IMG/VR virus record: IMGVR_UViG_3300042402_002641
Span: 1 to 64,000 of that record
Source of the DNA: a virus
Reading direction: 5' to 3' (one strand)
Length of the DNA: 64,000 bases
In this document: positions 1 to 64,000 of the stretch, one piece after another
Position numbering within the stretch: position 1 is the first letter of the stretch
Layout: the number at the start of each line of letters is the position of its first letter
Position numbers and translations under genes: made by a program
Notes under the pieces: generated by a model
What the model was told of the DNA's origin: nothing
Seen by the model: the letters and a program-made list of their open reading frames with translations, nothing else
Databases searched by the model: none

Positions 1-65
1 TATTGGTCGGCTTTGAATGGGCCTATCAACCTGTAATTACTGTGTTTAGGCCGTTGGTGGGATGA
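1..65 (+). CDS. C-terminal end of an unknown phage protein (partial)
   Basis: An open frame runs from the left edge (first full codon at base 3) to a TGA at 63-65, leaving about 20 hydrophobic and aromatic residues. The stop overlaps the next start as ATGATGA, the tight coupling seen throughout this genome, which supports it as the end of a real gene. Too little remains to assign a function. Confidence 0.35.
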   Translation, partial: LVGFEWAYQPVITVFRPLVG

Positions 66-232
66 TGTTTGAAGCATTTATGGTATTCTATTTGTTAGAA
101 TGCCTAGTATTAATCTCTGTGGCAGTTTGGTACTATCATGTGCCTAAAACCGCACCAAAGAAAATATGGAACCCCTGGGGTGAAGTTTGGAACGAAAAGG
201 AGATGACAAATGGACGTGGTAGAGCTGATTAA
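62..232 (+). CDS. Small single-pass membrane protein
   Basis: A 56-residue frame starts with two ATG codons. Residues about 3-25 are hydrophobic and rich in aromatics, followed by a short basic and tryptophan-rich tail, giving one probable membrane helix. It overlaps the stop of the preceding fragment and the start of the next gene. Another small membrane protein follows, so this may be part of a holin or spanin-like set, but no family is recognisable. Confidence 0.45.
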   Translation: MMFEAFMVFYLLECLVLISVAVWYYHVPKTAPKKIWNPWGEVWNEKEMTNGRGRAD

Positions 233-539
233 CAAATACGGGTTTCCTATCGTTGCAGCAGGCGGTATGGGCTACATGATTTTCTATGTGTGGACTTGGG
301 CCACCAAAGAAGTCAAGCCTGTGCTTAGTGAGGCCAACACTGTATTGATAGCATTGATTGATCGAATCCGCATGTTGGACAACGATTTAATCAGACTGAA
401 TCAAAAGGTCAATACAGTTCTACATCTGCGTGGTAAGATCATCGAATCAGAGCGTGTGATAGAACAACAGAAAACTGAAGAAGAAGCCAACGCCAAGTTC
501 AAAGATGCATTGGTCGGCACTGAACAATCAAAGAAGTAA
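210..539 (+). CDS. Small membrane-anchored coiled-coil protein, holin-like
   Basis: A 109-residue protein. The first 30 residues hold one hydrophobic helix (GFPIVAAGGMGYMIFYVW) and the rest is a charged helix with heptad-like spacing. A good Shine-Dalgarno (AAGGAG) precedes the ATG. The shape resembles BhlA-type small phage holins and other membrane-anchored coiled coils, but that is a topology match only. It ends a few bases from the convergent cyclase gene. Confidence 0.6.
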   Translation: MDVVELINKYGFPIVAAGGMGYMIFYVWTWATKEVKPVLSEANTVLIALIDRIRMLDNDLIRLNQKVNTVLHLRGKIIESERVIEQQKTEEEANAKFKDALVGTEQSKK

Positions 540-543
540 CAAT

Positions 544-2595
544 CTATTTTGTCGAAGCGTGGAAAATTCCATCCCAATCTTCAGGCAATTTCTGTGTCGA
601 TTGGAACTCGCAACGTTCGATCCACATATCATAATAACCACTTAATCTGCCGTCGAACTGATCTCTCAGCTGTTTGCACATGCTGATTGCGGTACTGAAA
701 TTCTGTGATCTATATGCACCATGCATGGCATTGTGTATTTTCTTAGACACATGGTAGTCAGGAGTGACGTCGTCTAAGACTGTATAGATAGCGATACCTA
801 CTGTCTTGCCCTTGACTGCTAGATCGTCTATTTTTAGAAAGAAGAAATCATCACCACACTGGTCTACTGTGGCCCCACCGACTAATAGCACACACCCATA
901 TTCTTTGCATTTGCTTTCAATACGTGCCGCAGTACTGACAGCATCACCTAGGATATCATAGCTGTGCCTTGCAGTAGATCCCATCTCTCCAATGTAGCCT
1001 AGGCCCGTGTTGATACCTGCACCCATAGCAATAGCAGGACGGCCTTCTGCAACAATCTTATCATTAAATTGTTTTACTGCCTTCAACATGTTAAGTCCTG
1101 TACGAACTGCTGTTTTTGGATGGTTAGGATCTTCAATAGGAGCATTGTGTATGTGCATACTGGCATCACCGATATACTTGATGATCATACCATCAGCATC
1201 TAACACAGGTTGTGTAATAGCATCCATATACCCGTTCATGATACGTGTTAGTCCTTTAACGTCGTCACCGAAACTTTCACCTAATGGTGTAAACCCACGT
1301 AGATCACTAAAACATATTGAAACTTCACGCTTCATTCCATCCTTGATGAGTGCAGGATTCTCAGCAAGCATACGTACAACTGTTGGACTGGCATATCCGG
1401 CAAACTGTTTCTTTATGGCCTGTTTCTGTAGAAACTCACTTACAAACTTGACACCGTAGGCATGCAGAGCGACCAAGATTGTGCCAACAAGAATGGCAGT
1501 AGCGTCAAATAAGAATAGAAAATTAGAGAAAGCGTAGTGACTACCAAAGACCACACCAACACATATAATGATAACACTCGCAAGTCCCGCATATACCCAC
1601 CTCGTTAAAAATAACAATAGTATTCCCACTGCTAGAATCGCAATGATTTCTAAACCATCAGCATAGTCGGGACGCTGTATTACCACACCATTTATCATGG
1701 TGCCAATTGCGGCAGCTTGTGCATCTTGTGGAAATACTGCGCCTTTGGCCGTAGGCAATGGATTACTAATACCAGCGGCTGTTGGGCCTACAATAACTAT
1801 AGCACCATTAAAAGTTTTAGGTAAGTTCATTAGACTCACCTGTTGGTTTTCTTGACTCCAATCGATCCATACACGACCTAGGTTGTCTGTAGTAATAGGA
1901 CCAAACTTAGGTATGCGCATTTTCTCAACGCCACCTTCGTTGAGCTTAACCTGGAACGTAGAGTCGCCAGCAGCAACACGAAGTGTTTCCATAGCGATAC
2001 TAGGATACAGTTTACCGTCTACAGACACAATCAACGGCAGTCTACGATTCACGCCGTCAACTTCTGGTAGTGTGCCAACTATTCCAATGCCTGCTGCCGC
2101 ATTTTCTAATTGGGGTATGTTAGCAATCAGTCCCGGATATTGGACGATTTGGTCCTGCCACTCTGGGCCTAGCACTGCTGAACCTGGATTGCGTGGCGTA
2201 TTTTTTGTTCGTTGGCTAGGCACTGATCCTAGCACTACTGGATATTGTTTTAGAGCCGTTGCGAAAACAGCATCACCACCAGTGCGGTCAGGCTCAGCCA
2301 TGATAACATTGAGCACAACAAGGCCAGCACCACGATTATAGAGATCTTTAATAATTTTTGCATACTCTGCCCTCGGTAAAGGCCATTGACCATATTTGTC
2401 TAAGGCTGCTTCATCTATGTTTACTGCGTAGATGTTATTGGCTGTCGGTGCTTTGGCAGTGATTAAGGTATCGAAGTAGCGTAGTCTTACACTTTCTACA
2501 AAGACAGGATCAGCGATTCTTATACTTATAATAAGTGCTAATGTCAGCAGTGCAGTCCACGGACTAGTTAGGATTTTTTTGATTAGTTTTTGCAT
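544..2595 (-). CDS. CHASE2-domain class III adenylate/guanylate cyclase
   Basis: A membrane sensor cyclase of about 680 residues. It has an N-terminal membrane helix, an extracytoplasmic CHASE2 domain (starting near VFVESVRLRYFDTL), three C-terminal membrane helices and a class III cyclase domain. The two metal-binding aspartates are visible in SICFSDLRGFT and IKYIGDASM. The transition-state Arg is present in AVSTAARIES, but the usual Asn before it is Ser, so activity or substrate may differ. In bacteria CHASE2 cyclases often sit beside FecR-domain genes, and one lies 2.8 kb upstream here. The frame opens at a TTG (2634) with ATGs at 2616 and 2595; none has a good Shine-Dalgarno, and I chose the last because it places the membrane helix at the N-terminus. 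Confidence 0.88.
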   Translation of the reverse strand: MQKLIKKILTSPWTALLTLALIISIRIADPVFVESVRLRYFDTLITAKAPTANNIYAVNIDEAALDKYGQWPLPRAEYAKIIKDLYNRGAGLVVLNVIMAEPDRTGGDAVFATALKQYPVVLGSVPSQRTKNTPRNPGSAVLGPEWQDQIVQYPGLIANIPQLENAAAGIGIVGTLPEVDGVNRRLPLIVSVDGKLYPSIAMETLRVAAGDSTFQVKLNEGGVEKMRIPKFGPITTDNLGRVWIDWSQENQQVSLMNLPKTFNGAIVIVGPTAAGISNPLPTAKGAVFPQDAQAAAIGTMINGVVIQRPDYADGLEIIAILAVGILLLFLTRWVYAGLASVIIICVGVVFGSHYAFSNFLFLFDATAILVGTILVALHAYGVKFVSEFLQKQAIKKQFAGYASPTVVRMLAENPALIKDGMKREVSICFSDLRGFTPLGESFGDDVKGLTRIMNGYMDAITQPVLDADGMIIKYIGDASMHIHNAPIEDPNHPKTAVRTGLNMLKAVKQFNDKIVAEGRPAIAMGAGINTGLGYIGEMGSTARHSYDILGDAVSTAARIESKCKEYGCVLLVGGATVDQCGDDFFFLKIDDLAVKGKTVGIAIYTVLDDVTPDYHVSKKIHNAMHGAYRSQNFSTAISMCKQLRDQFDGRLSGYYDMWIERCEFQSTQKLPEDWDGIFHASTK

Positions 2596-2719
2596 GACTA
2601 TATTTATTTGAACCATTCGTTTTAGGTTTAGCAAAAATTCTATTAGTCAACTGTCCGTGATTTTTTTTATCTGCTTCTAGTTGTCGATGTAGGTGTCTTT
2701 TAAAATCGTCGTCTGTCAT
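2564..2719 (-). CDS. Small basic protein, unknown
   Basis: A 51-residue frame, rich in Lys, Asn and His, with a clear Shine-Dalgarno (AAGGA) before its ATG. Its 3' end overlaps the start region of the cyclase by about 30 bases, suggesting translational coupling. No family recognised. Confidence 0.5.
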   Translation of the reverse strand: MTDDDFKRHLHRQLEADKKNHGQLTNRIFAKPKTNGSNKYSHAKTNQKNPN

Positions 2720-2736
2720 TGAGTTCCTTAGTTAAT

Positions 2737-3030
2737 TTATATAGGCGTACCAAAATTTGAAACGGAGTTAGAGCCTGTTCCCAATATGCACGTAGTGGTT
2801 GGAGTCATTTTAAGCAATGTCCAGTTTTGAGTTTTTTCATTGATCCAAAGAGAATATACAGATTTATCGTTGACGTGTGAACCTTTCCAGGATAATTTTT
2901 CTTCAAATTCTTTCTCTAGTACTGAGATAATTTTTTGAGTATCGTCACAGACGATAGGATAGTCATATCTGAATTGAGCGTTGGCCGGGCTGGATAAGCA
3001 GACAAGAAACGCCAGTAAAAGCATTCGCAT
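2737..3030 (-). CDS. Small secreted protein, unknown
   Basis: A 97-residue protein with a clear signal peptide (MRMLLLAFLVCLSSPANAQ). The mature part of about 78 residues is polar with two cysteines (VCDD and TTTCILG) that could form a disulfide. A TAAATA box lies 20 bases upstream (3050-3055, minus). It lies between the curli-like genes and the cyclase and is probably periplasmic. It lacks the hallmarks of CsgE. Confidence 0.65.
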   Translation of the reverse strand: MRMLLLAFLVCLSSPANAQFRYDYPIVCDDTQKIISVLEKEFEEKLSWKGSHVNDKSVYSLWINEKTQNWTLLKMTPTTTCILGTGSNSVSNFGTPI

Positions 3031-3059
3031 TACCAGCTCCTTAAACTAATATTTACCAG

Positions 3060-3542
3060 TTATCTAGTTATCATTGCAAAAGTGAAAAGCACAGTAGGCA
3101 CGGCTATTGCCATAAAACTTGTACCTATAAGTAGTCTATCTATCATGTCGGACTGTGCTTGGATTCTGGCATTTTTTATGTCTGCTTCTAGTTTAGCACG
3201 TTCTTTGTACATTCTCACACGTTCGGCCATCATCTGATCCCACACATCACTGTTCCCGGAATATATCAATAATTCTTTCAGTTGTTTTTCTGCGTCTCTA
3301 AGTGCTTTGCTCTGCATGGCAATTTCTATTGACATGGCTCTAATCTGTCCGTCTGTGAGAATCTTTTTGCTGGTTTGTGCTGCTACATTAGCACTATGAA
3401 TCTTATCGCTGTTTTCAAAGAACTTGGCAAACTGTCCGTAAAGACTGTTGACATCCTTGCCCAGAGCAATGGCTTTTTTAATATAACCTACTGATTGTTG
3501 TGCGGCTGTGAAAGCAAGGCCAATTGTGATAGGATCGATCAT
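3060..3542 (-). CDS. Helical protein with C-terminal membrane helix, unknown
   Basis: A 160-residue protein. Residues about 1-30 are moderately hydrophobic, 35-130 are a long charged coiled-coil-like helix, and 135-158 form a membrane helix. Its ATG overlaps the stop of the upstream 51-codon gene (ATGA). It could be a virion or membrane-associated phage protein; no function can be assigned. Confidence 0.65.
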   Translation of the reverse strand: MIDPITIGLAFTAAQQSVGYIKKAIALGKDVNSLYGQFAKFFENSDKIHSANVAAQTSKKILTDGQIRAMSIEIAMQSKALRDAEKQLKELLIYSGNSDVWDQMMAERVRMYKERAKLEADIKNARIQAQSDMIDRLLIGTSFMAIAVPTVLFTFAMITR

Positions 3543-3694
3543 GTTTTCTTAGGATCCTTATCTTTGGGCTGCGGTTTTGACCATTCTACGCAGACGACTT
3601 TTCTACTATAAACATCACCAGTCCATGTCCATTTTACGCACCGAGGTTCGTTGGGGTTTAACCCTGCCAGAAATATGCTTAGAATTAGGTCCAT
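3539..3694 (-). CDS. Small protein, unknown
   Basis: A 51-residue frame with a hydrophobic N-terminus (MDLILSIFLAGLNP), two cysteines and a Lys/Pro-rich tail. It shares an ATGA overlap with the next gene, and a TAAATA box lies 22 bases upstream (3716-3721, minus). These features support expression. Confidence 0.55.
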   Translation of the reverse strand: MDLILSIFLAGLNPNEPRCVKWTWTGDVYSRKVVCVEWSKPQPKDKDPKKT

Positions 3695-3727
3695 TGTCGC
3701 TCCGTACCTGTATGGTATTTAGCGGTA

Positions 3728-5401
3728 TTATTGGCCTTGCGTCACTGTGATTTTGGCACAGCCACCTGCTGTGGTGCAGTTATGTGTAATTGAGTAATAA
3801 TTCTGTGTGCTGCCGCTTTGCGTTAGACTTAGATCAGTAGGTGTGCCGCTTAGATTAACTTTGGCCATATGTCCAGCTGAACCCTGCTGTGTTATATCAA
3901 CATTCTTATTACCGCCACTTAGAGTAATTTCAGCATAATGGCTGCCGCTGTCTTTTTGTTGTACCAGCAAACTATTATTATTACCGCTGACATCAGCAAA
4001 TATTCCTTTAGTACCACCTGTGCTAGTTTGTTGTAAATCTACTGTGTTAAAATTACCCACAACTCTTAAGTCGACATAATTTGCTTGTGTTGCAGCATTT
4101 CCAGTTTGTGTAATATTAATATCATTGCTTAGACCATTGCCGTAGTATTCAACATAATTATTTCTAGTGCCGCTTTGATTTACTTCAACTACGTTCTGTG
4201 TGCCAATTTGTTCTATATGAACCTGACTATCTGCTGTTGTTCTATTGACAAATGTTAAAACTTTGGCTGTGTTAGTAGTCGTAGCGTTAAATGACGCTGC
4301 ACTGCCTCCGCAACATAGGGTATTTGCGGCCGCAGTTACAGGATCAACAATGGTATTGCTAGAAGCAGTTGATGTTGTTGTACTGTTGGCATCGTAGTAA
4401 TAGGTAATCTCAGCAATCTGCATACTGTCACAGTTTAAACCACACCCATCTCCCGCCTTTGTTGTCGGAAATAACATAAAGTAATAAGCATAAGCAGTAG
4501 TATTGCCAATATCTATAACGGCCGAAGTTGTATAGCGAGATTCACTTAAAGAAATTGAATCTTGTTTAATTAATGTCCATGTTGCGCCATCATTGCTTCC
4601 GTAAAGTTTATAACTAGTAGGATCTCGTCCACTAAAATCATTTGCTGTTGTGACTGTAAAATGTGTGACTACTCTACCAGAAGTTAGTTGTATTGTGACT
4701 CCAGCATTCTTTTTATCGAAGTTTAGATATTTTGTGTTAGGATTATTGTCAAAAGCGTTGTTAGGTCCTTCGCTACCAGGGCTGTTATTACTAGTTGGAA
4801 TTGCTCTTATAATATTTACAGTAGCGTTATTCATATAGATTGCCGTAGGAGCAGGCGGTGGCGGCCCGGCCGGCGCGGCAGTTTGACCTGCGGCTAAGGG
4901 AGTCGTTGATCCGTTAGTAGCATAATTATTAACCTGCGCTACTGTTGGGTTCAATGTACCAGTCCATGTAACACCACTTGTGTTGGCAAATCCTTGAGTC
5001 ATACTAAACAACTGTCCGGTGTTATTGTCATTGCCCACAAAGAAGAAATAGTCCGTGCCCATGTTGATAATGTGGCCAGTGCCCATTACTGCTTTTTGCG
5101 TGCCTGCCGATGTGTACTGAATAGCATTCCATGGATTTGTAGCATCTCCAGTGGTGGCAAATTTAACATAGTCGCCAGCGGCCCAACTTAATTGTCCGTT
5201 GTACCAGGGTATTTGATATGCTGTACCTGGGTTTTTACTGTAGATTTGACATGTAGTTGTGTACATACAAGCCTGAACGTTCCATTGACTGTCTGCTATT
5301 TGATATCGTCCAAACTTTAGATCAACAAGGCCTGTTGCTTGACTGTGTGCAGATAAACAGAATGTAATTAGGAATGAAAATATTAGTAAGAACCGTTTCA
5401 T
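3728..5401 (-). CDS. Secreted discoidin-like and curlin-repeat surface protein
   Basis: A 557-residue exported protein with a signal peptide (residues 1-20). An N-terminal beta-rich region (about 25-165) leads to a Pro/Ala linker (PAGPPPPAP). A coagulation factor 5/8 type C (discoidin-like) domain follows at about 190-340. The C-terminal 170 residues carry degenerate curlin-type repeats (for example HIEQIGTQNVVEVNQSGTRN, ITQTGNA and ITQQGSAG). Discoidin domains usually bind carbohydrate and curlin repeats form cross-beta amyloid, so this could be an adhesive, amyloid-anchored surface protein. Its ATG overlaps the FecR gene stop (ATGA). The domain combination is unusual; the assignment rests on pattern reading. 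Confidence 0.75.
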   Translation of the reverse strand: MKRFLLIFSFLITFCLSAHSQATGLVDLKFGRYQIADSQWNVQACMYTTTCQIYSKNPGTAYQIPWYNGQLSWAAGDYVKFATTGDATNPWNAIQYTSAGTQKAVMGTGHIINMGTDYFFFVGNDNNTGQLFSMTQGFANTSGVTWTGTLNPTVAQVNNYATNGSTTPLAAGQTAAPAGPPPPAPTAIYMNNATVNIIRAIPTSNNSPGSEGPNNAFDNNPNTKYLNFDKKNAGVTIQLTSGRVVTHFTVTTANDFSGRDPTSYKLYGSNDGATWTLIKQDSISLSESRYTTSAVIDIGNTTAYAYYFMLFPTTKAGDGCGLNCDSMQIAEITYYYDANSTTTSTASSNTIVDPVTAAANTLCCGGSAASFNATTTNTAKVLTFVNRTTADSQVHIEQIGTQNVVEVNQSGTRNNYVEYYGNGLSNDINITQTGNAATQANYVDLRVVGNFNTVDLQQTSTGGTKGIFADVSGNNNSLLVQQKDSGSHYAEITLSGGNKNVDITQQGSAGHMAKVNLSGTPTDLSLTQSGSTQNYYSITHNCTTAGGCAKITVTQGQ

Positions 5402-6495
5402 GGACGTCTCAACACTCCAGTCTTCTGTACAATGTTTACAACGTTGCCACCCGGATCGCCACTGCCAACAATAGTGTAGGCATATTGATCATCATGACTG
5501 ATGGCGACAAATGTGTTGGAATTGTAGCCTGATGTTTTCACCTCAGCATAGTGATCAATGTTGGTACGATAGGCTATACCGCGTCCTCGACTTTCAATGT
5601 CCGGCGAATCTGACTTTTCCCAAGCCACACACACTGATGTGCTGGGATTGCAACCTGCTCGACCTAGATATTCTTCCAACAATAATAGTCTAGCACGTTC
5701 GATAGATTCGTCTGCTTCACGTGCTCGCTGTGCAATTTGTCGTTGTGCTTCTGCCTCAGCTTCATCGGCTTCTCGGTCTCGTTTGCTGCGTGCCTGTTCT
5801 CGGATGGCCTGTGTGATCTCAGGTGGTGCCAGCAAGATCAAATTGTTGCTGATTTTACTTTCTACAGTGTTGATCACAGTGGGTGCAGTGGGCATGTTGT
5901 TGGCACTGGCCACGAATGTGGCTTCAAATGCCTTATCTAATGTGACTGTACCTGCGTCCGTGGTGACCAAAATACTGCCTACTTTGCAACGGTTTTCCTC
6001 TAGCTCATAGGTCTTGATGTCGCGATCATCCTTGCAACTGGGCACCAACACAATGAGACTCTGTCCAGTTTCGTCCACAGTCATGGTAAAGTCAGTGCCG
6101 CGTACCGCCACAGTGGCAGTGGGGGTTTTGATGTTGACCTGTTGGGGATTGTTTTTGGCGATCTGCCCTGACGCATAACGCACAGTTCCCATGCCTACTT
6201 TCATAGCCAACTTGCCTGCGTCTGAGTTTTTTGGATCGTATACAAAATCGTCAATCACTAGTCTAGAATTCTCAGTGACCTTGACTTTGGTTTCATCACG
6301 AAACGTAATGCTGCTGACGCATGCACCAGTGGTATAAGTGTCCATGCTTTCAATGGCAGCGCCTTTGATGCCAGACAATTTTTTCTTGTTGCGTTCAACT
6401 TCGCAGGCAGTGCCCTTGTTTTCGCTCACCGTGCCAATGCCAGCCCATGCAGGACTCACTGCGGCCAACAACAGTGCCAGCATCAGCCACCGCAC
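5398..6495 (-). CDS. Secreted FecR-domain protein
   Basis: A 365-residue protein with a signal peptide (MRWLMLALLLAAVSPAWA). The FecR fold lies at about 30-165: the segment ITFRDETKVKVTENSRLVID is followed by VNIKTPTATVAVRGTDFTM, a strong FecR signature. After it comes a coiled-coil Arg/Glu/Ala-rich stretch (about 225-275) and a short beta-rich end. There is no membrane helix after the signal peptide, so it is likely periplasmic or surface-associated and not an iron-dicitrate sigma regulator. It lies between the two curlin-repeat genes in one apparent operon, and a CHASE2 cyclase sits downstream. Confidence 0.85.
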   Translation of the reverse strand: MRWLMLALLLAAVSPAWAGIGTVSENKGTACEVERNKKKLSGIKGAAIESMDTYTTGACVSSITFRDETKVKVTENSRLVIDDFVYDPKNSDAGKLAMKVGMGTVRYASGQIAKNNPQQVNIKTPTATVAVRGTDFTMTVDETGQSLIVLVPSCKDDRDIKTYELEENRCKVGSILVTTDAGTVTLDKAFEATFVASANNMPTAPTVINTVESKISNNLILLAPPEITQAIREQARSKRDREADEAEAEAQRQIAQRAREADESIERARLLLLEEYLGRAGCNPSTSVCVAWEKSDSPDIESRGRGIAYRTNIDHYAEVKTSGYNSNTFVAISHDDQYAYTIVGSGDPGGNVVNIVQKTGVLRRP

Positions 6496-6497
6496 TG

Positions 6498-7313
6498 TTA
6501 TCTCGCTATGGCTGACACAGGTGCCACAATGGCTGAACTGCTGGTTCTCACTGTGACAGTGTTGTTGCTGCCTTGTGTTTGAATATTCACAGTAGTGTCG
6601 TTGGTACCTTGTTGCTGTGTGGTAATGCTATTGAAATCGCCCACTGTGGCCATGGCCAATACATGACCGTTGGCGCCAGCTGCATCAATCTGCTGTATGT
6701 TAAACACATTGCTGTCGCCTGTAATAGCGTTGGTCACTGTGCCACGACTGCTGAGCAGGTCACTGGTAATTTGATTGCTGTTGCCAGTGATCGTGGTAGT
6801 AGTGACAATTTCGTTGCCCACTAGATTCTGTATGATCATGTTGCTGTTGCCAGTGATAGTTTCTGTGATCACATTGTCCTGATTGGCCGCTGCATTGACA
6901 TTGCCCACAGTCAATCTAGTTTGATTGCTGTTGCCTGTCACAGTGCTGTTGTAGGTGTTGAGATTGCCCATGATGTTGTACTGCGCAGAGTTAGCATTGC
7001 CGGTCTGCGTGATACCTACTATGTTGTTGCTGCCTGTAATGGTGCCATAGTTACTGGCACTAGGTGCGTCTGGAGTCAGTGTAGTGATACCTGTGCCAGC
7101 CACTACGGTGGCCGTGGTTGTGGTCACTCCGCCAACATTGTTGGTGCCACCAACTTGTTCAATGGTAATAACGTTACTGCTACCAACCTGCTCAATATAG
7201 ACCTTATTAGGTCCTGTAGCAGATTGTGCCCAGACTAAGCTGGTTCCTAGAACCATTACTGCTGCGAGTAATTTTCTCGACAACTCGCTATTGCCTGTCA
7301 TTCTTTTTTTCAT
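6498..7313 (-). CDS. Curlin-repeat amyloid subunit-like protein (CsgA/CsgB-like)
   Basis: A 271-residue secreted protein with a signal peptide (about residues 1-30). The mature chain is almost entirely Asn/Gln/Thr/Gly repeats of curlin type: VYIEQVGSSNVITIEQVG, GNSNQ units about every 20 residues, and ITTQQQGTNDTTVNIQTQG. It lacks Cys and is poor in charged residues, as curli subunits are. It is longer than typical CsgA or CsgB (about 150), with imperfect repeats, so it may be a divergent fibre subunit or nucleator. It lies downstream of the csgG-like gene and 2 bases from the FecR gene. Confidence 0.8.
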   Translation of the reverse strand: MKKRMTGNSELSRKLLAAVMVLGTSLVWAQSATGPNKVYIEQVGSSNVITIEQVGGTNNVGGVTTTTATVVAGTGITTLTPDAPSASNYGTITGSNNIVGITQTGNANSAQYNIMGNLNTYNSTVTGNSNQTRLTVGNVNAAANQDNVITETITGNSNMIIQNLVGNEIVTTTTITGNSNQITSDLLSSRGTVTNAITGDSNVFNIQQIDAAGANGHVLAMATVGDFNSITTQQQGTNDTTVNIQTQGSNNTVTVRTSSSAIVAPVSAIAR

Positions 7314-7469
7314 CTTGTGTCTAATGTTGGTTTATTATTTGCCAACAAGTTCCTTGGTCTAAGACCGTTAATGTTCCTTGTAATTTATTTAATACTCACT
7401 GCACAAAAATTAAATGCCGCTGTTAAAATTCTTACATGTGTATTTTCCAACATGTAAAAATATCAACAC

Positions 7470-8774
7470 TTATGGCTTAATTGGACTCAACATACTAATT
7501 GGAACGAATCCTTTTTTGCCATCTCGAGTTTGTACCTTAACCCAATTATTATCAACTTCAATTACTTTTACTTCTGTGCCTTTTAAAAACAACCATTGCC
7601 TTGTGCTTGCTTCGATAGCTTTGGCTCTAACATAATACGGCTCTTTAAAAAATTTCACGTCACCAACTTTGACTTCTTCTTTTGGTGTTACTGTTGGTAC
7701 TGCTGCTGGCGCTGGTGGAACAACTGTTGTAATAGGTTTGACATCATTTTTAGGTTCCTCCTTCTTTACTTCTGGCTTGATTTCTGGCTTGATTTCTGGC
7801 TTGATTTCAGGTTTGACTTCTGGTGCGGGCTCGTTAGCTTTGCCTGTTCCATTGCCTTGTCCGCCATTGGACTGCTGTGGTGCGGGGTTAGGTGCACTTT
7901 TGGTGGGGGCGGATTCTTTGGGGGTTTGTGTTTGAACCAACTCATTCTTTTCCTCCTTGAAACTCCAATGTCCTTTACGGGCACCTTCATTAATAGTCTG
8001 GACCACTGCTGCCTGCACAGCTACGTCCACTGCTCGGTTGATACTTTCGTTAATGCTGCCGCCAATCTCACCTTCCACGGCATTGGCATTGGCTCCTAGT
8101 GTGGTGCCATCGCCCACGAAACGCAGCAAGGTCAATTTGTCCATGTAGCTCAACACAGTTTTGGTCACGGTCACAGTTGTGAGTATTTCACCAGTGGCCA
8201 CACTAACTGTTCTTAGAGTCACTGTCACTGTGTCGCTTTGATATTGTGTTGATGCACCAATACCAAAAATTCTCACACCCGAACCACCTGTGAGTGTATT
8301 CGAATCGTAGCCAACAATACCACCTTCCATAATGATACCAGCAAACATCATTGGCGGTAGCGATTTGGCATCCTTACCTTGATACTGTTCACGCATCTGA
8401 CGAATCATCTGTCGTTCTTTGATCAGATTGTCCAGTCCCCCACGTTCTAATACAGTGAACCAACGTTGATCACCTACGTCTTGCAGAGCTTTGATTAGAT
8501 AGTTTTCAGCGCCCTGTGTCACAGCTGAACTCAAACTAGCAATCAAGGGCTGGCTTTTACGTTGTCCTGTTAGATCACGGAACCCATAAACAGCCACAGC
8601 CACTGGCCCGCCTTGTGGTGGTCGTAGTTTGTTTTGTTCTTGCTTTAGAAACTTACTGGCTTCGACTCGAGGTGCATCAAATTGATTGCTGGTTATTTTT
8701 TCACGTACGGCTGAACTTGATGCGCAACCAGATAATACTGCCACTACTGCTAGAGATATCAATGTGTGTTTCAT
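7470..8774 (-). CDS. csgG: CsgG-like curli secretion lipoprotein with C-terminal SH3 domain
   Basis: A 434-residue lipoprotein with lipobox LSGC near residue 16. The CsgG core (about 30-270) keeps the family motifs VAVYGFRDLTGQRK and WFTVLERGGLDNLIKERQ, and the transmembrane-hairpin region contains TLTGGSGVRIFG. CsgG forms a nonameric outer-membrane pore that exports curli subunits. Unlike bacterial CsgG (about 277 residues) it continues into a Pro/Lys/Glu linker with tandem KPEI repeats (encoded around 7790-7830) and a bacterial SH3-like domain (about 375-430), which could bind peptidoglycan. It directly follows a CsgF-like gene. Confidence 0.9.
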   Translation of the reverse strand: MKHTLISLAVVAVLSGCASSSAVREKITSNQFDAPRVEASKFLKQEQNKLRPPQGGPVAVAVYGFRDLTGQRKSQPLIASLSSAVTQGAENYLIKALQDVGDQRWFTVLERGGLDNLIKERQMIRQMREQYQGKDAKSLPPMMFAGIIMEGGIVGYDSNTLTGGSGVRIFGIGASTQYQSDTVTVTLRTVSVATGEILTTVTVTKTVLSYMDKLTLLRFVGDGTTLGANANAVEGEIGGSINESINRAVDVAVQAAVVQTINEGARKGHWSFKEEKNELVQTQTPKESAPTKSAPNPAPQQSNGGQGNGTGKANEPAPEVKPEIKPEIKPEIKPEVKKEEPKNDVKPITTVVPPAPAAVPTVTPKEEVKVGDVKFFKEPYYVRAKAIEASTRQWLFLKGTEVKVIEVDNNWVKVQTRDGKKGFVPISMLSPIKP

Positions 8775-8777
8775 TGC

Positions 8778-9260
8778 TTATCCCCCAAATCCAAACGTAC
8801 CACTTGGCACTGTAATTTCTGTAAACTGCCTAGGATCCAAGACGTTTTCAATTCTAACAACAATGTTAGTTCCTACTACTTTCCACGTGATGTTGTTGCC
8901 TGCAACTTCCATTTGTCCGCAATTTCCTGCACTATTGGCTGAACACACCGGCACTCCGTCGACTCCAAACAGACTATCTGTGATCTGTTTTGCCAACTGT
9001 GAATAGATACGGCTTTCCAAGTTGGCTTGAAACTTGGCCTGTGGAGTGTTTAATGCATCGCTTTCTGCTTTTGCTTTAAGTGCATCGGCGGCGTTTTTGT
9101 TTTTGTCTCTGGCCTGTGTTTCTAGTTGATGTATTGTGAGTACGTGTGAACTGTAGCCAATGCCTGAAAAGGATGGACTATTAAAACTGTGTTGTAATTC
9201 TGCTGCGCCGACCATTGATGATGCAATAATCAACACGGCGGTGGTTGTAGACTTAACCAT
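8778..9260 (-). CDS. csgF: CsgF-like curli assembly protein
   Basis: A 160-residue protein with a signal peptide (to about residue 20). The mature N-terminus reads ELQHSFNSPSFSGIGYSSH, matching the conserved CsgF start that inserts in the CsgG pore (phenylalanines spaced around an N-P-x-F-x-G motif). The middle is helical and the C-terminus beta-rich with a Cys pair. CsgF couples subunit export to nucleation at the cell surface. It ends 3 bases before the csgG-like start. A TAAATA box lies 28 bases upstream (9288-9293, minus). Confidence 0.82.
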   Translation of the reverse strand: MVKSTTTAVLIIASSMVGAAELQHSFNSPSFSGIGYSSHVLTIHQLETQARDKNKNAADALKAKAESDALNTPQAKFQANLESRIYSQLAKQITDSLFGVDGVPVCSANSAGNCGQMEVAGNNITWKVVGTNIVVRIENVLDPRQFTEITVPSGTFGFGG

Positions 9261-9350
9261 CGATTCGCTCCCGGTAGTTACTATTAGTATTTACACGGTG
9301 AGGATGAAGAATTATGTGACGAGTTTAATCTAGATTAAAAAGGTAATTAA

Positions 9351-10445
9351 TTACGGTACCTTAACCTGCATACCATTTTGAGCACCACCATTAAGCCCTA
9401 TTTTTTGTATGATCATCGTTTGTGCGAATTGTTCAGCAGTTTCGATATAGATAGTGGTTCCAGAACCTGTATTTATGAACAGTATGCCCTTGAATTCGTC
9501 ATGTTTTTTGTAGTAATCAAATGCGTATCTTTTTTGTGCGGCAATAAATGAATCGAATAAAACCATACCTTTATTATTAACAGGTGCTACTAACTGTTGA
9601 AGTTCTGCAGGAGTAGCATCAAGATAGATTGAATTAATAATGCCACTTAGAGAAGTTCTAATAAATTTCACTACCCCGGCGGCCGGTGCGCCTGCAGCGA
9701 TTAACGATGGTCCGAAATTGGTCCAAAAATCTGAAGTTTTTCCTACATTTACATTCGATGGTGCATTTATTGCTGTTTTCAATTTAAGTTTCTTAGGAAG
9801 TGCTGCTGCTGAAGTTTTTACCGCGGTTAGAGTAGAGGAACTGTTTCCATATCCTCTCACTCCCTTTATCCTTCCGCCATTGCCCTTCACCTCGATTAAT
9901 TTTCCATTTATTACTAAATCACCTGCATCTTTGCTTAACATAATATTAGGACTACAGATAGCCAAAAACATTTCGCCTGGACCTTTTTGTGTTTTTGTTT
10001 TACCTGTTTTAAATAGTCCTTGAATGGCAATCAGCTCTGGAGCAACTTGTTTATACACATTAGGAAATTGTGTTTGAATTATAGATTCGAGATTTAGTGA
10101 AACACCCGGGGATAACAATTTTTTAATATTGATAATTCCTTTTGTTGCCAGTTCCATAGCAAACCCTTCTTTTTCTTCGTAGGGTGCTTTGGCATCAATT
10201 ATTGCTCTGGATACAACCGTATGAACTTGTCGCAGATCTTCATCTTTTTGTAGAATGGTGTCTACACCACCACCAATATCAATTTTACGGACATAAGAAT
10301 AAATCTGATGTAGTTCGTCTATATCAGTTACTACATCAATTTTATTAATGATTGCTTGTTTAACATTTGTTAATGCACTAGAATCTCCAGCATTACTCGC
10401 CGATTTCGCACTAATTTTTTCTGCTATAAATTCATATTTTCTCAT
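9351..10445 (-). CDS. Phage protein with PD-(D/E)XK nuclease-like motif
   Basis: A 364-residue protein (start MRKYEFIAEK; the frame extends further upstream but would overlap the bilin reductase). Near the middle it reads KGPGEMFLAICS, then GDLVINGKLIEVKGNGGRIK, the E, D-x(n)-E-x-K arrangement of PD-(D/E)XK nucleases (E of GEMF, D of GDLV, E and K of IEVK). It has no signal peptide. It follows the bilin reductase by 8 bases with a TAAATA box at the junction. The nuclease call is motif-based; it could instead be a structural protein that kept the fold. Confidence 0.6.
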   Translation of the reverse strand: MRKYEFIAEKISAKSASNAGDSSALTNVKQAIINKIDVVTDIDELHQIYSYVRKIDIGGGVDTILQKDEDLRQVHTVVSRAIIDAKAPYEEKEGFAMELATKGIINIKKLLSPGVSLNLESIIQTQFPNVYKQVAPELIAIQGLFKTGKTKTQKGPGEMFLAICSPNIMLSKDAGDLVINGKLIEVKGNGGRIKGVRGYGNSSSTLTAVKTSAAALPKKLKLKTAINAPSNVNVGKTSDFWTNFGPSLIAAGAPAAGVVKFIRTSLSGIINSIYLDATPAELQQLVAPVNNKGMVLFDSFIAAQKRYAFDYYKKHDEFKGILFINTGSGTTIYIETAEQFAQTMIIQKIGLNGGAQNGMQVKVP

Positions 10446-10453
10446 ACAATTAT

Positions 10454-11137
10454 TTAGCGGATTTCTGGAAACAGGCATTCCTGGATAAAATGCTGAACAT
10501 CATCCTCACTTAACCCTAAACTTACCATCACCCGTGGTGTATGCGGGTTACATTTTTGATTTTGTGCGTAGTAGTTCTGTGCTTCTGTGGTATTTTCAGC
10601 GGTATTATTAGTTTCCGCTACTGTGCTTAGATAGTGTTCTATGGTAGTTCGAGCTAGATCTGTGATCTGTTCTAATTCTTCTTCATCACTGACATTGCCC
10701 GCAGCTACCATGCTGCCACTGAATATATTAGTAGCCCATTCAGGTAATGCACGTTGTTTGCGCCATTCCAGTTTGGCCACTTCATCTGCAAACCATTGCA
10801 TCATAGGATGGTCAGCATCGCCTGCTTTTGAGTAATCGTGGAAACAGCCTGTGATCTTATTCTTGCCGGCAATAACATCAAAGCCGTAAATTGGAGCAGG
10901 ATTGTGCGTATGCGGGAAGATACAACAGTGCATCATCCACAAGCCTTTAGTTTCTCTAGCGTCTACTACATCAACGTGAGCACGACGATACCGATCACTA
11001 GTCCACACACGATTAACCCAGCCAGGCTGATTAAATCTTTCCATTCCAGGCTCATCAATCTCTTGACCCGTACGGCTGAAGTTATCTTCCAGTAGATGTT
11101 GGATCTCAATTAGTGTGTCCCAAACCTTACTCTCCAC
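10454..11137 (-). CDS. Ferredoxin-dependent bilin reductase (PcyA/PcyX/PebS family)
   Basis: A 227-residue protein with the family core: RVWTSDRYRRAHVDVV, MHCCIFPHTHNPAPIYGFD and VIAGKNKITGCFHDYS. The Asp in YGFDVIAG is the position of the catalytic proton donor of PcyA. These enzymes reduce biliverdin IXa with electrons from ferredoxin to phycocyanobilin or phycoerythrobilin. It overlaps the heme oxygenase gene by 11 bases, so substrate and product enzymes are coupled. Paired phage heme oxygenase/PcyX genes are known from uncultured marine phages of non-cyanobacterial hosts. Which bilin is made cannot be read from sequence alone. Confidence 0.87.
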   Translation of the reverse strand: MESKVWDTLIEIQHLLEDNFSRTGQEIDEPGMERFNQPGWVNRVWTSDRYRRAHVDVVDARETKGLWMMHCCIFPHTHNPAPIYGFDVIAGKNKITGCFHDYSKAGDADHPMMQWFADEVAKLEWRKQRALPEWATNIFSGSMVAAGNVSDEEELEQITDLARTTIEHYLSTVAETNNTAENTTEAQNYYAQNQKCNPHTPRVMVSLGLSEDDVQHFIQECLFPEIR

Positions 11138-11672
11138 GATATAGGTCCCGCATCATCTTAATAGCATATTCAAATGCTAAACGAGCTTCGTCTCCTAAAT
11201 CGTCAGTGAGCAATTCTCTGATAGCCATCTTCATAGAATCTGCGTTTTCGAACTCGTAGAACTTGCCGCTTGAAATATGTGCTACCTGTTTCTTAATGAT
11301 TTGACCACCGAACAAGTCGCCCATATGACGGCAGTATAAATGCGCCTTAATAAGATGTTTGCGTTCTTGATCATTGCCTAACCTGTGTAAGTATGCTTGG
11401 TATTCTAGTGTAGCAGGAGTTAGATAGTAGTATTCACATTCATCTAATTCTGTGAAGTCTGCATAGATGGCCTTAAGTCTTGGTAGATCATGCATGTTAG
11501 CAAAAAATCCTTGACGCTTGCTATACCATTCAATTGGATCATATATGGCCAAAAGATTATAGAGATAGTTTCTGTAGTCTTGTTTTTCAATCTTGCCGCT
11601 GAGTAATATCTTGGCAAACTTTGTTGTTTCTGCTTCGTGATGCAGATCTTTGGTAATTTCTCTCAGGCTCAT
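11127..11672 (-). CDS. Heme oxygenase
   Basis: A 181-residue soluble protein. The proximal heme ligand is the His in KDLHHEAET (residues 10-13 region), and the distal helix with the flexible glycines is CRHMGDLFGGQ. It opens heme to biliverdin, CO and Fe2+. Its length is somewhat shorter than cyanobacterial HO1 (about 240), as in phage forms. It overlaps clpS (ATGA) upstream and the bilin reductase downstream, so the three are likely co-translated. The released iron could also feed the phage Fe-S and ribonucleotide reductase enzymes; that is inference. Confidence 0.92.
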   Translation of the reverse strand: MSLREITKDLHHEAETTKFAKILLSGKIEKQDYRNYLYNLLAIYDPIEWYSKRQGFFANMHDLPRLKAIYADFTELDECEYYYLTPATLEYQAYLHRLGNDQERKHLIKAHLYCRHMGDLFGGQIIKKQVAHISSGKFYEFENADSMKMAIRELLTDDLGDEARLAFEYAIKMMRDLYRGE

Positions 11673-11968
11673 TCCTGCTCCACTGAGATTCGCAATGGCG
11701 AACCATTCTGTCTTGCTATTGTTGTGGCTTCGATGCCTTTTTGCTCTGCTATCTCAAAAGGATATATGCCTACTATAGAACTACCGGTTTCGTGTATCTC
11801 TAGAGTGATTTCTTTGGCTTTGGATTCTGTGTGTTTAAAAATACCTGTGAGTAGTTCTATGACTAGTTCCATAGGAGTTTTATCGTCATTGAGAAATATC
11901 ACCTTCCACAACCTCGGGGGAGCTAACTGAACTGTGGTTTTTTCTTTGACTTCAATTTCTGTAGACAT
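11669..11968 (-). CDS. clpS: ClpS adaptor protein for ClpAP
   Basis: A 99-residue protein close to the usual ClpS length. The core reads WKVIFLNDDKTPMELVIELL, where LNDD replaces the usual LNDDYTP pocket segment, then the helix and the final strand LRISVEQ. ClpS delivers N-degron substrates to ClpA and blocks SsrA-tag degradation. It begins a cluster with heme oxygenase (ATGA overlap). A TAAATA box lies 24 bases upstream (11992-11997, minus). Confidence 0.9.
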   Translation of the reverse strand: MSTEIEVKEKTTVQLAPPRLWKVIFLNDDKTPMELVIELLTGIFKHTESKAKEITLEIHETGSSIVGIYPFEIAEQKGIEATTIARQNGSPLRISVEQE

Positions 11969-11998
11969 TTACGATCCTGGGTTTATTGATGTATTTAA

Positions 11999-12020
11999 CA
12001 AGAGAGGTTTCCCTCTCTTG
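11999..12020 (-). terminator. Hairpin after hsp20
   Basis: A perfect 9-bp stem (CAAGAGAGG/CCTCTCTTG) with a GAAA tetraloop on the minus strand lies 8 bases past the hsp20 stop. No long U-tract follows; a TAAATA box comes directly after. It may be a terminator or an mRNA 3'-end stabiliser separating hsp20 from clpS. Confidence 0.6.
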
Positions 12021-12027
12021 TAGTATA

Positions 12028-12462
12028 CTACTTTACATCAACAATGTCAATGACCTTAGGCTTGGCTGATTCTGGAATGTTACGAATCAACTTCACGGTT
12101 AGCATGCCATTCTTGGTTTCCGCACCTACCACCTCGATGTGTTCTGCCAGAGGAAATTCTTTGACAAAATCACGAGTTGCGAGACCGCGATGCATGTACT
12201 GATCTGCTGCATAGTCTGTTGTTTGGCTTTCCCCTTTAACAACAAGAACGTTGCTTTCAACTGTTACTGAAATCTCGGTCTTATCAAAACCAGTCACAGC
12301 TAGTTGAATCGCATATTCGTTTTCGTCTAATTTTATTATATTATGTGGAGGATAGTTATTTGATACACTGTTGGCAAATCTGCGTTCCATTTGATCAAAC
12401 ATCGTGTCAAATCCCACAAGTGCTCTGTTTAGAGCATCTATTCTAGCTAATTGATTGTTCAT
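12028..12462 (-). CDS. Small heat-shock protein (Hsp20/alpha-crystallin)
   Basis: A 144-residue chaperone of the IbpA type: N-terminal aromatic segment (FDTMFDQMERRF), alpha-crystallin domain (about 35-125) with YAIQLAVTGFDKTEI and the loop GLATRDFVKEFPL, and the C-terminal I-x-x-x motif region (RNIPESAKPKVIDI). It binds unfolding proteins for hand-over to DnaK, which is encoded directly upstream. The leader matches the dnaK leader. Confidence 0.94.
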   Translation of the reverse strand: MNNQLARIDALNRALVGFDTMFDQMERRFANSVSNNYPPHNIIKLDENEYAIQLAVTGFDKTEISVTVESNVLVVKGESQTTDYAADQYMHRGLATRDFVKEFPLAEHIEVVGAETKNGMLTVKLIRNIPESAKPKVIDIVDVK

Positions 12463-12467
12463 AGTAG

Positions 12468-12486
12468 TCTCCTTTTAAAGTAAGAA
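12468..12486 (-). promoter_or_regulatory. hsp20 leader, possible SD-sequestering hairpin
   Basis: The minus-strand leader reads TTCTTACTTTAAAAGGAGA. The UCUU can pair with AGGA of the Shine-Dalgarno, closing a short loop. The same sequence precedes dnaK. This resembles a fourU-type thermometer in logic only; the stem is short and unproven. Confidence 0.4.
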
Positions 12487-12519
12487 CAATAAGGGCCTCG
12501 AAAGTACCCTTGTTTATGA

Positions 12520-14424
12520 TTAGTCTGCTTTCTTCTCTGTGAAGGTAGCATCAACTACATCATCTTGGTCGGGCATAGGTCCTGCTTCAGCTTGTGCTGT
12601 TGCCTGATCTTTAGCCTGCTTTTTTTCCAGCAATGTTTTCATTGCCGGGAAAACTTTATTAAGCTCTTCGGTGATCTTTTCAGTGTCATCGCCTTTGGCT
12701 GCTGTTTCAACTGCAGTGATCACTGTTTCAATTTCTGTGATTTCTGCTTCTGTGAGCTCTGCACGGAATTCTTCAAGATCTTTTTTAACTTCATGTACCT
12801 GCGCCTCTGCTGAATTTCTTGCATCAATCAATTCACGTGCTTTTTTATCTGCTTCTGCATTTAATTCGGCATCTTTGATCATGTCTTGAATTTCAGCTTC
12901 TGTTAGTCCGCTGTTAGATTTAATAGTGATCTTGTTTTCTTTGCCTGTGGCTTTGTCTTTGGCAGAGATATGCATGATACCGTTGGCATCAATGTCAAAG
13001 GTAACTTCAACCTGTGGCTGTCCTCTACGTGCAGGTGCAATGCCGTCAAGTTTGAATTCGCCCAATAGCTTGTTATATTGCACAAGCTCACGTTCCCCTT
13101 GGAATACTTTGATATCTACTGCGGGTTGATTGTCTTCTGCTGTGGAGAATGTCTGCTGTCCCTTGGTTGGGATAGTTGTATTCTTTTGAATGATCTTTGA
13201 CATCACGCCACCCATGGTTTCAATGCCCAAGGAGAGTGGAGTGACGTCTAACAACAGCACGTCATTACGATCGCCACCTAGCACAGCACCTTGAATAGCA
13301 GCACCAACTGCAACGGCTTCGTCTGGGTTGACATCTTTACGTGGTGCTTTACCAAACAGTTTTTCAACTTCTTCTTGCACCTTAGGCATGCGTGTTTGAC
13401 CACCAACAAGGATAACCTCGTCGATATCTGAGGCACTTACGCCTGCATCTTTGAGAGCAATACGGCATGGCTCTAATGAGCGTGTAATCAGTTCGGCAAC
13501 TAGTTGTTCTAGTTTGCTACGACTTAATTTTATCGCCAGATGTTTTGGACCGCTGGCATCTGCTGTGACATACGGAAGATTGACGTCTGTCTGAGCTGAG
13601 CTTGATAATTCAATCTTGGCTTTTTCAGCAGCATCTTTCAAACGTTGCAGAGCCAACATGTCTTTGCTGAGATCCACTCCTTGATCTTTCTTGAACTCAT
13701 CTACCAAGAAATCCATGATGCGTTGGTCAAAGTCTTCACCACCCAAGAATGTGTCACCGTTGGTGCTTAGTACTTCGATCTGCTTGTCGCCGTCAACGTT
13801 GGCTATCTCGATGATCGAAACATCGAATGTACCGCCACCAAGGTCGTAAACAGCAATTTTCCTATCTTTCTTATCAGCTTTATCAACACCATAAGCAAGA
13901 GCTGCCGCAGTAGGCTCGTTAATAATACGGAGTACCTCCAAGCCTGCGATCTGTCCAGCATCCTTAGTAGCTTGTCTTTGGCTGTCGTTAAAGTACGCAG
14001 GCACTGTAATAACTGCTTGTGTAACTGTTGTACCAAGATAATCCTCCGCGGTCTGTTTCATTTTGCGCAGAACTTCTGCTGAAATCTGCGGTGGTGCTAA
14101 TTCTTTACCCTGTGCTCTAACCCACGCATCACCATTAGAATTTTCATAGATCTCGTAGGGCATTAGATCGAGATCTTTTTGCACTGCCTGTTCTTTGAAC
14201 TTGCGACCAATCAATCGCTTGCTGGCATAGATTGTGTTTTTGGGATTTGTTACTGCCTGACGCTTGGCTGAAGCGCCAACGATGATTTCATCTTGTGTGT
14301 AGGCCACGATTGAGGGTGTAGTTCTTGCACCTTCTGAATTTTCAATAACTTTGGATTTTCCATTCTCGATAACAGCCACGCATGAGTTGGTGGTGCCGAG
14401 GTCAATACCGATGATCTTAGACAT
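12520..14424 (-). CDS. dnaK: Hsp70 chaperone DnaK
   Basis: A full-length 634-residue DnaK. The ATPase domain starts [17 protein letters not shown] and contains the phosphate loop [15 protein letters not shown]. The linker [20 protein letters not shown] leads to the substrate domain (about 390-505), the helical lid and the usual acidic tail with DDVVDATF near the end. It assists folding and, with Hsp20, disaggregation. No DnaJ or GrpE is in the window, so it probably uses host co-chaperones. It appears intact. Full-length DnaK is unusual cargo for a phage, although large phages often need host DnaK. Confidence 0.97.
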
Positions 14425-14431
14425 GTTCTAT

Positions 14432-14447
14432 CTCCTTTAAAGTAAGA
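14432..14447 (-). promoter_or_regulatory. dnaK leader, possible SD-sequestering hairpin
   Basis: The minus strand reads TCTTACTTTAAAGGAG, almost identical to the hsp20 leader; UCUU can pair with AGGA of the Shine-Dalgarno. A second small hairpin (GAGCA-TAG-TGCTC) lies 5' of it at about 14455-14467. Confidence 0.4.
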
Positions 14448-14509
14448 TCTATTTGAGCACTATGCTCTACAAATCGCCCTTGACGGTGCAGTTTGCAATT
14501 TTATTTATA

Positions 14510-14794
14510 TCAGATATTCTCTAGATTCTGAATATTTGACCATTTTTTCAATTTTTCAATTTTTGCTGCCTGTGCTTGCTCTATGTTAGTGTAACTAACA
14601 ATATCCATGCTCTGCAAGATATCAATCATAGCTAGCATATCGCCCAGCTCTTCTTCCAAGTGTTGCCTGTTAGTTTTAGGTTTACCTGGCTTGAAATTAT
14701 CCAAACCGAAGCGGCTGATTTTGCTTACTGCTTGAATTACTTCTGCACATTCTTCTTGTAGAATGTCCATTACTTCTTTTGTCTGACTGTCCAT
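14510..14794 (-). CDS. MazG-like NTP pyrophosphohydrolase
   Basis: A 94-residue all-helical protein with the MazG/dUTPase-2 metal signature: ILQEECAEVIQAVSK (E-E-x-x-E) and HLEEELGDMLAMIDIL (E-x-x-D). Such enzymes cleave NTPs to NMP and PPi, and phage members may clear non-canonical nucleotides or alter ppGpp levels. It lies 3 bases downstream of the exonuclease gene and upstream of dnaK. Confidence 0.8.
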   Translation of the reverse strand: MDSQTKEVMDILQEECAEVIQAVSKISRFGLDNFKPGKPKTNRQHLEEELGDMLAMIDILQSMDIVSYTNIEQAQAAKIEKLKKWSNIQNLENI

Positions 14795-14797
14795 ATA

Positions 14798-15379
14798 TTA
14801 CCTTTGATTTGCAAATGGTGCAATATAATTACCGTTGCTCATTGTACTGGTACGCAGAGCTTTATAGACATTTTGTACACCCACTGCCTGATTCCATGCA
14901 TCTTCCAGTGCATGATGTTTTAGCACAGGAGGACGATTGGGATTGATACCTACATCAAAGATTGTGCGAGTATCTCGAACTTCCCAGAACTGCCAAGGAA
15001 TAGCTTTACCAATTTTACGGAAATACCATTCTAGAATAGTAACGTCAAAGCCAGCACCGTGACTCCATACACGCTTGGCTCCCCAACAGAATTTATATAG
15101 TTGGTCAAGAGCAATATGTACGTTAATCCTATCATCAGGATTAAACGCTTCTTCTTGTGCTTCTTTGCTTTGATTGGCCCACCAATCCAGTGTGCTTTGA
15201 CTAACTGTTGCTCCTATACTATCGCAACTGTCAATGTCTACACGGGTGTAGAATTTAATAGCAGAAGATTCATTAATTTCATCACCAAAGGGATCAAATT
15301 TAACTGCTCCGATTGATAAAATAGTTGCTGAGGGGAGTACGTCAAGCGTCTCTAAATCGATCATAATATCTGTGTTCAT
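14798..15379 (-). CDS. DEDD-family 3'-5' exonuclease
   Basis: A 193-residue nuclease with all three exonuclease motifs: IDLETLDV (Exo I), HGAGFDVTIL (Exo II) and KHHALEDAWNQA (Exo III, DEDDh). It resembles the phage DexA and Rv2179c-like exoribonucleases. A sigma70 promoter places the predicted transcription start at or next to the ATG, so the mRNA may be leaderless. Substrate (DNA or RNA) cannot be told. Confidence 0.87.
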   Translation of the reverse strand: MNTDIMIDLETLDVLPSATILSIGAVKFDPFGDEINESSAIKFYTRVDIDSCDSIGATVSQSTLDWWANQSKEAQEEAFNPDDRINVHIALDQLYKFCWGAKRVWSHGAGFDVTILEWYFRKIGKAIPWQFWEVRDTRTIFDVGINPNRPPVLKHHALEDAWNQAVGVQNVYKALRTSTMSNGNYIAPFANQR

Positions 15380-15385
15380 ACAGTT

Positions 15386-15414
15386 ATTATACTACCTTTC
15401 TGACTCTAGGTCAA
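15386..15414 (-). promoter_or_regulatory. Sigma70 promoter for the exonuclease gene
   Basis: The minus strand carries TTGACC, a 17-nt spacer and TATAAT. The -10 box ends 6 bases before the ATG at 15379, which predicts a leaderless transcript. Confidence 0.8.
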
Positions 15415-15417
15415 TGA

Positions 15418-15657
15418 TTAATAAAGTTTTGGTGGTAATTGTTGATCGCGGAGTTTTTTACGCCAACGTGCTTTGGCAGCACCTTTTTTGCGTTTGCGTT
15501 CAGTGGTTGGTTTTTCGTAAAATTCTTTCGTGCGTAGTGTATCCAGCATGCCAGATTCATCTACTTTCTTTTTGAATCTACGCAGAGCTTGATTTATGTT
15601 CTCATTTTCTTTGACAGTAACACTGTTGCCTTTGAGTGTATTGTAGATTTTAGCCAT
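15418..15657 (-). CDS. rpsU: Ribosomal protein bS21 homologue
   Basis: A 79-residue basic protein starting MAKIYNTLKGNSVTVKENEN. The bS21 core INQALRRFKKKVDESGMLDTL is followed by a Lys/Arg-rich tail (ERKRKKGAAKARWRKK). bS21 sits at the mRNA exit side of the 30S subunit, near the anti-Shine-Dalgarno. Phage copies are known in aquatic phages and are thought to enter host ribosomes and bias initiation. I start at the internal ATG because upstream codons do not match S21. The start overlaps the upstream gene's stop. Confidence 0.9.
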   Translation of the reverse strand: MAKIYNTLKGNSVTVKENENINQALRRFKKKVDESGMLDTLRTKEFYEKPTTERKRKKGAAKARWRKKLRDQQLPPKLY

Positions 15658-16039
15658 GTGGTTTCGAAGTCTTCTCCAGTAGTTTTGAAATGTCATCACT
15701 ATTATATAGCACACGATCATTAACGATGTTTAAATCACGAAGATCGCCAAAATAATACGATCTCGGATCAGCACTTAGCCAACCAATTAACATTGAGGAT
15801 TCTATATCACACTCAGCATTAAACAGTATTAAATCTGTCTTTGTAATCTTATCAAACAACCACAGTTTAGAATCTCCCTGATTCCACACGTAGTTGATTA
15901 TGATATGTGGCAGTGTGCTCTGCATTAATGCCTGTGAAATTATCTGAGATTGTGGCTGAGAGAGATTAATGTGTGCAATTCTGATACCACTCTGCAGTAT
16001 GTCATCTGGAGCAGTTACTACCAGTATCTTATCTGTCAT
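15650..16039 (-). CDS. Unknown phage protein
   Basis: A 129-residue soluble protein with alternating hydrophobic strands (ILVVTAPD, PHIIINYVW, TDLILFNAE), suggesting a small Rossmann-like or flavodoxin-like alpha/beta fold. It overlaps the stop of the large membrane gene upstream (ATGA) and the S21 start downstream. No family recognised. Confidence 0.6.
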   Translation of the reverse strand: MTDKILVVTAPDDILQSGIRIAHINLSQPQSQIISQALMQSTLPHIIINYVWNQGDSKLWLFDKITKTDLILFNAECDIESSMLIGWLSADPRSYYFGDLRDLNIVNDRVLYNSDDISKLLEKTSKPHG

Positions 16040-17520
16040 TTTTTAATTTCTTGTATTCTCTGCCAAAGAGTGCGCTCATTCTGTTCAGCGTTTTGTGTGT
16101 AGGTTTCTTTGATTTTTTTTATCTGATTGCCTTGTTCGTCGTGTTCCATCCAGCTTACAGACGTATCTGGATCAGCCTTTTCTTCAGCCCATTCTTTGGC
16201 CTTGGCCGATTCTTCGATATCTGGATTTTCTTCTGCCCATTTCTTGGCCTCTGAGACCGCGTCTTGAAAATCTGCCCGAGGTTTGAGATAGTCCTCCCAC
16301 GGCAGGTGATCAATTACTCCTTTTTCTAGAAGGCGTCTTTGTAATTTAAGACTCATGTCAGGATGATCATGTTTCCAGGCAGTCATGGCCTGCTTTTCAT
16401 TCTGAGGAGCAGATTCTAATAATTCTTGATCTTCAAGTTCACGTTCTTGATTCACAGCTTTTTCAGCTTCGGCAATCAGGGTGTTCCATTCTTCCAGCCT
16501 AGATTCCATACCAGCATCATCATCTTTCACCGCGATATCATGAGGAGCTTCTTGTGCCTTGTCTTGATATTTTGTGTTTTCAAACAGATCCATTTGGTCA
16601 GACCCAGCTTTGACTGGGAACGGCCAATATGGACTAGCCATTAGATGTGGGGGATCTATTCTTTCTGTCTCTTCAGTTGTGACAGTAGGTGTATCAACGG
16701 ACACACTGCTTATAGGGCTGTCACCCTCCGTGATTTCTTCCTGTTTGCGGAACCACTGGAATGAATATTGGCTAGCCAATAACAAAATAACAGCCAGTGG
16801 ATCAAACACCACGACAATGATAATGATCACCCAGGTAACTGCTTTTTCTAATACGTTGGCATCTGGATTATCGCCGTAGATGAAATTAGCGATATATTTG
16901 ATTGGACCTACTTCTGCTTCAACTTTACGTACCTCAGCGGCAATAGGCGCCCTTTCTTCAGATAATTGACTAATAATTTTCTGTTCGGCAGTGATCTCAG
17001 ATTGGAGACGAGTACGTTCTTTTTGTTGTCCTCTCCGAATTGCCACTGCTTTGTCAGCACCCTTTTCATCTTGGCTTCGGCCCATGACTTGGTCCACAGC
17101 CTCATCCATCTGTTTAAGCGCCTTACGGTTCGCATCTATATTATCCTTGGCTGTTCGAATTTTTTCATCGTAGATCGCGATCCTGCTCTGTACATCACCT
17201 GATACTAGACTTTGATCACTGTGTGCTTTTGATAGGAACCCAAAGATGCCCATGCTAGTGATCAACATCAGAATGGCAATGGCAGCTAACAGATAGGCTC
17301 GAATAAAATATGGTGCTCGAAACCAGTTTTGTTTGAGCCACACGGTGCCAGCCAGTTTGCTGATTTCTAGGGCCACACCCATCACGATAATAGGAATAAC
17401 TGCCGCCGAGAATATGGCCATTAGTCCTGCCACACTATACCAAATAGCCACTGCGGATACAGTTAATCCGCTGAGTAAGGCCGACCAGGCAATGAATTTG
17501 TCGCTTGTATGAATTCTCAT
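16036..17520 (-). CDS. Large membrane protein with periplasmic coiled coil, unknown
   Basis: A 494-residue protein. Three membrane helices lie in the first 110 residues, a coiled coil follows at about 115-205 (KIRTAKDNIDANRKALKQM), then a fourth helix at about 227-250 (VIIIIVVVFDPLAVILLL). The last 230 residues are acidic and repeat-like with AKxWAEE motifs. Similar architecture recurs in T4-like phages of aquatic bacteria, with unknown function. A TAAATA box lies 7 bases upstream. Confidence 0.75.
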   Translation of the reverse strand: MRIHTSDKFIAWSALLSGLTVSAVAIWYSVAGLMAIFSAAVIPIIVMGVALEISKLAGTVWLKQNWFRAPYFIRAYLLAAIAILMLITSMGIFGFLSKAHSDQSLVSGDVQSRIAIYDEKIRTAKDNIDANRKALKQMDEAVDQVMGRSQDEKGADKAVAIRRGQQKERTRLQSEITAEQKIISQLSEERAPIAAEVRKVEAEVGPIKYIANFIYGDNPDANVLEKAVTWVIIIIVVVFDPLAVILLLASQYSFQWFRKQEEITEGDSPISSVSVDTPTVTTEETERIDPPHLMASPYWPFPVKAGSDQMDLFENTKYQDKAQEAPHDIAVKDDDAGMESRLEEWNTLIAEAEKAVNQERELEDQELLESAPQNEKQAMTAWKHDHPDMSLKLQRRLLEKGVIDHLPWEDYLKPRADFQDAVSEAKKWAEENPDIEESAKAKEWAEEKADPDTSVSWMEHDEQGNQIKKIKETYTQNAEQNERTLWQRIQEIKK

Positions 17521-17530
17521 GAACTAATAT

Positions 17531-17920
17531 TTAGTTGGACCACGTCCACCGATTATCTACGTCGTTAAAACACGCAGTAGCTCTCATGGTTTTTTCTACA
17601 TTGTAGGCAATGGCCTGTACGTGCAATCTACGACAGTAGCCTGCACCGCTGGGCCATGTAGCAGATGTCATAGCCATACCGCTGGCATCTTTCTTGTACC
17701 AACGCACTACTTCACCATTGTCTGCGTACATCACTGCATGATGTATGGCCTGATTATAAGCGGTCTTTTGTTCATCATCCAGAGTCTTGAACCAACCAAA
17801 AGTAAGGTCTGCCAATCTATTAGACCAAGCGGCAGAACTGTAGTTAAAGAATCTGGGATTCTCTAGATCATTGGCCAGTACCGAACTACTGGCCGTGAGT
17901 ATCAACAATTTCCCAACTAC
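17531..17920 (-). CDS. Secreted surface-antigen-like protein
   Basis: About 130 residues starting MVVGKLLILTASSSVLAND, a signal peptide; longer starts would overlap the upstream gene more deeply. The mature part includes WYKKDASG and CRRLHVQAIAYNVEKTMRATACF. This resembles the C-terminal half of the 17-kDa surface antigen (RT0821/Lpp0805 surface protein) family, with a Cys pair. It overlaps the lipoprotein gene upstream by 35 bases. It probably acts in the periplasm or outer membrane. Confidence 0.65.
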   Translation of the reverse strand, partial: VVGKLLILTASSSVLANDLENPRFFNYSSAAWSNRLADLTFGWFKTLDDEQKTAYNQAIHHAVMYADNGEVVRWYKKDASGMAMTSATWPSGAGYCRRLHVQAIAYNVEKTMRATACFNDVDNRWTWSN

Positions 17921-18212
17921 CATCAGGCAGCTGGCAACTGAGCGCACGGTATTGAACATCGGTTCCACCTTTCTTCATCCATCCATTAAAGTATCCACAG
18001 TTAGAACCTATTCCAACTCTGGCCACTGTGAGTCGCTTGACTTGATCGTCTGAGCATTCCACAGTGGTACGGCTGTTAACTCTCTCACCATTTTCTGTAA
18101 CAATGGTTTGATTGGTATAGCAGTACTGCGGCTTGTTGGCTGAAACCTTTGGTGAAGAACTACAGCCAACCAACGATACCGCAAGGATCGTTAGAGCTAG
18201 AATTTTCATCAC
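17886..18212 (-). CDS. Small lipoprotein, surface-antigen-like
   Basis: A 108-residue lipoprotein: signal peptide and lipobox (LAVSLVGCSSS), then a Cys-containing domain (PQYCYTNQ, TVECSDD, SNCGYF, LSCQLPDGSWEIV). The final CQLPDGSW resembles the end of outer-membrane surface antigens. It overlaps the lipoprotein gene upstream (ATGA), forming a three-gene envelope cluster with host-like sigma70 control. Confidence 0.7.
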   Translation of the reverse strand: MMKILALTILAVSLVGCSSSPKVSANKPQYCYTNQTIVTENGERVNSRTTVECSDDQVKRLTVARVGIGSNCGYFNGWMKKGGTDVQYRALSCQLPDGSWEIVDTHGQ

Positions 18213-18688
18213 TGTGCCTTGGCTTGTTTAGCTTCAGCGATCAACTGATCGAACACAGGCTTTGGCATTTCAAGACGCACAAAGGTATAGTGACGACCTT
18301 GCATGGTAAAATGTGCAGTCTCAGTTTTCAAATGTTCGCGAATAGTAGTGCTCTTGACCACATACGAGATAGAAGTTTTTGTGTTCTTCTTATCATTGAC
18401 AAAATCAATCTTGGTTTCGCTGTTGACTTCTGAATTGATGCGTTTTGCAAAATTATTCATTGCAATAGCATACATCTGTTCTTCTGCGGCCTGTGCATGA
18501 ATGCTTTCGCCCCCACCACAGGCGTAGGCAAACTCTTTCTTCCACCAAAACCAACCCTTAACACCTGCTTGCTGGCATTCTTGATACCAGTCTGGCTGTG
18601 CATAAGTTTTACGATCGTCAATACTCTTCATTGACGAACAACCAGAAATGGCTGCTGCCATCAAACCAACTGCTAGTGCCTTTTTCAT
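18209..18688 (-). CDS. Lipoprotein, LPP20-like
   Basis: A 159-residue lipoprotein with lipobox ISGCSS. The mature region has an aromatic stretch (QPDWYQECQQAGVKGWFWWKKE), then an alpha/beta domain (about 60-150) typical of LPP20-like periplasmic lipoproteins. It is the first gene behind a strong sigma70 promoter. The Shine-Dalgarno AAAGG lies at normal spacing. Its role during infection is unknown; surface modification or superinfection exclusion are possible. Confidence 0.72.
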   Translation of the reverse strand: MKKALAVGLMAAAISGCSSMKSIDDRKTYAQPDWYQECQQAGVKGWFWWKKEFAYACGGGESIHAQAAEEQMYAIAMNNFAKRINSEVNSETKIDFVNDKKNTKTSISYVVKSTTIREHLKTETAHFTMQGRHYTFVRLEMPKPVFDQLIAEAKQAKAQ

Positions 18689-18722
18689 AAAAACCTTTCT
18701 GTGTGTGAATTAATACAGTACA

Positions 18723-18751
18723 AGTATAGCACCGTGGCCGATCAAAGTCAA
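18723..18751 (-). promoter_or_regulatory. Sigma70 promoter overlapped by a palindrome
   Basis: TTGACT, 17-nt spacer, TATACT on the minus strand, upstream of the three lipoprotein genes. A perfect inverted repeat CACCGTGG/CCACGGTG (about 18731-18758) overlaps the promoter, as an operator would, and could also act as the terminator of the upstream holin gene. Confidence 0.8.
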
Positions 18752-18768
18752 CCACGGTGTTTACCAAA

Positions 18769-19071
18769 TTACTTGAAGAAGATCAATGCCATTAACACTG
18801 CTTGAATAATGAATCCAAACCCAATTGTGACGATGTTTAACATGTCTTTCTGGATAGTGGCTTTGACAAACAACAAGGTTAATCCTGTCCAAACCAACAG
18901 CACCAAATCTACACCCGGTAATCTGTCTGTTAGTCCTGCCATCACTGCCAGTAGACTGGGTATTGTTGATGCATGCAATACTATTACTGCTAACCATCCA
19001 AATGTTTCTGCCGAAATCACAGAAATTTTAGTTTGGATAAATTCTTTCAGTTGATTGATATTTGTCATCAT
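18769..19071 (-). CDS. Membrane protein, putative holin
   Basis: A 100-residue protein with three hydrophobic helices (about 25-48, 52-70 and 77-98) after a short charged N-terminus. Its start overlaps the stop of the SleB-type hydrolase (ATGATG), the arrangement of a lysis cassette. A class I holin is the likeliest role, based on topology and neighbour only. Confidence 0.65.
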   Translation of the reverse strand: MMTNINQLKEFIQTKISVISAETFGWLAVIVLHASTIPSLLAVMAGLTDRLPGVDLVLLVWTGLTLLFVKATIQKDMLNIVTIGFGFIIQAVLMALIFFK

Positions 19072-19622
19072 ATTTTAGATTCCTTTGCTCGATAAAAAAC
19101 GTGTTGACCTATTTGTCCAATTTTTGGTAAATTCCATCTTGGGTTAACGTAGGTGGCATGATAATACAAAGCATCTTTGAGAACAGACAATCTAAATCCT
19201 TCCAAAAGAACTTTCTTAGCGACTTCATAGCTTTCATTGTAGGCTTCCTTGTTTATGGGACGATTTTTATGTGTAGAGTCGCAGTACCATGAGAACTGGC
19301 ATACAACTTTTTCCATAACAACATTTTTTTGGTACACAACTCCGCAGACATCCTTACCAAATACGCCGGCTTGTACACGGTTCAGTGTGACCTGAGCCAC
19401 TGCTACCTTACCTTCGAACGGCTCATAACCTGCTTCGCGATAAATGTTAATGGCTAAACAATCTAACTGTTGCTCTCGAGTTTTGATAGATATCACATCT
19501 TGACTATAATATCCATTTTTCTCTTTGAGACCTAAAAATTTAGTAGCGGTTAAAGTTTGAACCAGCACGACTACTAGAATAAATCCTACGATGTAGGATA
19601 TAATACGAATTGACTTTTCCAT
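19068..19622 (-). CDS. Cell wall hydrolase, SleB/CwlJ family (endolysin)
   Basis: A 184-residue protein with an uncleaved N-terminal anchor (IISYIVGFILVVVLVQTL), as in signal-anchor-release endolysins. The hydrolase domain follows: LAINIYREAGYEPFEGKVAV carries the catalytic Glu, followed by AQVTLNRVQAG, CQFSWYCDS and the final YHATYVNPRW. The family cleaves the glycan or cross-links of peptidoglycan. A strong Shine-Dalgarno (AAAGGAGG) fixes the start at the internal ATG at 19622. Its leader contains a multi-hairpin RNA. Confidence 0.85.
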   Translation of the reverse strand: MEKSIRIISYIVGFILVVVLVQTLTATKFLGLKEKNGYYSQDVISIKTREQQLDCLAINIYREAGYEPFEGKVAVAQVTLNRVQAGVFGKDVCGVVYQKNVVMEKVVCQFSWYCDSTHKNRPINKEAYNESYEVAKKVLLEGFRLSVLKDALYYHATYVNPRWNLPKIGQIGQHVFYRAKESKI

Positions 19623-19641
19623 AAGTCCTCCTTTCATTTAG

Positions 19642-19866
19642 TGTGCGATGTTTTGCACAATACATTAAGGGAGTTAACTTCACGAGGCTCTGAAAGAACC
19701 CTACTTTCGTGTAGTTGTCTCCATTGGACGCACAAGCTCATAACATTGTGTGCCTTTGGCGACCCTTGGCATCCCGAAAATACGGGTTTCTCATTGGCCA
19801 AGACCCGCGGAACCGTTTCAGCTTTTGACATACTTTGGTTCTACTATCTCAGTTTCTTTGCGAAAC
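19642..19866 (-). ncRNA. Candidate structured RNA or 5' leader upstream of the endolysin
   Basis: A 290-base stretch without a convincing gene. On the minus strand it holds successive hairpins: GTTTC/GAAAC (19852-19866), TTGGC/GCCAA enclosing CCCG/CGGG (19766-19801), GCACA/TGTGC (19730-19753) and a long composite stem (19686-19722). The composite stem has outer GGAG/CTCC, a 10-bp arm with one mismatch and an inner GGUUCU/AGAGCC. A last TGTGC/GCACA (19642-19659) lies just before the endolysin Shine-Dalgarno. The inner stem pairs fully, with a G-U, only on the minus strand, which supports that orientation. A 65-codon frame crosses it but lacks a Shine-Dalgarno and looks non-coding. No known RNA family recognised. 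Confidence 0.5.
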
Positions 19867-19913
19867 GTTTAATATATAGTCGATATTTTGGATTCATAGT
19901 CTTATACTGGTGA

Positions 19914-20309
19914 TTATCGACGCATTTTGGAGATATCTTGTGCTTCTTCATCTGAAAACACAGGCACAGCATTGCTCTTGTGCATTGTAGCGATTCCTTT
20001 AACTTTGGTTCCGGTATAAACAGGACTGGGCTTCAACAGGGCGTTACCGCCAGTGTCGACACTTTTAATGTGTGCAGTAGTGTTTCTACCTTCGGGAATG
20101 GTAAGGCTGTAAGATCCCTTAAGGGGAGCCGCAGCCAATCCAGATCTACGTTTTTTATCTTCAGCCTCGACGGCCCAACGCTTCTGTAGTTCTTTCCACG
20201 ATTCGTCCAATTCTCTAGCCTTTCTAGCATGTTCAGCCGAGGCGAATTTCTTCTTGCCTTTACGCTTGCCTGTGGTTGAAAGCCACGGACCTTCTAAGTG
20301 CATACTCAA
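19914..20309 (-). CDS. Basic protein, unknown
   Basis: A 131-residue soluble protein with a Lys/Arg-rich N-terminal helix (KRKGKKKFASAEHARKARELDESW) and a less ordered C-terminus. It reads like a small nucleic-acid-binding or virion-packaged protein, but no family is recognised. The Shine-Dalgarno GGAGG is 6 bases from a TTG and 12 from the in-frame ATG at 20303, so a TTG start is possible. A strong sigma70 promoter precedes it. Confidence 0.65.
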   Translation of the reverse strand: MSMHLEGPWLSTTGKRKGKKKFASAEHARKARELDESWKELQKRWAVEAEDKKRRSGLAAAPLKGSYSLTIPEGRNTTAHIKSVDTGGNALLKPSPVYTGTKVKGIATMHKSNAVPVFSDEEAQDISKMRR

Positions 20310-20342
20310 AAGAAACCTCCAAACTTGTTAAACTATACAACT

Positions 20343-20371
20343 AGTATAACAGAAGGTTTGGAAGTTGTCAA
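20343..20371 (-). promoter_or_regulatory. Sigma70 promoter
   Basis: TTGACA, a 17-nt spacer and TATACT on the minus strand, about 35 bases before the 131-residue basic protein gene. Confidence 0.82.
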
Positions 20372-20378
20372 GTTCAAA

Positions 20379-21275
20379 TTAGATTACAGGAGTATACTCA
20401 ATACCAGTTGTTGCTAACCCTACCAATCCAATTGTAGTTTCAAATGCTGTCAGCTCGCTAGCGGCAACTAAAACATCAGCTTGAGTTAGATTACTAGCAG
20501 TCATCCAATTGGTGTATTCGGCGACCTGTAGCAATGTAGCATCAGTACCAAAGACATTTTTGTAAACGTGTTTGATAAATGTTTCATTACTAACACCACC
20601 TGCGTCTGTTTTATAAACATCTGTAGCTAACAATGCTTCGGCTAATTGTTTGTTTGCCCAACCTGCGTCAGCAAGATGGATACCGACACCTGTATAGGCT
20701 TTGGTAACATCAGTGGTACCTAATGCGGCTGCTAACAAAGCATAGACATCGCCAGCACGACCTGCGGCATCAAACGCAATAGCTTTATCCGTAAACACTA
20801 CACGTTCATGGTCTGCTAGTGTATATGAAACATTAGTAGCTAGTGTGCTAGTGGCTGTGATCTCATCGGCAGCTTTAGCAACTGTGAATTCTGAGCTTGC
20901 GCCTCCGAATGTGTAGGTATCAATTCCGGTAGTACCAGTAACATCAACTTGAACGTCTACTGTTCCATCGCCAACACGGCCTGTACCTACTACACCAAAG
21001 GTAGCAACTTTACCAGCGGCGCCAACTGTGGCAACAGTGACTATTAGATTGTTAGCTGTTGTTCCGCCTAGTGCCGTACCGGCAAGGGTAATTGTATCGC
21101 CTGCAACATAACCTGTGCCTGCGCTGGCTACTAATGAGTCAAGAACAACAGAATATGTTCCGTTGGTTTTTGTAACATCAAATGTGGCACCGTCTCCTGA
21201 ACCGCCTGTTAGGCCTGTAACATTTTGATAGGTTGCGTTAATTGGTTTGTCTTTAATTGTGATTGTTGTTGTCAT
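20379..21275 (-). CDS. Surface or virion protein with DUF4214 domain
   Basis: A 298-residue protein without a signal peptide. The N-terminal half is Gly/Thr/Val beta-repeat sequence (LTGGSGDGATFDVT, GYVAGDTITLAGTALGG) of phage fibre or adhesin type. The C-terminal half has LADHERVVFTDKAIAFDAAG and FIKHVYKNVFGTDATLLQ, typical of DUF4214 regions in RTX and S-layer proteins of aquatic proteobacteria. It may be a virion decoration or a protein exported for adhesion. The DUF4214 part looks host-acquired. Confidence 0.7.
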   Translation of the reverse strand: MTTTITIKDKPINATYQNVTGLTGGSGDGATFDVTKTNGTYSVVLDSLVASAGTGYVAGDTITLAGTALGGTTANNLIVTVATVGAAGKVATFGVVGTGRVGDGTVDVQVDVTGTTGIDTYTFGGASSEFTVAKAADEITATSTLATNVSYTLADHERVVFTDKAIAFDAAGRAGDVYALLAAALGTTDVTKAYTGVGIHLADAGWANKQLAEALLATDVYKTDAGGVSNETFIKHVYKNVFGTDATLLQVAEYTNWMTASNLTQADVLVAASELTAFETTIGLVGLATTGIEYTPVI

Positions 21276-21382
21276 ACGTTTTCCTTTTAATGATATGATC
21301 CTACAATTATACGTGAACTATCAAACAGAACATGTGCGTGTACGCACAACTTCGACACAATAATTTAGAAATATTACCAAAA

Positions 21383-21407
21383 ATAAACCCGCCGGAGCGG
21401 GTTTATC
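21383..21407 (-). terminator. Rho-independent terminator after ahpD
   Basis: Stem TAAACCCGC/GCGGGTTTA with a CGGA loop lies 17 bases past the ahpD stop, followed on the minus strand by a short T-rich run. Confidence 0.75.
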
Positions 21408-21423
21408 TATTGTTGCAACTAAA

Positions 21424-21930
21424 TTAACTATTCAATACTTTGGCTACTGAATTCATAACTGCGGCAATGCGGCCAATATCACGTAGGTTCTCTACAGTAT
21501 AACCTTCTTGCTTCAATGTTTCGTAATGTGCTTTAACACAGAAATGACACTTGCCAACAATACTTGCGGCAAGACTAAATGCTTCAAAGTTTGCCTTGGT
21601 AGTTCCACCGTGGCTAGCAATAGCATTCATACGCAGTTGCGCTGGCAAGCCCTTAAGACTAGGATCGTCAGCCATTTCAACGAATGGATACCACACATTG
21701 TTCTGTGCCATAATACTTGCGGCAGTCATTGCTGACTCGGCATGTACTGGAGCATCTGCTAAAATTACTGATAGTATCTTTCCGTTGCCAGTTGCGGCTA
21801 ATGCAGCTACAGCACATCCCAAGGCAACATCAGCATCTAGTGTACTACGTACTAGTACAGCATCAAGATTTAACTTAGTGTCCTTTGCGTAATCTGGTAA
21901 TGCGCCTTTTACTGTGTCAATAAAACTCAT
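21424..21930 (-). CDS. ahpD: Alkylhydroperoxidase AhpD
   Basis: A 168-residue helical protein with the AhpD redox centre KCHFCVKAH: C128, C131 and H135. AhpD regenerates reduced AhpC, in known cases using lipoamide. Its length equals bacterial AhpD (about 175). It shares an operon with the AhpC-type peroxiredoxin two genes upstream and a small SGNH hydrolase between them (ATGA overlap). Confidence 0.9.
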   Translation of the reverse strand: MSFIDTVKGALPDYAKDTKLNLDAVLVRSTLDADVALGCAVAALAATGNGKILSVILADAPVHAESAMTAASIMAQNNVWYPFVEMADDPSLKGLPAQLRMNAIASHGGTTKANFEAFSLAASIVGKCHFCVKAHYETLKQEGYTVENLRDIGRIAAVMNSVAKVLNS

Positions 21931-22340
21931 CGTGTCTGTTCTCCTAAAATCTTATAACCACGGCCTGTAGGATGAACGCCGTCGGCACTCATATGATTCT
22001 TTGGCCTAGGCAATATTGTATCGCCGTATTCCTTGGCAATGCGAACGATTGCATCGTGTGGAACGGGTTTACGATCTTGTCCAGGGTCAATCCAAAATAC
22101 TCGATCACCTTTAATGGCTTGTCGCATTTTACGAAGTTCCGCCTCTGTCTTGACACCTTTGTGGTCATTGGCGCCAAGACTAATGATTATAGTTCGAGCA
22201 GGTTGAGCAGAGGCTTTGGCCAAGTAGTCCTTGTTCCATTGCCACGAGTTCCAACCACCTTTTGCGTAAGCGACACATTCTGGACGAGCCATGGCGGTAC
22301 CTACTGCTATGCTATCTCCTACTATTAGGCAGTCTAACAT
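21927..22340 (-). CDS. SGNH/GDSL-family hydrolase
   Basis: A 137-residue protein starting MLDCLIVGDSIAVGTA. Block I GDS holds the catalytic Ser, SLGAND is block III and DGVHPTGRGY is block V with the catalytic Asp and His. It is small for the family, which includes esterases and peptidoglycan or glycan deacetylases. The start codon overlaps the ahpC stop (TAATG). With no signal peptide it should act in the cytoplasm or on the virion. Confidence 0.85.
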   Translation of the reverse strand: MLDCLIVGDSIAVGTAMARPECVAYAKGGWNSWQWNKDYLAKASAQPARTIIISLGANDHKGVKTEAELRKMRQAIKGDRVFWIDPGQDRKPVPHDAIVRIAKEYGDTILPRPKNHMSADGVHPTGRGYKILGEQTR

Positions 22341-22879
22341 TACAATGTCTCGCCGCCGACTGTACGATTGCAAGCACATAGTTCGCCAGTTTGTAGCGCA
22401 TCTAATACACGAAGTGTCTCTTCTGGGCTACGGCCAACGTTCAAGTTGTTAACTGTCACGTGTTGAATAACGTTGTCTGGGTCAACGATGAATGTAGCAC
22501 GAAGGGCTGCACCTGCCGGAGCATAGAATACGCCCAACTGCTCGATCAAACTCATTTCACCACGTTGGGTGTCAGCGAATTGATTGTGTGTGATTTTCTT
22601 TAGATCAGCATGGGCGTTCTGCCAGCTAACTTTGCAGAACTCGTTGTCTGTGCTGCCTGTTAGCAATACTGCATCACGGTCGGCAAAGTCACCTGCTAGT
22701 TTGTCGTAGGCTACAATTTCTGTAGGGCATACGAATGTAAAATCTTTTGGATAGTAGACAATTACTTTCCACTTGCCTTCAAAACTTTGATCTGTAATTG
22801 TATAGAATGCGTCTTCTGGTTGTCCTGGGCGAACACCTGTTACTGCGAATGGGGCTAATTTATCACCAACTGTTTTCAT
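22340..22879 (-). CDS. ahpC: AhpC/Prx1-type peroxiredoxin
   Basis: A 179-residue peroxiredoxin. The peroxidatic Cys is C51 in DFTFVCPTEIVAYD, and the C-terminal resolving region is GELCACNRTVGGETL. It reduces hydrogen peroxide and organic peroxides. Pairing with AhpD rather than AhpF suggests AhpD-type recycling. The promoter overlaps a perfect palindrome that may bind a regulator. Confidence 0.93.
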   Translation of the reverse strand: MKTVGDKLAPFAVTGVRPGQPEDAFYTITDQSFEGKWKVIVYYPKDFTFVCPTEIVAYDKLAGDFADRDAVLLTGSTDNEFCKVSWQNAHADLKKITHNQFADTQRGEMSLIEQLGVFYAPAGAALRATFIVDPDNVIQHVTVNNLNVGRSPEETLRVLDALQTGELCACNRTVGGETL

Positions 22880-22933
22880 ATCTTCTCCTTGTGTGTGTTG
22901 AAAACTAATAACAATCTGTTATTGTATACGTAC

Positions 22934-22967
22934 ATTATATATCCTATTGATCTACAAAATCAATAGG
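22934..22967 (-). promoter_or_regulatory. ahpC promoter with perfect palindromic operator-like site
   Basis: On the minus strand TTGATT, 18 nt, TATAAT. A perfect inverted repeat CCTATTGAT/ATCAATAGG (22943-22967, 7-nt spacer) covers the -35 and spacer. A partial copy (TCAATAGATTTTTTCAAT) lies further upstream at about 22993-23010. Redox-responsive control is plausible but the regulator is unknown. Confidence 0.65.
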
Positions 22968-23012
22968 TTTTGTCTAAATATTTTTTTATAGGGTCAATAG
23001 ATTTTTTCAATA

Positions 23013-23037
23013 TCAAAAAAGGACCTTAGGTCCTTCT
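23013..23037 (-). terminator. Rho-independent terminator, possibly bidirectional
   Basis: AAGGACC-TTA-GGTCCTT stem flanked by A- and T-rich runs, located past the sulfotransferase-like gene. The same GGACC/GGTCC hairpin type recurs at 41578 and 42480. Confidence 0.75.
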
Positions 23038-23055
23038 GCATATTTGCGTTAGATT

Positions 23056-23676
23056 TCATATTACTTTCACTGCTATGTCGTTCGCTGAGTAATCCTGTAT
23101 GTATTCAATCGGAGGGCATTTAATTTTCAAAAGACTGGCCAACAATCTATTTGTTTGTGGCTCAATTCCACTGTAACTGTGCCATGCCTGCACTAAACCT
23201 TTGTTTTGTTGAGTAATTTGGTCGGCCATGTGATTGAAATCTCGATAATATCTATTGTAATCTGGATAGGTGATGTTAAATCCGCCACAGCGCACCCACC
23301 AACCCAGACAAGCGTCATCTCCACGATGCACCAATATAATCGGCGAATCTGGCCAGGTCTGTTTTAAAAATCCTATGTGATAAGTGAACATGTGACTTTT
23401 GATTATTCGTACGCCTGTACCACTGAAAGGGCGATCAAATTCGTCTTCGCATTGATCTTTGGTGTAGTGATCCAACCGATCAAACCACGAACCAAATTCC
23501 ATGCCAGGATCAAAATAGCTGCCCAGATGCATGGGCTGACCAGCATAGGCTCCTGGATGGGCGTAGCTTCGTTGGGAGCTGTCATCGGATCTATCAATGT
23601 CAGAACTATAATAAATGTTTTTAACTACCGAGCTCCACTTGGAACCCGGTGCTCCGGCTACGAAAATATATTTCAA
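23056..23676 (-). CDS. Sulfotransferase-like protein
   Basis: A 206-residue protein. The N-terminal strand-loop YIFVAGAPGSKWSSVVKNI resembles the 5'-phosphosulfate loop of sulfotransferases, and RIIKSHMFTYHIGFL with SPIILVHRGDDACLGWW resembles the 3'-phosphate binding strand-helix (R-x(n)-S). Sulfotransferases move sulfate from PAPS to an acceptor; an APS-kinase-like gene lies 2 kb away. The match is by pattern and could be a related P-loop fold. Confidence 0.6.
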   Translation of the reverse strand: MKYIFVAGAPGSKWSSVVKNIYYSSDIDRSDDSSQRSYAHPGAYAGQPMHLGSYFDPGMEFGSWFDRLDHYTKDQCEDEFDRPFSGTGVRIIKSHMFTYHIGFLKQTWPDSPIILVHRGDDACLGWWVRCGGFNITYPDYNRYYRDFNHMADQITQQNKGLVQAWHSYSGIEPQTNRLLASLLKIKCPPIEYIQDYSANDIAVKVI

Positions 23677-24648
23677 TTATTTCTCTATTTTGATGTTTTT
23701 AGCTATAGGTGCAAAGGCTGTACGCAATTCTTCGGCGTAGGCCATGACACCACGTGGGTTAAGTTCATCTCGATCTATAATTATATAGTTCTGTTCTGCC
23801 CAGTCTTGATATTCTTTGCTTAGTATTGCTTTACTGAACTTGTCCACATACCAGTCCACAATGGTGTTTGGGGTTTGTGGTGGTAATACAACTATCCAGC
23901 CAGCATAAACTTTGAGTCCTGGAATTATATCGCTGAGCAATGGTACATTTGGTAATGCTTTTAGTTTGGGACCACCAGTGAGACCAATGGGCTTGACTTT
24001 GCCAGCTTCGATCAAGGGTTTGGCAATGGCAACGGGCATGATGCCAAATTCTGTGCCGGATTTGCCATCATAACTGGCCACACTAATCACAGCCGGCAAT
24101 GGGCCATTGAAGGCCACGCTTTGTATCTGCCGAGGATCTGCCTTGGTGCGGTGTATGATGTATTCATAGGCCATTCTATGTGCGCCGCCACCTACAGCAA
24201 TGTTAATAGGACTCCCATTGGTGATATATTTCACAAACTCTTGTGGTGTGTTAACTGAGCTTTTACTAGATGCTACTAATACCAAGGGACTTTTACCCAA
24301 AGTCACAGCAGGCTTGAAGCTGTTGTATTCAAATTTCTTTGCGTCTCGCTGCCAGATATCATTGGTTACAAATAGACTCATATGACTGGGCACCAGGAGA
24401 TGCAAGCCATCGCTGGGCGCTGTCATGAAACCATTGCTGGCTATAGTAGCATCAGCACCAGGTCGTGTTTCCACAATGAACGTGATGCCAGGATTTTGTC
24501 GTGCAACTATATCGCTGGCCTTGCGGAAGCTGATTTCATTACCACTTCCAGAAGCAAATCCAATGGTGGTGGTTATGGACTTGTTAGGTGTCCATTGTGC
24601 CCAGGCCAAGGTGGGCATAATCAATAAGGCCAGCAATAATTTTTTCAT
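23677..24648 (-). CDS. Bug/TctC-family periplasmic solute-binding protein
   Basis: A 323-residue exported protein: signal peptide MKKLLLALLIMPTLAWAQW, then the tripartite tricarboxylate transporter receptor fold with ITFIVETRPGADATIASNGF (family motif N/TRPGA), VLVASSKSSV, INIAVGGGAHRMAYEYI and GGPKLKALPNVPLLSD. Bug proteins capture carboxylates in the periplasm and are greatly expanded in Burkholderiales. No TctA or TctB partner is present, so the phage version must use a host transporter or act otherwise. It looks like recent host cargo and is useful host evidence. It ends one base from the sulfotransferase-like start. Confidence 0.9.
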   Translation of the reverse strand: MKKLLLALLIMPTLAWAQWTPNKSITTTIGFASGSGNEISFRKASDIVARQNPGITFIVETRPGADATIASNGFMTAPSDGLHLLVPSHMSLFVTNDIWQRDAKKFEYNSFKPAVTLGKSPLVLVASSKSSVNTPQEFVKYITNGSPINIAVGGGAHRMAYEYIIHRTKADPRQIQSVAFNGPLPAVISVASYDGKSGTEFGIMPVAIAKPLIEAGKVKPIGLTGGPKLKALPNVPLLSDIIPGLKVYAGWIVVLPPQTPNTIVDWYVDKFSKAILSKEYQDWAEQNYIIIDRDELNPRGVMAYAEELRTAFAPIAKNIKIEK

Positions 24649-24735
24649 AAATGTTCCTTTGTATAAATATTTGTAGACATAGCAAAAATTTTTGCTATTT
24701 TTGTAAATTTATTTATCAATCTCGGAAAATTTCTA

Positions 24736-25476
24736 ATGAATACTAAAATTTTTGCACTAATTAAGAAAAATTTGGACACTGCTTTTGCCTTGCCCAAATA
24801 CAGCTCTGTGCGAGACAGCATTGGCCCAGATACCATAGTTGAGGATCTACCTTGGACTCCGGTACGATACCGAAAGTTCAAAGATACTGTAGAAGCTGAA
24901 CTAGGGTTACCTTGTGAATATCGTGGCACATTAGCACGTATAGTAGAAGACCTCAGCGAACGTTATATAAAACGATTTTTCTCAGAAATTTGGAAACCTC
25001 GTACAGGAGAATACGATCATTCAGGTTGGGCATTAGCAGAAGAAATTGCCAAACAGAATCCTAAAAATGTGCTAGACGTGGGTTGCGGTTATCATCCGTT
25101 TAAAGGACGTATTCCTAACCTAATTGGCATTGATCCGTATAATAACTGCGCAGATTATGAAGTCGATATTCTAGACTACAAAGTTCGACCTGAGACACAC
25201 GATCACATAATAGCATTAGGATCGATTAATTTCAACAGCAAAGATGACATAGAAAAACGGTTTTCTCACTGCGTAAATTTATTGGCTCCTAATGGTAAAT
25301 TCTATTTGCGAGCCAATCCGGGTATTCCGCATAAAACAGGACCGTATGTTGATATATTCCCATGGACATTTGAAATAGTCAATGAGTTCGCAGAACGCTA
25401 CAATCTTAAATTGATAGAATTCAAACGTGAACCTGCTGAACTAGGTCGACTGTTTTTTGTCTATCAAAAATCTTAA
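24736..25476 (+). CDS. Class I SAM-dependent methyltransferase
   Basis: A 246-residue protein. After about 95 residues of unassigned N-terminal sequence comes the SAM fold: NVLDVGCGYHPFKG (motif I), LIGIDPYNNC (motif II) and LLAPNGKFYLRANPG (post-III). The substrate is unknown. It is transcribed divergently from the Bug gene and convergently overlaps the DUF2061 gene by 4 bases. Confidence 0.82.
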   Translation: MNTKIFALIKKNLDTAFALPKYSSVRDSIGPDTIVEDLPWTPVRYRKFKDTVEAELGLPCEYRGTLARIVEDLSERYIKRFFSEIWKPRTGEYDHSGWALAEEIAKQNPKNVLDVGCGYHPFKGRIPNLIGIDPYNNCADYEVDILDYKVRPETHDHIIALGSINFNSKDDIEKRFSHCVNLLAPNGKFYLRANPGIPHKTGPYVDIFPWTFEIVNEFAERYNLKLIEFKREPAELGRLFFVYQKS

Positions 25477-25685
25477 GGAAGGTCGCTGCGACCCCAACCA
25501 ATATTATTCCAAACTCTTTCATGAATAAAGTACAGGATTGTATTGCACACTAATTGTATTGCAGCGATAATACCGGAGACTGTAAAGTTACCCGATATGC
25601 TATAGGCAATTATAAATGTCGCACCGGATCCTGTGATTCTCCAAGATATAGTTTTTACAAGACTACGTCTAGCAGTATCACTCAA
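25473..25685 (-). CDS. DUF2061 membrane protein
   Basis: A 70-residue protein with two membrane helices and the DUF2061 signature: KTISWRITGSGATFIIAY and a C-terminal YFIHERVWNNIGWG. DUF2061 genes are often next to or fused with APS kinases, and here the gene overlaps the APS-kinase-like gene by 8 bases. Function unknown, possibly linked to sulfate activation. Confidence 0.88.
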   Translation of the reverse strand: MSDTARRSLVKTISWRITGSGATFIIAYSISGNFTVSGIIAAIQLVCNTILYFIHERVWNNIGWGRSDLP

Positions 25686-26538
25686 GTCCTAAATCCTTGC
25701 GAATTTTTGTAGCACTAATATCTGTTACTGTTTCGTCGAATGATTCTTCACCTGAAGTATATCCTACTCCACGACCCCATCCAATATGCACAATATTAGG
25801 AACTACTTGAATCTCATATTGTCCTTGATATATAGGATCTAAATCACGTTTGATAAATGATTTTACCTGTTCAATAGCAAATGGATTGCTACCTTGCCAG
25901 CCTTGCACATCTCGAACTTGAATGACTACTTGGCCGGTTTTTGCTATTAAGCGTTCGAACAATGCACGATGTCCATCATGCCAAGGTTGCCAGCGACCTA
26001 ACATCTGCACAGTTTCTTTTTGCCAATCAAATGCAGGACGTCTACGATTGGTCAATATGTGATCTCCGATAAATTCTGCCCACTTTTCTGCATTTTGTTC
26101 AGTAACTCGGAAATCATAAACTTCTGGTTCAACGAATGCTGCATTAGTATCAGCATATCGGCTTTCACGGATAGTATCCACCCAAATTGTCCAATCTGCT
26201 TTAAAGTTATTACGCATTTCAACCAATGGTGCGACAAAATCACAGATAACATATTCACCCGAACATTCTAAAGAAAACTGGAGCATGCGCAGACTCTGGC
26301 GAATTCTACCTTCTTTTGAAAAATCCCAATCGTTGAATTTTCTACGAACATCGTCGGCATTGAACCAATCTACTCCTATCTTGAAAAACTCAGGACCCGG
26401 AATACCTTCATAGTTAGATATTTTTTGGGGATTAATTTTCATTAAATCACCATTTGTTTCTAAATAATTTTTTAGAGCCTGTGCAAGATATGTTTTACCG
26501 CTGCCGGGCAATCCCATTATTAAAATCCTAGATGGCAT
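25678..26538 (-). CDS. Bifunctional APS-kinase-like / nucleotidylyltransferase-like protein
   Basis: A 286-residue fusion. The N-terminal P-loop GLPGSGKT (9-16) and DWFNADDVRRKFNDWDFSKE (57-76) match adenylylsulfate kinases (FNADDVRR replaces LDGDNVR). The C-terminal half starts with GRWQPWHDGH (181-190), the (H/W)xGH nucleotidylyltransferase motif, and ends with ISATKIRKDL, its ISxTxxR signature. The kinase could make PAPS for the sulfotransferase-like gene; the second domain's substrate is unknown. The order differs from NadR, which is transferase then kinase. Confidence 0.82.
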   Translation of the reverse strand: MPSRILIMGLPGSGKTYLAQALKNYLETNGDLMKINPQKISNYEGIPGPEFFKIGVDWFNADDVRRKFNDWDFSKEGRIRQSLRMLQFSLECSGEYVICDFVAPLVEMRNNFKADWTIWVDTIRESRYADTNAAFVEPEVYDFRVTEQNAEKWAEFIGDHILTNRRRPAFDWQKETVQMLGRWQPWHDGHRALFERLIAKTGQVVIQVRDVQGWQGSNPFAIEQVKSFIKRDLDPIYQGQYEIQVVPNIVHIGWGRGVGYTSGEESFDETVTDISATKIRKDLGLE

Positions 26539-26588
26539 AATATTTCCTTTAAACTTATAATATATAGCTAAAAATTTTAGGTAATCAT

Positions 26589-26617
26589 AAAAAAAGACTA
26601 CCGAAGTAGTCTTTTTT
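26589..26617 (-). terminator. Rho-independent terminator of the tmRNA
   Basis: GACTAC-TTCG-GTAGTC followed by seven Ts on the minus strand, directly after the tmRNA coding piece. The UUCG tetraloop and U-tract make it a strong terminator. Confidence 0.92.
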
Positions 26618-26997
26618 GGTTGTTTTGTTTACAAGGTATTTCCTACCCCGGACCTGCTGTTTTTTAGGCAGCTAGAGCAAATCTGCTTTCATTAGCAGCA
26701 CCGCGAACGGTGTTACCAGTGAAGCTCATTGCGCTAAAGTCGAATGTATCTGCGTTTGCATTTACGAGTTTTGCTTGATTTACGGTCATCGCCTACCGTG
26801 TTGCCGTCTCTATTATCTCACCCTGTCGAAACCATGGCAGGCCCATCATAAAAGGACTAGAGCAAATACTACAGTAACAATAATAAAGCCAACTAATGTG
26901 CTATATTCGTTATCCATACTAATCTCCTTATGGTGGACCTGGCGGGAGTCGAACCCGCGTCCAGAATGCCTTCACTTTGAAGGGATTACAACAATTT
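26618..26997 (-). ncRNA. ssrA: Circularly permuted (two-piece) tmRNA
   Basis: On the minus strand the acceptor piece comes first (about 26997-26931). It has the T arm GCGGGTTCGACTCCCGC and the 3' strand CAGGTCC, then ACCA with CCA encoded. An 86-nt spacer follows, then the coding piece from 26844. The 5' GGGCCTG of the coding piece pairs with CAGGTCC to make a 7-bp acceptor stem with one G-U pair. The tag frame (26698-26664) encodes AANESRFALAA then TAA, close to betaproteobacterial ANDERFALAA. Permuted tmRNAs are known in Alphaproteobacteria, Cyanobacteria and one betaproteobacterial group. It would rescue stalled ribosomes and tag products for ClpXP or ClpAP. The exact outer ends of both pieces are estimates. 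Confidence 0.95.
26846..26917 (-). CDS. 23-residue transmembrane peptide encoded in the tmRNA intervening segment
   Basis: AAGGAG (26924-26929), 6 nt, ATG, 23 codons, TGA (26848-26846). The product is MDNEYSTLV followed by a fully hydrophobic helix, GFIIVTVVFALVLL. The frame fills the spacer between the two tmRNA pieces: the Shine-Dalgarno begins 1 base after the acceptor CCA, and the stop ends 1 base before the mature 5' end of the coding piece. Acidic head plus one helix resembles small membrane subunits such as CydX or CcoQ, a topology analogy only. Confidence 0.7.
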   Translation of the reverse strand: MDNEYSTLVGFIIVTVVFALVLL

Positions 26998-26998
26998 C

Positions 26999-27202
26999 TT
27001 AGGCGGGCTGAATATTACTAGCCTGCTGTCCTTTCTGACCCTGAGTTACTTCAAACCTTACACTCTGTCCTTCTTGTAGGCTCTTGAAGCCACTCGAATT
27101 AATCTGTGAAAAGTGAGCAAATAAGTCTGCGCCACCATCGTCCGGAGTAATGAATCCAAAACCTTTGGCGTCGTTAAACCATTTTACTTTTCCTGTTACC
27201 AT
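26999..27202 (-). CDS. Cold-shock protein (CspA family)
   Basis: A 67-residue OB-fold protein with both RNA-binding motifs: [15 protein letters not shown] (RNP1) and DLFAHFSQI (RNP2). It binds single-stranded RNA or DNA as an RNA chaperone. Its stop lies within two bases of the tmRNA acceptor piece on the same strand, so the two may be co-transcribed and the tmRNA released by processing. Confidence 0.93.
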
Positions 27203-27246
27203 TTTACTTAATTTCCTTGTTGTTAAAAAGATGCTGTCTCTGTGTG

Positions 27247-27657
27247 TTATTTAATCCAACCTATGCGTTTTCCCGCAGTTATTCGGCGATCATATTCCTC
27301 GACTGAACTAGGAAATCTCCATGCCCAAACTGCCACGCACAACATAAACAGTGCTGTATATATTATACCACGAACGGGCACTGAAGTCAACCACATGATC
27401 ACCAAACTGGTTGACATCATGAACAGCATGAAATATTTCATTTTCTGCGGGAACACTCTTTTGGTGTTCCAATTTGTGAGAAATGGTCCAAACAACCGGT
27501 GATTGTAGATCCAACGATGCATGCGTTCTGAACCCTTTGAGAAACAGTAGGCCGCGAACACCACAAATATGCTGTAGGGTATGCCAGGGGTAATGACTCC
27601 TATGTAGGCCATACCTAGACTTAGGAATCCCAACGCATTCCAGAATAATTTTTTCAT
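27247..27657 (-). CDS. YbaN/DUF454-family membrane protein
   Basis: A 136-residue protein with about four short membrane helices and the family signature [19 protein letters not shown] and [20 protein letters not shown]. Function unknown in bacteria. Start and the upstream gene's stop overlap by one base. Confidence 0.85.
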
Positions 27658-28631
27658 TAGGCAGCCACCACTCTGTTAGGTACCGCAGCCACTATGATAT
27701 CTTTATGCAGATTTGGGGTGAATTTTCCCCCTGCCGCACCATTCAGCGTGGCCAATATGTTTTGCGGTTTGGCCTTTCTTATATTTGACCCACCGCTTGG
27801 CAATCCGGGAATTGCGTAGCTGATGTGTATCCAAACAGTTTTGCCTGGTAGATATTCCAACAGCAGTTGGTCATAGGGTATGTTCTTGTTGATCCATTGT
27901 GCTATTTCAAAATAGTCATGCGCTCCTACTCCTCGAAACTGCAGATCTGCAGCCTGGCCAGTGCCGTGCTGTCCGCCACCGATACTAGCACCGTGTCTAT
28001 AAGTGTTGGTAATCAGCATGCTGGGATATTTGGCCTTGATAGGTTCAATGACATTCAATGCCAATCCTGCGAGATTGTTGACCACTGCCTGCGGACCAGA
28101 TACCAAAGGTGAATGTTCTGCCAACTGTGCTATGGTTCTAGGAAAGGTTACATTTTTAATCATCTGGCCAAGAGTAGTACCATTCGGAGTAAGCACAGTA
28201 CCAAATGTAATATCACCCGAGACTGCGGCGGTAGGTCTATCTGCTGGTCTGTCTTTACTGGCTGCTACTCCTTCAGTTTTTGGAGTTGGTGTTGTAGTTA
28301 GTTCTTTGTGTTCAGCAGCAGTAATACGTCCTTCAGCGAGAAATCTATCAGCTTCTGCTTTACCTGCGGTATTGTCATCATCACCTTCTACGTTTTTGAT
28401 AGCTGCTGTTACTGTGACTTTTGGTACTGCTGCAGAGGCAAATGTTCCCGGAGTGGTTGCAGCGTTGTAAAGTGCAATTTCCACACCATTGGCAAACACA
28501 TTGTAGGGATTGTAAAGAGGTTCTTGACGATTTAAACTGCCTGGAGAATGTTGATGAGGTAGATTAGGAAAAGGCCCTATTCCGCCACTTGGGCCAACAC
28601 TAGTCGATTGTGGGGTTGGTGTAGTTGCCAT
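27657..28631 (-). CDS. Phage protein with M15-like peptidase domain
   Basis: A 324-residue protein. The N-terminal 175 residues are low-complexity and Thr/Pro/Ala-rich. The C-terminal domain (about 185-300) has ITNTYRHGASIGGGQHGTGQAADLQ, with the H-x(6)-D zinc pattern of M15 peptidases, and TVWIHISY supplying the last His. M15 enzymes cleave peptidoglycan cross-links. In T4-like phages such domains sit in baseplate or tail lysozyme-like proteins, so it may aid cell-wall penetration rather than lysis. Confidence 0.75.
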   Translation of the reverse strand: MATTPTPQSTSVGPSGGIGPFPNLPHQHSPGSLNRQEPLYNPYNVFANGVEIALYNAATTPGTFASAAVPKVTVTAAIKNVEGDDDNTAGKAEADRFLAEGRITAAEHKELTTTPTPKTEGVAASKDRPADRPTAAVSGDITFGTVLTPNGTTLGQMIKNVTFPRTIAQLAEHSPLVSGPQAVVNNLAGLALNVIEPIKAKYPSMLITNTYRHGASIGGGQHGTGQAADLQFRGVGAHDYFEIAQWINKNIPYDQLLLEYLPGKTVWIHISYAIPGLPSGGSNIRKAKPQNILATLNGAAGGKFTPNLHKDIIVAAVPNRVVAA

Positions 28632-28638
28632 GAACTAT

Positions 28639-28929
28639 TTAAGCCAGTGCAATACCAGTGGTCTGCTGTATAAATTGATCTGCAAATGATTTATCAGTGG
28701 CTTCTGCCACAGCCACCACAGCTTTAGCTAGTCTAATTTCTTTGCTGGGATCCACAGTGAACAGATATGGCATGAGTGCAGGTCCTTTTGGACTCATAGC
28801 AATCACCATGGGATGGGCTAGTTTGTAGTGCATGATCTGATCATCAACCAGCTTGGCTACTAATTCTTCTCCACTAGTTAGTTTTAGAGTGATTACTTCA
28901 CCTACTGTTACGCCTTTATCAATTAACAT
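28639..28929 (-). CDS. Small phage protein, Sm-like fold possible
   Basis: A 96-residue protein: GEVITLKLTSGEELVAKLVDD then HPMVIAMSPKGPALMPYLF, a strand pattern like LSm or Hfq-type barrels. It is a common type in T4-like phages of aquatic bacteria. It overlaps the glutaredoxin gene by 11 bases. No function is established. Confidence 0.65.
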   Translation of the reverse strand: MLIDKGVTVGEVITLKLTSGEELVAKLVDDQIMHYKLAHPMVIAMSPKGPALMPYLFTVDPSKEIRLAKAVVAVAEATDKSFADQFIQQTTGIALA

Positions 28930-29149
28930 TTTCTAACCTTTTCTTTAGTTCTGTAAATCCACCCACGAGTTCTTCACCTAGAAAAATCTGTGGTACTGTT
29001 CTTGCTGAGGGCACTGCCTCTAACAATTCTTCTTTGGTATATCCATCTCCGATTTTTTTTTCTTCAAATGGGATGCCTCGTTGTTTTAGCAGTGCCTTGG
29101 CCTGATCACAATAAGGACAATTATATTTGCTCCATATCACAGCTTTCAT
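28919..29149 (-). CDS. Glutaredoxin
   Basis: A 76-residue protein with active site CPYC (C11, C14), TVPQIFLGEE (cis-Pro) and VGGFTEL (GG motif). It supplies electrons to ribonucleotide reductase, whose subunits are encoded upstream (nrdB 0.6 kb, nrdA 4.8 kb). The start overlaps the upstream unknown gene (ATGA). Confidence 0.95.
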   Translation of the reverse strand: MKAVIWSKYNCPYCDQAKALLKQRGIPFEEKKIGDGYTKEELLEAVPSARTVPQIFLGEELVGGFTELKKRLENVN

Positions 29150-29598
29150 GTCATTTCCTTTGTATCATATGTCTGTTGGAAGATGTCTAGTTTAACCACA
29201 CCGTAGTCTCCCTCACCATGCCGAACAATAACATCGTTGCCCGAGGTATATTCTAGATCACCCCAACTAGCTTTTACTATACCGTCATGGTCTGCTAACT
29301 TGGCCAATTTTACAACACCACCTTTGGGAGTTCCTGTGCCGTCATTGTTATCGTCATATTTGTCATGGAAGTTATCTGGGTCAAGAGGCCAAAATTCTTT
29401 CTTAGGACCTGGCCCCATAATGTAATGACCGGCTTTATGTTCCACTGGCCCTTCTAAAGTGTTTGTTACACCGTCACTGTCAGCAATCTTGTATGGTACT
29501 GGAATAGGTTTTTTAAATGTTTTAAAACTGCCGTCCTTAAACCAACTGTCGTTGATTTTACCTTCGATAAGGTTTATGTATTCTCTTAGTGTTTTCAT
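29146..29598 (-). CDS. Unknown phage protein, PGDYG-like
   Basis: A 150-residue soluble protein starting MKTLREYINLIEG, an N-terminal helix common in T4-like phage proteins. Middle motifs FKKPIPVPYKIAD and GEGDYGVVKLDIFQQTY resemble the small PGDYG domain (K-P-I-P-V near the start, GDYG near the end). Function unknown. Confidence 0.65.
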   Translation of the reverse strand: MKTLREYINLIEGKINDSWFKDGSFKTFKKPIPVPYKIADSDGVTNTLEGPVEHKAGHYIMGPGPKKEFWPLDPDNFHDKYDDNNDGTGTPKGGVVKLAKLADHDGIVKASWGDLEYTSGNDVIVRHGEGDYGVVKLDIFQQTYDTKEMT

Positions 29599-29600
29599 AA

Positions 29601-29768
29601 TTAACTTGAATATATCACAGCACCTTTTTTGTCAGTGACTCGAACCATTAGCATACCCTTGTTTTTATAGCTCAAGGCTGCAGATATGGCTGCTTGTTCG
29701 TTGCCATAACTACCAATCGTAGTCCATGACTCGTATGGGTTTGTTCTTTTGAATTGTGCTTTGTACAT
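29601..29768 (-). CDS. Small conserved-looking phage protein
   Basis: A 55-residue frame (MYKAQFKRTNPYESWTTIG...) with coding-like composition. It fills the gap between nrdB and the next gene and begins 7 bases after the nrdB stop. Basic, no membrane segment. No family recognised. Confidence 0.55.
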   Translation of the reverse strand: MYKAQFKRTNPYESWTTIGSYGNEQAAISAALSYKNKGMLMVRVTDKKGAVIYSS

Positions 29769-29774
29769 GATTTA

Positions 29775-30875
29775 TTATATAGCCGGAAGAGCATCGTAGT
29801 CAAGATTTTCACCCATAACACCTATCACATAATTGGTACTTTCGGTTTCCTGTAGAGCACTCTGTTTCTTTGAAGTATCAGTGTGCTTGTTGAACCAAGG
29901 AATTGGAGTTGATCTTGGGGCAGTAGCTTGATATTTGATACCTATGTCTTTGAGCGCACCCACAGCGGTATAGTCTACGAAATCTTTGAGTATGGCTGCG
30001 TTAAGTCCAATCACCGGACCCAATTTAAACAGATGATCTGCCCAGGACTTTTCTTCAGCTATAACATCTAGATACAACTGATATACTTCTGCCTCACATT
30101 CTGCTTTGGCAGCTGCGAATCTTGGATCTTCCTTGACTACCTGATTGATCAACCATGCGGTCCACCCTTTGTGTAGCAGTTCGTCCTGTAGGATTAGGCT
30201 GATGATGTTGCCGTTACCAATGAATATGCGATTCTCTACCATGGCCAATGATGTGGCAAACGATACCATGAAGCGGAATGCTTCTAGAGCATATGAAGCA
30301 TGCAGGGCCATGTATATGGCTCGCACATGATCTTTTTCAGATATCTTTTCACCTATCTCTTTTCTGCAGTTGATTTCATGCAGTTGATCATAGTATCTAC
30401 CCACGCTGGCAGCCATGTCTACAATCTCTTTGGTGTCATGGATTGTGTTGAACACATCCTTGGGCACATTGTAGATGTTGCGGATAATATGACTGTATGA
30501 ACGACTGTGAATGTTGGTTTCAAAGAAGGTCCAATTGTAGATCAATGCTTCTAGTTCTGGCAGGCTGATCACCGGCATAAACACCTGACTAGGGGCTCGG
30601 CCCTGCAGGCTGTCTAGAGCAGTTTGACGCAGGAGATTGGATGTAAAAATATGTTTGACCGCGGCACTAGCATCTTTGAAATCGTTGGCATCTTTTGAAA
30701 GATTGATTTCTTCAGGTACCCAAAAAAATCCTCGTGCTGTTTTTTCATAGTCAGCGATCTTGTTGTATTTGACTTCTTCGAATCTCTGAATGGTTACTGG
30801 ACCTGCAGGATCTAAAAACATTTTGCGATTCGCATAATCCGTTTTGTTAGATAGGTTGTATTGTCTTTTGCTCAT
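29775..30875 (-). CDS. nrdB: Class I ribonucleotide reductase beta subunit
   Basis: A 366-residue R2 protein. The di-iron ligands are visible in LPELEALIYNWTFFETNIHSR and, further on, VMSVSFATS-type helix E (ALEAFRFMVSFATSL) and LILQDELLHKGWT. A radical Tyr candidate lies in VGRYYDQLHE. It holds the radical cofactor for deoxyribonucleotide synthesis. It is the last of an eight-gene run starting with nrdA in which Fe-S and SOD genes are inserted. Confidence 0.96.
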   Translation of the reverse strand: MSKRQYNLSNKTDYANRKMFLDPAGPVTIQRFEEVKYNKIADYEKTARGFFWVPEEINLSKDANDFKDASAAVKHIFTSNLLRQTALDSLQGRAPSQVFMPVISLPELEALIYNWTFFETNIHSRSYSHIIRNIYNVPKDVFNTIHDTKEIVDMAASVGRYYDQLHEINCRKEIGEKISEKDHVRAIYMALHASYALEAFRFMVSFATSLAMVENRIFIGNGNIISLILQDELLHKGWTAWLINQVVKEDPRFAAAKAECEAEVYQLYLDVIAEEKSWADHLFKLGPVIGLNAAILKDFVDYTAVGALKDIGIKYQATAPRSTPIPWFNKHTDTSKKQSALQETESTNYVIGVMGENLDYDALPAI

Positions 30876-30877
30876 TA

Positions 30878-31717
30878 TTATTCCCTGGTTTGTATTCCTG
30901 CCAACAGCCAGCCACCTTGTGATTTTGATTTAGTCATATTCCATACTTCTTCAAATGGTTCAGCTTGTTCGCCTACTGTTTCTTGTATTACACCTGTGAA
31001 CTCTACGCTGGCGATATAATCTGCTTCAGTTTCTTCTATTCCCAACAGTTTTGCTGATAAAGATATCACTGCGGTTCTGTGCAGTTCGTTGGCATCACGT
31101 TGTGCCAACTGTTCTTTGATTTCTTTCAACATTGTGTCTGTCATCATGTTGCTGAGTGTGCTGATGTCTGCACCGTCCCAGGCACCTTGTAGCAAGGTAA
31201 AGTTTTGTTTGGCTGCTGTCTCAAATCCTATCACATCAAAGTCTGCGGGTATACTCCATGTAGTTGTTGTCAATGCTGATCCAATCATTGATCCGCCTGA
31301 GAATCTTGTGGGTTGTGTTGCTTGAGGACTTGCTTGTGGTCCTTGATAGGCAAGGTTGTCGTTACTGGTCATTATACGCTTACGCATGAACCAACCTATC
31401 ACTGCCATAACTGCTACACCAATCAACAGAGCCATTAAGATATTGCCGAACATTTCACCCATGCCTAAACTGCTGGCCAACCATGCCAAGCCCAGGCCTG
31501 CTGCCAAGCCGCCTAACATGGCTCCCCATGGACGACTAGGTGCTGGTGCAGGTGCCGCTGTTGGGGATGTTGGTTGTGCAGGAGGTGCCGCTTGTTTCTT
31601 GCTCACGTTACTACTTTGTTGCCCCATGCTTTTGCCACCGCCCATGCGTTTGGCTTCTGCACTCGCACTGGCAAACGCCATCATACTGACCAATAATATT
31701 GTGATTAATTTTTTCAT
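30878..31717 (-). CDS. Tim44-like domain protein
   Basis: About 279 residues starting MKKLITILLVSMMAFASASAEAKR, a signal-like segment; AAGGAG fixes this start. A GGGKSMGQQSSNVS motif, a Pro/Ala linker, two membrane helices (about 70-110) and a C-terminal Tim44-like domain (about 150-275) follow. This layout matches a conserved Burkholderiales membrane protein of unknown role. In a phage, between nrdB and the aldolase, it looks like acquired host cargo. Its start overlaps the aldolase stop. Confidence 0.85.
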   Translation of the reverse strand: MKKLITILLVSMMAFASASAEAKRMGGGKSMGQQSSNVSKKQAAPPAQPTSPTAAPAPAPSRPWGAMLGGLAAGLGLAWLASSLGMGEMFGNILMALLIGVAVMAVIGWFMRKRIMTSNDNLAYQGPQASPQATQPTRFSGGSMIGSALTTTTWSIPADFDVIGFETAAKQNFTLLQGAWDGADISTLSNMMTDTMLKEIKEQLAQRDANELHRTAVISLSAKLLGIEETEADYIASVEFTGVIQETVGEQAEPFEEVWNMTKSKSQGGWLLAGIQTRE

Positions 31718-32358
31718 GTAAGCTCCTTGAATTTTCCTGATGCAAGAACTATCTTGCATATATGTTCTAATCGTTCTATGTGCTCGTAGGCACGCCACGG
31801 AGTCACATCAATGGCCACAACCCCGTGCCCTTTAATTCCAACTATGTCATAGGCAATATTGCCCTCGTTATCTAATTGTAACATCTTATGACACTGGTCA
31901 GCTAGAGCTTGGCTAATGGGAGGTACATCACCTACATTGGGTGCTACCTTGGTGTAGCGATTAAGTTCTGGAAACTCATTGCTAATGGTATTTAAATCAA
32001 TTCCGGCATGCATGGCTGCAATACAATAGGTGGGATGCACATGCACTACCACACGAACTTCATTGTTGTGCTGTCCCATCCGTTTTTGCAGACCAAAGTG
32101 CAAGGGAATTTCTCCACTGGGTTTGAGGTTAGCACTGATATCAGTATAAAACTCTTCTCTCCAAAGAGAGACTGGTCCGTTTTCGAGGATCTTTATCTTC
32201 TTAAACTGATCGGGCTGCAGAGTCTGCTTACGCACTCCCGATGGTGTGATGTAAAAATGATCACGATCGTGATGTCGTATAGAAATATTACCATCTCTGC
32301 TGGTAATCCAATTCCGTTTGTAAGCATCTACTAGTATATCACAACAGGTTTCTAGCAT
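31714..32358 (-). CDS. Class II aldolase/adducin-family protein
   Basis: A 214-residue protein: SRDGNISIRH near the N-terminus, catalytic-acid region PSGEIPLHFGLQ, zinc site VVVHVHPTYCIAAM (H-x-H) and late metal His in KGHGVVAIDVTPW. Family members act on phospho-sugars such as fuculose-1-phosphate, ribulose-5-phosphate or methylthioribulose-1-phosphate. It could serve sugar supply for surface glycans, but the substrate is unknown. It overlaps SOD upstream by 20 bases. Confidence 0.87.
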   Translation of the reverse strand: MLETCCDILVDAYKRNWITSRDGNISIRHHDRDHFYITPSGVRKQTLQPDQFKKIKILENGPVSLWREEFYTDISANLKPSGEIPLHFGLQKRMGQHNNEVRVVVHVHPTYCIAAMHAGIDLNTISNEFPELNRYTKVAPNVGDVPPISQALADQCHKMLQLDNEGNIAYDIVGIKGHGVVAIDVTPWRAYEHIERLEHICKIVLASGKFKELT

Positions 32359-32890
32359 TGATGAAGTCCCAGTTTATTATTTTCCATTGATTTTCTAGAT
32401 ATTTTGATTTATCTGATTGATAGTCTAAGGCCCATGCATGTTCCCACCAATCTATCAATAGCACAATATCTTTTTTAATTTCATGATTCACAATAGTCTT
32501 TATCTTGCCGTCTTTGGCCAAATAGACCCAACCACTGCCCTGTATCGCCATGGCTGCTTTCTCAAATTGTTGCTTGAACTGATCAAAGGTTTTATAATGT
32601 TCTTCAATGGAACTCAGTATAGGTCCGGATGGCTTGTTGTTTCTACTAGGTGCTTGATATTGTTGAAACAGTGTATTGTGTAGAAATGCGCCTGCTTCAT
32701 TAAATCCAGCATCGCCTTCATTGGCATTATAGCGTCGAGCATAGCCCTGTGCCAGTTCGCCGTAGTGATAGTCGATAGTGGCTTCGCTGACACTAGGATC
32801 GAGTTCATTGCGCTCATAGGGCAATGGCAGTATTTCTAATCGATGAGGTCTACCTTCATTGAGCACGTTGCGTATGAAACTATAGGTCAT
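32339..32890 (-). CDS. Fe/Mn superoxide dismutase
   Basis: A 183-residue protein. All four metal ligands are recognisable: H42 (TIDYHYGEL), H71 (AFLHNTLF), D147 and H151 (LIDWWEHAWALDY). The usual KHHQTYV after the first ligand is replaced by ELAQGYA, so it is a divergent member. An iron form is suggested by its Fe-S and RNR neighbours; this is inference. It lies 3 bases after iscA. Confidence 0.9.
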   Translation of the reverse strand: MTYSFIRNVLNEGRPHRLEILPLPYERNELDPSVSEATIDYHYGELAQGYARRYNANEGDAGFNEAGAFLHNTLFQQYQAPSRNNKPSGPILSSIEEHYKTFDQFKQQFEKAAMAIQGSGWVYLAKDGKIKTIVNHEIKKDIVLLIDWWEHAWALDYQSDKSKYLENQWKIINWDFINARNLL

Positions 32891-32893
32891 TGT

Positions 32894-33217
32894 TTACACT
32901 CTAAAACTTTCACCGCAGCCGCAGCGGTCTCGTTCATTGGGATTGACAAAGTCGAATCCTTCGTTGAGTCCTTTCTTAACCCAATCCATGGTTAGACCCT
33001 GCAAATACACACTATCCTTGATACTAACTTTGATAACAAAATCTGGGTAGACAATGTTGTTATCGTAAGAATCAAATTTATCTTCTCTTAGATATTCCAA
33101 TACATAAGCAAGACCACTGCACCCTGTAGTTTTTACACCTATTCGAATGCCCTTACATGCTTTTTTATGTAAGAATTCTTTGACCTTTTTAACTGCGTTA
33201 TCAGTTAATGTAATCAT
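32894..33217 (-). CDS. iscA: A-type Fe-S carrier (IscA/HesB family)
   Basis: A 107-residue protein with the three conserved cysteines: GCSGLAYVLEY and the C-terminal CGCGESF. It transfers or stores Fe-S clusters or iron. It overlaps iscU by 17 bases. It is clearly a paralogue of the ErpA-like protein two genes upstream but differs at the N-terminus. Confidence 0.95.
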   Translation of the reverse strand: MITLTDNAVKKVKEFLHKKACKGIRIGVKTTGCSGLAYVLEYLREDKFDSYDNNIVYPDFVIKVSIKDSVYLQGLTMDWVKKGLNEGFDFVNPNERDRCGCGESFRV

Positions 33218-33593
33218 GTTTACTCTTATAGTCAGCTACTGCTGCCTTAATAGCGTCCTCGGCCAATATACTGCAATGTATCTTGACCGGAGGTAAGGCT
33301 AACTCTTCGGCAATTTCGGAGTTTTTAATTTCTCCGGCTTTGTTGATGTGCATACCTTTGACCCACTCTGTGACAAGGCTCGAGCTTGCAATAGCCGATC
33401 CGCAGCCATACGTTTTAAATTTTGCATCTGTAATAATACCTGTATCATCGTCCACCTTTATCTGTAATTTCATTACATCGCCACAAGCAGGGGCACCAAC
33501 CATACCAGTACCAATATCAGTATCACTCTTGTCAAAAGATCCGACATTCCGGGGATTTTCATAATGATCAATCACTTTATCGCTGTATGCCAT
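33201..33593 (-). CDS. iscU: Fe-S cluster scaffold protein IscU
   Basis: A 130-residue protein, full IscU length. Cluster ligands: C37 (GAPACGDVM), C64 (YGCGSAIASSS) and C107 (HCSILAEDAI). The chaperone-recognition motif LPPVK is intact at 100-104 and the N-terminus starts AYSDKVIDHYENPRNVG. No IscS, HscA, HscB or ferredoxin is encoded in the window, so sulfur must come from host IscS. Confidence 0.97.
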   Translation of the reverse strand: MAYSDKVIDHYENPRNVGSFDKSDTDIGTGMVGAPACGDVMKLQIKVDDDTGIITDAKFKTYGCGSAIASSSLVTEWVKGMHINKAGEIKNSEIAEELALPPVKIHCSILAEDAIKAAVADYKSKHDYIN

Positions 33594-33602
33594 TCTATTT
33601 CC

Positions 33603-33926
33603 TTATACGCTGAAACTGCTGCCACAGCCACAGGTGCTTTGAGCGTTGGGATTACTTATCACAAATTGACTTCCTGTCAAATCGTCTTTGTAGTCTATGC
33701 TGGCACCTTCAAGGTACTGCATACTCATAGCGTCTACCAACACTTTGAATTTTTCTAATGGGATCTCAAAATCGTCCTCATTGGTTATTTCATCAAATGT
33801 AAAGCCATAGCTAAATCCACTACACCCGCCACCTTGTACAAAGGTTCTCAGTGATAGATTAGGATTGCCTTCTTCTAAAAGTAGATCCAGGATTTTGATC
33901 TTAGCTGATTCTGTTATTGTCATCAT
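33603..33926 (-). CDS. erpA: A-type Fe-S carrier (ErpA-like)
   Basis: A 107-residue protein with cysteines in [11 protein letters not shown] and [11 protein letters not shown]. It belongs to the ErpA/IscA group. It overlaps nrdA (ATGA) and lies 9 bases before iscU, so it is translated with them. Confidence 0.93.
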
Positions 33927-36265
33927 AGTTTACATGCCTCACAGTCTTCTTCTTCAATACTGGTTTCAACTTCACGTTCGTTGTAGAAACCGTTGTAATG
34001 TACTTCTGGTGTTGCTTCGTTGGTTGCTTTTGAACCTGCTTTGTTAATCAGGCTGTAGTAGAATGTCTTGAGTCCCCACATATGTGCCTGCATGAGATTC
34101 TTGGCGATCAGGGTTGTAGGCACTTTGCGATCTGGAAAGTGTGCTGGATTGTAGAATGTGTTGGTAGAGATTGATTGATCCACATAGGCAGCTAATACGG
34201 CTGCGGTTTTTAGATAGCCGTCACAGTCTTGTTGATCCCACATTAGTTGATACTTGTTCTTCAACCTATTGAATTCAGGAACTACCTGTGTTAATGAACC
34301 TGCCTTGGATTCTTTGGTAGATATCAAGCTCATAGGCATTTCTATTCCGTTAGTGGAATTAATAACCACCGAGCTCGACTCCACGGGAGCGATGGCCATC
34401 AGGGTGGCATTACGGACTCCGTGCTGTTTCATTTCTTGTCTAAGACTCTCCCAGTCGAGCTCAGGGGCAAAATCGGTGAGTTGGTTGACTCCTGCTGCTC
34501 GTCTTTCCCAGGGGAACTCACCTTGTCCGTATCTTGTTCTGTCTGAATCTTTGCATCTGCCTCTTTCTTTGGCCAATTCAACTGTGGATTCTGTAAGGTA
34601 AAAGGCTTGATGCTCCATCCAAACTTTAACTTCTGCCAATGCGTCGTTGTCGCCATATCTGTAGCTCCTTTTTGCATGCCAATAGGCAAGATTAGTAACA
34701 CCTATGCCCAATGGTTGGAGTTCATCATTGCTGAGTTTGCTTTGAATACTCAGGAAGTCTTGATAATCCAATATGTTACATAGGCTGCGTTGTAATATGC
34801 GACAGGCTCTACGCATGTCTTCTGGGTTACGGAACGCACCCCAGTTGATGGATCCCAGTGTGCATAACGCTATGCGTCCTTCCTCGTCGTCAAGTCTTTT
34901 AAATGAACGAGTTGGCAATAAGATCTCACAGCACAGGTTACTTTGGTAAATGGTATGATACTCCGGATCAAACGGTCCTTGATTCATAACATTATCAATA
35001 AACACCAAATAGATGCGACCCGTGTCTGTGCGCTCCTTGAGAATGCCTGATTTGAATACTTCTTCGGCACTCATTGTTTTTTTGCGTAAATCCTTACGCT
35101 TTTCATATTTTACATACAGTTGTTCAAACAGCTCTGTGTTTCTGTAAAACGCTTCATAAAGATCCGGTACTTCGTTAGGATCAAAGAAAGTTATGTTTTC
35201 TTTGTTTTTAAATCGTCTCCAGAAGAAAGCACTAAGCACAACCCCATAATCCATATGACGGACTCGGGTTTCTTCTGTTCCTTGATTGTTTTTAAGAACA
35301 ATAAGATCATCAAACTGAAGATGCCAAATAGGATAGAATACAGTAGCACTTGCATTGCGGATACCTCCTTGTGAACAACTACGTAAGTCACCAAACCATT
35401 TCTTAAGGAATGGTATCATTCCAGTATGTTGAATCTCACCGCCACGTATTGGAGCACCTAGTGAACGCAGACGACCAATTTCTAAACCAATGCCAGCACG
35501 TTTGCTGGCATACTTGGCCATCATCTCACCACTAGCAAATATACTATCCAAATTGTCGTCACTGCGGATAAGCACACAACTAGAAAACTGTTTAGTTTGA
35601 GTGCCAAGACCAGCCAGCACAGGTGTAGCAAGAGTAAATAGGCCATCTGACGCACAGTTGTAGTACTCTTTGATGTAACGCATACGGGACGATTGAGGTT
35701 CTTCCTTATGAAAGACCGTAGCGGCCGCGACCATATACCTAACCTGTGGCGTCTCATAGATCTCTTTCGTAGCGCGATTGCGTACAAGATACTTCTCAAT
35801 AAGTTGTTCAATGGCTGCATATGAGTATTGTTCATCCTTTTCGTGATCAATGAAATCATTCATGCGATTCCATTCTTCTTCGGTGTACCATTCTAATAGT
35901 TCCGCGGTGTACAGGCCCACTGAAACATTTTTCTTTACAATGTCATAGAGGTGGGGAGGATCATATTGGCCATAGACGTCTTTTCTCAACATACTGAGTC
36001 TCTGCTTGCCTGCTACAAACTGATAATTTGTATGTCCTACATCTGGATTATGTTCTATGTCTATGAGATTCACTATGGCTCTAAGGGTAGTGCCGTCGAT
36101 TTCTTCTGTGGTGATACCATCATAGAAATGCGGTTGTGCTTTGATTTCTATCATTGATTGGCTTACATCTGCTATACCTTTACAGACTTTTGCCACCTGC
36201 GCCTGCCATTTTTCTACTGCTAGTGGTTCTCTACTACCGTTTCTTTTGATAACCGTGATGCTCAT
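33923..36265 (-). CDS. nrdA: Class I ribonucleotide reductase alpha subunit
   Basis: A 780-residue R1 protein. An N-terminal ATP-cone ([15 protein letters not shown]) leads to the catalytic barrel with CVLI (first active-site Cys region), NLCCEI and [13 protein letters not shown], and the C-terminal redox pair is in CEACKL. It reduces ribonucleotides with NrdB and glutaredoxin. A TAAATA box lies 27 bases upstream (36292-36297, minus). It heads the operon nrdA-erpA-iscU-iscA-sod-aldolase-tim44-nrdB. Confidence 0.97.
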
Positions 36266-36305
36266 ATTCTTTCTCTGTTAGTATTTTACGTATTTATTAC
36301 TAGGG

Positions 36306-36719
36306 TCATTGCTGCCATATCATGTTGGTATCAAGATGTTCGATTTCTTCAATGGCACTGACCGTTCTGCAGGCATGATTCAACACATGTGTGTCGTCCA
36401 CTATCAGTATGTATGCTGCTTCGCTTTTACCTGGAATCATTAACTTATGTATCTCGCATTTGGTTTTGATAAACCGCTGTGTTAATTTAATAGTATACAG
36501 CATTCCCAAAGCGATTGCAAGATCGTCTAGTCTAAGATCTAGGATCAATCGCCAAGGATCGGGCCATTGTTGGGGTGAGTCGGGATCGAGGTATGCACTT
36601 ACAAACGGAGCATGACTCCAAAGTTCAGCAACATCTTCCAGTGGGTTATCACTGGTTTCTAGTGTGTCTCTAAACTGTTTCCAAGCTGCAATTCGATCTG
36701 TGCCGTATCGGTCAAACAC
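36306..36719 (-). CDS. Unknown phage protein
   Basis: A 137-residue soluble, mostly helical protein (RIAAWKQFRDTLETSDNPLEDVAELW; LDLRLDDLAIALGMLYTI). It begins inside the end of the tail spike gene (8-base overlap). It could be a spike chaperone by position. No family recognised. Confidence 0.6.
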   Translation of the reverse strand: MFDRYGTDRIAAWKQFRDTLETSDNPLEDVAELWSHAPFVSAYLDPDSPQQWPDPWRLILDLRLDDLAIALGMLYTIKLTQRFIKTKCEIHKLMIPGKSEAAYILIVDDTHVLNHACRTVSAIEEIEHLDTNMIWQQ

Positions 36720-38304
36720 CGTAGGCTACATCGAAAGAGATGCTGCCTGTTTGCCCTGTGGCCAGAGGATTCTTGTATGATAACAACACTGTGGAAAGAC
36801 TACTGTCTCCCCCTGGAGGGTTTGTGAGTGTGGTATTAAATTCAAAATTAGTCATAGTAGGTCCTCCTAGAGCTGTGACAAGGTTCGGTGAATATGTATA
36901 ATTATCAGTAAAACCGATATTAGTGACATCATCTACACCTGCGAGGTCATCACCTATGGCCATTTGCAGGGTGCCAAATCTAGTGTGTCCGCCTAGTCGT
37001 AGACAATAATTTATCACTGTAAATTTGTTGAGAGATGAAAACACTGCCAGCGGTCTAAAACTGTCGCTGAGATCAATCAGTGCGTAGTTTCTGTCTACGA
37101 AATTAACATTAGCCGCGTTGAAAACTTCTACAAAACTGCCTTTGGTATCTACCGAAGTCATGCCTGCAGCCTGTTGGCGATTGCTAGTGCAGTCCACAAT
37201 CACATTTCCTATCTGTTCTCCAAAGTAAACCATAACATCATCTGGATTGGCTGCGGTAGCGGTGCCGTTGGCTACGTTTTTAAATTTTGATCTGTTAATT
37301 ACTGTACCTTGACCATTGGTAGATCTAAATGCCTGACGGTCGATCTCTTCGAACACACAATCATAAATCGTCCAATTATTACCTTGAGTAGCTACACCGT
37401 CGATGTATATAGCCGTGTCATTCACAAAAAATCGAGAATTTTCAAATTTAATTTCTGTATCATATACCGCAGTTTGAAGACATTTCACTGCTACGCTTAC
37501 TCCTTCAAACGCACAGTCCCTAAATAAAATATTGTCCGTCTTGGTGCCTGCTAGTGTATTTTCCCAGAACACCGAAGCAGGTTCTGTGGCCAGTGAAGCT
37601 ACTGCTGTGCCTAACACATAGGTTCCTTGAAAGTTTAATTTTGATAACGAGGAATTAGCGACTCCTGACAACACAATCTGTCCTGTAGTTCTCGATATTG
37701 TAAGGTTCGATATGTCTATGTTCTGTGGTCTATTAGTGCTGTTAAATTCTACAAGTTCCAATCCTGTGCTGGTGATGAAACGAATATTATTTGCGCCTAT
37801 GTTCAGAATTACACTGTGTCTTGTTTCTCCCTGTAGTATTATTCCAGAGGGCAGTGCAAGGTCGCTAGTAAACAGATATTCACCATTAGGAATCACTAGA
37901 ACTTTTTTATAATTGGTATTAGCGTTGCGGAACAGCTGGGTGGCTGCTGTTTCAAAGGCTGTGACGCAGTCGGTGGAACCATCACCTATGGCTCCGAAAT
38001 CTCTAACACTGACGTGGGTTTCATCTATTTTGTTCTGTAGAGATCTAGGAATGCTTAGGGTTATTGATGTGTCATCGTTAGCAAATCTATAGCTGGCTGC
38101 AAGATCTAAGATGTTGTCGTGTTCTGTGAGTATTTTTGTGTTGCCTACATAGGGTGCACCTTCTAGTACACTGCCGTTACCTATGAATAATTCTTGGGAA
38201 TCTACGGCCCATGCAAATTCAGCAGAGCTTAATTGTGGTACGCCACTGTTGGAGTTTTTTTGGCCTCTTCTGACCTGGATTTTTGAGATTTGGACCACTG
38301 CCAC
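36712..38304 (-). CDS. Tail spike/fibre with pectate-lyase fold
   Basis: A 530-residue protein. The N-terminus (IQVRRGQKNSNSGVPQLSSA ... DSQELFIGNG) is the motif used by phage receptor-binding proteins to attach to the virion. Residues about 98-120 (VSVRDFGAIGDGSTDCVTAF) start a right-handed beta-helix of the pectate lyase type (PF12708-like), followed by repeated Asn-rich coils. It likely binds or degrades surface polysaccharide. The catalytic residues cannot be identified. A TAAATA box lies 31 bases upstream. Confidence 0.87.
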   Translation of the reverse strand: MAVVQISKIQVRRGQKNSNSGVPQLSSAEFAWAVDSQELFIGNGSVLEGAPYVGNTKILTEHDNILDLAASYRFANDDTSITLSIPRSLQNKIDETHVSVRDFGAIGDGSTDCVTAFETAATQLFRNANTNYKKVLVIPNGEYLFTSDLALPSGIILQGETRHSVILNIGANNIRFITSTGLELVEFNSTNRPQNIDISNLTISRTTGQIVLSGVANSSLSKLNFQGTYVLGTAVASLATEPASVFWENTLAGTKTDNILFRDCAFEGVSVAVKCLQTAVYDTEIKFENSRFFVNDTAIYIDGVATQGNNWTIYDCVFEEIDRQAFRSTNGQGTVINRSKFKNVANGTATAANPDDVMVYFGEQIGNVIVDCTSNRQQAAGMTSVDTKGSFVEVFNAANVNFVDRNYALIDLSDSFRPLAVFSSLNKFTVINYCLRLGGHTRFGTLQMAIGDDLAGVDDVTNIGFTDNYTYSPNLVTALGGPTMTNFEFNTTLTNPPGGDSSLSTVLLSYKNPLATGQTGSISFDVAYGV

Positions 38305-38342
38305 GATAGTTCTCCTAGAAACTTCTATTTCTAGTATTTAGC

Positions 38343-39041
38343 TTATCGCAGTGAGTAATACTCTTCCACTTTAGCCAACCAGGCATCCTGCCACTTGTTA
38401 AAGTCTTTGGGTTCTAGTGTAAACTGTTGATATTGGAAGTCCCGCGAACACATGAAAATAACACCTTTACGAATGTCTGTGCCATAGACTTCATTATGTG
38501 CTAATATATAGGCCATTAACTGTAAGTAGTAATCTTCTACCCATTCTGCTTTCTTAGGCTTGTTGGTCTGTTTGTGATCCATGACCGCAGGTTCACCTTC
38601 ATGTACACCTACCAAGTCTGTGGTGCCTGAGAACAGACCCGGAAAATATAGGCTCTGTTCCATGGCCCAAACTTCGTTGACTTTGCTGAGACCATTCTCG
38701 ATGATAACATCGGCCATTTTATTAGCCTGAACATGCACAGGTGCGTTGCCAGGTTGTCTCTGCTCACCAACAATAAACCGTTCTAGGTTGGCATGCATGG
38801 CTGTGCCTACTCCAGCAGCTTCTGTGGTAATCTGCTGTGCTTTGGCATGTCCGATTCTATCTCGCCATTCATTCAAATGTGTCATGTCTTTGGTGGCTGA
38901 CAGAATAGTTGTTACACTTGGGAGGCTTTCGCCGTCGGGTGTTAGATATACTCGTTTGCGTGTAACAGGATCGTTGATCTGTTTGCAGTTTTTATATTGA
39001 TACCGTTCGACGAACGGTGGTGGTGTGTGAGATGTAGTCAT
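38343..39041 (-). CDS. PD-(D/E)XK-family exonuclease
   Basis: A 232-residue protein. LPSVTTILSATKDMTHLNEW and GTAMHANLERF resemble RecB/AddB-type motifs, followed by GTTDLVGVHEGEPAVMDHKQTN, which gives the D-x(n)-D-x-K active site, and YYLQLMAYILAHNEVYG, the downstream QxxxY helix. It is a Cas4/RecB-like nuclease common in T4-like phages of aquatic bacteria, likely in DNA degradation or recombination. Confidence 0.85.
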   Translation of the reverse strand: MTTSHTPPPFVERYQYKNCKQINDPVTRKRVYLTPDGESLPSVTTILSATKDMTHLNEWRDRIGHAKAQQITTEAAGVGTAMHANLERFIVGEQRQPGNAPVHVQANKMADVIIENGLSKVNEVWAMEQSLYFPGLFSGTTDLVGVHEGEPAVMDHKQTNKPKKAEWVEDYYLQLMAYILAHNEVYGTDIRKGVIFMCSRDFQYQQFTLEPKDFNKWQDAWLAKVEEYYSLR

Positions 39042-39070
39042 ATTCTGTATATATTAACAGAATACGTTGA

Positions 39071-39442
39071 TTATGTCAAACTTGGCGTTAAGTTTTGAGC
39101 AGCCGCACCTGCTGCGATTTTATCCACAGCATCTTGACTGGTCTGTCCTTGACTTACTGGAGTTTCGGTATCCTTGTCGGTGCCTGGTACATTGAGTTCG
39201 ATACCGTCAGCGTTGAAGTTTTTGACCAAGGCCTTTATCACTGGGCTGGAATCATACATGCTTTTAAAAGTTTCGTAGTCTGCACCCATTTCAAATCCGC
39301 TGTCTGTGGCGATCTTTTGCAGAGCAGACCAATTCAGTTTGGCAGCTTGTTTTTTACTGGCTGCACGACCAATAAAGTTTTTAAGGATCATGACGAATTT
39401 GTCAAGTCCTAGGTCGGTATCTACGAATTCAAAAAATCTCAT
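39071..39442 (-). CDS. Unknown phage protein
   Basis: A 123-residue protein starting MRFFEFVDTDLGLDKFVMIL, the short MRFxEF opening shared by several proteins here and in related phages. Middle helix with YETFKSMYDSSPVIKALVKNF; Gln/Ala/Thr tail. It overlaps the next gene (ATGA). Possibly a virion component. Confidence 0.6.
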   Translation of the reverse strand: MRFFEFVDTDLGLDKFVMILKNFIGRAASKKQAAKLNWSALQKIATDSGFEMGADYETFKSMYDSSPVIKALVKNFNADGIELNVPGTDKDTETPVSQGQTSQDAVDKIAAGAAAQNLTPSLT

Positions 39443-39786
39443 CCTAGTTGTGCCAGTTGTTTTTGTAGATCAGATAATTGGGTCTGTGTTTGTTTTATTT
39501 GATCTTGAATCTGTTTTTTCTGATCCTGCCTTTCTTTGGCAGCCATAGCTGCTTGTGCAGGATCCATACCGCCACCAGCAAGTCCGCTGGCAGCTTGACC
39601 AACTGCCTGAGCACCTTTAGCAACTGCTCCGCCAACTGCTCCGCCAACTGCCTTAGCGCCTTTAAGGGCCGCACTTCCCATAGCAGCAGCACCTCGTGCA
39701 ATACCGCCCGCAACTGCGCCTATCGCAGGTAGTATTTCATCTAACTTCTGTTGTTCTTGCTCAGAAGTAATTTCATCAAGTTTCAT
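39439..39786 (-). CDS. Gly/Ala-rich protein with C-terminal coiled coil
   Basis: A 115-residue protein: acidic start (MKLDEITSEQEQQ), a Gly/Ala/Val-rich hydrophobic middle (residues about 20-80, with repeated GAxAVGGAVGGAV) that could insert in membranes, and a Gln/Lys coiled coil. Composition is reminiscent of ejected or membrane-active virion proteins. It overlaps its neighbours by one and four bases. Confidence 0.6.
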   Translation of the reverse strand: MKLDEITSEQEQQKLDEILPAIGAVAGGIARGAAAMGSAALKGAKAVGGAVGGAVAKGAQAVGQAASGLAGGGMDPAQAAMAAKERQDQKKQIQDQIKQTQTQLSDLQKQLAQLG

Positions 39787-41117
39787 TAGCCTGCTAGTAC
39801 TCTTAGTAAATTGCTGCTACGGTCAATGCTTTCACGCTGTTCGCGTCCTGCGTCACCCATACCAGCTGCTGGTTCTGCGGCAGCAAACTCATCATCACCA
39901 CCTAGTTCTTCACCACCTGCATTCATTGCATCCGGTTCAACTGGTCCCATTTCTTCTTCGCCACCCATACCTGCTGGCTCGCCGCCTAACATTTCTGCAC
40001 CCTGCTCTTCACCGGTGAGCATGCGCACACCTGTGGCTAGAGTTTCGCGTGTGGTCTTGAGATTTTCAAGAGCCTGTTGAATGGCAGGTGCTACTGAACT
40101 GATAAAGGTCTTGGCCTGTTCTTGACTCATCTCATCACGGATTGAATCACCTAATTGCAGTAGTGTGTCATTTTCCATGCCTGATAGTTCTTCAATCCAA
40201 CGGCTGACTCTGTCAACCATTGTTTTTGCTGTTACGATAGCGGAAGCCTGTTGGACTTCGCCTTCTTGTAGTCTTGTCATATCTTCTCCTGTTGTGACTG
40301 ATTCGTCTTTCTTAGCAGGTAAATTTTTGTGTTTGGTGCCTGCAAATTTTTCTAGTTCTTTGGTGCTCATCTTGGCCATTTCCGCAGCGGCACCTTTGCC
40401 TGAAGGTGTGTCACCTTTGCGTTTCGCTGCAAGAGCTATTCCAGCAGCCTGTTGTTGTGCTTTGCTCACTGCTTTTTCAGAAACTTGATCTTCATACTGA
40501 ACGCTTTCGTAGTCTTCGTCCGAACCAAATCCTGCTGATGATAGAGCATAGGCATCGTCTGTTTCGCCACCTTCATCCTCGTCGCCACCTTGGGCCAGCT
40601 CGTTGAACTCATCTTCTAGGCTTTCCATATAACGATCCATGTTGCGGAGTTCACCCCCGTCTTGATCTGCATAGGAACCATACACGTAATCTAATGCACC
40701 TTCTACATCGCCTTGACGTAATAGTTCAACGATCTTGTCCTCATCTAGCATACCGTATCCGCCGATCTCGTTCATGTCTTCGTCGAACTGTTTCATTATT
40801 TTTGCGACTTCTTCTTCAATTGATCCGGATCCTTCTGGTACAGTGGTATCAACGATATGCTCTTGACGATCCATAAGTTCTGCAACAATAGCATCGTGCA
40901 TGAACTGTGCCTTAGTCAGGGTTTCGTTTTCGATGGTTTCATTAAATCCGCTTTCTTGTCGGGCTGTGTGTATTTGGGTACGCAGTTTGTTACGTGCATC
41001 CTCTAGCTTGGGAGTATCAAAACTCTCTAGGTCTAGTTTAGTTCCGAATGTCTTGGCCAAAGATTCGTTGATGCGTTGGGCCGATCTATTGAATCTAAAA
41101 AGGTCTGTGGTTTTCAT
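39786..41117 (-). CDS. Acidic low-complexity phage protein, possibly structural
   Basis: A 443-residue, very acidic protein. The N-terminus (FRFNRSAQRINESLAKTFGTKLDLESF) is well folded in appearance. The middle is Glu/Asp/Gly-rich and a helical segment (about 285-365) precedes a Gly/Glu/Pro/Met tail. Acidic, helix-and-disorder composition is typical of phage scaffolding or ejected proteins. The role is a guess. A TAAATA box lies 28 bases upstream. Confidence 0.65.
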   Translation of the reverse strand: MKTTDLFRFNRSAQRINESLAKTFGTKLDLESFDTPKLEDARNKLRTQIHTARQESGFNETIENETLTKAQFMHDAIVAELMDRQEHIVDTTVPEGSGSIEEEVAKIMKQFDEDMNEIGGYGMLDEDKIVELLRQGDVEGALDYVYGSYADQDGGELRNMDRYMESLEDEFNELAQGGDEDEGGETDDAYALSSAGFGSDEDYESVQYEDQVSEKAVSKAQQQAAGIALAAKRKGDTPSGKGAAAEMAKMSTKELEKFAGTKHKNLPAKKDESVTTGEDMTRLQEGEVQQASAIVTAKTMVDRVSRWIEELSGMENDTLLQLGDSIRDEMSQEQAKTFISSVAPAIQQALENLKTTRETLATGVRMLTGEEQGAEMLGGEPAGMGGEEEMGPVEPDAMNAGGEELGGDDEFAAAEPAAGMGDAGREQRESIDRSSNLLRVLAG

Positions 41118-41151
41118 AGTTTTAAGGGTCCAGATTTTATAGTATATTTAT

Positions 41152-41577
41152 TCAGGATTTGGTCAAAGAGTCTGCTAGATTTTTAGCAGCAACAGTTCGA
41201 TCTCGGCTTTCTGTGTATCGAGCCCACAATATGTCTGCACGGTCATGATCTCCCGAATCTTTGGCCTTTTGATATTGATTGCGCAGCAGTTGGCTATCAG
41301 TGAACCAGCGACCATAGTCTTGGTCTGCAGCATAGATGCGATCTATGATCAACGAGCTTTGTCGTAGGCACATGAGATTTGCTATTTTGATAGCCACTGC
41401 ATTGAGATGTATTTCTCTGTAGATGATCTCTCCATCACGCAGAAGATTTTTAATATGACCCTGGCTCTGTATCAGTATATCACCTACAAGGATGCCTTCC
41501 GTGGTTCGAACTGGTATGGGATTTTGCAGCAGCTCTTTGCGGACTATGTGTTCTAGCCGCTGGCTTATTCTTGTCAT
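41152..41577 (-). CDS. Unknown phage protein
   Basis: A 141-residue soluble protein with a helical N-terminus (ISQRLEHIVRKELLQN) and a charged C-terminal helix pair. No membrane segment or recognised motif. A terminator for the upstream gene ends just before its start. Confidence 0.6.
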   Translation of the reverse strand: MTRISQRLEHIVRKELLQNPIPVRTTEGILVGDILIQSQGHIKNLLRDGEIIYREIHLNAVAIKIANLMCLRQSSLIIDRIYAADQDYGRWFTDSQLLRNQYQKAKDSGDHDRADILWARYTESRDRTVAAKNLADSLTKS

Positions 41578-41604
41578 AAAAAAAGGACCTCTGGTCCTTT
41601 ATTT
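41578..41604 (-). terminator. Rho-independent terminator
   Basis: AAAGGACC-TCT-GGTCCTTT stem flanked by A and T runs, 14 bases past the stop of the coiled-coil membrane gene (41618-41938). Almost the same hairpin occurs at 23013 and 42480. Confidence 0.85.
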
Positions 41605-41617
41605 AAGTGCTGTTATT

Positions 41618-41938
41618 TCATGCTCCAAAGAACTTGAATATGGTCTGTAGATTCAGCTGTCCGGTCCAACCTAGTCCAGCCACAAATGCCATGCCTACCA
41701 TACCGTACATCATCATCTTGTTCTTGCTTTGTTCTAGTTCGTTGAGTTTTTTGCCTAGTTCTGCATGCTGTGTGCAGGAGGCGTCGTACATGTGATTCAA
41801 TTTCTCAGTGAGTCCATCGCGGGTTTTATCCAGGCAATCGTGGAGATCTTTGACATCAACTTTTAGTTCATCTAGTTTTTCGTCAAGATTTGCAACCTGC
41901 GTTTCTACTATTCCAACACGTTCTGCTACTGTAGGCAT
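41618..41938 (-). CDS. Coiled-coil protein with C-terminal membrane helix
   Basis: A 106-residue protein: coiled coil over residues about 1-75 (VETQVANLDEKLDELKVDVKD), then a membrane helix (MMMYGMVGMAFVAGLG) and short tail. GGAG 9 bases upstream supports the ATG at 41938 rather than an upstream TTG. Similar in form to the protein at 210-539; a tail-anchored phage membrane protein of unknown role. Confidence 0.65.
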   Translation of the reverse strand: MPTVAERVGIVETQVANLDEKLDELKVDVKDLHDCLDKTRDGLTEKLNHMYDASCTQHAELGKKLNELEQSKNKMMMYGMVGMAFVAGLGWTGQLNLQTIFKFFGA

Positions 41939-42046
41939 TAGGGCCGTCTCCAATGTAATAAGTCAAGTGCTCGCTCCGAGCCATGTGCCTATGATATGAT
42001 TGAATGCCTAATGGTTACTACTGTGCCTTTGGTATATTATTTATCG

Positions 42047-42442
42047 TCACTGACTGATTTTACTACACCAAATGTTGGTGTTATCGCCTCGGCTTCTAAA
42101 CACCGCAGGAGTCAGTTCCACTGTGTTATTTAGTCGGTCAACTATGGGCACACCATCCAGGTCATCGACCAACAGTGCCACAGCATCACCTTGCTTCAGA
42201 AACACGTCTTCACGTTCTGCATCAAACTCCCAGATCCAGTGTGTGGCCTTGCCTGTACCTATGGGCAGTCTGCCTGTGTGCGACTCGGGGTCTCGGATCC
42301 AAGTGACATTAGAGCGCATGCCTATGGCCTGCACAAGGCTGTTGAAATTGGCCTGTTGACCTAGCTTGACTCGATCAGTTTCATCTCGCACCGGATTGGT
42401 TCGAGTGATGTCGACCACTGTGATGATTTGATATCTAGCCAT
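42047..42442 (-). CDS. Unknown phage protein
   Basis: A 131-residue beta-rich protein (YQIITVVDITRTNPVRD; THWIWEFDAEREDVFLKQGD). Its opening recalls small phage regulatory or structural proteins from T4-like aquatic phages, but no function is known. A TAAATA box lies 11 bases upstream (42453-42458). Confidence 0.6.
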   Translation of the reverse strand: MARYQIITVVDITRTNPVRDETDRVKLGQQANFNSLVQAIGMRSNVTWIRDPESHTGRLPIGTGKATHWIWEFDAEREDVFLKQGDAVALLVDDLDGVPIVDRLNNTVELTPAVFRSRGDNTNIWCSKISQ

Positions 42443-42479
42443 AATATGCTAGTATTTACATTATAAATCTCCAGCCAAC

Positions 42480-42504
42480 AAAAAAGGACCTTTCGGTCCT
42501 TTAA
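42480..42504 (-). terminator. Rho-independent terminator
   Basis: AAAGGACC-TTTC-GGTCCTTT stem (GAAA loop on the minus strand) with flanking A and T runs, 28 bases beyond the stop of the gene at 42532-42951. Confidence 0.87.
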
Positions 42505-42531
42505 TGCTTCCCATCCCTGAGAATTAACTAA

Positions 42532-42951
42532 TTACAGTGCTGGTGCAAAGATTGCTTCAGTAGTCACTGTGAAAGTGGTACCGTTAGCATCTGCAGCTTC
42601 GGCTGCTGCCTTGATATCAGCAACTGTTAGAGAGCCAGTTCCTTGGCAACGTAGGAATACAACCTGTGTTGTACCTGCTACGAATGCTGCGCCTGCAGCT
42701 GTTCCTACTGCTGCTACTGTGAATGCAGAGTCACCTGAACCTGCTGAACCTTGGCTTCTTGTGATTTCGCTGATAGCTGCGGTTAGCTCAGTGTCCAAAA
42801 TTCCTGCGTCTGCTGAAATTTTAACAATCAGCTCACGACCTGCATCAGATTGGCTGATTCTGTGTTTACGTGCGTTCACACCTAAAACACCACCAGCAAT
42901 TGCTGTACCAGCGTTGTTGAATGTTTCTTCTCTTGAATATACGTCTGCCAT
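42532..42951 (-). CDS. Probable virion protein
   Basis: A 139-residue Ala/Thr/Gly-rich protein beginning MADVYSREETFNNAGTAIAG. Single-gene transcription unit with its own TAAATA box (43024-43029) and terminator, as for an abundant late protein such as a capsid decoration protein. No direct sequence proof. Confidence 0.55.
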   Translation of the reverse strand: MADVYSREETFNNAGTAIAGGVLGVNARKHRISQSDAGRELIVKISADAGILDTELTAAISEITRSQGSAGSGDSAFTVAAVGTAAGAAFVAGTTQVVFLRCQGTGSLTVADIKAAAEAADANGTTFTVTTEAIFAPAL

Positions 42952-43051
42952 GATAATTTCTCCTTAATCAATGACCTCGCTCAGAGGCCGGCAATAATAA
43001 AGAATCACCTGATTCTTGTCTAGTATTTAGTCATTTTGGTTAAAACCGTGG

Positions 43052-44149
43052 TTAATCGGCTCTAAACGGAGTCCAACGATCTCTAGGCACTAGTTTTGAA
43101 CCACCTGCCACATAGCCTTCGCCGCCTGGCTTGCCGCCTGTTGTGGCTGTGATTTCACCTTCGGCTGCGTCCAGCTCACGGATCACTTCATCTTTGGCTG
43201 ACATGATTTCTCTTACCAGCTCAAATAGCAGATCCATGACTCCGGGGTGCCGTTCACTGTGTGCTGCGATCTTCTGAGCTTTAGCAGGAGTTTTCCCCAC
43301 AAAGTTCATGAACGCTTCTGTGTTGATGTTGTCTAACTGTTTAGCCTTGCTCTGAGTATTAACGAAAGTGTAGATCTCTGACTGTAGATAGCCCATGCCT
43401 GCCACAGGAGCTAGAAGGCTGTTGATCTTTGGTTGGTTCTTGGTCAAAGCTTCTATCTTGGCTAGATTAGCTGCACCCACAGCTGGTCTATGGCTGACTG
43501 CTGTGAGTCCAAACACCTGCAGTGCAGGAGTGTTATTAAACAGTTCTGCATCATCGAAGTCTTCACCACTCTTGTCTCCGAAATAACTGAATACCTTGTG
43601 AGCTGCCACAGCTACCTTAGCATCTGCCAGTGCTCTACCTGTGACACTGTTCACCATCACTGAATAAGTGGTTTGATTGGGAGTAAACGAAATACGGCCA
43701 TCTGCACCTGTGTAGGACTTGCCTGGATGGAACAGGATGTCTCCGTAGACGTAGCCACGAAAATCTGCAGGAGTAGCTGCTTCAAATATGGGCCACAGTG
43801 CGGCCATATCGCCGGCAAACTTGGGACGCCATTCTTCATCCTTGCCACGACTCATGATAAACTGTTTGAGTTCTTCTGGACTAGATGATTTGCCTTCTTC
43901 ACGACCCCAATTGTTTTTACCTACCAATCTAAATTCACCATTGTCTTCTCGACCCCAATACACTGTGGGATTACCATCCCATTTGATAGTGATGCTGGTT
44001 TCAGGTTTGGCTAGATCTTTCAGTATCTGTATGGCCTTGACTGCGCCATCGGATTCAGTGAACACTAGATCCTCTAGGTGGTTGAATTCTCTGCCCACCT
44101 TTTTAGGAGCAGGTGCTTCATCTTCTAATAAAAGTTCCCAGAATCTCAT
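43052..44149 (-). CDS. KxDG nucleotidyltransferase-like (ligase-fold) protein
   Basis: A 365-residue protein. SITIKWDGNPTVYWGR contains KWDG at 56-59, the lysine motif I of covalent nucleotidyltransferases (ligases and capping enzymes). A motif IIIa-like FRGYVYGDILFHPG lies about 85 residues on, and a Lys-containing VKVPRD-like end (KLVPRDRWTPF) closes the protein. It overlaps the Pol-beta-type gene upstream (ATGA). This suggests a nucleic-acid end-processing or ligating pair; substrate unknown, and the second half (about 200-330) is unassigned. Confidence 0.6.
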   Translation of the reverse strand: MRFWELLLEDEAPAPKKVGREFNHLEDLVFTESDGAVKAIQILKDLAKPETSITIKWDGNPTVYWGREDNGEFRLVGKNNWGREEGKSSSPEELKQFIMSRGKDEEWRPKFAGDMAALWPIFEAATPADFRGYVYGDILFHPGKSYTGADGRISFTPNQTTYSVMVNSVTGRALADAKVAVAAHKVFSYFGDKSGEDFDDAELFNNTPALQVFGLTAVSHRPAVGAANLAKIEALTKNQPKINSLLAPVAGMGYLQSEIYTFVNTQSKAKQLDNINTEAFMNFVGKTPAKAQKIAAHSERHPGVMDLLFELVREIMSAKDEVIRELDAAEGEITATTGGKPGGEGYVAGGSKLVPRDRWTPFRAD

Positions 44150-44955
44150 CGTACTATGTCAATCATTCTGCGCATCCAACCAATTGTTCCTGGTTGATAG
44201 CTTTCTACCGCGGCTTTGGCAGGTAGCTCAATGCCCTGTTTGCCCAAGGTTTCTCTTGCACCCGAGACCAGTTCATCGTAGTTGGGTAGTTTGATTATGT
44301 AGTCTAGAATGTTGTCTACACTGCGTATATCTTTAACTGTGGCTGTCTGTCCCAGCAACTGTTTGGCTATGGTATTCCAATCGTCTCCGCCTGGCAGAGG
44401 TTCGTTGGTGTCTGCGTGTAAAAGACCAAACTTAGGTGAGTATTTTAGATCTCTGGCTCGGGCGATAGAACTCAACACGATATGGCGATGCTCACCCTTA
44501 TACTGCCCGCGACCGCCTATCAACGATCCCTGTTGAAACTTGGGATTTACTGAAAACATAAAGTCTGACTGCACGAAGCCGTTGACTTGATCCCCTGCGA
44601 TAGGAGTTTTTAAATGCACACTGTCTCCGCTGAGTTTGACATTTTCTTTGCCGAACTGTGCTATCAATTTAGCTGCGAATTCTTTCTTGTCTACTTCATT
44701 GGCATCCACTGACAGATCCAGATCACCCGAACTGTTCAGCTCGAATGTACCGTCTGGATCTTCTTTGCGTCCTGTGGTTCCCAGCCATTTTACAGGTTTT
44801 TTGTCATCTGGATCTAGTTCTTTGGTGAAGTCTAATCCAGTGATCTTTTCTATATAGTCTATGGTAGCAGGCACATCTTTGGTAGCGATACGCTGGGTCA
44901 GTGATTGTTTGTCGGCATCTTTGAATACGTTGCCACCTTCAAATAGTTTATTCAT
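44146..44955 (-). CDS. Pol-beta-type nucleotidyltransferase
   Basis: A 269-residue protein. LNSSGDLDLSVD (74-84) is the G-S-x(n)-D-x-D motif with D78 and D80, and FVQSDFMF (D131) gives the third acidic residue, together the Pol-beta/NTase triad. The spacing between G/S and the acids is slightly compressed. It overlaps the KxDG protein downstream and the small helical protein upstream, forming a three-gene unit. Possible roles are tailing or adenylylating RNA, or AMPylating a protein. Confidence 0.65.
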   Translation of the reverse strand: MNKLFEGGNVFKDADKQSLTQRIATKDVPATIDYIEKITGLDFTKELDPDDKKPVKWLGTTGRKEDPDGTFELNSSGDLDLSVDANEVDKKEFAAKLIAQFGKENVKLSGDSVHLKTPIAGDQVNGFVQSDFMFSVNPKFQQGSLIGGRGQYKGEHRHIVLSSIARARDLKYSPKFGLLHADTNEPLPGGDDWNTIAKQLLGQTATVKDIRSVDNILDYIIKLPNYDELVSGARETLGKQGIELPAKAAVESYQPGTIGWMRRMIDIVR

Positions 44956-45223
44956 CGTTGATAATTCTCTGAGATTTACGAGATTCTGTTATTTTACGGA
45001 TACCGCGTGTGAATTTAGCAGGATCTTGCCCGCGGATAGCATTTACAAATCTGCGCTCAAGCTCATCTGCCTGTTCTGGCGTATACTGCTTGTGCAGGCT
45101 TTCCAGTAGATTTATGGCTGAATTGATGATATTAGTGGCTCTGCTTTCAAACAGCGCATCCTTGTTGCGTACTTCGGCTATTTCATTCAGCTCTTGCAGT
45201 ATTGAACGAGTTCTAAGTTTCAT
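44948..45223 (-). CDS. Small helical protein upstream of the nucleotidyltransferase pair
   Basis: A 91-residue helical, basic protein (LLESLHKQYTPEQADELERRF). It overlaps the Pol-beta-type gene by 8 bases, and a TAAATA box lies 21 bases upstream (45244-45249), so it heads the unit. No family recognised; it could be an MNT-partner-like helical subunit. Confidence 0.6.
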   Translation of the reverse strand: MKLRTRSILQELNEIAEVRNKDALFESRATNIINSAINLLESLHKQYTPEQADELERRFVNAIRGQDPAKFTRGIRKITESRKSQRIINDE

Positions 45224-45320
45224 GAGTGGTTCCGTTGATATTATATTTAACCTAAACCCAAGATTGTTAAAATGATATTATTCAGCAGAAATTGTGCGGT
45301 TGCACATAAGTAGACTAAAT

Positions 45321-45340
45321 ACTCAGTAGAAATACTGAGT
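45321..45340 (+). promoter_or_regulatory. Leader hairpin with GAAA loop and TAAATA box
   Basis: A perfect 8-bp stem ACTCAGTA-GAAA-TACTGAGT directly after a TAAATA box (45316-45321) and 24 bases before the 58-codon gene. On the plus strand it would sit at the 5' end of the late mRNA, possibly stabilising it. Confidence 0.5.
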
Positions 45341-45364
45341 CTACACTAACACACAGGGAACACA

Positions 45365-45541
45365 ATGAAATTTTTATCAAACAGGATGCTGGCTATTATG
45401 GAACGCTTATCGGAGATGTTCCCAGGTAGTTCGTATCAAACCCGCTTAGATGCGTATCTAAGCACCAAAGGCATTACCGATGCCGCTCAGTTGGAAACCT
45501 ATATCCGACAATTCAATTCTCAAAAGGAATCTTATCTATGA
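45365..45541 (+). CDS. Small DUF3563-like protein
   Basis: A 58-residue frame, MKFLSNRMLAIMERLSEMFP followed by RLDAYLSTKGITDAAQLETY. The pattern of an amphipathic start, then D-A-Y-L-S and D-A-A-Q-L-E, recalls DUF3563, a small family common in Burkholderiales. Its stop overlaps the next start (ATGA). Confidence 0.6.
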   Translation: MKFLSNRMLAIMERLSEMFPGSSYQTRLDAYLSTKGITDAAQLETYIRQFNSQKESYL

Positions 45542-45660
45542 AACGTTTTTTAAACGCACTATACGAAATTTTTGAAAGCCTTGGCAGAGCCAAAGCAGCT
45601 TCTCATTTAGCTCGTTGCGGAATGCATAAAGAAGCTAGAGATTTAATGTTGGCAAAATAA
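45538..45660 (+). CDS. Small helical protein, host-like
   Basis: A 40-residue frame (MKRFLNALYEIFESLGRAKA, then a HLARCGMHKEARDLM helix). AAGGA precedes the ATG. It resembles short betaproteobacterial proteins with the LGRAxAAxHLAR pattern. It forms a pair with the preceding gene. Confidence 0.55.
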   Translation: MKRFLNALYEIFESLGRAKAASHLARCGMHKEARDLMLAK

Positions 45661-45689
45661 ATTGTTACACCGCAAAAGATATATACACT

Positions 45690-46265
45690 ATGAACTTGGT
45701 TTATATACACGGTGCCAATGCCACCAGCGAAAGTTTTAATTATATCCGTAGCAAATTAGGCAACGGTATCGATATCAATTACGACAGTCGCAATGGGTTT
45801 GAAAACAATCTAGCAGACATGCAGTCAACACTACAGGGTCATAAGGATCTGGTGTTTGTTGCGCATAGTCTAGGTGGTATCTATAGCCTGCATTTGGCCA
45901 ATAGTATGCCTGAGTCTGTTAAGGGTGCTGTTACTCTAAGCACACCTTATGGTGGCGCAGAAGTTGCTGACTATGCTCAATACTTTTTGCCCTTTAGCCG
46001 TCTAATGCGCGATATTGGTCCTAGTTCGTGGGTAATGAAGCAAGCTAGCCGCATTAAGATACAGCATCCGTGGACTAACATTGTAACAGTCAAAGGACAA
46101 AGTCCGTTTATGCATGAGCCTAATGACGGTGTGGTGACTATTGCCAGTCAAAAGCATCATGAGAATATGGAATTAGTGGAGGTTGAATACAACCACTATG
46201 AAGTAGTGCTCAGTGACGAAGTGGTTGGACTTATCAAAGAACGAATAAAAAAGTTCAGAAAATAA
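45690..46265 (+). CDS. Alpha/beta hydrolase
   Basis: A 191-residue protein: LVYIHGANATSESFNYIRS gives the oxyanion loop HGA, VFVAHSLGGIYSLHLA the nucleophile elbow with Ser, EPNDGVVTIAS the acid loop and VEYNHYEVVLS the catalytic His. Compact like lipases or PGAP1-type hydrolases. No signal peptide. Substrate unknown; a lipid or ester is possible, given the desaturase nearby. Confidence 0.88.
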   Translation: MNLVYIHGANATSESFNYIRSKLGNGIDINYDSRNGFENNLADMQSTLQGHKDLVFVAHSLGGIYSLHLANSMPESVKGAVTLSTPYGGAEVADYAQYFLPFSRLMRDIGPSSWVMKQASRIKIQHPWTNIVTVKGQSPFMHEPNDGVVTIASQKHHENMELVEVEYNHYEVVLSDEVVGLIKERIKKFRK

Positions 46266-46355
46266 GTTGCTTTTCAGTCACAGAGCATATATAATAAACT
46301 AACAGCGAAAAAGAAGTAGTTGTTAGACACAGACATTACACACAGGAGATACAAA

Positions 46356-46628
46356 ATGTCAGAAATTTTTACAGCACCAAAACTACCAGAAGTTAAATTC
46401 AACAAGAACGGCTACGAAATCCGTACAGACATCTTGGGCATGGCCAAGAGCCTAGTACAAGACGACTTCCAAGCCAAGTTCCAAGGTTGGGAAATGACTG
46501 CTACTCGCGATGAGAAGACTGGTCAAATCGTTAGTACAGTTGCAATGCCAACTTTTCCAGGTCTAGATAAAGTACTAGAAACCGCCGAAAAAATGTATAG
46601 CTTTGTAAACGCCGGCGTGAAGAAATAA
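46356..46628 (+). CDS. Unknown small phage protein
   Basis: A 90-residue soluble protein. AGGAG 8 bases before the ATG at 46356 fixes the start. NGYEIRTDILGMAKSLVQDDF and a C-terminal helix are visible. It is followed by a strong terminator, so it is likely well expressed. No family recognised. Confidence 0.7.
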   Translation: MSEIFTAPKLPEVKFNKNGYEIRTDILGMAKSLVQDDFQAKFQGWEMTATRDEKTGQIVSTVAMPTFPGLDKVLETAEKMYSFVNAGVKK

Positions 46629-46660
46629 TTACGCTCGTAGAGCAATATATAGTGGTAAAA

Positions 46661-46690
46661 GAAAAGCAGCCTCCGGGCTGCTTTTTCTTT
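46661..46690 (+). terminator. Rho-independent terminator
   Basis: AAAGCAGCC/GGCTGCTTT stem with a short loop and a following T-run (TTTTTCTTT), between convergent genes. It can serve the plus-strand gene and, less well, the desaturase. Confidence 0.9.
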
Positions 46691-47390
46691 ATCTAACTGT
46701 GGCTAACTTAAAGAATCGCAGTATTGAAATATACATCCAACCTATATCAAACTCCCACCAACGTTGGCTGAATTTCGCCGATGCTCCGTCGTCGTGGTGA
46801 TTGGCATGCAATTCCTCACCGCCGATCCAGATGGCCCACGGAATTAAATTGCGGCTGGTATCCTCAGCAGATCTGTTGCGGTAACCCCACCAATGACATA
46901 GACCGTTAATGACTCCTGCGGCAAAAAATGGTATCCAAAGCATCTGTACACCCCATACCAGCAGTCCCCACGGGCCAAAAAGCCAAAGGTCTATGACCAA
47001 CAATATGAGAATCCCCAAGCGACTGTGCGGGGTATACAGATTTTCTTCTATCCAATCGTTAGGGGTGCCTTGACCCAGCTGTTCTACCATCAGTTTGTTC
47101 TTGCTGGCAGTGTTATATAACAATGCGCCTCCGAACAGCACACGCCAAATGCCATAGACTTTGGGACTGTGTGGGTCTGCGGCTTTGTCAGCAGCTTGAT
47201 GATGTTTGCGATGTATTGCCACCCACTGTTTAGTAACCATTCCTGTGGTCATCCACAACCAAAATCTCATAAAATGATTGATCACAGGATGAAACGACAC
47301 GGCTCTGTGTGTTTGGCTTCTATGTAAGTAAAGAGTCACACAGGCTATAGTGATTTGTACCATCACCAAGGTATAGATTATTATGTTCAT
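46689..47390 (-). CDS. Membrane fatty acid (acyl-CoA/delta-9 type) desaturase
   Basis: A 233-residue membrane enzyme with the three histidine boxes that bind the di-iron centre: HRSQTH (23-28), HRKHH (60-64) and HANHH near residue 200. Four membrane helices flank them. It introduces a double bond in acyl chains, changing membrane fluidity. It is somewhat short compared with bacterial delta-9 desaturases (about 300 or more), but all boxes are intact. Confidence 0.92.
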   Translation of the reverse strand: MNIIIYTLVMVQITIACVTLYLHRSQTHRAVSFHPVINHFMRFWLWMTTGMVTKQWVAIHRKHHQAADKAADPHSPKVYGIWRVLFGGALLYNTASKNKLMVEQLGQGTPNDWIEENLYTPHSRLGILILLVIDLWLFGPWGLLVWGVQMLWIPFFAAGVINGLCHWWGYRNRSAEDTSRNLIPWAIWIGGEELHANHHDDGASAKFSQRWWEFDIGWMYISILRFFKLATVR

Positions 47391-47405
47391 ATTTTACTTA
47401 TCTGC

Positions 47406-47434
47406 TTGACAGCATATCAAAATAATGCTATAAT
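47406..47434 (+). promoter_or_regulatory. Consensus sigma70 promoter, leaderless position
   Basis: TTGACA, 17-nt spacer, TATAAT: a perfect consensus. The -10 box ends 5 bases before the ATG of the HAD gene, so transcription should start at about the start codon. Confidence 0.85.
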
Positions 47435-47439
47435 ATAGC

Positions 47440-48021
47440 ATGAAAAACAAACTTATACTCACAGACGCTGACGGTGTTCTACTAGATTGGGAATGGGCAT
47501 TCTCAGTTTGGATGCAAGAACGTGGTTATACACTCACAGCAGATAATAAGAAAAGCTATTATCTGCATCATCACTACAATGAGCTAGAAGAAAAAGATGC
47601 CAAAAAAGTTGTTAAGACTTTTAACGAATCGGCAGCAATTGGATTCTTACCAGCACTGCGGGATAGTGCTCACTATGTCAAACGCCTACATGAAGAACAT
47701 GGCTGTATGTTCCGTGTTATCACAAGCCTAAGTCTAGACAAGAATGCACAGAAACTGCGTGAAATGAACCTACGCAAGATATTTGGCAATGCCATCGAAA
47801 CGGTTATCTGTTTAGATACAGGCGCAAACAAAGATTCAGCATTAGAACCATATCGTGATAGCGGCCTGTGGTGGATTGAAGATAAACCAGCTAATGCTGA
47901 TGTTGGTTACACTTTAGGACTTAAATCAATTCTCATTGAACACGGACATAACATGCATCACAAATGTTCTTACCCTGTAGTCAAAAACTGGCGTGAACTC
48001 TACGATATTATTGTAGACTAA
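47440..48021 (+). CDS. HAD-family hydrolase, 5'(3')-nucleotidase-like
   Basis: A 193-residue protein. Motif I is LTDADGVLLDWE (nucleophile D9, acid D11), motif II a Thr/Ser in RVITSLS, and motif IV WWIEDKPANADVG. The overall layout is like phage and bacterial phosphatases acting on nucleotides or on phospho-sugars. A perfect promoter directly abuts the ATG. It could supply the missing heptose-bisphosphate phosphatase step (GmhB), but that is speculative. Confidence 0.83.
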   Translation: MKNKLILTDADGVLLDWEWAFSVWMQERGYTLTADNKKSYYLHHHYNELEEKDAKKVVKTFNESAAIGFLPALRDSAHYVKRLHEEHGCMFRVITSLSLDKNAQKLREMNLRKIFGNAIETVICLDTGANKDSALEPYRDSGLWWIEDKPANADVGYTLGLKSILIEHGHNMHHKCSYPVVKNWRELYDIIVD

Positions 48022-48239
48022 AGTTTCTCGCCACAATGAGGACAAGTTTGTTTGTGTTCTTCTCTACCTTGCTTTATCACTTTTTTTAACTTTCGAGCAT
48101 CACGCAAGCTACTCTTTATAGTTGATCTACATCGTTCGGATTTTGTTTTTTCTAATTCAATTTTTAGATTGTTTCTCAGTTTATGAAGTCTACCTTCAAA
48201 AATATCCAAGAAACCTGAAAGAGTTTTATTAGTAGACAT
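48018..48239 (-). CDS. Small helical protein with C-terminal zinc-binding half-ribbon
   Basis: A 73-residue basic helical protein (HKLRNNLKIELEKTKSERCR) ending CPHCGEKL, half of a zinc ribbon. Overlaps the HAD gene convergently by 4 bases. Possibly nucleic-acid binding. Confidence 0.6.
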   Translation of the reverse strand: MSTNKTLSGFLDIFEGRLHKLRNNLKIELEKTKSERCRSTIKSSLRDARKLKKVIKQGREEHKQTCPHCGEKL

Positions 48240-48357
48240 CTGCTATTCCTTATTGAGATAAGTTTATTAGCAATATTTAAGTGATATTTGATTACACTAA
48301 GATTACAAATTCGTTAATTTTGTTAGAAAAATTAGCCAAAATAAAATGCTCACTTCA

Positions 48358-48444
48358 GGATGCCATTCCGGGGCACGACTCCCATAACATCCACGCCAGC
48401 AGCCGGCGACACCTATAGTAACGCAAACGTCCTAAGGTAGGTGT
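48358..48444 (-). ncRNA. Candidate structured RNA with rRNA-like motifs
   Basis: Between a 370-codon gene's stop and the next start there is a GC-rich island in AT-rich flanks. Three nested or tandem hairpins are visible: ACACCTA/TAGGTGT (48409-48444, enclosing ACG-CAAA-CGT), CGCC/GGCG (48394-48408) and GGATG/CATCC with inner GGG/CCC (48358-48392). On the plus strand GCCAGCAGCCG (48395-48405) equals the 16S 530-loop core, and GTCCTAAGGTAG (48429-48440) equals a universal 23S segment in the I-CeuI site region. No known RNA family recognised; the sense strand is uncertain, and minus would match both flanking genes. Confidence 0.45.
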
Positions 48445-48445
48445 T

Positions 48446-49558
48446 CTATTCTTCCTGTTTCTCTAAGCGATAATCAGCTTCTGTGGAGTCTGGGTATCGT
48501 TGTAATACTTTGTTAAGTACATCTTGTTTGCTTTCGCCGGCGATACGAGCTGTTTTACCCGATGCTATCTGAGTAACTGCCCATGTGCCAGGAGTGGTGT
48601 CTGGGTCTGCATCAGGTTCAGCTTCTTCTTCCTCACCACTGTTGTAGCTCAAAGGAAACTTGTTCTTTAGATCTGCGACTGCTTTGGCAGGGTCGTATCC
48701 GCCACTGACAATTTCTGTAGAATTGGTTTTTAACTCCTCACCTTTGCGTTGGATAGCATCAGCGATACGTTTCATCAGGCCTGGAAACAGCTCAGCAAAC
48801 TTTTCGTCTCGGCGATTGCTTTGATTACCGTTGTTGATCTGATTGGTAGGCGCATGTATCTGCCATTTGCCCATGACATCATCTGCGTTCTGTTTGTCAA
48901 ATACTGAAATGATAGGGCCATCATCGGCATAGCGGTTAAACCAAGAAGCACCCGAACTTGATCCTGTGCAGAACGATGCATTAAATCCGTGTGCATTGTT
49001 GAAATTATAACAGGCACCGTAGTTGTAGGGCACAGTGACCAGAAAACGTTCATCGTCTATCAGCGTGGTTTCTTTCTTTTCACGTTTGTGTTTTTCAATA
49101 ACTTCTGAGTCTTTGATCCTATTCAACTCGTCACGGTACACACGATTCTGTATGATAGCCTGTATCTGGCGTAGATTTTTGAACTTGTTGAAGTCTTGGT
49201 GTGGTTCTTGCAGCTTGCCACGTATACTCAAAGCCTTCCAAGCACCCAGTGCGTCACCGCCTTCACCGTTGATGTCTTCATAGTCAGCGATGCCATTGAT
49301 GTACATGCGTGTGAGCCATTCATCAAATTTGCCATCCTGTGATATATCGCCATAGTCTGTGCTGGCCAAAGAAGCATCTAACAGCTCGCTCCAGAGCTGT
49401 AAGATCTTTTCATCGTCGGGCTTTGGTCCTAGTGCAGCTACTTTTGCCTTAGGCAGTGTACCATCGTGCCGCATGGCAATGCCCAACATCTTAATGGTCT
49501 TGGGATCTTTTAACTTAGCTGCCACATTGGCTTCGTGTATTATGTGTTTGAGTTTCAT
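48446..49558 (-). CDS. Unknown phage protein
   Basis: A 370-residue protein starting MKLKHIIHEANVAAK. A central block (about 170-235) reads YNYGACYNFNNAHGFNASFC, then GSSSGASWFNRYADDGPIISV, which looks like a conserved folded core with an active-site character. The C-terminal part has an acidic linker and a helix pair. It overlaps the next gene upstream (ATGA). No family recognised. Confidence 0.7.
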   Translation of the reverse strand: MKLKHIIHEANVAAKLKDPKTIKMLGIAMRHDGTLPKAKVAALGPKPDDEKILQLWSELLDASLASTDYGDISQDGKFDEWLTRMYINGIADYEDINGEGGDALGAWKALSIRGKLQEPHQDFNKFKNLRQIQAIIQNRVYRDELNRIKDSEVIEKHKREKKETTLIDDERFLVTVPYNYGACYNFNNAHGFNASFCTGSSSGASWFNRYADDGPIISVFDKQNADDVMGKWQIHAPTNQINNGNQSNRRDEKFAELFPGLMKRIADAIQRKGEELKTNSTEIVSGGYDPAKAVADLKNKFPLSYNSGEEEEAEPDADPDTTPGTWAVTQIASGKTARIAGESKQDVLNKVLQRYPDSTEADYRLEKQEE

Positions 49559-50424
49559 CCTGATATCAAGCTCCTTTTAAAGAAGCTCAGCACGGTGCCT
49601 AGTTTAGCTGTGTCTCCGTTGGAAATGTCCTGTAATAGCTGTCTAGGACCTTCGGGAAACTGTGCAGCTACTCCGCCGCCGCCATATCGACTGCGCTCAA
49701 GGTTGCCAGTCTTGTCTGGATAGTAATGGCTGGCTGCCATCAGTACTGCTGAGTTGATAGCACTGTTAAGGAATCCTGGAATATCCTCAGAACCTGCCTC
49801 AAGGGATTCAAGGCCGTTCTGTAACATCTCAATGTGATTTAGTTTCTTCTTGGCCTTTTCAAAGGCATCGTTCTTGATCTGGTTAGCGATGTGCCCTTTG
49901 ATGTCTGCTATGCTGGCTGTGATAGCACGAGACCACAGAGGCTTGAATTTTTTCACCAGTGTTTGTTGTGTGACTTCTGGTGAGCCTTTATCTTTGTTGA
50001 GTTCACTGCGTTTTCTACGCTTGTCTCGGACATCGTTGGAGTTCCTAGCCACATAGAATTTCTGCAGTTTTCCTATCTCGCCTTTGAGGAAATCTAGAAT
50101 ATTGCCACCTCGACCGTCGGAGGCTTTTTTGACTTCTCCGCCTGAACTAGCCACTGCATCATAACCTGAACCACCTGATTTGATAGCACCTATGCCATTG
50201 GCGCCTTTGATGATGACCCAAGAAGCTCGGTCTTTGATTTCACTCCAGGATATCTTATCTATCTGCGAGTAGCCTAGATCGTGTGCCAACTGCATGTCTT
50301 TGTGCAGAGCCAGTACCACTTCTTTACCCCCTGGCGATCCTGCTATGAGATTCATAGAAGTACTATCTTCGTTGATATAGCCTTCCAGCAGTTCAGCAAA
50401 TATTTTATAGCTTTCTGTACGCAT
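49555..50424 (-). CDS. Unknown phage protein
   Basis: A 289-residue protein starting MRTESYKIFAELLEGYINE one base after the nuclease stop. Middle region very basic (DKRRKRSELNKDKG); C-terminal Gly-rich segment RYGGGGVAAQFPEGP. Mixed helical. Likely a late phage gene by neighbourhood; no function assigned. Confidence 0.65.
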   Translation of the reverse strand: MRTESYKIFAELLEGYINEDSTSMNLIAGSPGGKEVVLALHKDMQLAHDLGYSQIDKISWSEIKDRASWVIIKGANGIGAIKSGGSGYDAVASSGGEVKKASDGRGGNILDFLKGEIGKLQKFYVARNSNDVRDKRRKRSELNKDKGSPEVTQQTLVKKFKPLWSRAITASIADIKGHIANQIKNDAFEKAKKKLNHIEMLQNGLESLEAGSEDIPGFLNSAINSAVLMAASHYYPDKTGNLERSRYGGGGVAAQFPEGPRQLLQDISNGDTAKLGTVLSFFKRSLISG

Positions 50425-50425
50425 G

Positions 50426-50872
50426 TTAATTACACCAAGATTGTTTAGCCTCACCATAGTATTCACGAGCAAAGCCGTTGGCAATTAGAGCAGCTCTAAG
50501 ACTCTGTCCGTTGACTAGAATGTCACCGAGAACACGACCACCAAACTTGTCCCACCCGTATAGAGTTGCTTGAAACTTTCCACCTTGAGCGGCTGCGGTT
50601 GCAATTGCATTTTTAGTGAAAGCAGAGGCAGCTTCTCCTCTTTGGGCTTCCTGAGGGCATTGTGCTCTATGTCCTTTTTCCGGAGTATCGACTCCATAGA
50701 CTCGTACCGCAAGTTCTGGCTTGAGTGGCGCAGGTAGAAAGGGTGCAGCGATCACAACTGTGTCGCCGTCCGTTATTCTTAATATCTGTGCGTCATAGGT
50801 GACGCCTTTAGGAGTTTTCTGTGCAAATGCCAGTAAAGGCACTGTCAATAATAATAGTAGTAGTTTTTTCAT
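50426..50872 (-). CDS. Secreted staphylococcal-nuclease-like protein
   Basis: A 148-residue protein with a signal peptide (MKKLLLLLLTVPLLAFAQ). The SNase core shows ITDGDTVVIAAP (Ca-binding Asp), VRVYGVDTPEKG (catalytic Arg and Glu region) and DKFGGRVLGDILVNGQSL (second Arg). Four or more cysteines may form disulfides. It would degrade DNA or RNA in the periplasm or medium, for example competing phage DNA or extracellular DNA. A TAAATA box lies 19 bases upstream. Confidence 0.88.
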   Translation of the reverse strand: MKKLLLLLLTVPLLAFAQKTPKGVTYDAQILRITDGDTVVIAAPFLPAPLKPELAVRVYGVDTPEKGHRAQCPQEAQRGEAASAFTKNAIATAAAQGGKFQATLYGWDKFGGRVLGDILVNGQSLRAALIANGFAREYYGEAKQSWCN

Positions 50873-50893
50873 GTTGGGTCCTAGTGATTGTAT

Positions 50894-51529
50894 TTATTCG
50901 TATGTAACAGTGTCTGAGTCGCCTAGGCGCCACTTAGGATTAGTTTCTACCACCCATTTCTTTGTGGCTACCTTGAAGTCCGGATGCAGCATCTCTTGGG
51001 GATTTGAGGCAGCATCAAAGAATCTACAGCGATTGTTGGGCTGTGCAGCATACTGTCCGTTGTCTAGTTCGATAAAGTTAAAACTCTTGTGATCTTCGGG
51101 CCACTCTGAATAAGTGGTGTCTATGATGTTCATGTCAGGTGCGGCATTGTCCACTGTGAACAAGTAGTTGCCCTTGTGTAGCTGACGATCCTTGGCATAG
51201 AACTCACAGCTGAGATTGCGTAGGAATGCTTTCTGGATCACAGCAATGTCATAGCTGAAGCAGTCCCAGATCTGTAAGGTGTCAAGGCTTAGGAACTTGT
51301 CTGATTCTAGGTCAGTGTTTCTACTCACATAAGCGTGTAGGGGCAGCTTGTCATAGAGAGCACCGTATCTGGGCAAATAACTTTCTATACGAAATGCTTG
51401 ACTGCGTAGGCTTTTGATTGAAACCCAGATGCAGGGTTCATACTCACCGTGTCCTGATTTAAAATCGTATAAGAACTCTCGTCTTACAAAACAATGTATT
51501 GGAGGAAGGTTCGCTACTAAGAAGCTCAT
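50894..51529 (-). CDS. Unknown phage protein
   Basis: A 211-residue soluble alpha/beta protein (CFVRREFLYDFKSGHGEYEP, WVSIKSLRSQAFRIESYLPR). Similar proteins are, to my recollection, frequent in T4-like cyanophages, but without a known function. Its start shares a base with the stop of the Cys-rich peptide gene. Confidence 0.7.
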   Translation of the reverse strand: MSFLVANLPPIHCFVRREFLYDFKSGHGEYEPCIWVSIKSLRSQAFRIESYLPRYGALYDKLPLHAYVSRNTDLESDKFLSLDTLQIWDCFSYDIAVIQKAFLRNLSCEFYAKDRQLHKGNYLFTVDNAAPDMNIIDTTYSEWPEDHKSFNFIELDNGQYAAQPNNRCRFFDAASNPQEMLHPDFKVATKKWVVETNPKWRLGDSDTVTYE

Positions 51530-51687
51530 CAGTTATAACCACGGTTGACATTCTTGTCCACACAATCTGCACAGTGGCAGTCTGGGCAGTCACAGTCATC
51601 TGTCATACAGCTAAATCCGCAGTGTGCGGTACACCAACAGATGCATTTGGGTTTTAGTCGTTGATATGTTGTGTCATTGTCTTCCAT
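51529..51687 (-). CDS. Cys-rich metallothionein-like peptide
   Basis: A 52-residue protein with ten cysteines at positions 15, 17, 19, 23, 27, 32, 34, 37, 39 and 42, many as C-x-C (CICWC, CDCPDCHC), plus His and Asp. AAGGA upstream fixes the ATG at 51687. This density of C-x-C pairs is that of metal-binding peptides, plausibly for Zn, Cu or Cd, or a zinc-knuckle fold. No exact family recognised. Confidence 0.75.
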   Translation of the reverse strand: MEDNDTTYQRLKPKCICWCTAHCGFSCMTDDCDCPDCHCADCVDKNVNRGYN

Positions 51688-51728
51688 TGTTCGATCCTTA
51701 TACAATGTTGATATATTTTCTATACATT

Positions 51729-52445
51729 TCAATTCTCTACCAATAATAAATCAAAGGCTGCGGTGTATCTACCGTTGTTGGTTCTGCCTGTCACTCGCAC
51801 ATCAATATCCGACTTTTCTGGAACGGGAGGTGGAAATGCAAAGTCATAGGTGTATTGTCCACCAGTACCGCCCACTTCAAAGGTATGCTGTGTTCTAAAA
51901 CTTTCTTCACCAAAATATCTCACAAACATATTGCCTGTGGCATCAGAACCAACTTGTGCTGAAGCAGTGCCTTTGTAAAGATAACCAGTGTATCCAGCAG
52001 GCACAGTATACACAGCCATCAGTGTCTGACCTTTGGTAGCAGTGATGCGAGCCACTGTGGTAGACTCTCGCTGTATGTCAATGTTGCCTACATTTGTAGT
52101 GCCGTCTGCTACGAACGCTCTGAACACTCGCTTGAACACCACAGTACCAGTGTTATTGCTGGCGTTGGTTAAAGTGATAGTTTCTTGTGTTTGATTGTAG
52201 TCAGCATCTAGTCCTATAACTGTGACGACCTTGTTGGCATCATCGGTACTGGCTCTATCTAGATTAACAACTCCTGCTGTGTCAAACGCTGACCAAGGAT
52301 ACACAGTGTCGTTGATATCCCATACACTGCCTGTGCTGTTTGTGCTCATTGCTGGCACAGCACCAAACTTGTGTACAAAGGAATGATCAGTGATGTTGCC
52401 TTCGGCAACCATTTGATTAAAAGGATGTTGCTTGCGATTGGCCAT
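51729..52445 (-). CDS. Probable virion structural protein
   Basis: A 238-residue beta-rich, Thr/Asn/Val-rich protein without signal peptide (RASTDDANKVVTVIGLD; YFGEESFRTQHTFEVGGTGG). It lies between other virion-like genes and 3 bases after the PA14-like gene. Composition fits a tail or baseplate-associated protein; not further assignable. Confidence 0.65.
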   Translation of the reverse strand: MANRKQHPFNQMVAEGNITDHSFVHKFGAVPAMSTNSTGSVWDINDTVYPWSAFDTAGVVNLDRASTDDANKVVTVIGLDADYNQTQETITLTNASNNTGTVVFKRVFRAFVADGTTNVGNIDIQRESTTVARITATKGQTLMAVYTVPAGYTGYLYKGTASAQVGSDATGNMFVRYFGEESFRTQHTFEVGGTGGQYTYDFAFPPPVPEKSDIDVRVTGRTNNGRYTAAFDLLLVEN

Positions 52446-52448
52446 CTG

Positions 52449-53207
52449 TTAGAAACCGTTGGTTGCTGAGTTATGAAATATTCTACCTGTCCATGTGGAT
52501 GTTTTGGTAATAGTAGGTGTAGAGTAACTCACAACCATTGTGCCAGGTCCAGTGTTATTACCGAACATGATCCTAATTGGATAATAGACATTTTGTGTTA
52601 GGCTGATAGTGCCACTTTGTTCAGTGGTACCATGTAGGCCTCCGTTTTGCACCACAGCGTTGGTATGAGTATATCCTTCAATGGCATTGGGACCTATCCA
52701 CATGTAACTAGCATCGTCTGTGTTAGTGAAAAAGGTGTATGTTTCTGTTGTTGGCGCAAGGAAATAACCTATCAACAGAATAGAATTGTATTGAGGCTGT
52801 GAGGTGATATTCAATGTGACCAACGTGCCTTGTGTTTCAGTCACAGGTGCAACCACAGGATTGTCGAAGAACTCTAGATCATCATTTGTTGGCGTGAAGT
52901 CGAGGCCAAAATACCCATTGGCATTGGTAGTTCCTACTCTATTGTAGAAGTAAATGTCAGGATCGAATGTGATGCCGGCAATGTTGATCCAGGGGCGCCC
53001 TTGAACTAATCCGCCAGTGTTGGTATTATTCAAAATTGCGTTGTTTGAATATTTTGTGGGTAGGGCATTTATATCGTAGGTATTATTTTGTCGATATCTG
53101 ATTGCTGTAGTGTCGCCGCCTGCCTGACGTTGAGTTTGAGCTAAATCAAGTTTTGCCTCTTGTCTTTCTTGTTTAGTTGCCAGTGTTGATATTCCGTTAG
53201 CTGCCAT
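52449..53207 (-). CDS. Virion-type protein with PA14/GLEYA-like domain
   Basis: A 252-residue protein. The C-terminal two thirds read LLIGYFLAPTTETYTFFTNT, DDASYMWIGPNA, QNVYYPIRIMFGNNTGPGTM, the pattern of PA14/GLEYA beta-barrels, which bind carbohydrate. The N-terminus has a short helix (TLATKQERQEAKLDLAQTQR). Likely a receptor-binding or surface-decorating virion protein. Confidence 0.75.
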   Translation of the reverse strand: MAANGISTLATKQERQEAKLDLAQTQRQAGGDTTAIRYRQNNTYDINALPTKYSNNAILNNTNTGGLVQGRPWINIAGITFDPDIYFYNRVGTTNANGYFGLDFTPTNDDLEFFDNPVVAPVTETQGTLVTLNITSQPQYNSILLIGYFLAPTTETYTFFTNTDDASYMWIGPNAIEGYTHTNAVVQNGGLHGTTEQSGTISLTQNVYYPIRIMFGNNTGPGTMVVSYSTPTITKTSTWTGRIFHNSATNGF

Positions 53208-53524
53208 TATCTTGCTCCGTATACTTTACCAGGGTAGATGCTGGGCTGTTCACCGCGTATGTCTGCTGGATGTTTAGGGGTCTGCATGCCGCCGCCTGCT
53301 GCGGTAGTAACTGAGTCCATGGCTGCGTATTCTTCTTTTGGTGTGTTTGAATATTCTGTCTGCTCGCCGTTGTCTGCTAGATCTACAATCTGCTTAAATC
53401 TGCGGACATCGTCATTGTAGAACTCGTCGTTGGGCACTGTTTGGTCAGGCTGTGCAGTATCAGTTGACTTTTCAGCACTGTCGATCATGTCTAATATACC
53501 ACGAATAATTTCTTGCACTCTCAT
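53207..53524 (-). CDS. Unknown small phage protein
   Basis: A 105-residue acidic protein ([20 protein letters not shown] ... [16 protein letters not shown]) ending in a Pro/Gly-rich tail. Shares one base with the PA14-like gene. TAAATA box 19 bases upstream (53543-53548). Possibly a virion-associated protein. Confidence 0.6.
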
Positions 53525-53558
53525 TGGTTGTCTCCGATTGAATATTTATCGGTTAAAT

Positions 53559-54770
53559 ATGTTTACTATGATAAACAAAGAACCTTTTAAACAGCTGATC
53601 AAAGACATGAAACACTCGGGCAAATACCGTGTTTTCAACGACATCATCCGCGAACGCGGCGATTTCCCTAGAGCCATATGGTACGGCCCCTACAACATCA
53701 AAACCATAGTAAATTGGTGCTCAAATGATTATCTAGGCATGGGTCAGCACAAGGTGGTTCTAGATGCCATGCACACAGCTTTAGATCAAACAGGTTCAGG
53801 ATCTGGAGGCACTAGAAACATAGGTGGCACTAGCCATTATCATGTAGCCCTAGAACATGAACTGGCGCTGTTGCACAACAAGGCTCAAGCATTACTGTTT
53901 TCAAGTGCCTATGTGGCTAATGAATGGACACTAATAGCTCTAAGCAAGATAATACCCGACATACATTTTGTGTCAGATGCCAACAATCACAACAGTCTAA
54001 TCATAGGTATGTCACACAGTCGAGCACCTAAAACTGTGTTTCGACACAACGATCTCAATCATCTTGAAGACATACTGTGTGCAGTAAAACTTGCAGGCCA
54101 GACCGCCTGTATAGTATTTGAATCAGTCTACAGCATGGACGGCGATGTTGGAGACATACGAGGAATATGTGACCTAGCGGACAAGTACGGTGCTATCACT
54201 TATATCGACGAAGTACATGCGGTAGGACTCTATGGAACCCACGGTGGTGGGAAGGTTGAAGAGCTGGGGCTAGAATCCCGTATTGACATAGTCAATGGTA
54301 CATTAGGGAAAGCCTATGGAGTCCAAGGTGGCTATATCGCTGCCGATGCAGATGTCGTAGATGCGATACGCAGTGTAGCCGCTGGGTTCATATTCACAAC
54401 GTCAATGAGCCCAGTGACCTGCGCAGGCGCATTGGCAGCTGTGAAGTATTTGAAAGATCACAACGAAATCAGAGACAAACATCAAGAACGTGCCCGCAAG
54501 CTCAAACACAGATTGCGTGCCAACGGTATCACAGTAATGGAATGTTCAACCACCCACATAGTGCCGGTACTAGTAGGAGAAGCTAAGAAGTGCAAAGCCA
54601 TAAGCGATGACTTACTTAATGAACATAACATCTACATACAACCCATCAACAGTCCAACGGTCGCAGTGGGCACAGAACGGCTGCGTATTGCACCTACTCC
54701 ATTTCACGATGATGGCATGATTGAAGATTTGATCGTTGCACTTAAAGATGTGTTTAATAAAAACTGTTAG
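53559..54770 (+). CDS. hemA: 5-aminolevulinate synthase (ALAS, Shemin pathway)
   Basis: A 403-residue PLP enzyme, the usual length. Starts [20 protein letters not shown]; then [55 protein letters not shown] and the PLP lysine in [14 protein letters not shown], all ALAS signatures, with the SGGTRNI substrate loop. It condenses glycine and succinyl-CoA to 5-aminolevulinate, the first step to heme. Betaproteobacteria normally use the C5 (glutamyl-tRNA) route, so this enzyme would add a second entry. I start at 53559 because the frame upstream is antisense to another gene. No SD is obvious. Confidence 0.93.
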
Positions 54771-55629
54771 TCTTTAGATACCTGCAGTATTCTTGAATGC
54801 CCTGCCAAGGCTCGTAGAACAAATCGGTGCGTACTTCTGCAAGTTCTAATGCTGAAATATCGGCCTTTGTTTCTAATTGATACTGTGCCTTGAGATCCTC
54901 AGGCATAACAATAGAACACTTTGTTCCAGCGCCGCATTCGTTGATCACAATGTTGGCAATGCTGTCAAAGTCCACGCTGGCGCCTGTACCTAGATCATAC
55001 ACACCGGGCTTATAGTTTTTCACAAAATGATGTATGGTACTGACAACATCTTCTACCCAAATAAAGTCTCTTCGATAGTTATTACTGTTTTCAAAGATGT
55101 TGATCTTGCGGTCTGTCTGTATTTGGTTATACCAATGCATTATAGTACTGGCCATACGACCTTTGTGATATTCGTTGGGACCGTAGACATTAAACAGTCT
55201 TAGTACTACTCCTGTGATTTCTTGTTCGCTGACCTGTTTGCTAAAAGCATACTGATTAAGTGGGCCGTTGCCATTACCATACACTGCTGCTGAACTGGTA
55301 AAGATAAAAGGTATTGTATGTTCTAGACAAAAGGCATTCCACATGCGAGTTGACAATACATTGGTCTTGTAGATAGATGGCCAATTGCGTTCCAACGTGC
55401 TGGAGTTGGCGCCTATGTGTATGACTGCTTGAATGTCTTTGGGATTGAATGTGGTCTTTTCAAATGTAGAGTGCGGATGAATGCTCCTGAACCGTTTGCC
55501 CACAAGATTACGATACTGTGTTTCGTTTAGCAAATCATCAAACAGTACTACATCAGAGATACCTTTCTTGTTTAGATAGCCCAACATCACGCTGCCAATG
55601 AAGCCGCCTGCTCCTGTTAGTATAATCAT
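54754..55629 (-). CDS. hldD: ADP-heptose epimerase-like NAD-dependent sugar epimerase (HldD-like)
   Basis: A 291-residue extended SDR: NAD-binding [27 protein letters not shown] and the YxxxK pair in [13 protein letters not shown]; ends near the ALAS gene (17-base convergent overlap). The order (WFEDGxxx-like [18 protein letters not shown]) matches ADP-L-glycero-D-manno-heptose 6-epimerase. It is the last gene of a heptose unit and overlaps the kinase gene (ATGA). Specificity for ADP-heptose rests on the neighbours. Confidence 0.88.
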
Positions 55630-56387
55630 AGTATCTCTTCCATACTAGGAGCATAACAGCCAACGTGCTGAACTGTGATAGCAGCAGCTTGGTTGGCAAA
55701 GTCCATGGCTCTTTTTATATCTTTGGTATGTAGATAGTTGTAGACGAGAGCAGCAAGGAATGTATCTCCTGCGCCTGTAACATCTACAACTTCTACTTTT
55801 GGTACTTTAGAACTATACTCGTGGTGGACTGCATCCGCACCTTTGCTACCACGTGTAACAATCAATCCACTACATTCGCTTTTGATCTTGGTGTACTCTA
55901 ACTCGTTGATCTTTACCCATGCACCTTGCATACGTTCTAGATCTGTTTTCTTAGTATCAATAAAGATAGGAATACTCAGTGCTATCAGTTCTTCTATAAG
56001 TTCGTAGCTAACTGTTCCTTTATTGTAGTCACTGACCACAACAGCATCATACACATCAGGAATATCAGTTTCAAAGGTCAACGGATCAGATGCAACATCA
56101 TTGTCGATGCGCACAATCTGTTGTCGACTACGCTCATCAATCAATCTAGTCTTGGTACTGGTCTCACCAAACAGATAGTTTACTTCGCAGCCTAACGCTT
56201 CTAGATTATTGTAGACATTACCAGCCATACCATCACGTTCTTCTTTACGTGTAGGTACAAATACAGGAACAGGAGCCTCTGGACTCAAGCGATCAATTGT
56301 GCCGTATTGATAAATGTCTTTACAGTTATCACCGATTAGTAATATCCTGAATGGTTTTTGTTGTTGAGTAGGGTTCAATTCGATCAT
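55626..56387 (-). CDS. PfkB-family heptose-7-phosphate kinase-like protein (HldE N-domain)
   Basis: A 253-residue kinase. IDRLSPEAPVPVFVPTRKEE and GMAGNVYNNLEALGCEV match the HldE kinase domain, and DVTGAGDTFLAALVYNY is the PfkB catalytic signature. It is shorter than bacterial HldE kinase domains (about 310), with loss in the middle. The start overlaps the nucleotidyltransferase gene by 59 bases. In most bacteria both domains are one HldE protein; here they are split and in reverse gene order. Confidence 0.87.
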   Translation of the reverse strand: MIELNPTQQQKPFRILLIGDNCKDIYQYGTIDRLSPEAPVPVFVPTRKEERDGMAGNVYNNLEALGCEVNYLFGETSTKTRLIDERSRQQIVRIDNDVASDPLTFETDIPDVYDAVVVSDYNKGTVSYELIEELIALSIPIFIDTKKTDLERMQGAWVKINELEYTKIKSECSGLIVTRGSKGADAVHHEYSSKVPKVEVVDVTGAGDTFLAALVYNYLHTKDIKRAMDFANQAAAITVQHVGCYAPSMEEIL

Positions 56388-56730
56388 AGTATATTACTTT
56401 ATTACAATATTGATGTGCTGTGGACTCTGTATCATGTTTCCAATCACTGCCTTTAACATAAACATCCGGCTTGTATCGTTCCATTAACTTAACTAGTTCT
56501 TCCTTGCTGTCAAAGAACTCCACAATATCTACAGCCTTAAGATTACTCAACATGATTCTGCGATCGTTCTGATTGTTAATAGGGCGGCTTTCGCCTTTGA
56601 GTTCCTTGACACGTCGGTCAGTGTCAATAGCTACAACGAGATGATCACCGTAACTGCGAGCTGTGTTTAACAAGGCAACGTGCCCTGGATGTAGCACATC
56701 AAACGTGCCATTAACCATTACTGTGGTCAT
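56329..56730 (-). CDS. Heptose-1-phosphate adenylyltransferase-like protein (HldE C-domain)
   Basis: A 133-residue nucleotidyltransferase: VNGTFDVLHPGHVALL (HxGH motif), DTDRRVKELKGESRPIN and VYVKGSDW, all typical of the HldE C-domain and RfaE. It makes ADP-heptose from heptose-1-phosphate. It is separate from the kinase. Overlaps the cupin gene upstream (ATGA). Confidence 0.9.
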   Translation of the reverse strand: MTTVMVNGTFDVLHPGHVALLNTARSYGDHLVVAIDTDRRVKELKGESRPINNQNDRRIMLSNLKAVDIVEFFDSKEELVKLMERYKPDVYVKGSDWKHDTESTAHQYCNKVIYYDRIEPYSTTKTIQDITNR

Positions 56731-57098
56731 TTTGATTGACTATCACCTGGTATAATTCTGTAGTTGTCCTCAACTGAGTCTGCTGTGCTGACTTCAAAGA
56801 TCATCGAGTTTGGTTTTAAGGCCACAAGCTGATGTGGCAGCATTGGAGGATTATGCCATGTGTCACCTTCTTGAAGTATCTTTTCGTGATAGGTTGCTGT
56901 CTTGGTATCACACCAAACTAATTTAAATTGGCCTGCATTTACAAACCAGGTTTCGTCTTTTTCTTTGTGAAGATGCATACTAAATTTTGCACCGACCTTT
57001 TCAAATACCATAATCTTACCACAGTATCTGTCATTGGTAGCCCAAATGATTTCATAGCCCCAACCTTTCGCCACTCGTCCGTCTAGTCTTTGTTGCAT
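56727..57098 (-). CDS. Cupin protein (sugar-phosphate isomerase type), copy 1
   Basis: A 123-residue single cupin. Starts near KGWGYEIIWATNDRYCGKIM; metal ligands of motif 1 are seen in SMHLHKEKDETW (H, H, E) and motif 2 in PHQLVA. Such domains resemble type II mannose-6-phosphate isomerase. It is a tandem paralogue of the upstream gene. Likely serves the sugar-nucleotide pathway. Confidence 0.8.
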   Translation of the reverse strand: MQQRLDGRVAKGWGYEIIWATNDRYCGKIMVFEKVGAKFSMHLHKEKDETWFVNAGQFKLVWCDTKTATYHEKILQEGDTWHNPPMLPHQLVALKPNSMIFEVSTADSVEDNYRIIPGDSQSK

Positions 57099-57110
57099 AT
57101 ATAAATCACC

Positions 57111-57497
57111 TTACATCTGTGTTGCAGCCGTTGCCTGTGTATCACCGGGTGCCAGCCTGAATCGATCTTCTACATAGTCTGCAGTTCCTACCTCAAAGAT
57201 GATTGAGTTAGCCACCAATGCTTCTATTTGGTGAGGACCTAGAGCTGCAAAATCCACAGTCTTGCCTTCTTCTAGCTCAGCATGTTTGGTTTCACCTGTG
57301 GCAATGTCTATAAAAGTAAGTTTAAAACGACCAGCATTAATAAACCAACTCTTAGATTTATCTTTGTGAAACACTAGACTGGTTTTAGCACCAACCCGTT
57401 CAAACACAAGCAGTTTGCCACAGTACTTGTCGCAATTAGCAAATATTATTTCAAATCCCCAACCCTTGTCTATTTTTCCTGGTGTCTGTAGGTTCAT
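57111..57497 (-). CDS. Cupin protein, copy 2 with altered metal site
   Basis: A 128-residue paralogue of the downstream cupin: KGWGFEIIFANCDKYCGKLL aligns throughout. Motif 1 reads SLVFHKDKSKSW, where one His and the Glu of copy 1 are lost (LVFH for MHLH, KSW for ETW), so metal binding is doubtful. GGAG before ATG at 57497 fixes the start. First gene of the heptose unit behind a sigma70 promoter. Confidence 0.78.
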   Translation of the reverse strand: MNLQTPGKIDKGWGFEIIFANCDKYCGKLLVFERVGAKTSLVFHKDKSKSWFINAGRFKLTFIDIATGETKHAELEEGKTVDFAALGPHQIEALVANSIIFEVGTADYVEDRFRLAPGDTQATAATQM

Positions 57498-57516
57498 CTT
57501 TATCTCCGTATCATGT

Positions 57517-57546
57517 ATTATATACAAAAAATCATTGTGTTGTCAA
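57517..57546 (-). promoter_or_regulatory. Sigma70 promoter of the heptose operon
   Basis: TTGACA, 18-nt spacer, TATAAT on the minus strand, 20 bases before the first cupin start. Confidence 0.78.
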
Positions 57547-57590
57547 TGATCTGAGTGTATAATCAGTTAAATACGTGAAACAATTTCATC

Positions 57591-58106
57591 ATGCACACAC
57601 TATTATTAAACGCAGACATGCAGCCCGTGAGCCTATTACCGTTGTCAACAGTGGATTGGCAGGAGGCCGTACGATATATGGTTTTGGACAAATGCACCGT
57701 GCTGGAATGGTACGACGACTGGATCGTCCGCTCTGCTCGCTGGGAAACTCGGGTGCCTGCAGTCTTGATGCTGAAAGAGTATCAGCGTCCAAAACATACC
57801 ATGCGTCTCAGCAAGCGTAACATATTTCTACGTGACTCATTCACTTGCCAATACTGTGACATCTCTGTCACCGAAGCCACTGCCACACTAGACCATGTGC
57901 TGCCTGTGAGCAAGGGTGGTAAGACCACTTGGGAAAATTCAACCACTGCCTGCAGAAGCTGTAACTATCGCAAGGCCGCACATGTGGGCAAGATGAAACC
58001 AAAACTCACTCCCTATAAGCCACACTTTTGGGATCTAGTTGCCAAACGTCGACAGCGTGGCTATCACATGAGTCATCCTAGTTGGTCTAACTATCTGAAC
58101 ATGTGA
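57591..58106 (+). CDS. HNH endonuclease
   Basis: A 171-residue protein with a complete HNH site: RDSFTCQYCDISVTE (zinc Cys pair), TLDHVLPVSKGGKTTWENST (H, then N) and CRSCNYRKAAH (second Cys pair and final basic helix). The N-terminus (LLLNADMQPVSLLPLSTVDW) is the common form of free-standing HNH proteins of bacteria and phages. TAAATA box 17 bases upstream (57568-57573). Confidence 0.92.
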   Translation: MHTLLLNADMQPVSLLPLSTVDWQEAVRYMVLDKCTVLEWYDDWIVRSARWETRVPAVLMLKEYQRPKHTMRLSKRNIFLRDSFTCQYCDISVTEATATLDHVLPVSKGGKTTWENSTTACRSCNYRKAAHVGKMKPKLTPYKPHFWDLVAKRRQRGYHMSHPSWSNYLNM

Positions 58107-58154
58107 TTGATTTATTTTCTTCTCTAGTGTAATGTTATTAAATAAAGATAGCAG

Positions 58155-58282
58155 ACATTGATTAGAGGAGAACTAGTATGATGCTATCAAGGGCTCAGCG
58201 CCAACTCAAACGACAGATTTTTAATAATCTGTTTAGCATACAAAAAACATTGCGAACATTGATTAGAAGGAGAACTAGTATG
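58155..58282 (+). repeat. Duplicated ribosome-binding leader (direct repeat)
   Basis: The segment ACATTGATTAGAGGAGAAC-TAGTATG at 58155-58180 recurs at 58256-58282 with one extra A (AAGGAG). Both copies hold a Shine-Dalgarno and an ATG, and the ATGs are in the same frame (102 bases apart). Confidence 0.9.
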
Positions 58283-59332
58283 CCGCAACTATTAACAGCT
58301 ACTATAACGGCTGCAGAATTTAAACAACTATTTGGATTTGATGAACCTAGCGGTCTGTTTAACGATCCGAAATTTAGATTGGTGATAAACAAGTTTGGTA
58401 GATGTTACTGGCTTCTAGCCTGTGATAATCTACAGGGTCCACGATTCAGTGGAGTGAATGTTTACTATCAAGGTAACAACAGTAGGTTGATTCGTACTAT
58501 CTATCCTGCAGCGAAACGCATAATTGATGTAGGATCTAATGTGGGTAACAACACCATTGCCTACGGAGAATGGGCCGAGAACGTCGAGTCTTTTGAACCC
58601 ACTCCCACCACGTTGACTATGCTGAAAGCAAACATAGCCATTGCTGAACAAAGCAATCTACAAGGAATATATTGGCAGGGAGATCAAAATCGTGGTGCTT
58701 TGCACAGAGACCCTACGCCCGTTGTGGGATGGTACACCTGGAAAGGTGTCGCACAGAGCATGAACATACGAGCCAATATCACAGTTCATGAAGTTGCGCT
58801 GTCCAATTCAAACACAGGCAACATTGATATTTTAGATCATACCGACCACGGCGGGCATAATCATGTGGTTATAGATTCTACAGATCTTAAACTAAGGCCA
58901 AGCCAACAATTGGTCAAGGTCCCTGTAAGGACCATAGACAGCTACAATTTTGAATCTGTTGACGCCATTAAAATTGATGTAGAAGGATCTGAACTGTTGG
59001 TAATCCAAGGAGCCAAAGACACCATAGACCGCTGTCGCCCTAGTGTGCAGGTTGAGATAGTGCCCAAACAGTGCAGATTGTTTGGTTATGATCCACAGGC
59101 CTTGTATGATTTCTTTGCTGAAAGAGACTATGTATGTGTCAGTGCTGTGCGCAAACCTGCGAACAAAGAACAAGAAGGTCTGTTCTTTGGTGCAAATATT
59201 GGCATGACTCATCAACAGATTCCAAAATACATGGATCGGTTGTTTGTGCCTAGAGAAGTGCATGAGCGTACAGACTATGGTGCTATGGCCCAAAGTCAAA
59301 ATGAGTTTAATACACTGTTTGATTTTGGTTAA
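58178..59332 (+). CDS. FkbM-family methyltransferase
   Basis: A 384-residue protein (350 from the second start at 58280). SAM motif I is RIIDVGSNVGNNTIAYG; ESFEPTPTTLTMLKANI is motif II; TIDSYNFESVDAIKIDVEGS is the FkbM signature with IKIDVEG. FkbM enzymes methylate sugars or polyketides, so this may modify surface glycan. The first 34 residues (basic, RAQRQLKRQIF) are added by a duplicated leader, so two N-termini are possible. Confidence 0.88.
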   Translation: MMLSRAQRQLKRQIFNNLFSIQKTLRTLIRRRTSMPQLLTATITAAEFKQLFGFDEPSGLFNDPKFRLVINKFGRCYWLLACDNLQGPRFSGVNVYYQGNNSRLIRTIYPAAKRIIDVGSNVGNNTIAYGEWAENVESFEPTPTTLTMLKANIAIAEQSNLQGIYWQGDQNRGALHRDPTPVVGWYTWKGVAQSMNIRANITVHEVALSNSNTGNIDILDHTDHGGHNHVVIDSTDLKLRPSQQLVKVPVRTIDSYNFESVDAIKIDVEGSELLVIQGAKDTIDRCRPSVQVEIVPKQCRLFGYDPQALYDFFAERDYVCVSAVRKPANKEQEGLFFGANIGMTHQQIPKYMDRLFVPREVHERTDYGAMAQSQNEFNTLFDFG

Positions 59333-59340
59333 TTAAATGA

Positions 59341-59379
59341 TTGACATCTGACCCTAGCTGTATTATACTATAGCTAGGG
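59341..59379 (+). promoter_or_regulatory. Consensus sigma70 promoter with palindrome over the -10
   Basis: TTGACA (59341), 17-nt spacer, TATACT (59364-59369). A perfect 8-bp inverted repeat CCCTAGCT/AGCTAGGG (59352-59379) embraces the -10, followed by TTTATTTTTA. It can be an operator or a terminator of the FkbM gene, or both. Confidence 0.75.
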
Positions 59380-59409
59380 TTTATTTTTAAGGCAACGAAA
59401 GGCAATCAA

Positions 59410-60786
59410 ATGGCAACAACAAACACATTCAATCCTGTAGAGAAAGAACATCACTTCCGTAGTTTTGGTACTTGGTTAAGTGATGTAACTAAAGTTATTC
59501 CTACAGACAAATCAACTATCAAACGTCGACTACAAGATTTCAGCGAAGCAGAACTTGATGCGCATATGGATAAGCACAAGGTTCTAGCTGAATTACCAAT
59601 CAACAAAGAAAACGAAAATCTTCAGCGTGTAGTTGAAGAAGTTCTCACACACTACAAATCAACAGGAGTCCTTGACGGAATAATGTTACCGTTCGAGGAA
59701 CGTAAGAGTCGATTGAAGGGCGTAGAAAAACTCCCCATCCGAGACATTTGGTTGAACTACGGTGAAGACGGACAAGGGGGACAACGTAATCCTAAACCCC
59801 GTCACATTCTACAAATGCTGCGTCGATGGGACGTAGATGGTCTCACCTGTGGTAATGCTCGATTGGATCCTACAGATAATCGAGTGTTTGTTAATGAGGG
59901 GCAACAACGTAGTATTGCAGGATGTATCGTAAGTCGAACAGAATTCGCATATGAAGTATTACCTAGCTCAGACGACATTGACGACCTTCGTCAGTTCAAA
60001 CGTGAGAATCAAGGCAAGCTTCGTGCTACTGAAGTAGAACTTGCACTCAGTGATGCATTGGTTGTTAAGAAAAGTCTTGAAGATTATTGTATTAAAAAGA
60101 AAATTGACATCACTGAAATCAGTTACGCAGAAGTTTGCAAACAGATGCAACTCAGCAAAAGTGATGACGAGTTTGTTAACTTTAAGATTTTCAATGAGCT
60201 CAGTCTAAAGAGAAACTTCCGTATGGTCAATGACGAGAACAAGGAAGAAAAGAATCTCAAAGGAGCTTGTTCTAATATCAGTCAGCTTAAAGCAATCTTC
60301 GAAACTACAGCATACAGCGATGATGTTCTAACTCTTGCTCTTGATTGGTATGAATACATTTGGCCGCTGAAGCGATTAGAGACTGCCGACCTGATCGGGT
60401 TAGTTGAAACAATTTATTTTAACAAGGATTGGATCTTTGAAAAAGATTTTGACAAAGACCTGTTCCAGGTTAAATTAATGAATGCTCTGCGCGAACAATG
60501 GCCTAACAAGACCAGTGGCAAGGGTTCTACTCCTGCTTGGCGTCAGATACAAGATGAGATGAGTGAACAGTTTCCTTATAAGACCAAGGAAGACAAAGAA
60601 AAGAATGTTAAGTTTTATTCTGTAGATTCTACACGTATTGCAAAACACATGTGGATCGCTCAAGGGTTCTACTCTGTTCTTAGTCAGCGTCTGCCCAAAG
60701 AATATGCAACACAATTGGTGCAGCCTTATTCCGTTGAAACCAAAATGGTATTTCCATTAACGATGCCTGTGATTAAAAATGCTTAA
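59410..60786 (+). CDS. ParB/DUF262-like protein with EGQQR motif
   Basis: A 458-residue soluble protein. Residues about 105-170 (EKLPIRDIWLNYGEDGQGG, then RHILQMLRRWDVDG, then VFVNEGQQRSIAG, E163-R167) follow the ParB/sulfiredoxin-fold pattern of a target-position strand, helix and D/E-G-Q-x-R loop, as in ParB nuclease and DUF262 (GmrS-like) domains. The long C-terminal helical region is unassigned. Its stop overlaps an HNH-like gene (ATGCTTAA), so the two act together. Alternative: a DndB/DGQHR-type protein. Confidence 0.65.
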   Translation: MATTNTFNPVEKEHHFRSFGTWLSDVTKVIPTDKSTIKRRLQDFSEAELDAHMDKHKVLAELPINKENENLQRVVEEVLTHYKSTGVLDGIMLPFEERKSRLKGVEKLPIRDIWLNYGEDGQGGQRNPKPRHILQMLRRWDVDGLTCGNARLDPTDNRVFVNEGQQRSIAGCIVSRTEFAYEVLPSSDDIDDLRQFKRENQGKLRATEVELALSDALVVKKSLEDYCIKKKIDITEISYAEVCKQMQLSKSDDEFVNFKIFNELSLKRNFRMVNDENKEEKNLKGACSNISQLKAIFETTAYSDDVLTLALDWYEYIWPLKRLETADLIGLVETIYFNKDWIFEKDFDKDLFQVKLMNALREQWPNKTSGKGSTPAWRQIQDEMSEQFPYKTKEDKEKNVKFYSVDSTRIAKHMWIAQGFYSVLSQRLPKEYATQLVQPYSVETKMVFPLTMPVIKNA

Positions 60787-61273
60787 ACACACAGAGTTAA
60801 TCAATAGATTGATTCAACAGCGCCAGCTTCAAACTGGTGCTGTGTTTGATCGAAAGACCTATTGGTGTGCAGCCAGTTACAGAAAGGTTGCAGAAACCAG
60901 TGACCTACGCTATGATTATGCTTATTCTATTATGAAGAAATGGTCAGGGGGCTCTCCTGAACAATGGGTTGAAAAAATGCCGGTGAGCTTTAGAGGACAT
61001 CTGTTAGATTACGGTCGAGGTGCTAACAAAATGATTAATCAATTTAGAGATCTTGATCCAGAGATCGTCTATGAATATGATTACTTTCATACTGTTAACG
61101 CTGACCACATAAAGCCAAAAAGTTATGGCGGAGAATGGACATTTGATAACTGCATCATTCGTCCAAAAGTAGCAAATATCATACGTCAAAACTTCAATGA
61201 CGAAACCCTGAAAGAAGCCCTGCTGATTACTGCAGATAGTTATAATATTTCTCTTGACAATCCAACTGTTTGA
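60779..61273 (+). CDS. HNH-like nuclease partner of the ParB-like protein
   Basis: A 164-residue protein. NADHIKPKSYGGEWTFDNCI (D109, H110, N124) and RPKVANIIRQNF (N133) fit the HNH core of the DUF1524/HNH type without zinc Cys pairs. The N-terminal 100 residues are helical (YSIMKKWSGGSPEQWV). It is translationally coupled to the ParB-like gene. The final histidine of a strict HNH is replaced by Asn, as in HNN variants. Confidence 0.65.
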   Translation: MLKHTELINRLIQQRQLQTGAVFDRKTYWCAASYRKVAETSDLRYDYAYSIMKKWSGGSPEQWVEKMPVSFRGHLLDYGRGANKMINQFRDLDPEIVYEYDYFHTVNADHIKPKSYGGEWTFDNCIIRPKVANIIRQNFNDETLKEALLITADSYNISLDNPTV

Positions 61274-61282
61274 TGCTATAAT
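61254..61282 (+). promoter_or_regulatory. Consensus sigma70 promoter
   Basis: TTGACA, 17-nt spacer, TATAAT on the plus strand, overlapping the end of the HNH-like gene and 30 bases before the next GTG start. Confidence 0.85.
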
Positions 61283-61311
61283 ATTAGCATTGTAACAGAT
61301 TAGGAGTGATT

Positions 61312-61665
61312 GTGCGTTATATTTTGGCATCGTGGGATCGAGAAGGGTTTGAATGTCTGCAAGACATTACTAACAAACATCCAGACTCTTGGGACAAAGG
61401 ACAACTCATAGAAGCTCTTCGAGGCCATACACCACAGAGGAATCCGTTAGCTGAACAGATCGGAGCAATGAAACTTCGTGCTCGTTACAACAGTCAACGC
61501 TGTTATGAAATCTATGTGTTTACCACACAAGATGACATTGAATTTAAAGATGTAGAGGATTGGATGATCGCCGATCCTCAGAGTTTGGTAGACTGGGTGC
61601 GTGTTAATCACTATGCCCAAGTCTACTCAGACTATGAACCCAATCGTAAATCTGTAATCGTTTAA
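61312..61665 (+). CDS. Unknown small phage protein
   Basis: A 117-residue protein with a GTG start chosen because AGGAG lies 6 bases upstream. Starts RYILASWDREGFECLQDITN, contains QRCYEIYVFTTQDDIEFKDV; soluble, alpha/beta. Lies 8 bases before the ligase, so probably functionally linked. No family recognised. Confidence 0.65.
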   Translation: MRYILASWDREGFECLQDITNKHPDSWDKGQLIEALRGHTPQRNPLAEQIGAMKLRARYNSQRCYEIYVFTTQDDIEFKDVEDWMIADPQSLVDWVRVNHYAQVYSDYEPNRKSVIV

Positions 61666-61673
61666 GGACTAAA

Positions 61674-62993
61674 ATGCGTACACAACCAGAAACAATCATC
61701 CAGCGTCTTGAAGCAGATAACTCACGACTGGCCAAAGAGCAGATCCTAGCAGAAGCAATGTCAGAAGGTCTGGATGAGTTTTTTGAAGGAGTTAAGATGG
61801 GCTTAGACAAGCTCTACACATTTGGCATCAAACAGGTTCCCGTCAGTGAACAAGATGGGCAAGGACTTTCTTGGACCAACTTTGTGGAATTGGCCGAAGC
61901 TCTGTATCGCAGAGAACTCACTGGCCATGCCGCACGTGATGCAGTCAAACTGGCCATGGATGTGGCCACTAAGTCGCAGTGGAATGATTGGTATCGTAGG
62001 ATTCTGATCAAAGACATGCGAGCTGGATTCGGTGAAAAGTCAGTGAACTCTGTGGCCAAGAAAGCCAAGAAGCCCGAATACGCTGTGCCTGTGTTTGAAG
62101 TCATGTTGGCACATGATGGTGCTAATCATGAAGGCAAGATCACAGGAAAAAAATTGGTAGAACCCAAGCTAGACGGAGTTCGTGTGGTCACTGTGGTTGA
62201 CTTTGAAAGCCGCACAGTTGTGATGTATACCCGCAACGGCAAAGAACTTGTGAACTTTCCGCATATTGTTAAGGCATTTGAAGACAACCTAGATAACTTT
62301 GCTCGTAGCTATGTTTTCGACGGTGAAGTGGTATCTACATCGTTCCAGGCCTTGATGAAAGAAGTACATCGCAAAGAAAATGCGCAGGCACAGGATGCCC
62401 GACTGATGCTGTTTGATGTGATCCCTTTGTCGGAGTTCAAACTGGGTGAGAGTGCTATGGGGCAACGGCGGCGCAGTGCATTCTTGCGTGAAAACTTTTC
62501 CAAGATATTTGCAGACTCAGGCTGCATCGACATCATCGCACAACGTGAATTTGATCTAGATGTGTTCACTGATGAGATCGAGTTCCGTGACTACAACAAG
62601 CAGATGGTCACAGAGGGCTTTGAGGGTATCATGATCAAAGATCCCAACGGCAAATGGGAAGGCAAACGCAGCGTGGCCTGGCTCAAACAAAAGCCCTTTA
62701 TTGAAGTCAGCCTTGAAATCACAGCAGTAGAAGAAGGCACAGGCCGGAATGAGGGCAGGCTAGGTGCTGTAATCTGTGCAGGGCGAGATGATGGCAAAGA
62801 CATTCGAGTTAATGTGGGTTCGGGTTTCACAGATAGCGATCGAAAGGAATACTGGGAAGCTCGAGACAGCCTTCCGGGTCAGGTCATAGAAGTACGTGCA
62901 GATGCTGTGACACAGAATCAAGACGGCACCTACAGCCTACGCTTTCCACGCTTTATGCGATTCCGTGGATTCAAGACCGGTGAAAAGATCTAA
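61674..62993 (+). CDS. ATP-dependent DNA ligase (T4 gp30-like)
   Basis: A 439-residue ligase. Motif I EPKLDGVR has the adenylated K165, with motif III (YVFDGEVVS), motif IV (TEGFEGIMIKDPNG) and motif V (SVAWLKQKPF), then an OB domain. An N-terminal helical DNA-binding domain (about 1-150) precedes them, as in T4 ligase (487 residues). It seals nicks in replication and repair. Confidence 0.96.
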   Translation: MRTQPETIIQRLEADNSRLAKEQILAEAMSEGLDEFFEGVKMGLDKLYTFGIKQVPVSEQDGQGLSWTNFVELAEALYRRELTGHAARDAVKLAMDVATKSQWNDWYRRILIKDMRAGFGEKSVNSVAKKAKKPEYAVPVFEVMLAHDGANHEGKITGKKLVEPKLDGVRVVTVVDFESRTVVMYTRNGKELVNFPHIVKAFEDNLDNFARSYVFDGEVVSTSFQALMKEVHRKENAQAQDARLMLFDVIPLSEFKLGESAMGQRRRSAFLRENFSKIFADSGCIDIIAQREFDLDVFTDEIEFRDYNKQMVTEGFEGIMIKDPNGKWEGKRSVAWLKQKPFIEVSLEITAVEEGTGRNEGRLGAVICAGRDDGKDIRVNVGSGFTDSDRKEYWEARDSLPGQVIEVRADAVTQNQDGTYSLRFPRFMRFRGFKTGEKI

Positions 62994-63008
62994 TAATTAA
63001 ATAAGCAA

Positions 63009-63590
63009 ATGAAAATAGCCATAACAGGACACACCAAGGGTATAGGCAAGGCCTTGGCTGATGCATACCAACGTCGCGGCCATGAAATTGTTGGTCTGAG
63101 CCGAACCAAAGGATATAATATCTATAGTATACTTAAATGTGCCGATCTAATCGAGTCCTGCGATATGTTTATAAACAATGCACAAGCAGGTTTTGCACAA
63201 ACAGAACTTCTGTTTGAAATTGCCAAAAGGTGGCAAGATACTCACAAACATATTGTGAATATATCGTCTGTAATAACACAACGATATTCAAGTAATTATG
63301 CAGGCTTTGAAGAGGTGCCTCTGTATGAAGTAGAGTTGTACCGTGTGCAGAAAGTTGCACTGGAAGAGGCTGTTATCCGAATCCGTAATACTAGGACCAA
63401 CCTTAAGTTAACCTTGGTAAGGCCAAGCAAGACGATAGCGGGGGGTGAGCCCGCCGCATCGTGGGCTGCGGAGATTAATAATTGGGCAGAAACTCTCGTG
63501 AAAATTTTTGAGACAGCAGCAGCATGTGATCTCATGATTCCAGAAATTTCGCTGACATCAACAATCAAGATAGATGTTGCCCCGATCTAG
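63009..63590 (+). CDS. Short-chain dehydrogenase/reductase
   Basis: A 193-residue SDR. The cofactor loop is TGHTKGIGKALADAY (a TGxxxGIG variant), NNAQAG replaces NNAG, IVNISSV holds the Ser, and the YxxxK is in ELYRVQKVAL. Short for a classical SDR (about 250). Substrate unknown. Confidence 0.85.
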   Translation: MKIAITGHTKGIGKALADAYQRRGHEIVGLSRTKGYNIYSILKCADLIESCDMFINNAQAGFAQTELLFEIAKRWQDTHKHIVNISSVITQRYSSNYAGFEEVPLYEVELYRVQKVALEEAVIRIRNTRTNLKLTLVRPSKTIAGGEPAASWAAEINNWAETLVKIFETAAACDLMIPEISLTSTIKIDVAPI

Positions 63591-63620
63591 AAATTTTTTA
63601 TTATGTTGAAAAGGATTTAA

Positions 63621-63899
63621 ATGCAGAACAATCTACCCCCGATCGCAAACAATGAAGAAGAAGCAGAGATCGCTCAGATACAGACTCTGTTAAACAATCA
63701 AAACGCTGTGAGTGCTGTGCAACAGCGGCTGGCCCTACAGCGGCAGCAGCCTTCCGCAGAGTTCTGTGAAGAATGTGGTGAATCTATTCCTCAAGCTAGA
63801 CGCGAATTGGTGCCGGGAGTTCAGATGTGTGTGCCCTGCCAGACCCTGTCAGAAAGATTCAAAGCCAACTATCGACAGCCTGGTGCGAGCACAGAGTAG
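63621..63899 (+). CDS. DksA/TraR-type zinc-finger protein
   Basis: A 92-residue protein: N-terminal coiled coil, then CEECGESIPQARRELVPG and VQMCVPCQ, the four-Cys finger of the DksA/TraR family. Such small phage or plasmid proteins bind the RNA polymerase secondary channel and mimic DksA plus ppGpp. Confidence 0.88.
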   Translation: MQNNLPPIANNEEEAEIAQIQTLLNNQNAVSAVQQRLALQRQQPSAEFCEECGESIPQARRELVPGVQMCVPCQTLSERFKANYRQPGASTE

Positions 63900-64000
63900 T
63901 AGCTGAGCTCCACAGATTTTCCGGGTCTTGTTCTAATAGCCATTCAGGACCTAGGTTCTGTGCTACCAACCATGAATGCTGTTTCTGCCAGGGGCCATTA
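63859..64000 (-). CDS. Possible C-terminal part of a minus-strand gene (partial)
   Basis: An open frame enters from the right edge and stops at a TGA (63861-63859), giving about 46 residues including WLVAQNLGPEWLLEQDPENL, which looks like real protein. It converges on and overlaps the DksA-like gene by 41 bases. Function cannot be said. Confidence 0.4.
   Translation of the reverse strand, partial: NGPWQKQHSWLVAQNLGPEWLLEQDPENLWSSATTLCSHQAVDSWL

Follow-up and report, generated by a model that had tools for sequence, protein, structure and literature searches.

Permuted tmRNAs are transcribed with the acceptor piece ahead of the coding piece, and the spacer between them is usually treated as RNA that is discarded on maturation, so a small open reading frame that exactly fills such a spacer raises the question of whether this RNA is also a message. 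The locus that prompted this question lies in the window analyzed here, the first 64,000 nucleotides (64 kb) of a 280,019-base virus record (IMG/VR IMGVR_UViG_3300042402_002641), which belongs to a T4-like giant myovirus as judged by its Gp23-type capsid protein (PF07068, E 3.9e-83, positions 178431-179405). A preliminary description, made from the sequence alone, proposed that an 86-nt spacer contains AAGGAG, a 6-nt gap, ATG, 23 codons and TGA, that this unit starts one base after the acceptor CCA and ends one base before the coding piece, that the product has an acidic head and one membrane helix, and that a spacer which is also a small mRNA would link a membrane peptide to tmRNA processing, its expression being inferred.

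The first step was to ask whether this anatomy is real, and the description proved correct to the base. ARAGORN called a permuted tmRNA, and the match to the Rfam model RF04321 (143.7 bits against a cut-off of 47, model positions 1-213 complete) agreed with this call, with the acceptor piece upstream of the coding piece and a tag frame that ends in an ALAA-like degron (ESRFALAA, then stop). The spacer reads U-AAGGAG-AUUAGU-AUG-(22 further codons)-UGA-U, and the 23-residue product has a maximal 15-residue Kyte-Doolittle mean of 3.18. The tag of 31 residues is unusually long, since the most common length is 10 (PMC11915505); tags of 23-31 residues, two to three times the usual length, were also found in six related loci (numbered L113, L050, L212, L207, L191 and L261), many of them with a shared core FDFSAMSFTGN before the ALAA end, while other long tags have different cores. 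The features of the locus are collected in the table below.

Features of the permuted tmRNA locus and its surroundings (positions in the 64-kb window)
Feature	Position	Strand	Details
Candidate sigma-70-type promoter	27362-27390	-	TTGACT-17-TATAAT, 11 of 12; upstream of the cold-shock gene; consensus match only, 4 found in the scan against 2.7 expected
Cold-shock-domain protein gene	26999-27202	-	PF00313; directly upstream of the tmRNA, probably co-transcribed
Permuted tmRNA, ARAGORN call	26573-27023	-	
Permuted tmRNA, RF04321 match	26993-26664	-	
tmRNA acceptor piece	26931-26993	-	Ends in CCA; 5' limit as in the Rfam match
CCA	26933-26931	-	
Spacer (intervening segment)	26930-26845	-	86 nt
5' strand of the closing stem	26919-26930	-	UAAGGAGAUUAG; contains the SD
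Shine-Dalgarno sequence (SD)	26929-26924	-	AAGGAG; 6 nt (ATTAGT) before ATG, starting 1 nt after the base that follows CCA
Spacer ORF	26846-26917	-	23 codons plus TGA; MDNEYSTLVGFIIVTVVFALVLL; acidic head, one membrane helix
ATG	26917-26915	-	
3' strand of the closing stem	26849-26860	-	CUAGUCCUUUUA; encodes the last residues of the peptide
TGA	26848-26846	-	
tmRNA coding piece	26664-26844	-	From GGG (first base 26844) to the tag stop, taken as the limit without mapping of the mature 3' end
Tag reading frame	26664-26759	-	ANADTFDFSAMSFTGNTVRGAANESRFALAA
Candidate terminator hairpin	26590-26617	-	Near-palindromic, T-rich on either strand (listed on + by the scan); consensus match only

The next question was whether related loci contain the same layout. 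Pattern scans of 2.9 million viral contigs gave more than 250 loci, nearly all of them permuted tmRNAs, and most of the spacers are hairpins without a frame. Eighty-nine loci (61 distinct spacers) carry the SD-ATG layout, and in 54 distinct spacers the frame stops exactly at UGAU before GGG; two of the patterns used were selected for SD and ATG but not for an open frame or for hydrophobicity, and these counts are lower bounds. The peptides, which are mostly 19-26 residues long, were grouped by eye into families: MNDDLTPLAIGVVVVLVVFALVLL, MDNEYS..., MDTGYS..., MDDLQRF..., MDHEAVLLGAFVLIGLVLVFF and MYQVGETI... (F1); MTKTPYAIVVILLIVFVCIHVFL, MKTYEF..., MNPAYV... and MQKCRACD... (F2); MDPEVKYQYTCGILSVIILVFLIFFL and MDEEM... 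(F3); MIEAIGFF... (F4); MILPSVLGLVIFVLLIVFL (F5); MFDEWHWVYLWGILIWINYIFC... (F6); and two groups that are not membrane-like, MKEKILTAIEMIAEFLKGIAQSL (F7, amphipathic) and MNILDLPEEYVPLVPDDFSFYPVSL (F8). There are exceptions to the layout, since the frames of F6 and of locus L253 run on past the border into the coding piece, the leader of loci L348 and L349 (AAAAAAAGAC) has no clear SD, and locus L040 carries a shortened frame (MKKDLNPIAI, then stop) that resembles the head of MNDDLTPLAI... and is probably an F1 copy which lost its membrane part while the stem stayed. In addition, the same spacer peptide is joined to different coding pieces and tags in L125 and L161, and in L219, L221, L222 and L239, pointing to mosaic exchange within tmRNA genes.

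Three tests were used to determine if these frames are more than chance. First, among 148 distinct phage spacers fetched without regard to any ORF, 21 have an ATG frame of at least 15 codons ending at the terminal stop (dinucleotide-shuffle mean 6.3, maximum 13 in 200 runs), and 20 of these 21 pass a hydrophobicity threshold that is passed by 1% of shuffled frames; in the 54-spacer set, 48 are strongly hydrophobic against 3.8% of open shuffles. The same unselected set shows that about 86% of distinct phage spacers have no gene, and that a stop codon one base before GGG is present in 145 of 148 (98%; TGAT 106, TAAT 36, TGAC 3) with or without an ORF, so the fit at the 3' border emphasized in the preliminary description is not by itself evidence, and the idea that the terminal TGA was selected for the ORF was dropped; this stop is a general feature of the processing site and is probably part of the RNase P site.

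Second, the pattern of codon evolution was examined. In the MNDDL family (13 coding sequences), 27 changes fall on position 3, 14 on position 1 and 6 on position 2, and there are 3.8 amino-acid changes per pair against 7.7 expected when the same substitutions are placed at random. A codon model gave an omega of 0.126 for this, the largest, family (likelihood ratio against omega 1 of 76.9), and of 0.129 (likelihood ratio 64.2) after removal of the last five codons that also serve the stem, while the corresponding pairs of omega values in three smaller families point in the same direction (MDTGY, 0.12 and 0.05; MDPE, 0.26 and 0.14; MKSY-MNPA, 0.35 and 0.31). These alignments are short (16-25 codons), in the largest set the model has more parameters than sites, and the null used the same topology and a grid of kappa, so the likelihood ratio is approximate, but the position bias agrees with it. 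The subfamily to which the window belongs, with three sequences, is too small for the test to be significant alone.

Third, linkage to tmRNA was assessed by scanning the viral collection for two peptide motifs by degenerate codons, with no tmRNA condition. The C-terminal motif V[VIM]FAxVxL-stop gave 40 loci, 35 of which lie inside permuted-tmRNA spacers while the other five are unrelated frames, and the motif [IVM]C[IVM]HVF[LF]-stop gave nine of nine inside spacers, or 44 of 49 hits in all. No example of these two motifs as a free-standing gene was found.

How does a reading frame coexist with the structure of the spacer? The two ends of the spacer pair, with or without an ORF. In ORF-type spacers the first pair is T-A in 42 and A-T in 11 of 54 (98% paired; shuffled mean 66%, maximum 83%), and pairs 4-5, which hold the two Gs of the SD, are mostly G-U in the ungapped register, although a shifted G-C register is possible in F1. 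ORF-less spacers show strong covariation at pairs 1, 4, 5 and 6 and a more stable stem (-11.4 against -7.8 kcal/mol). Own leader/tail duplexes are stronger than swapped ones (-7.7 against -6.0) and than those with shuffled tails (-4.0). In the predicted fold of the window's precursor, the acceptor stem, the CCA region and the closing stem form one nearly continuous helix that contains the SD, but its overall energy is only 1.6 sd better than shuffles. Across the 54 spacers, the SD core is predicted to be unpaired with a mean probability of 0.14 in the full precursor, 0.13 in the excised spacer and 0.50 when the last 14 nt before GATGGG and the coding piece are not yet made, the value being higher in the nascent form in 54 of 54; these are thermodynamic predictions that do not include ribosomes or proteins. 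The most economical reading of these predictions is that the peptide is made mainly from nascent transcripts. Some ORF-less spacers (loci L128, L133, L140, L142, L154 and L169) contain T-arm-like stretches (GGTTCGANTCC), as if derived from tRNA genes.

The distribution of the layout was also analyzed. It was not found in a pattern scan of 84,980 bacterial and archaeal genomes, which gave 13 hits, none with a tmRNA signature. A covariance-model search of one bacterial class returned almost only weak, probably non-permuted matches (4 of 274 genomes over the cut-off), and the one strong bacterial locus whose junction could be read has almost no spacer, so these matches do not amount to a sampled betaproteobacterial host control. 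Searches of cultured phages gave one chance-level match for three peptides, and DNA searches found cold-shock genes and T-arm or acceptor stretches; no cultured phage with the gene was found. Profile searches with ten representative peptides matched no family in Pfam (best E 0.23) or, above noise, in PHROGs (E 0.036-0.1). In a capsid-protein tree, ORF-type and ORF-less phages are intermixed in two deeply separated clades, with close relatives that differ (for example, phage G016 has the ORF and G022 does not; G006 has it and G031 and G037 do not), so the spacer gene has been gained, lost or exchanged repeatedly, and the tmRNA can do without the peptide. The upstream genes (cold shock, oxygenase-like or other) differ between loci but usually run in the same direction and end about 67 nt before the end of CCA, with their stop codon directly against the 5' end of the acceptor piece in most loci, so the tmRNA rides on different transcripts. 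A T4-type late promoter (TATAAATA) was not found near the locus; two occur in the window, as by chance.

Taken together, the observation made in the preliminary description holds, and its interpretation of the spacer as a small mRNA is supported in the sense of selected coding sequence: the conservation of SD, ATG and frame with synonymous-biased substitution in related loci, which had been proposed as a test, was found. This support comes with the qualifications that the ORF is a variant found in a minority of permuted phage tmRNAs and that the link to tmRNA processing rests on structure prediction and covariation. We favor, with reasonable though not full confidence, a model in which the precursor of this phage tmRNA is a dual-function RNA whose spacer is a real, selected micro-gene for a single-span membrane peptide made alongside the phage tmRNA during infection. 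In this view, the SD forms one strand of the stem that closes the spacer and stacks on the acceptor stem; while the RNA is being transcribed, the SD and ATG would be free for ribosomes to load and make the peptide, and once the 3' strand and the GGG acceptor strand are made, the stem would shut the SD and present the spacer to the tRNA-processing enzymes, with removal by RNase P between UGAU and GGG and by 3'-end processing at CCA. At 23 residues the peptide is shorter than the ribosomal exit tunnel, so it would insert into the membrane after release, and it most likely acts in the host inner membrane as an accessory infection factor, although a membrane role is not universal because the groups beginning MKEKI and MNILD are selected or constant but not membrane-like. 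The anatomy, the purifying selection, the membrane-like composition, the covarying closing stem and the near-exclusive occurrence of two peptide motifs in tmRNA spacers are established by sequence analysis, whereas translation, its timing by the stem, the cutting of the precursor into two pieces, membrane insertion and the target of the peptide are inferred.

Other readings of these data are less likely. It remains possible, though this is tentative, that the closing stem is a switch which makes peptide synthesis and tmRNA maturation alternative fates of the same precursor, so that the phage reads out ribosome availability and sets both its ribosome-rescue RNA and a membrane effector from it. 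A less likely proposal is that the act of translating the spacer, rather than the free peptide, matters, with a ribosome terminating at UGA covering the GGGCCUG acceptor strand and keeping the precursor from folding, so that translation capacity sets the rate of tmRNA maturation as in leader-peptide control. This proposal is compatible with the geometry (a stop codon next to the acceptor strand, an SD inside the processing stem, and a weaker stem when the spacer bears an ORF), but selection on the amino-acid sequence along the whole frame and strong hydrophobicity are not needed for a mere translation sensor, and most phages process their tmRNA without any ORF. More doubtful still is a small membrane toxin or lysis/exclusion peptide of the type I toxin kind, in which SD occlusion by the 3' end would keep the message silent until RNA turnover or host change releases it and the peptide then depolarizes the membrane. 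The size (under about 60 residues, with one hydrophobic helix) fits such toxins, and 5'-3' pairing that hides the SD is a feature of hok-like messages; however, 3' trimming that would free the SD also removes the end of the ORF, two peptide groups are not membrane-like, and the ten peptides searched in Pfam and PHROGs gave no toxin family match. A single consensus promoter scan, a limited look for an antisense RNA, showed no plus-strand promoter-like site in the spacer and one at 26532-26561 at chance frequency. The view that there is no gene, the frame being a by-product of a U-rich spacer stem, the obligatory UGAU before GGG and an AAGG that belongs to the stem, fits the presence of the terminal stop and closing stem in ORF-less spacers too but is contradicted by the synonymous-biased substitution outside the stem, the hydrophobicity, the ORF excess over shuffles and the conserved SD-ATG spacing.

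Comparison with known systems shows both shared features and differences. Circularly permuted (two-piece) tmRNAs (RF04321 and RF01850; PMC11915505), which have been reported mainly in aquatic phages (the Melnitz phage study, PMC9004378), share the order of acceptor piece, CCA, intervening segment and coding piece, the T-arm, UUUCGAC, the tag frame and the closing hairpin of the spacer, but here the intervening segment carries its own SD and a selected reading frame. The 2025 tmRNA database paper defines the intervening sequence as absent from mature tmRNA and notes one with a tRNA gene and one with a repetitive element (PMC11915505); in passages found by text search neither paper mentions a coding spacer, although only open-licence papers were searched, so an earlier report elsewhere cannot be excluded. 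Dual-function small RNAs such as SgrS/SgrT and SR1/SR1P (PMC5521070) are also structured non-coding RNAs that encode a very small protein, but in this case the ORF lies in a part that is removed on maturation and the RNA is a tmRNA precursor. Type I toxins and other single-span bacterial micropeptides (Ibs, TisB, YohP, KdpF) have 19-30 residues and one hydrophobic helix, with the SD hidden by 5'-3' pairing in some toxin messages, while the spacer peptides have no sequence match in Pfam, none above noise in PHROGs and no known antisense RNA, and their gene is nested in tmRNA. Genes in introns of tmRNA or rRNA (homing endonucleases, S23p in 23S rRNA intervening sequences; PMC11915505, PMC4990558) likewise lie inside a segment removed from a stable RNA, but the spacer gene is far shorter and non-enzymatic, and its coding sequence also forms the processing stem.

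These findings indicate that the removed segment of a permuted tmRNA, treated as discarded RNA, is a protein gene in many giant aquatic phages, where natural selection has kept the peptide and the RNA is very likely also a message. They define several unannotated micropeptide families, two of which were searched for freely in viruses and found only inside tmRNA precursors apart from the five unrelated frames, and suggest that small-protein surveys should not mask tmRNA genes. The predicted burial of the SD in the processing stem provides a testable reason why RNA maturation and peptide synthesis could be coupled in these phages.
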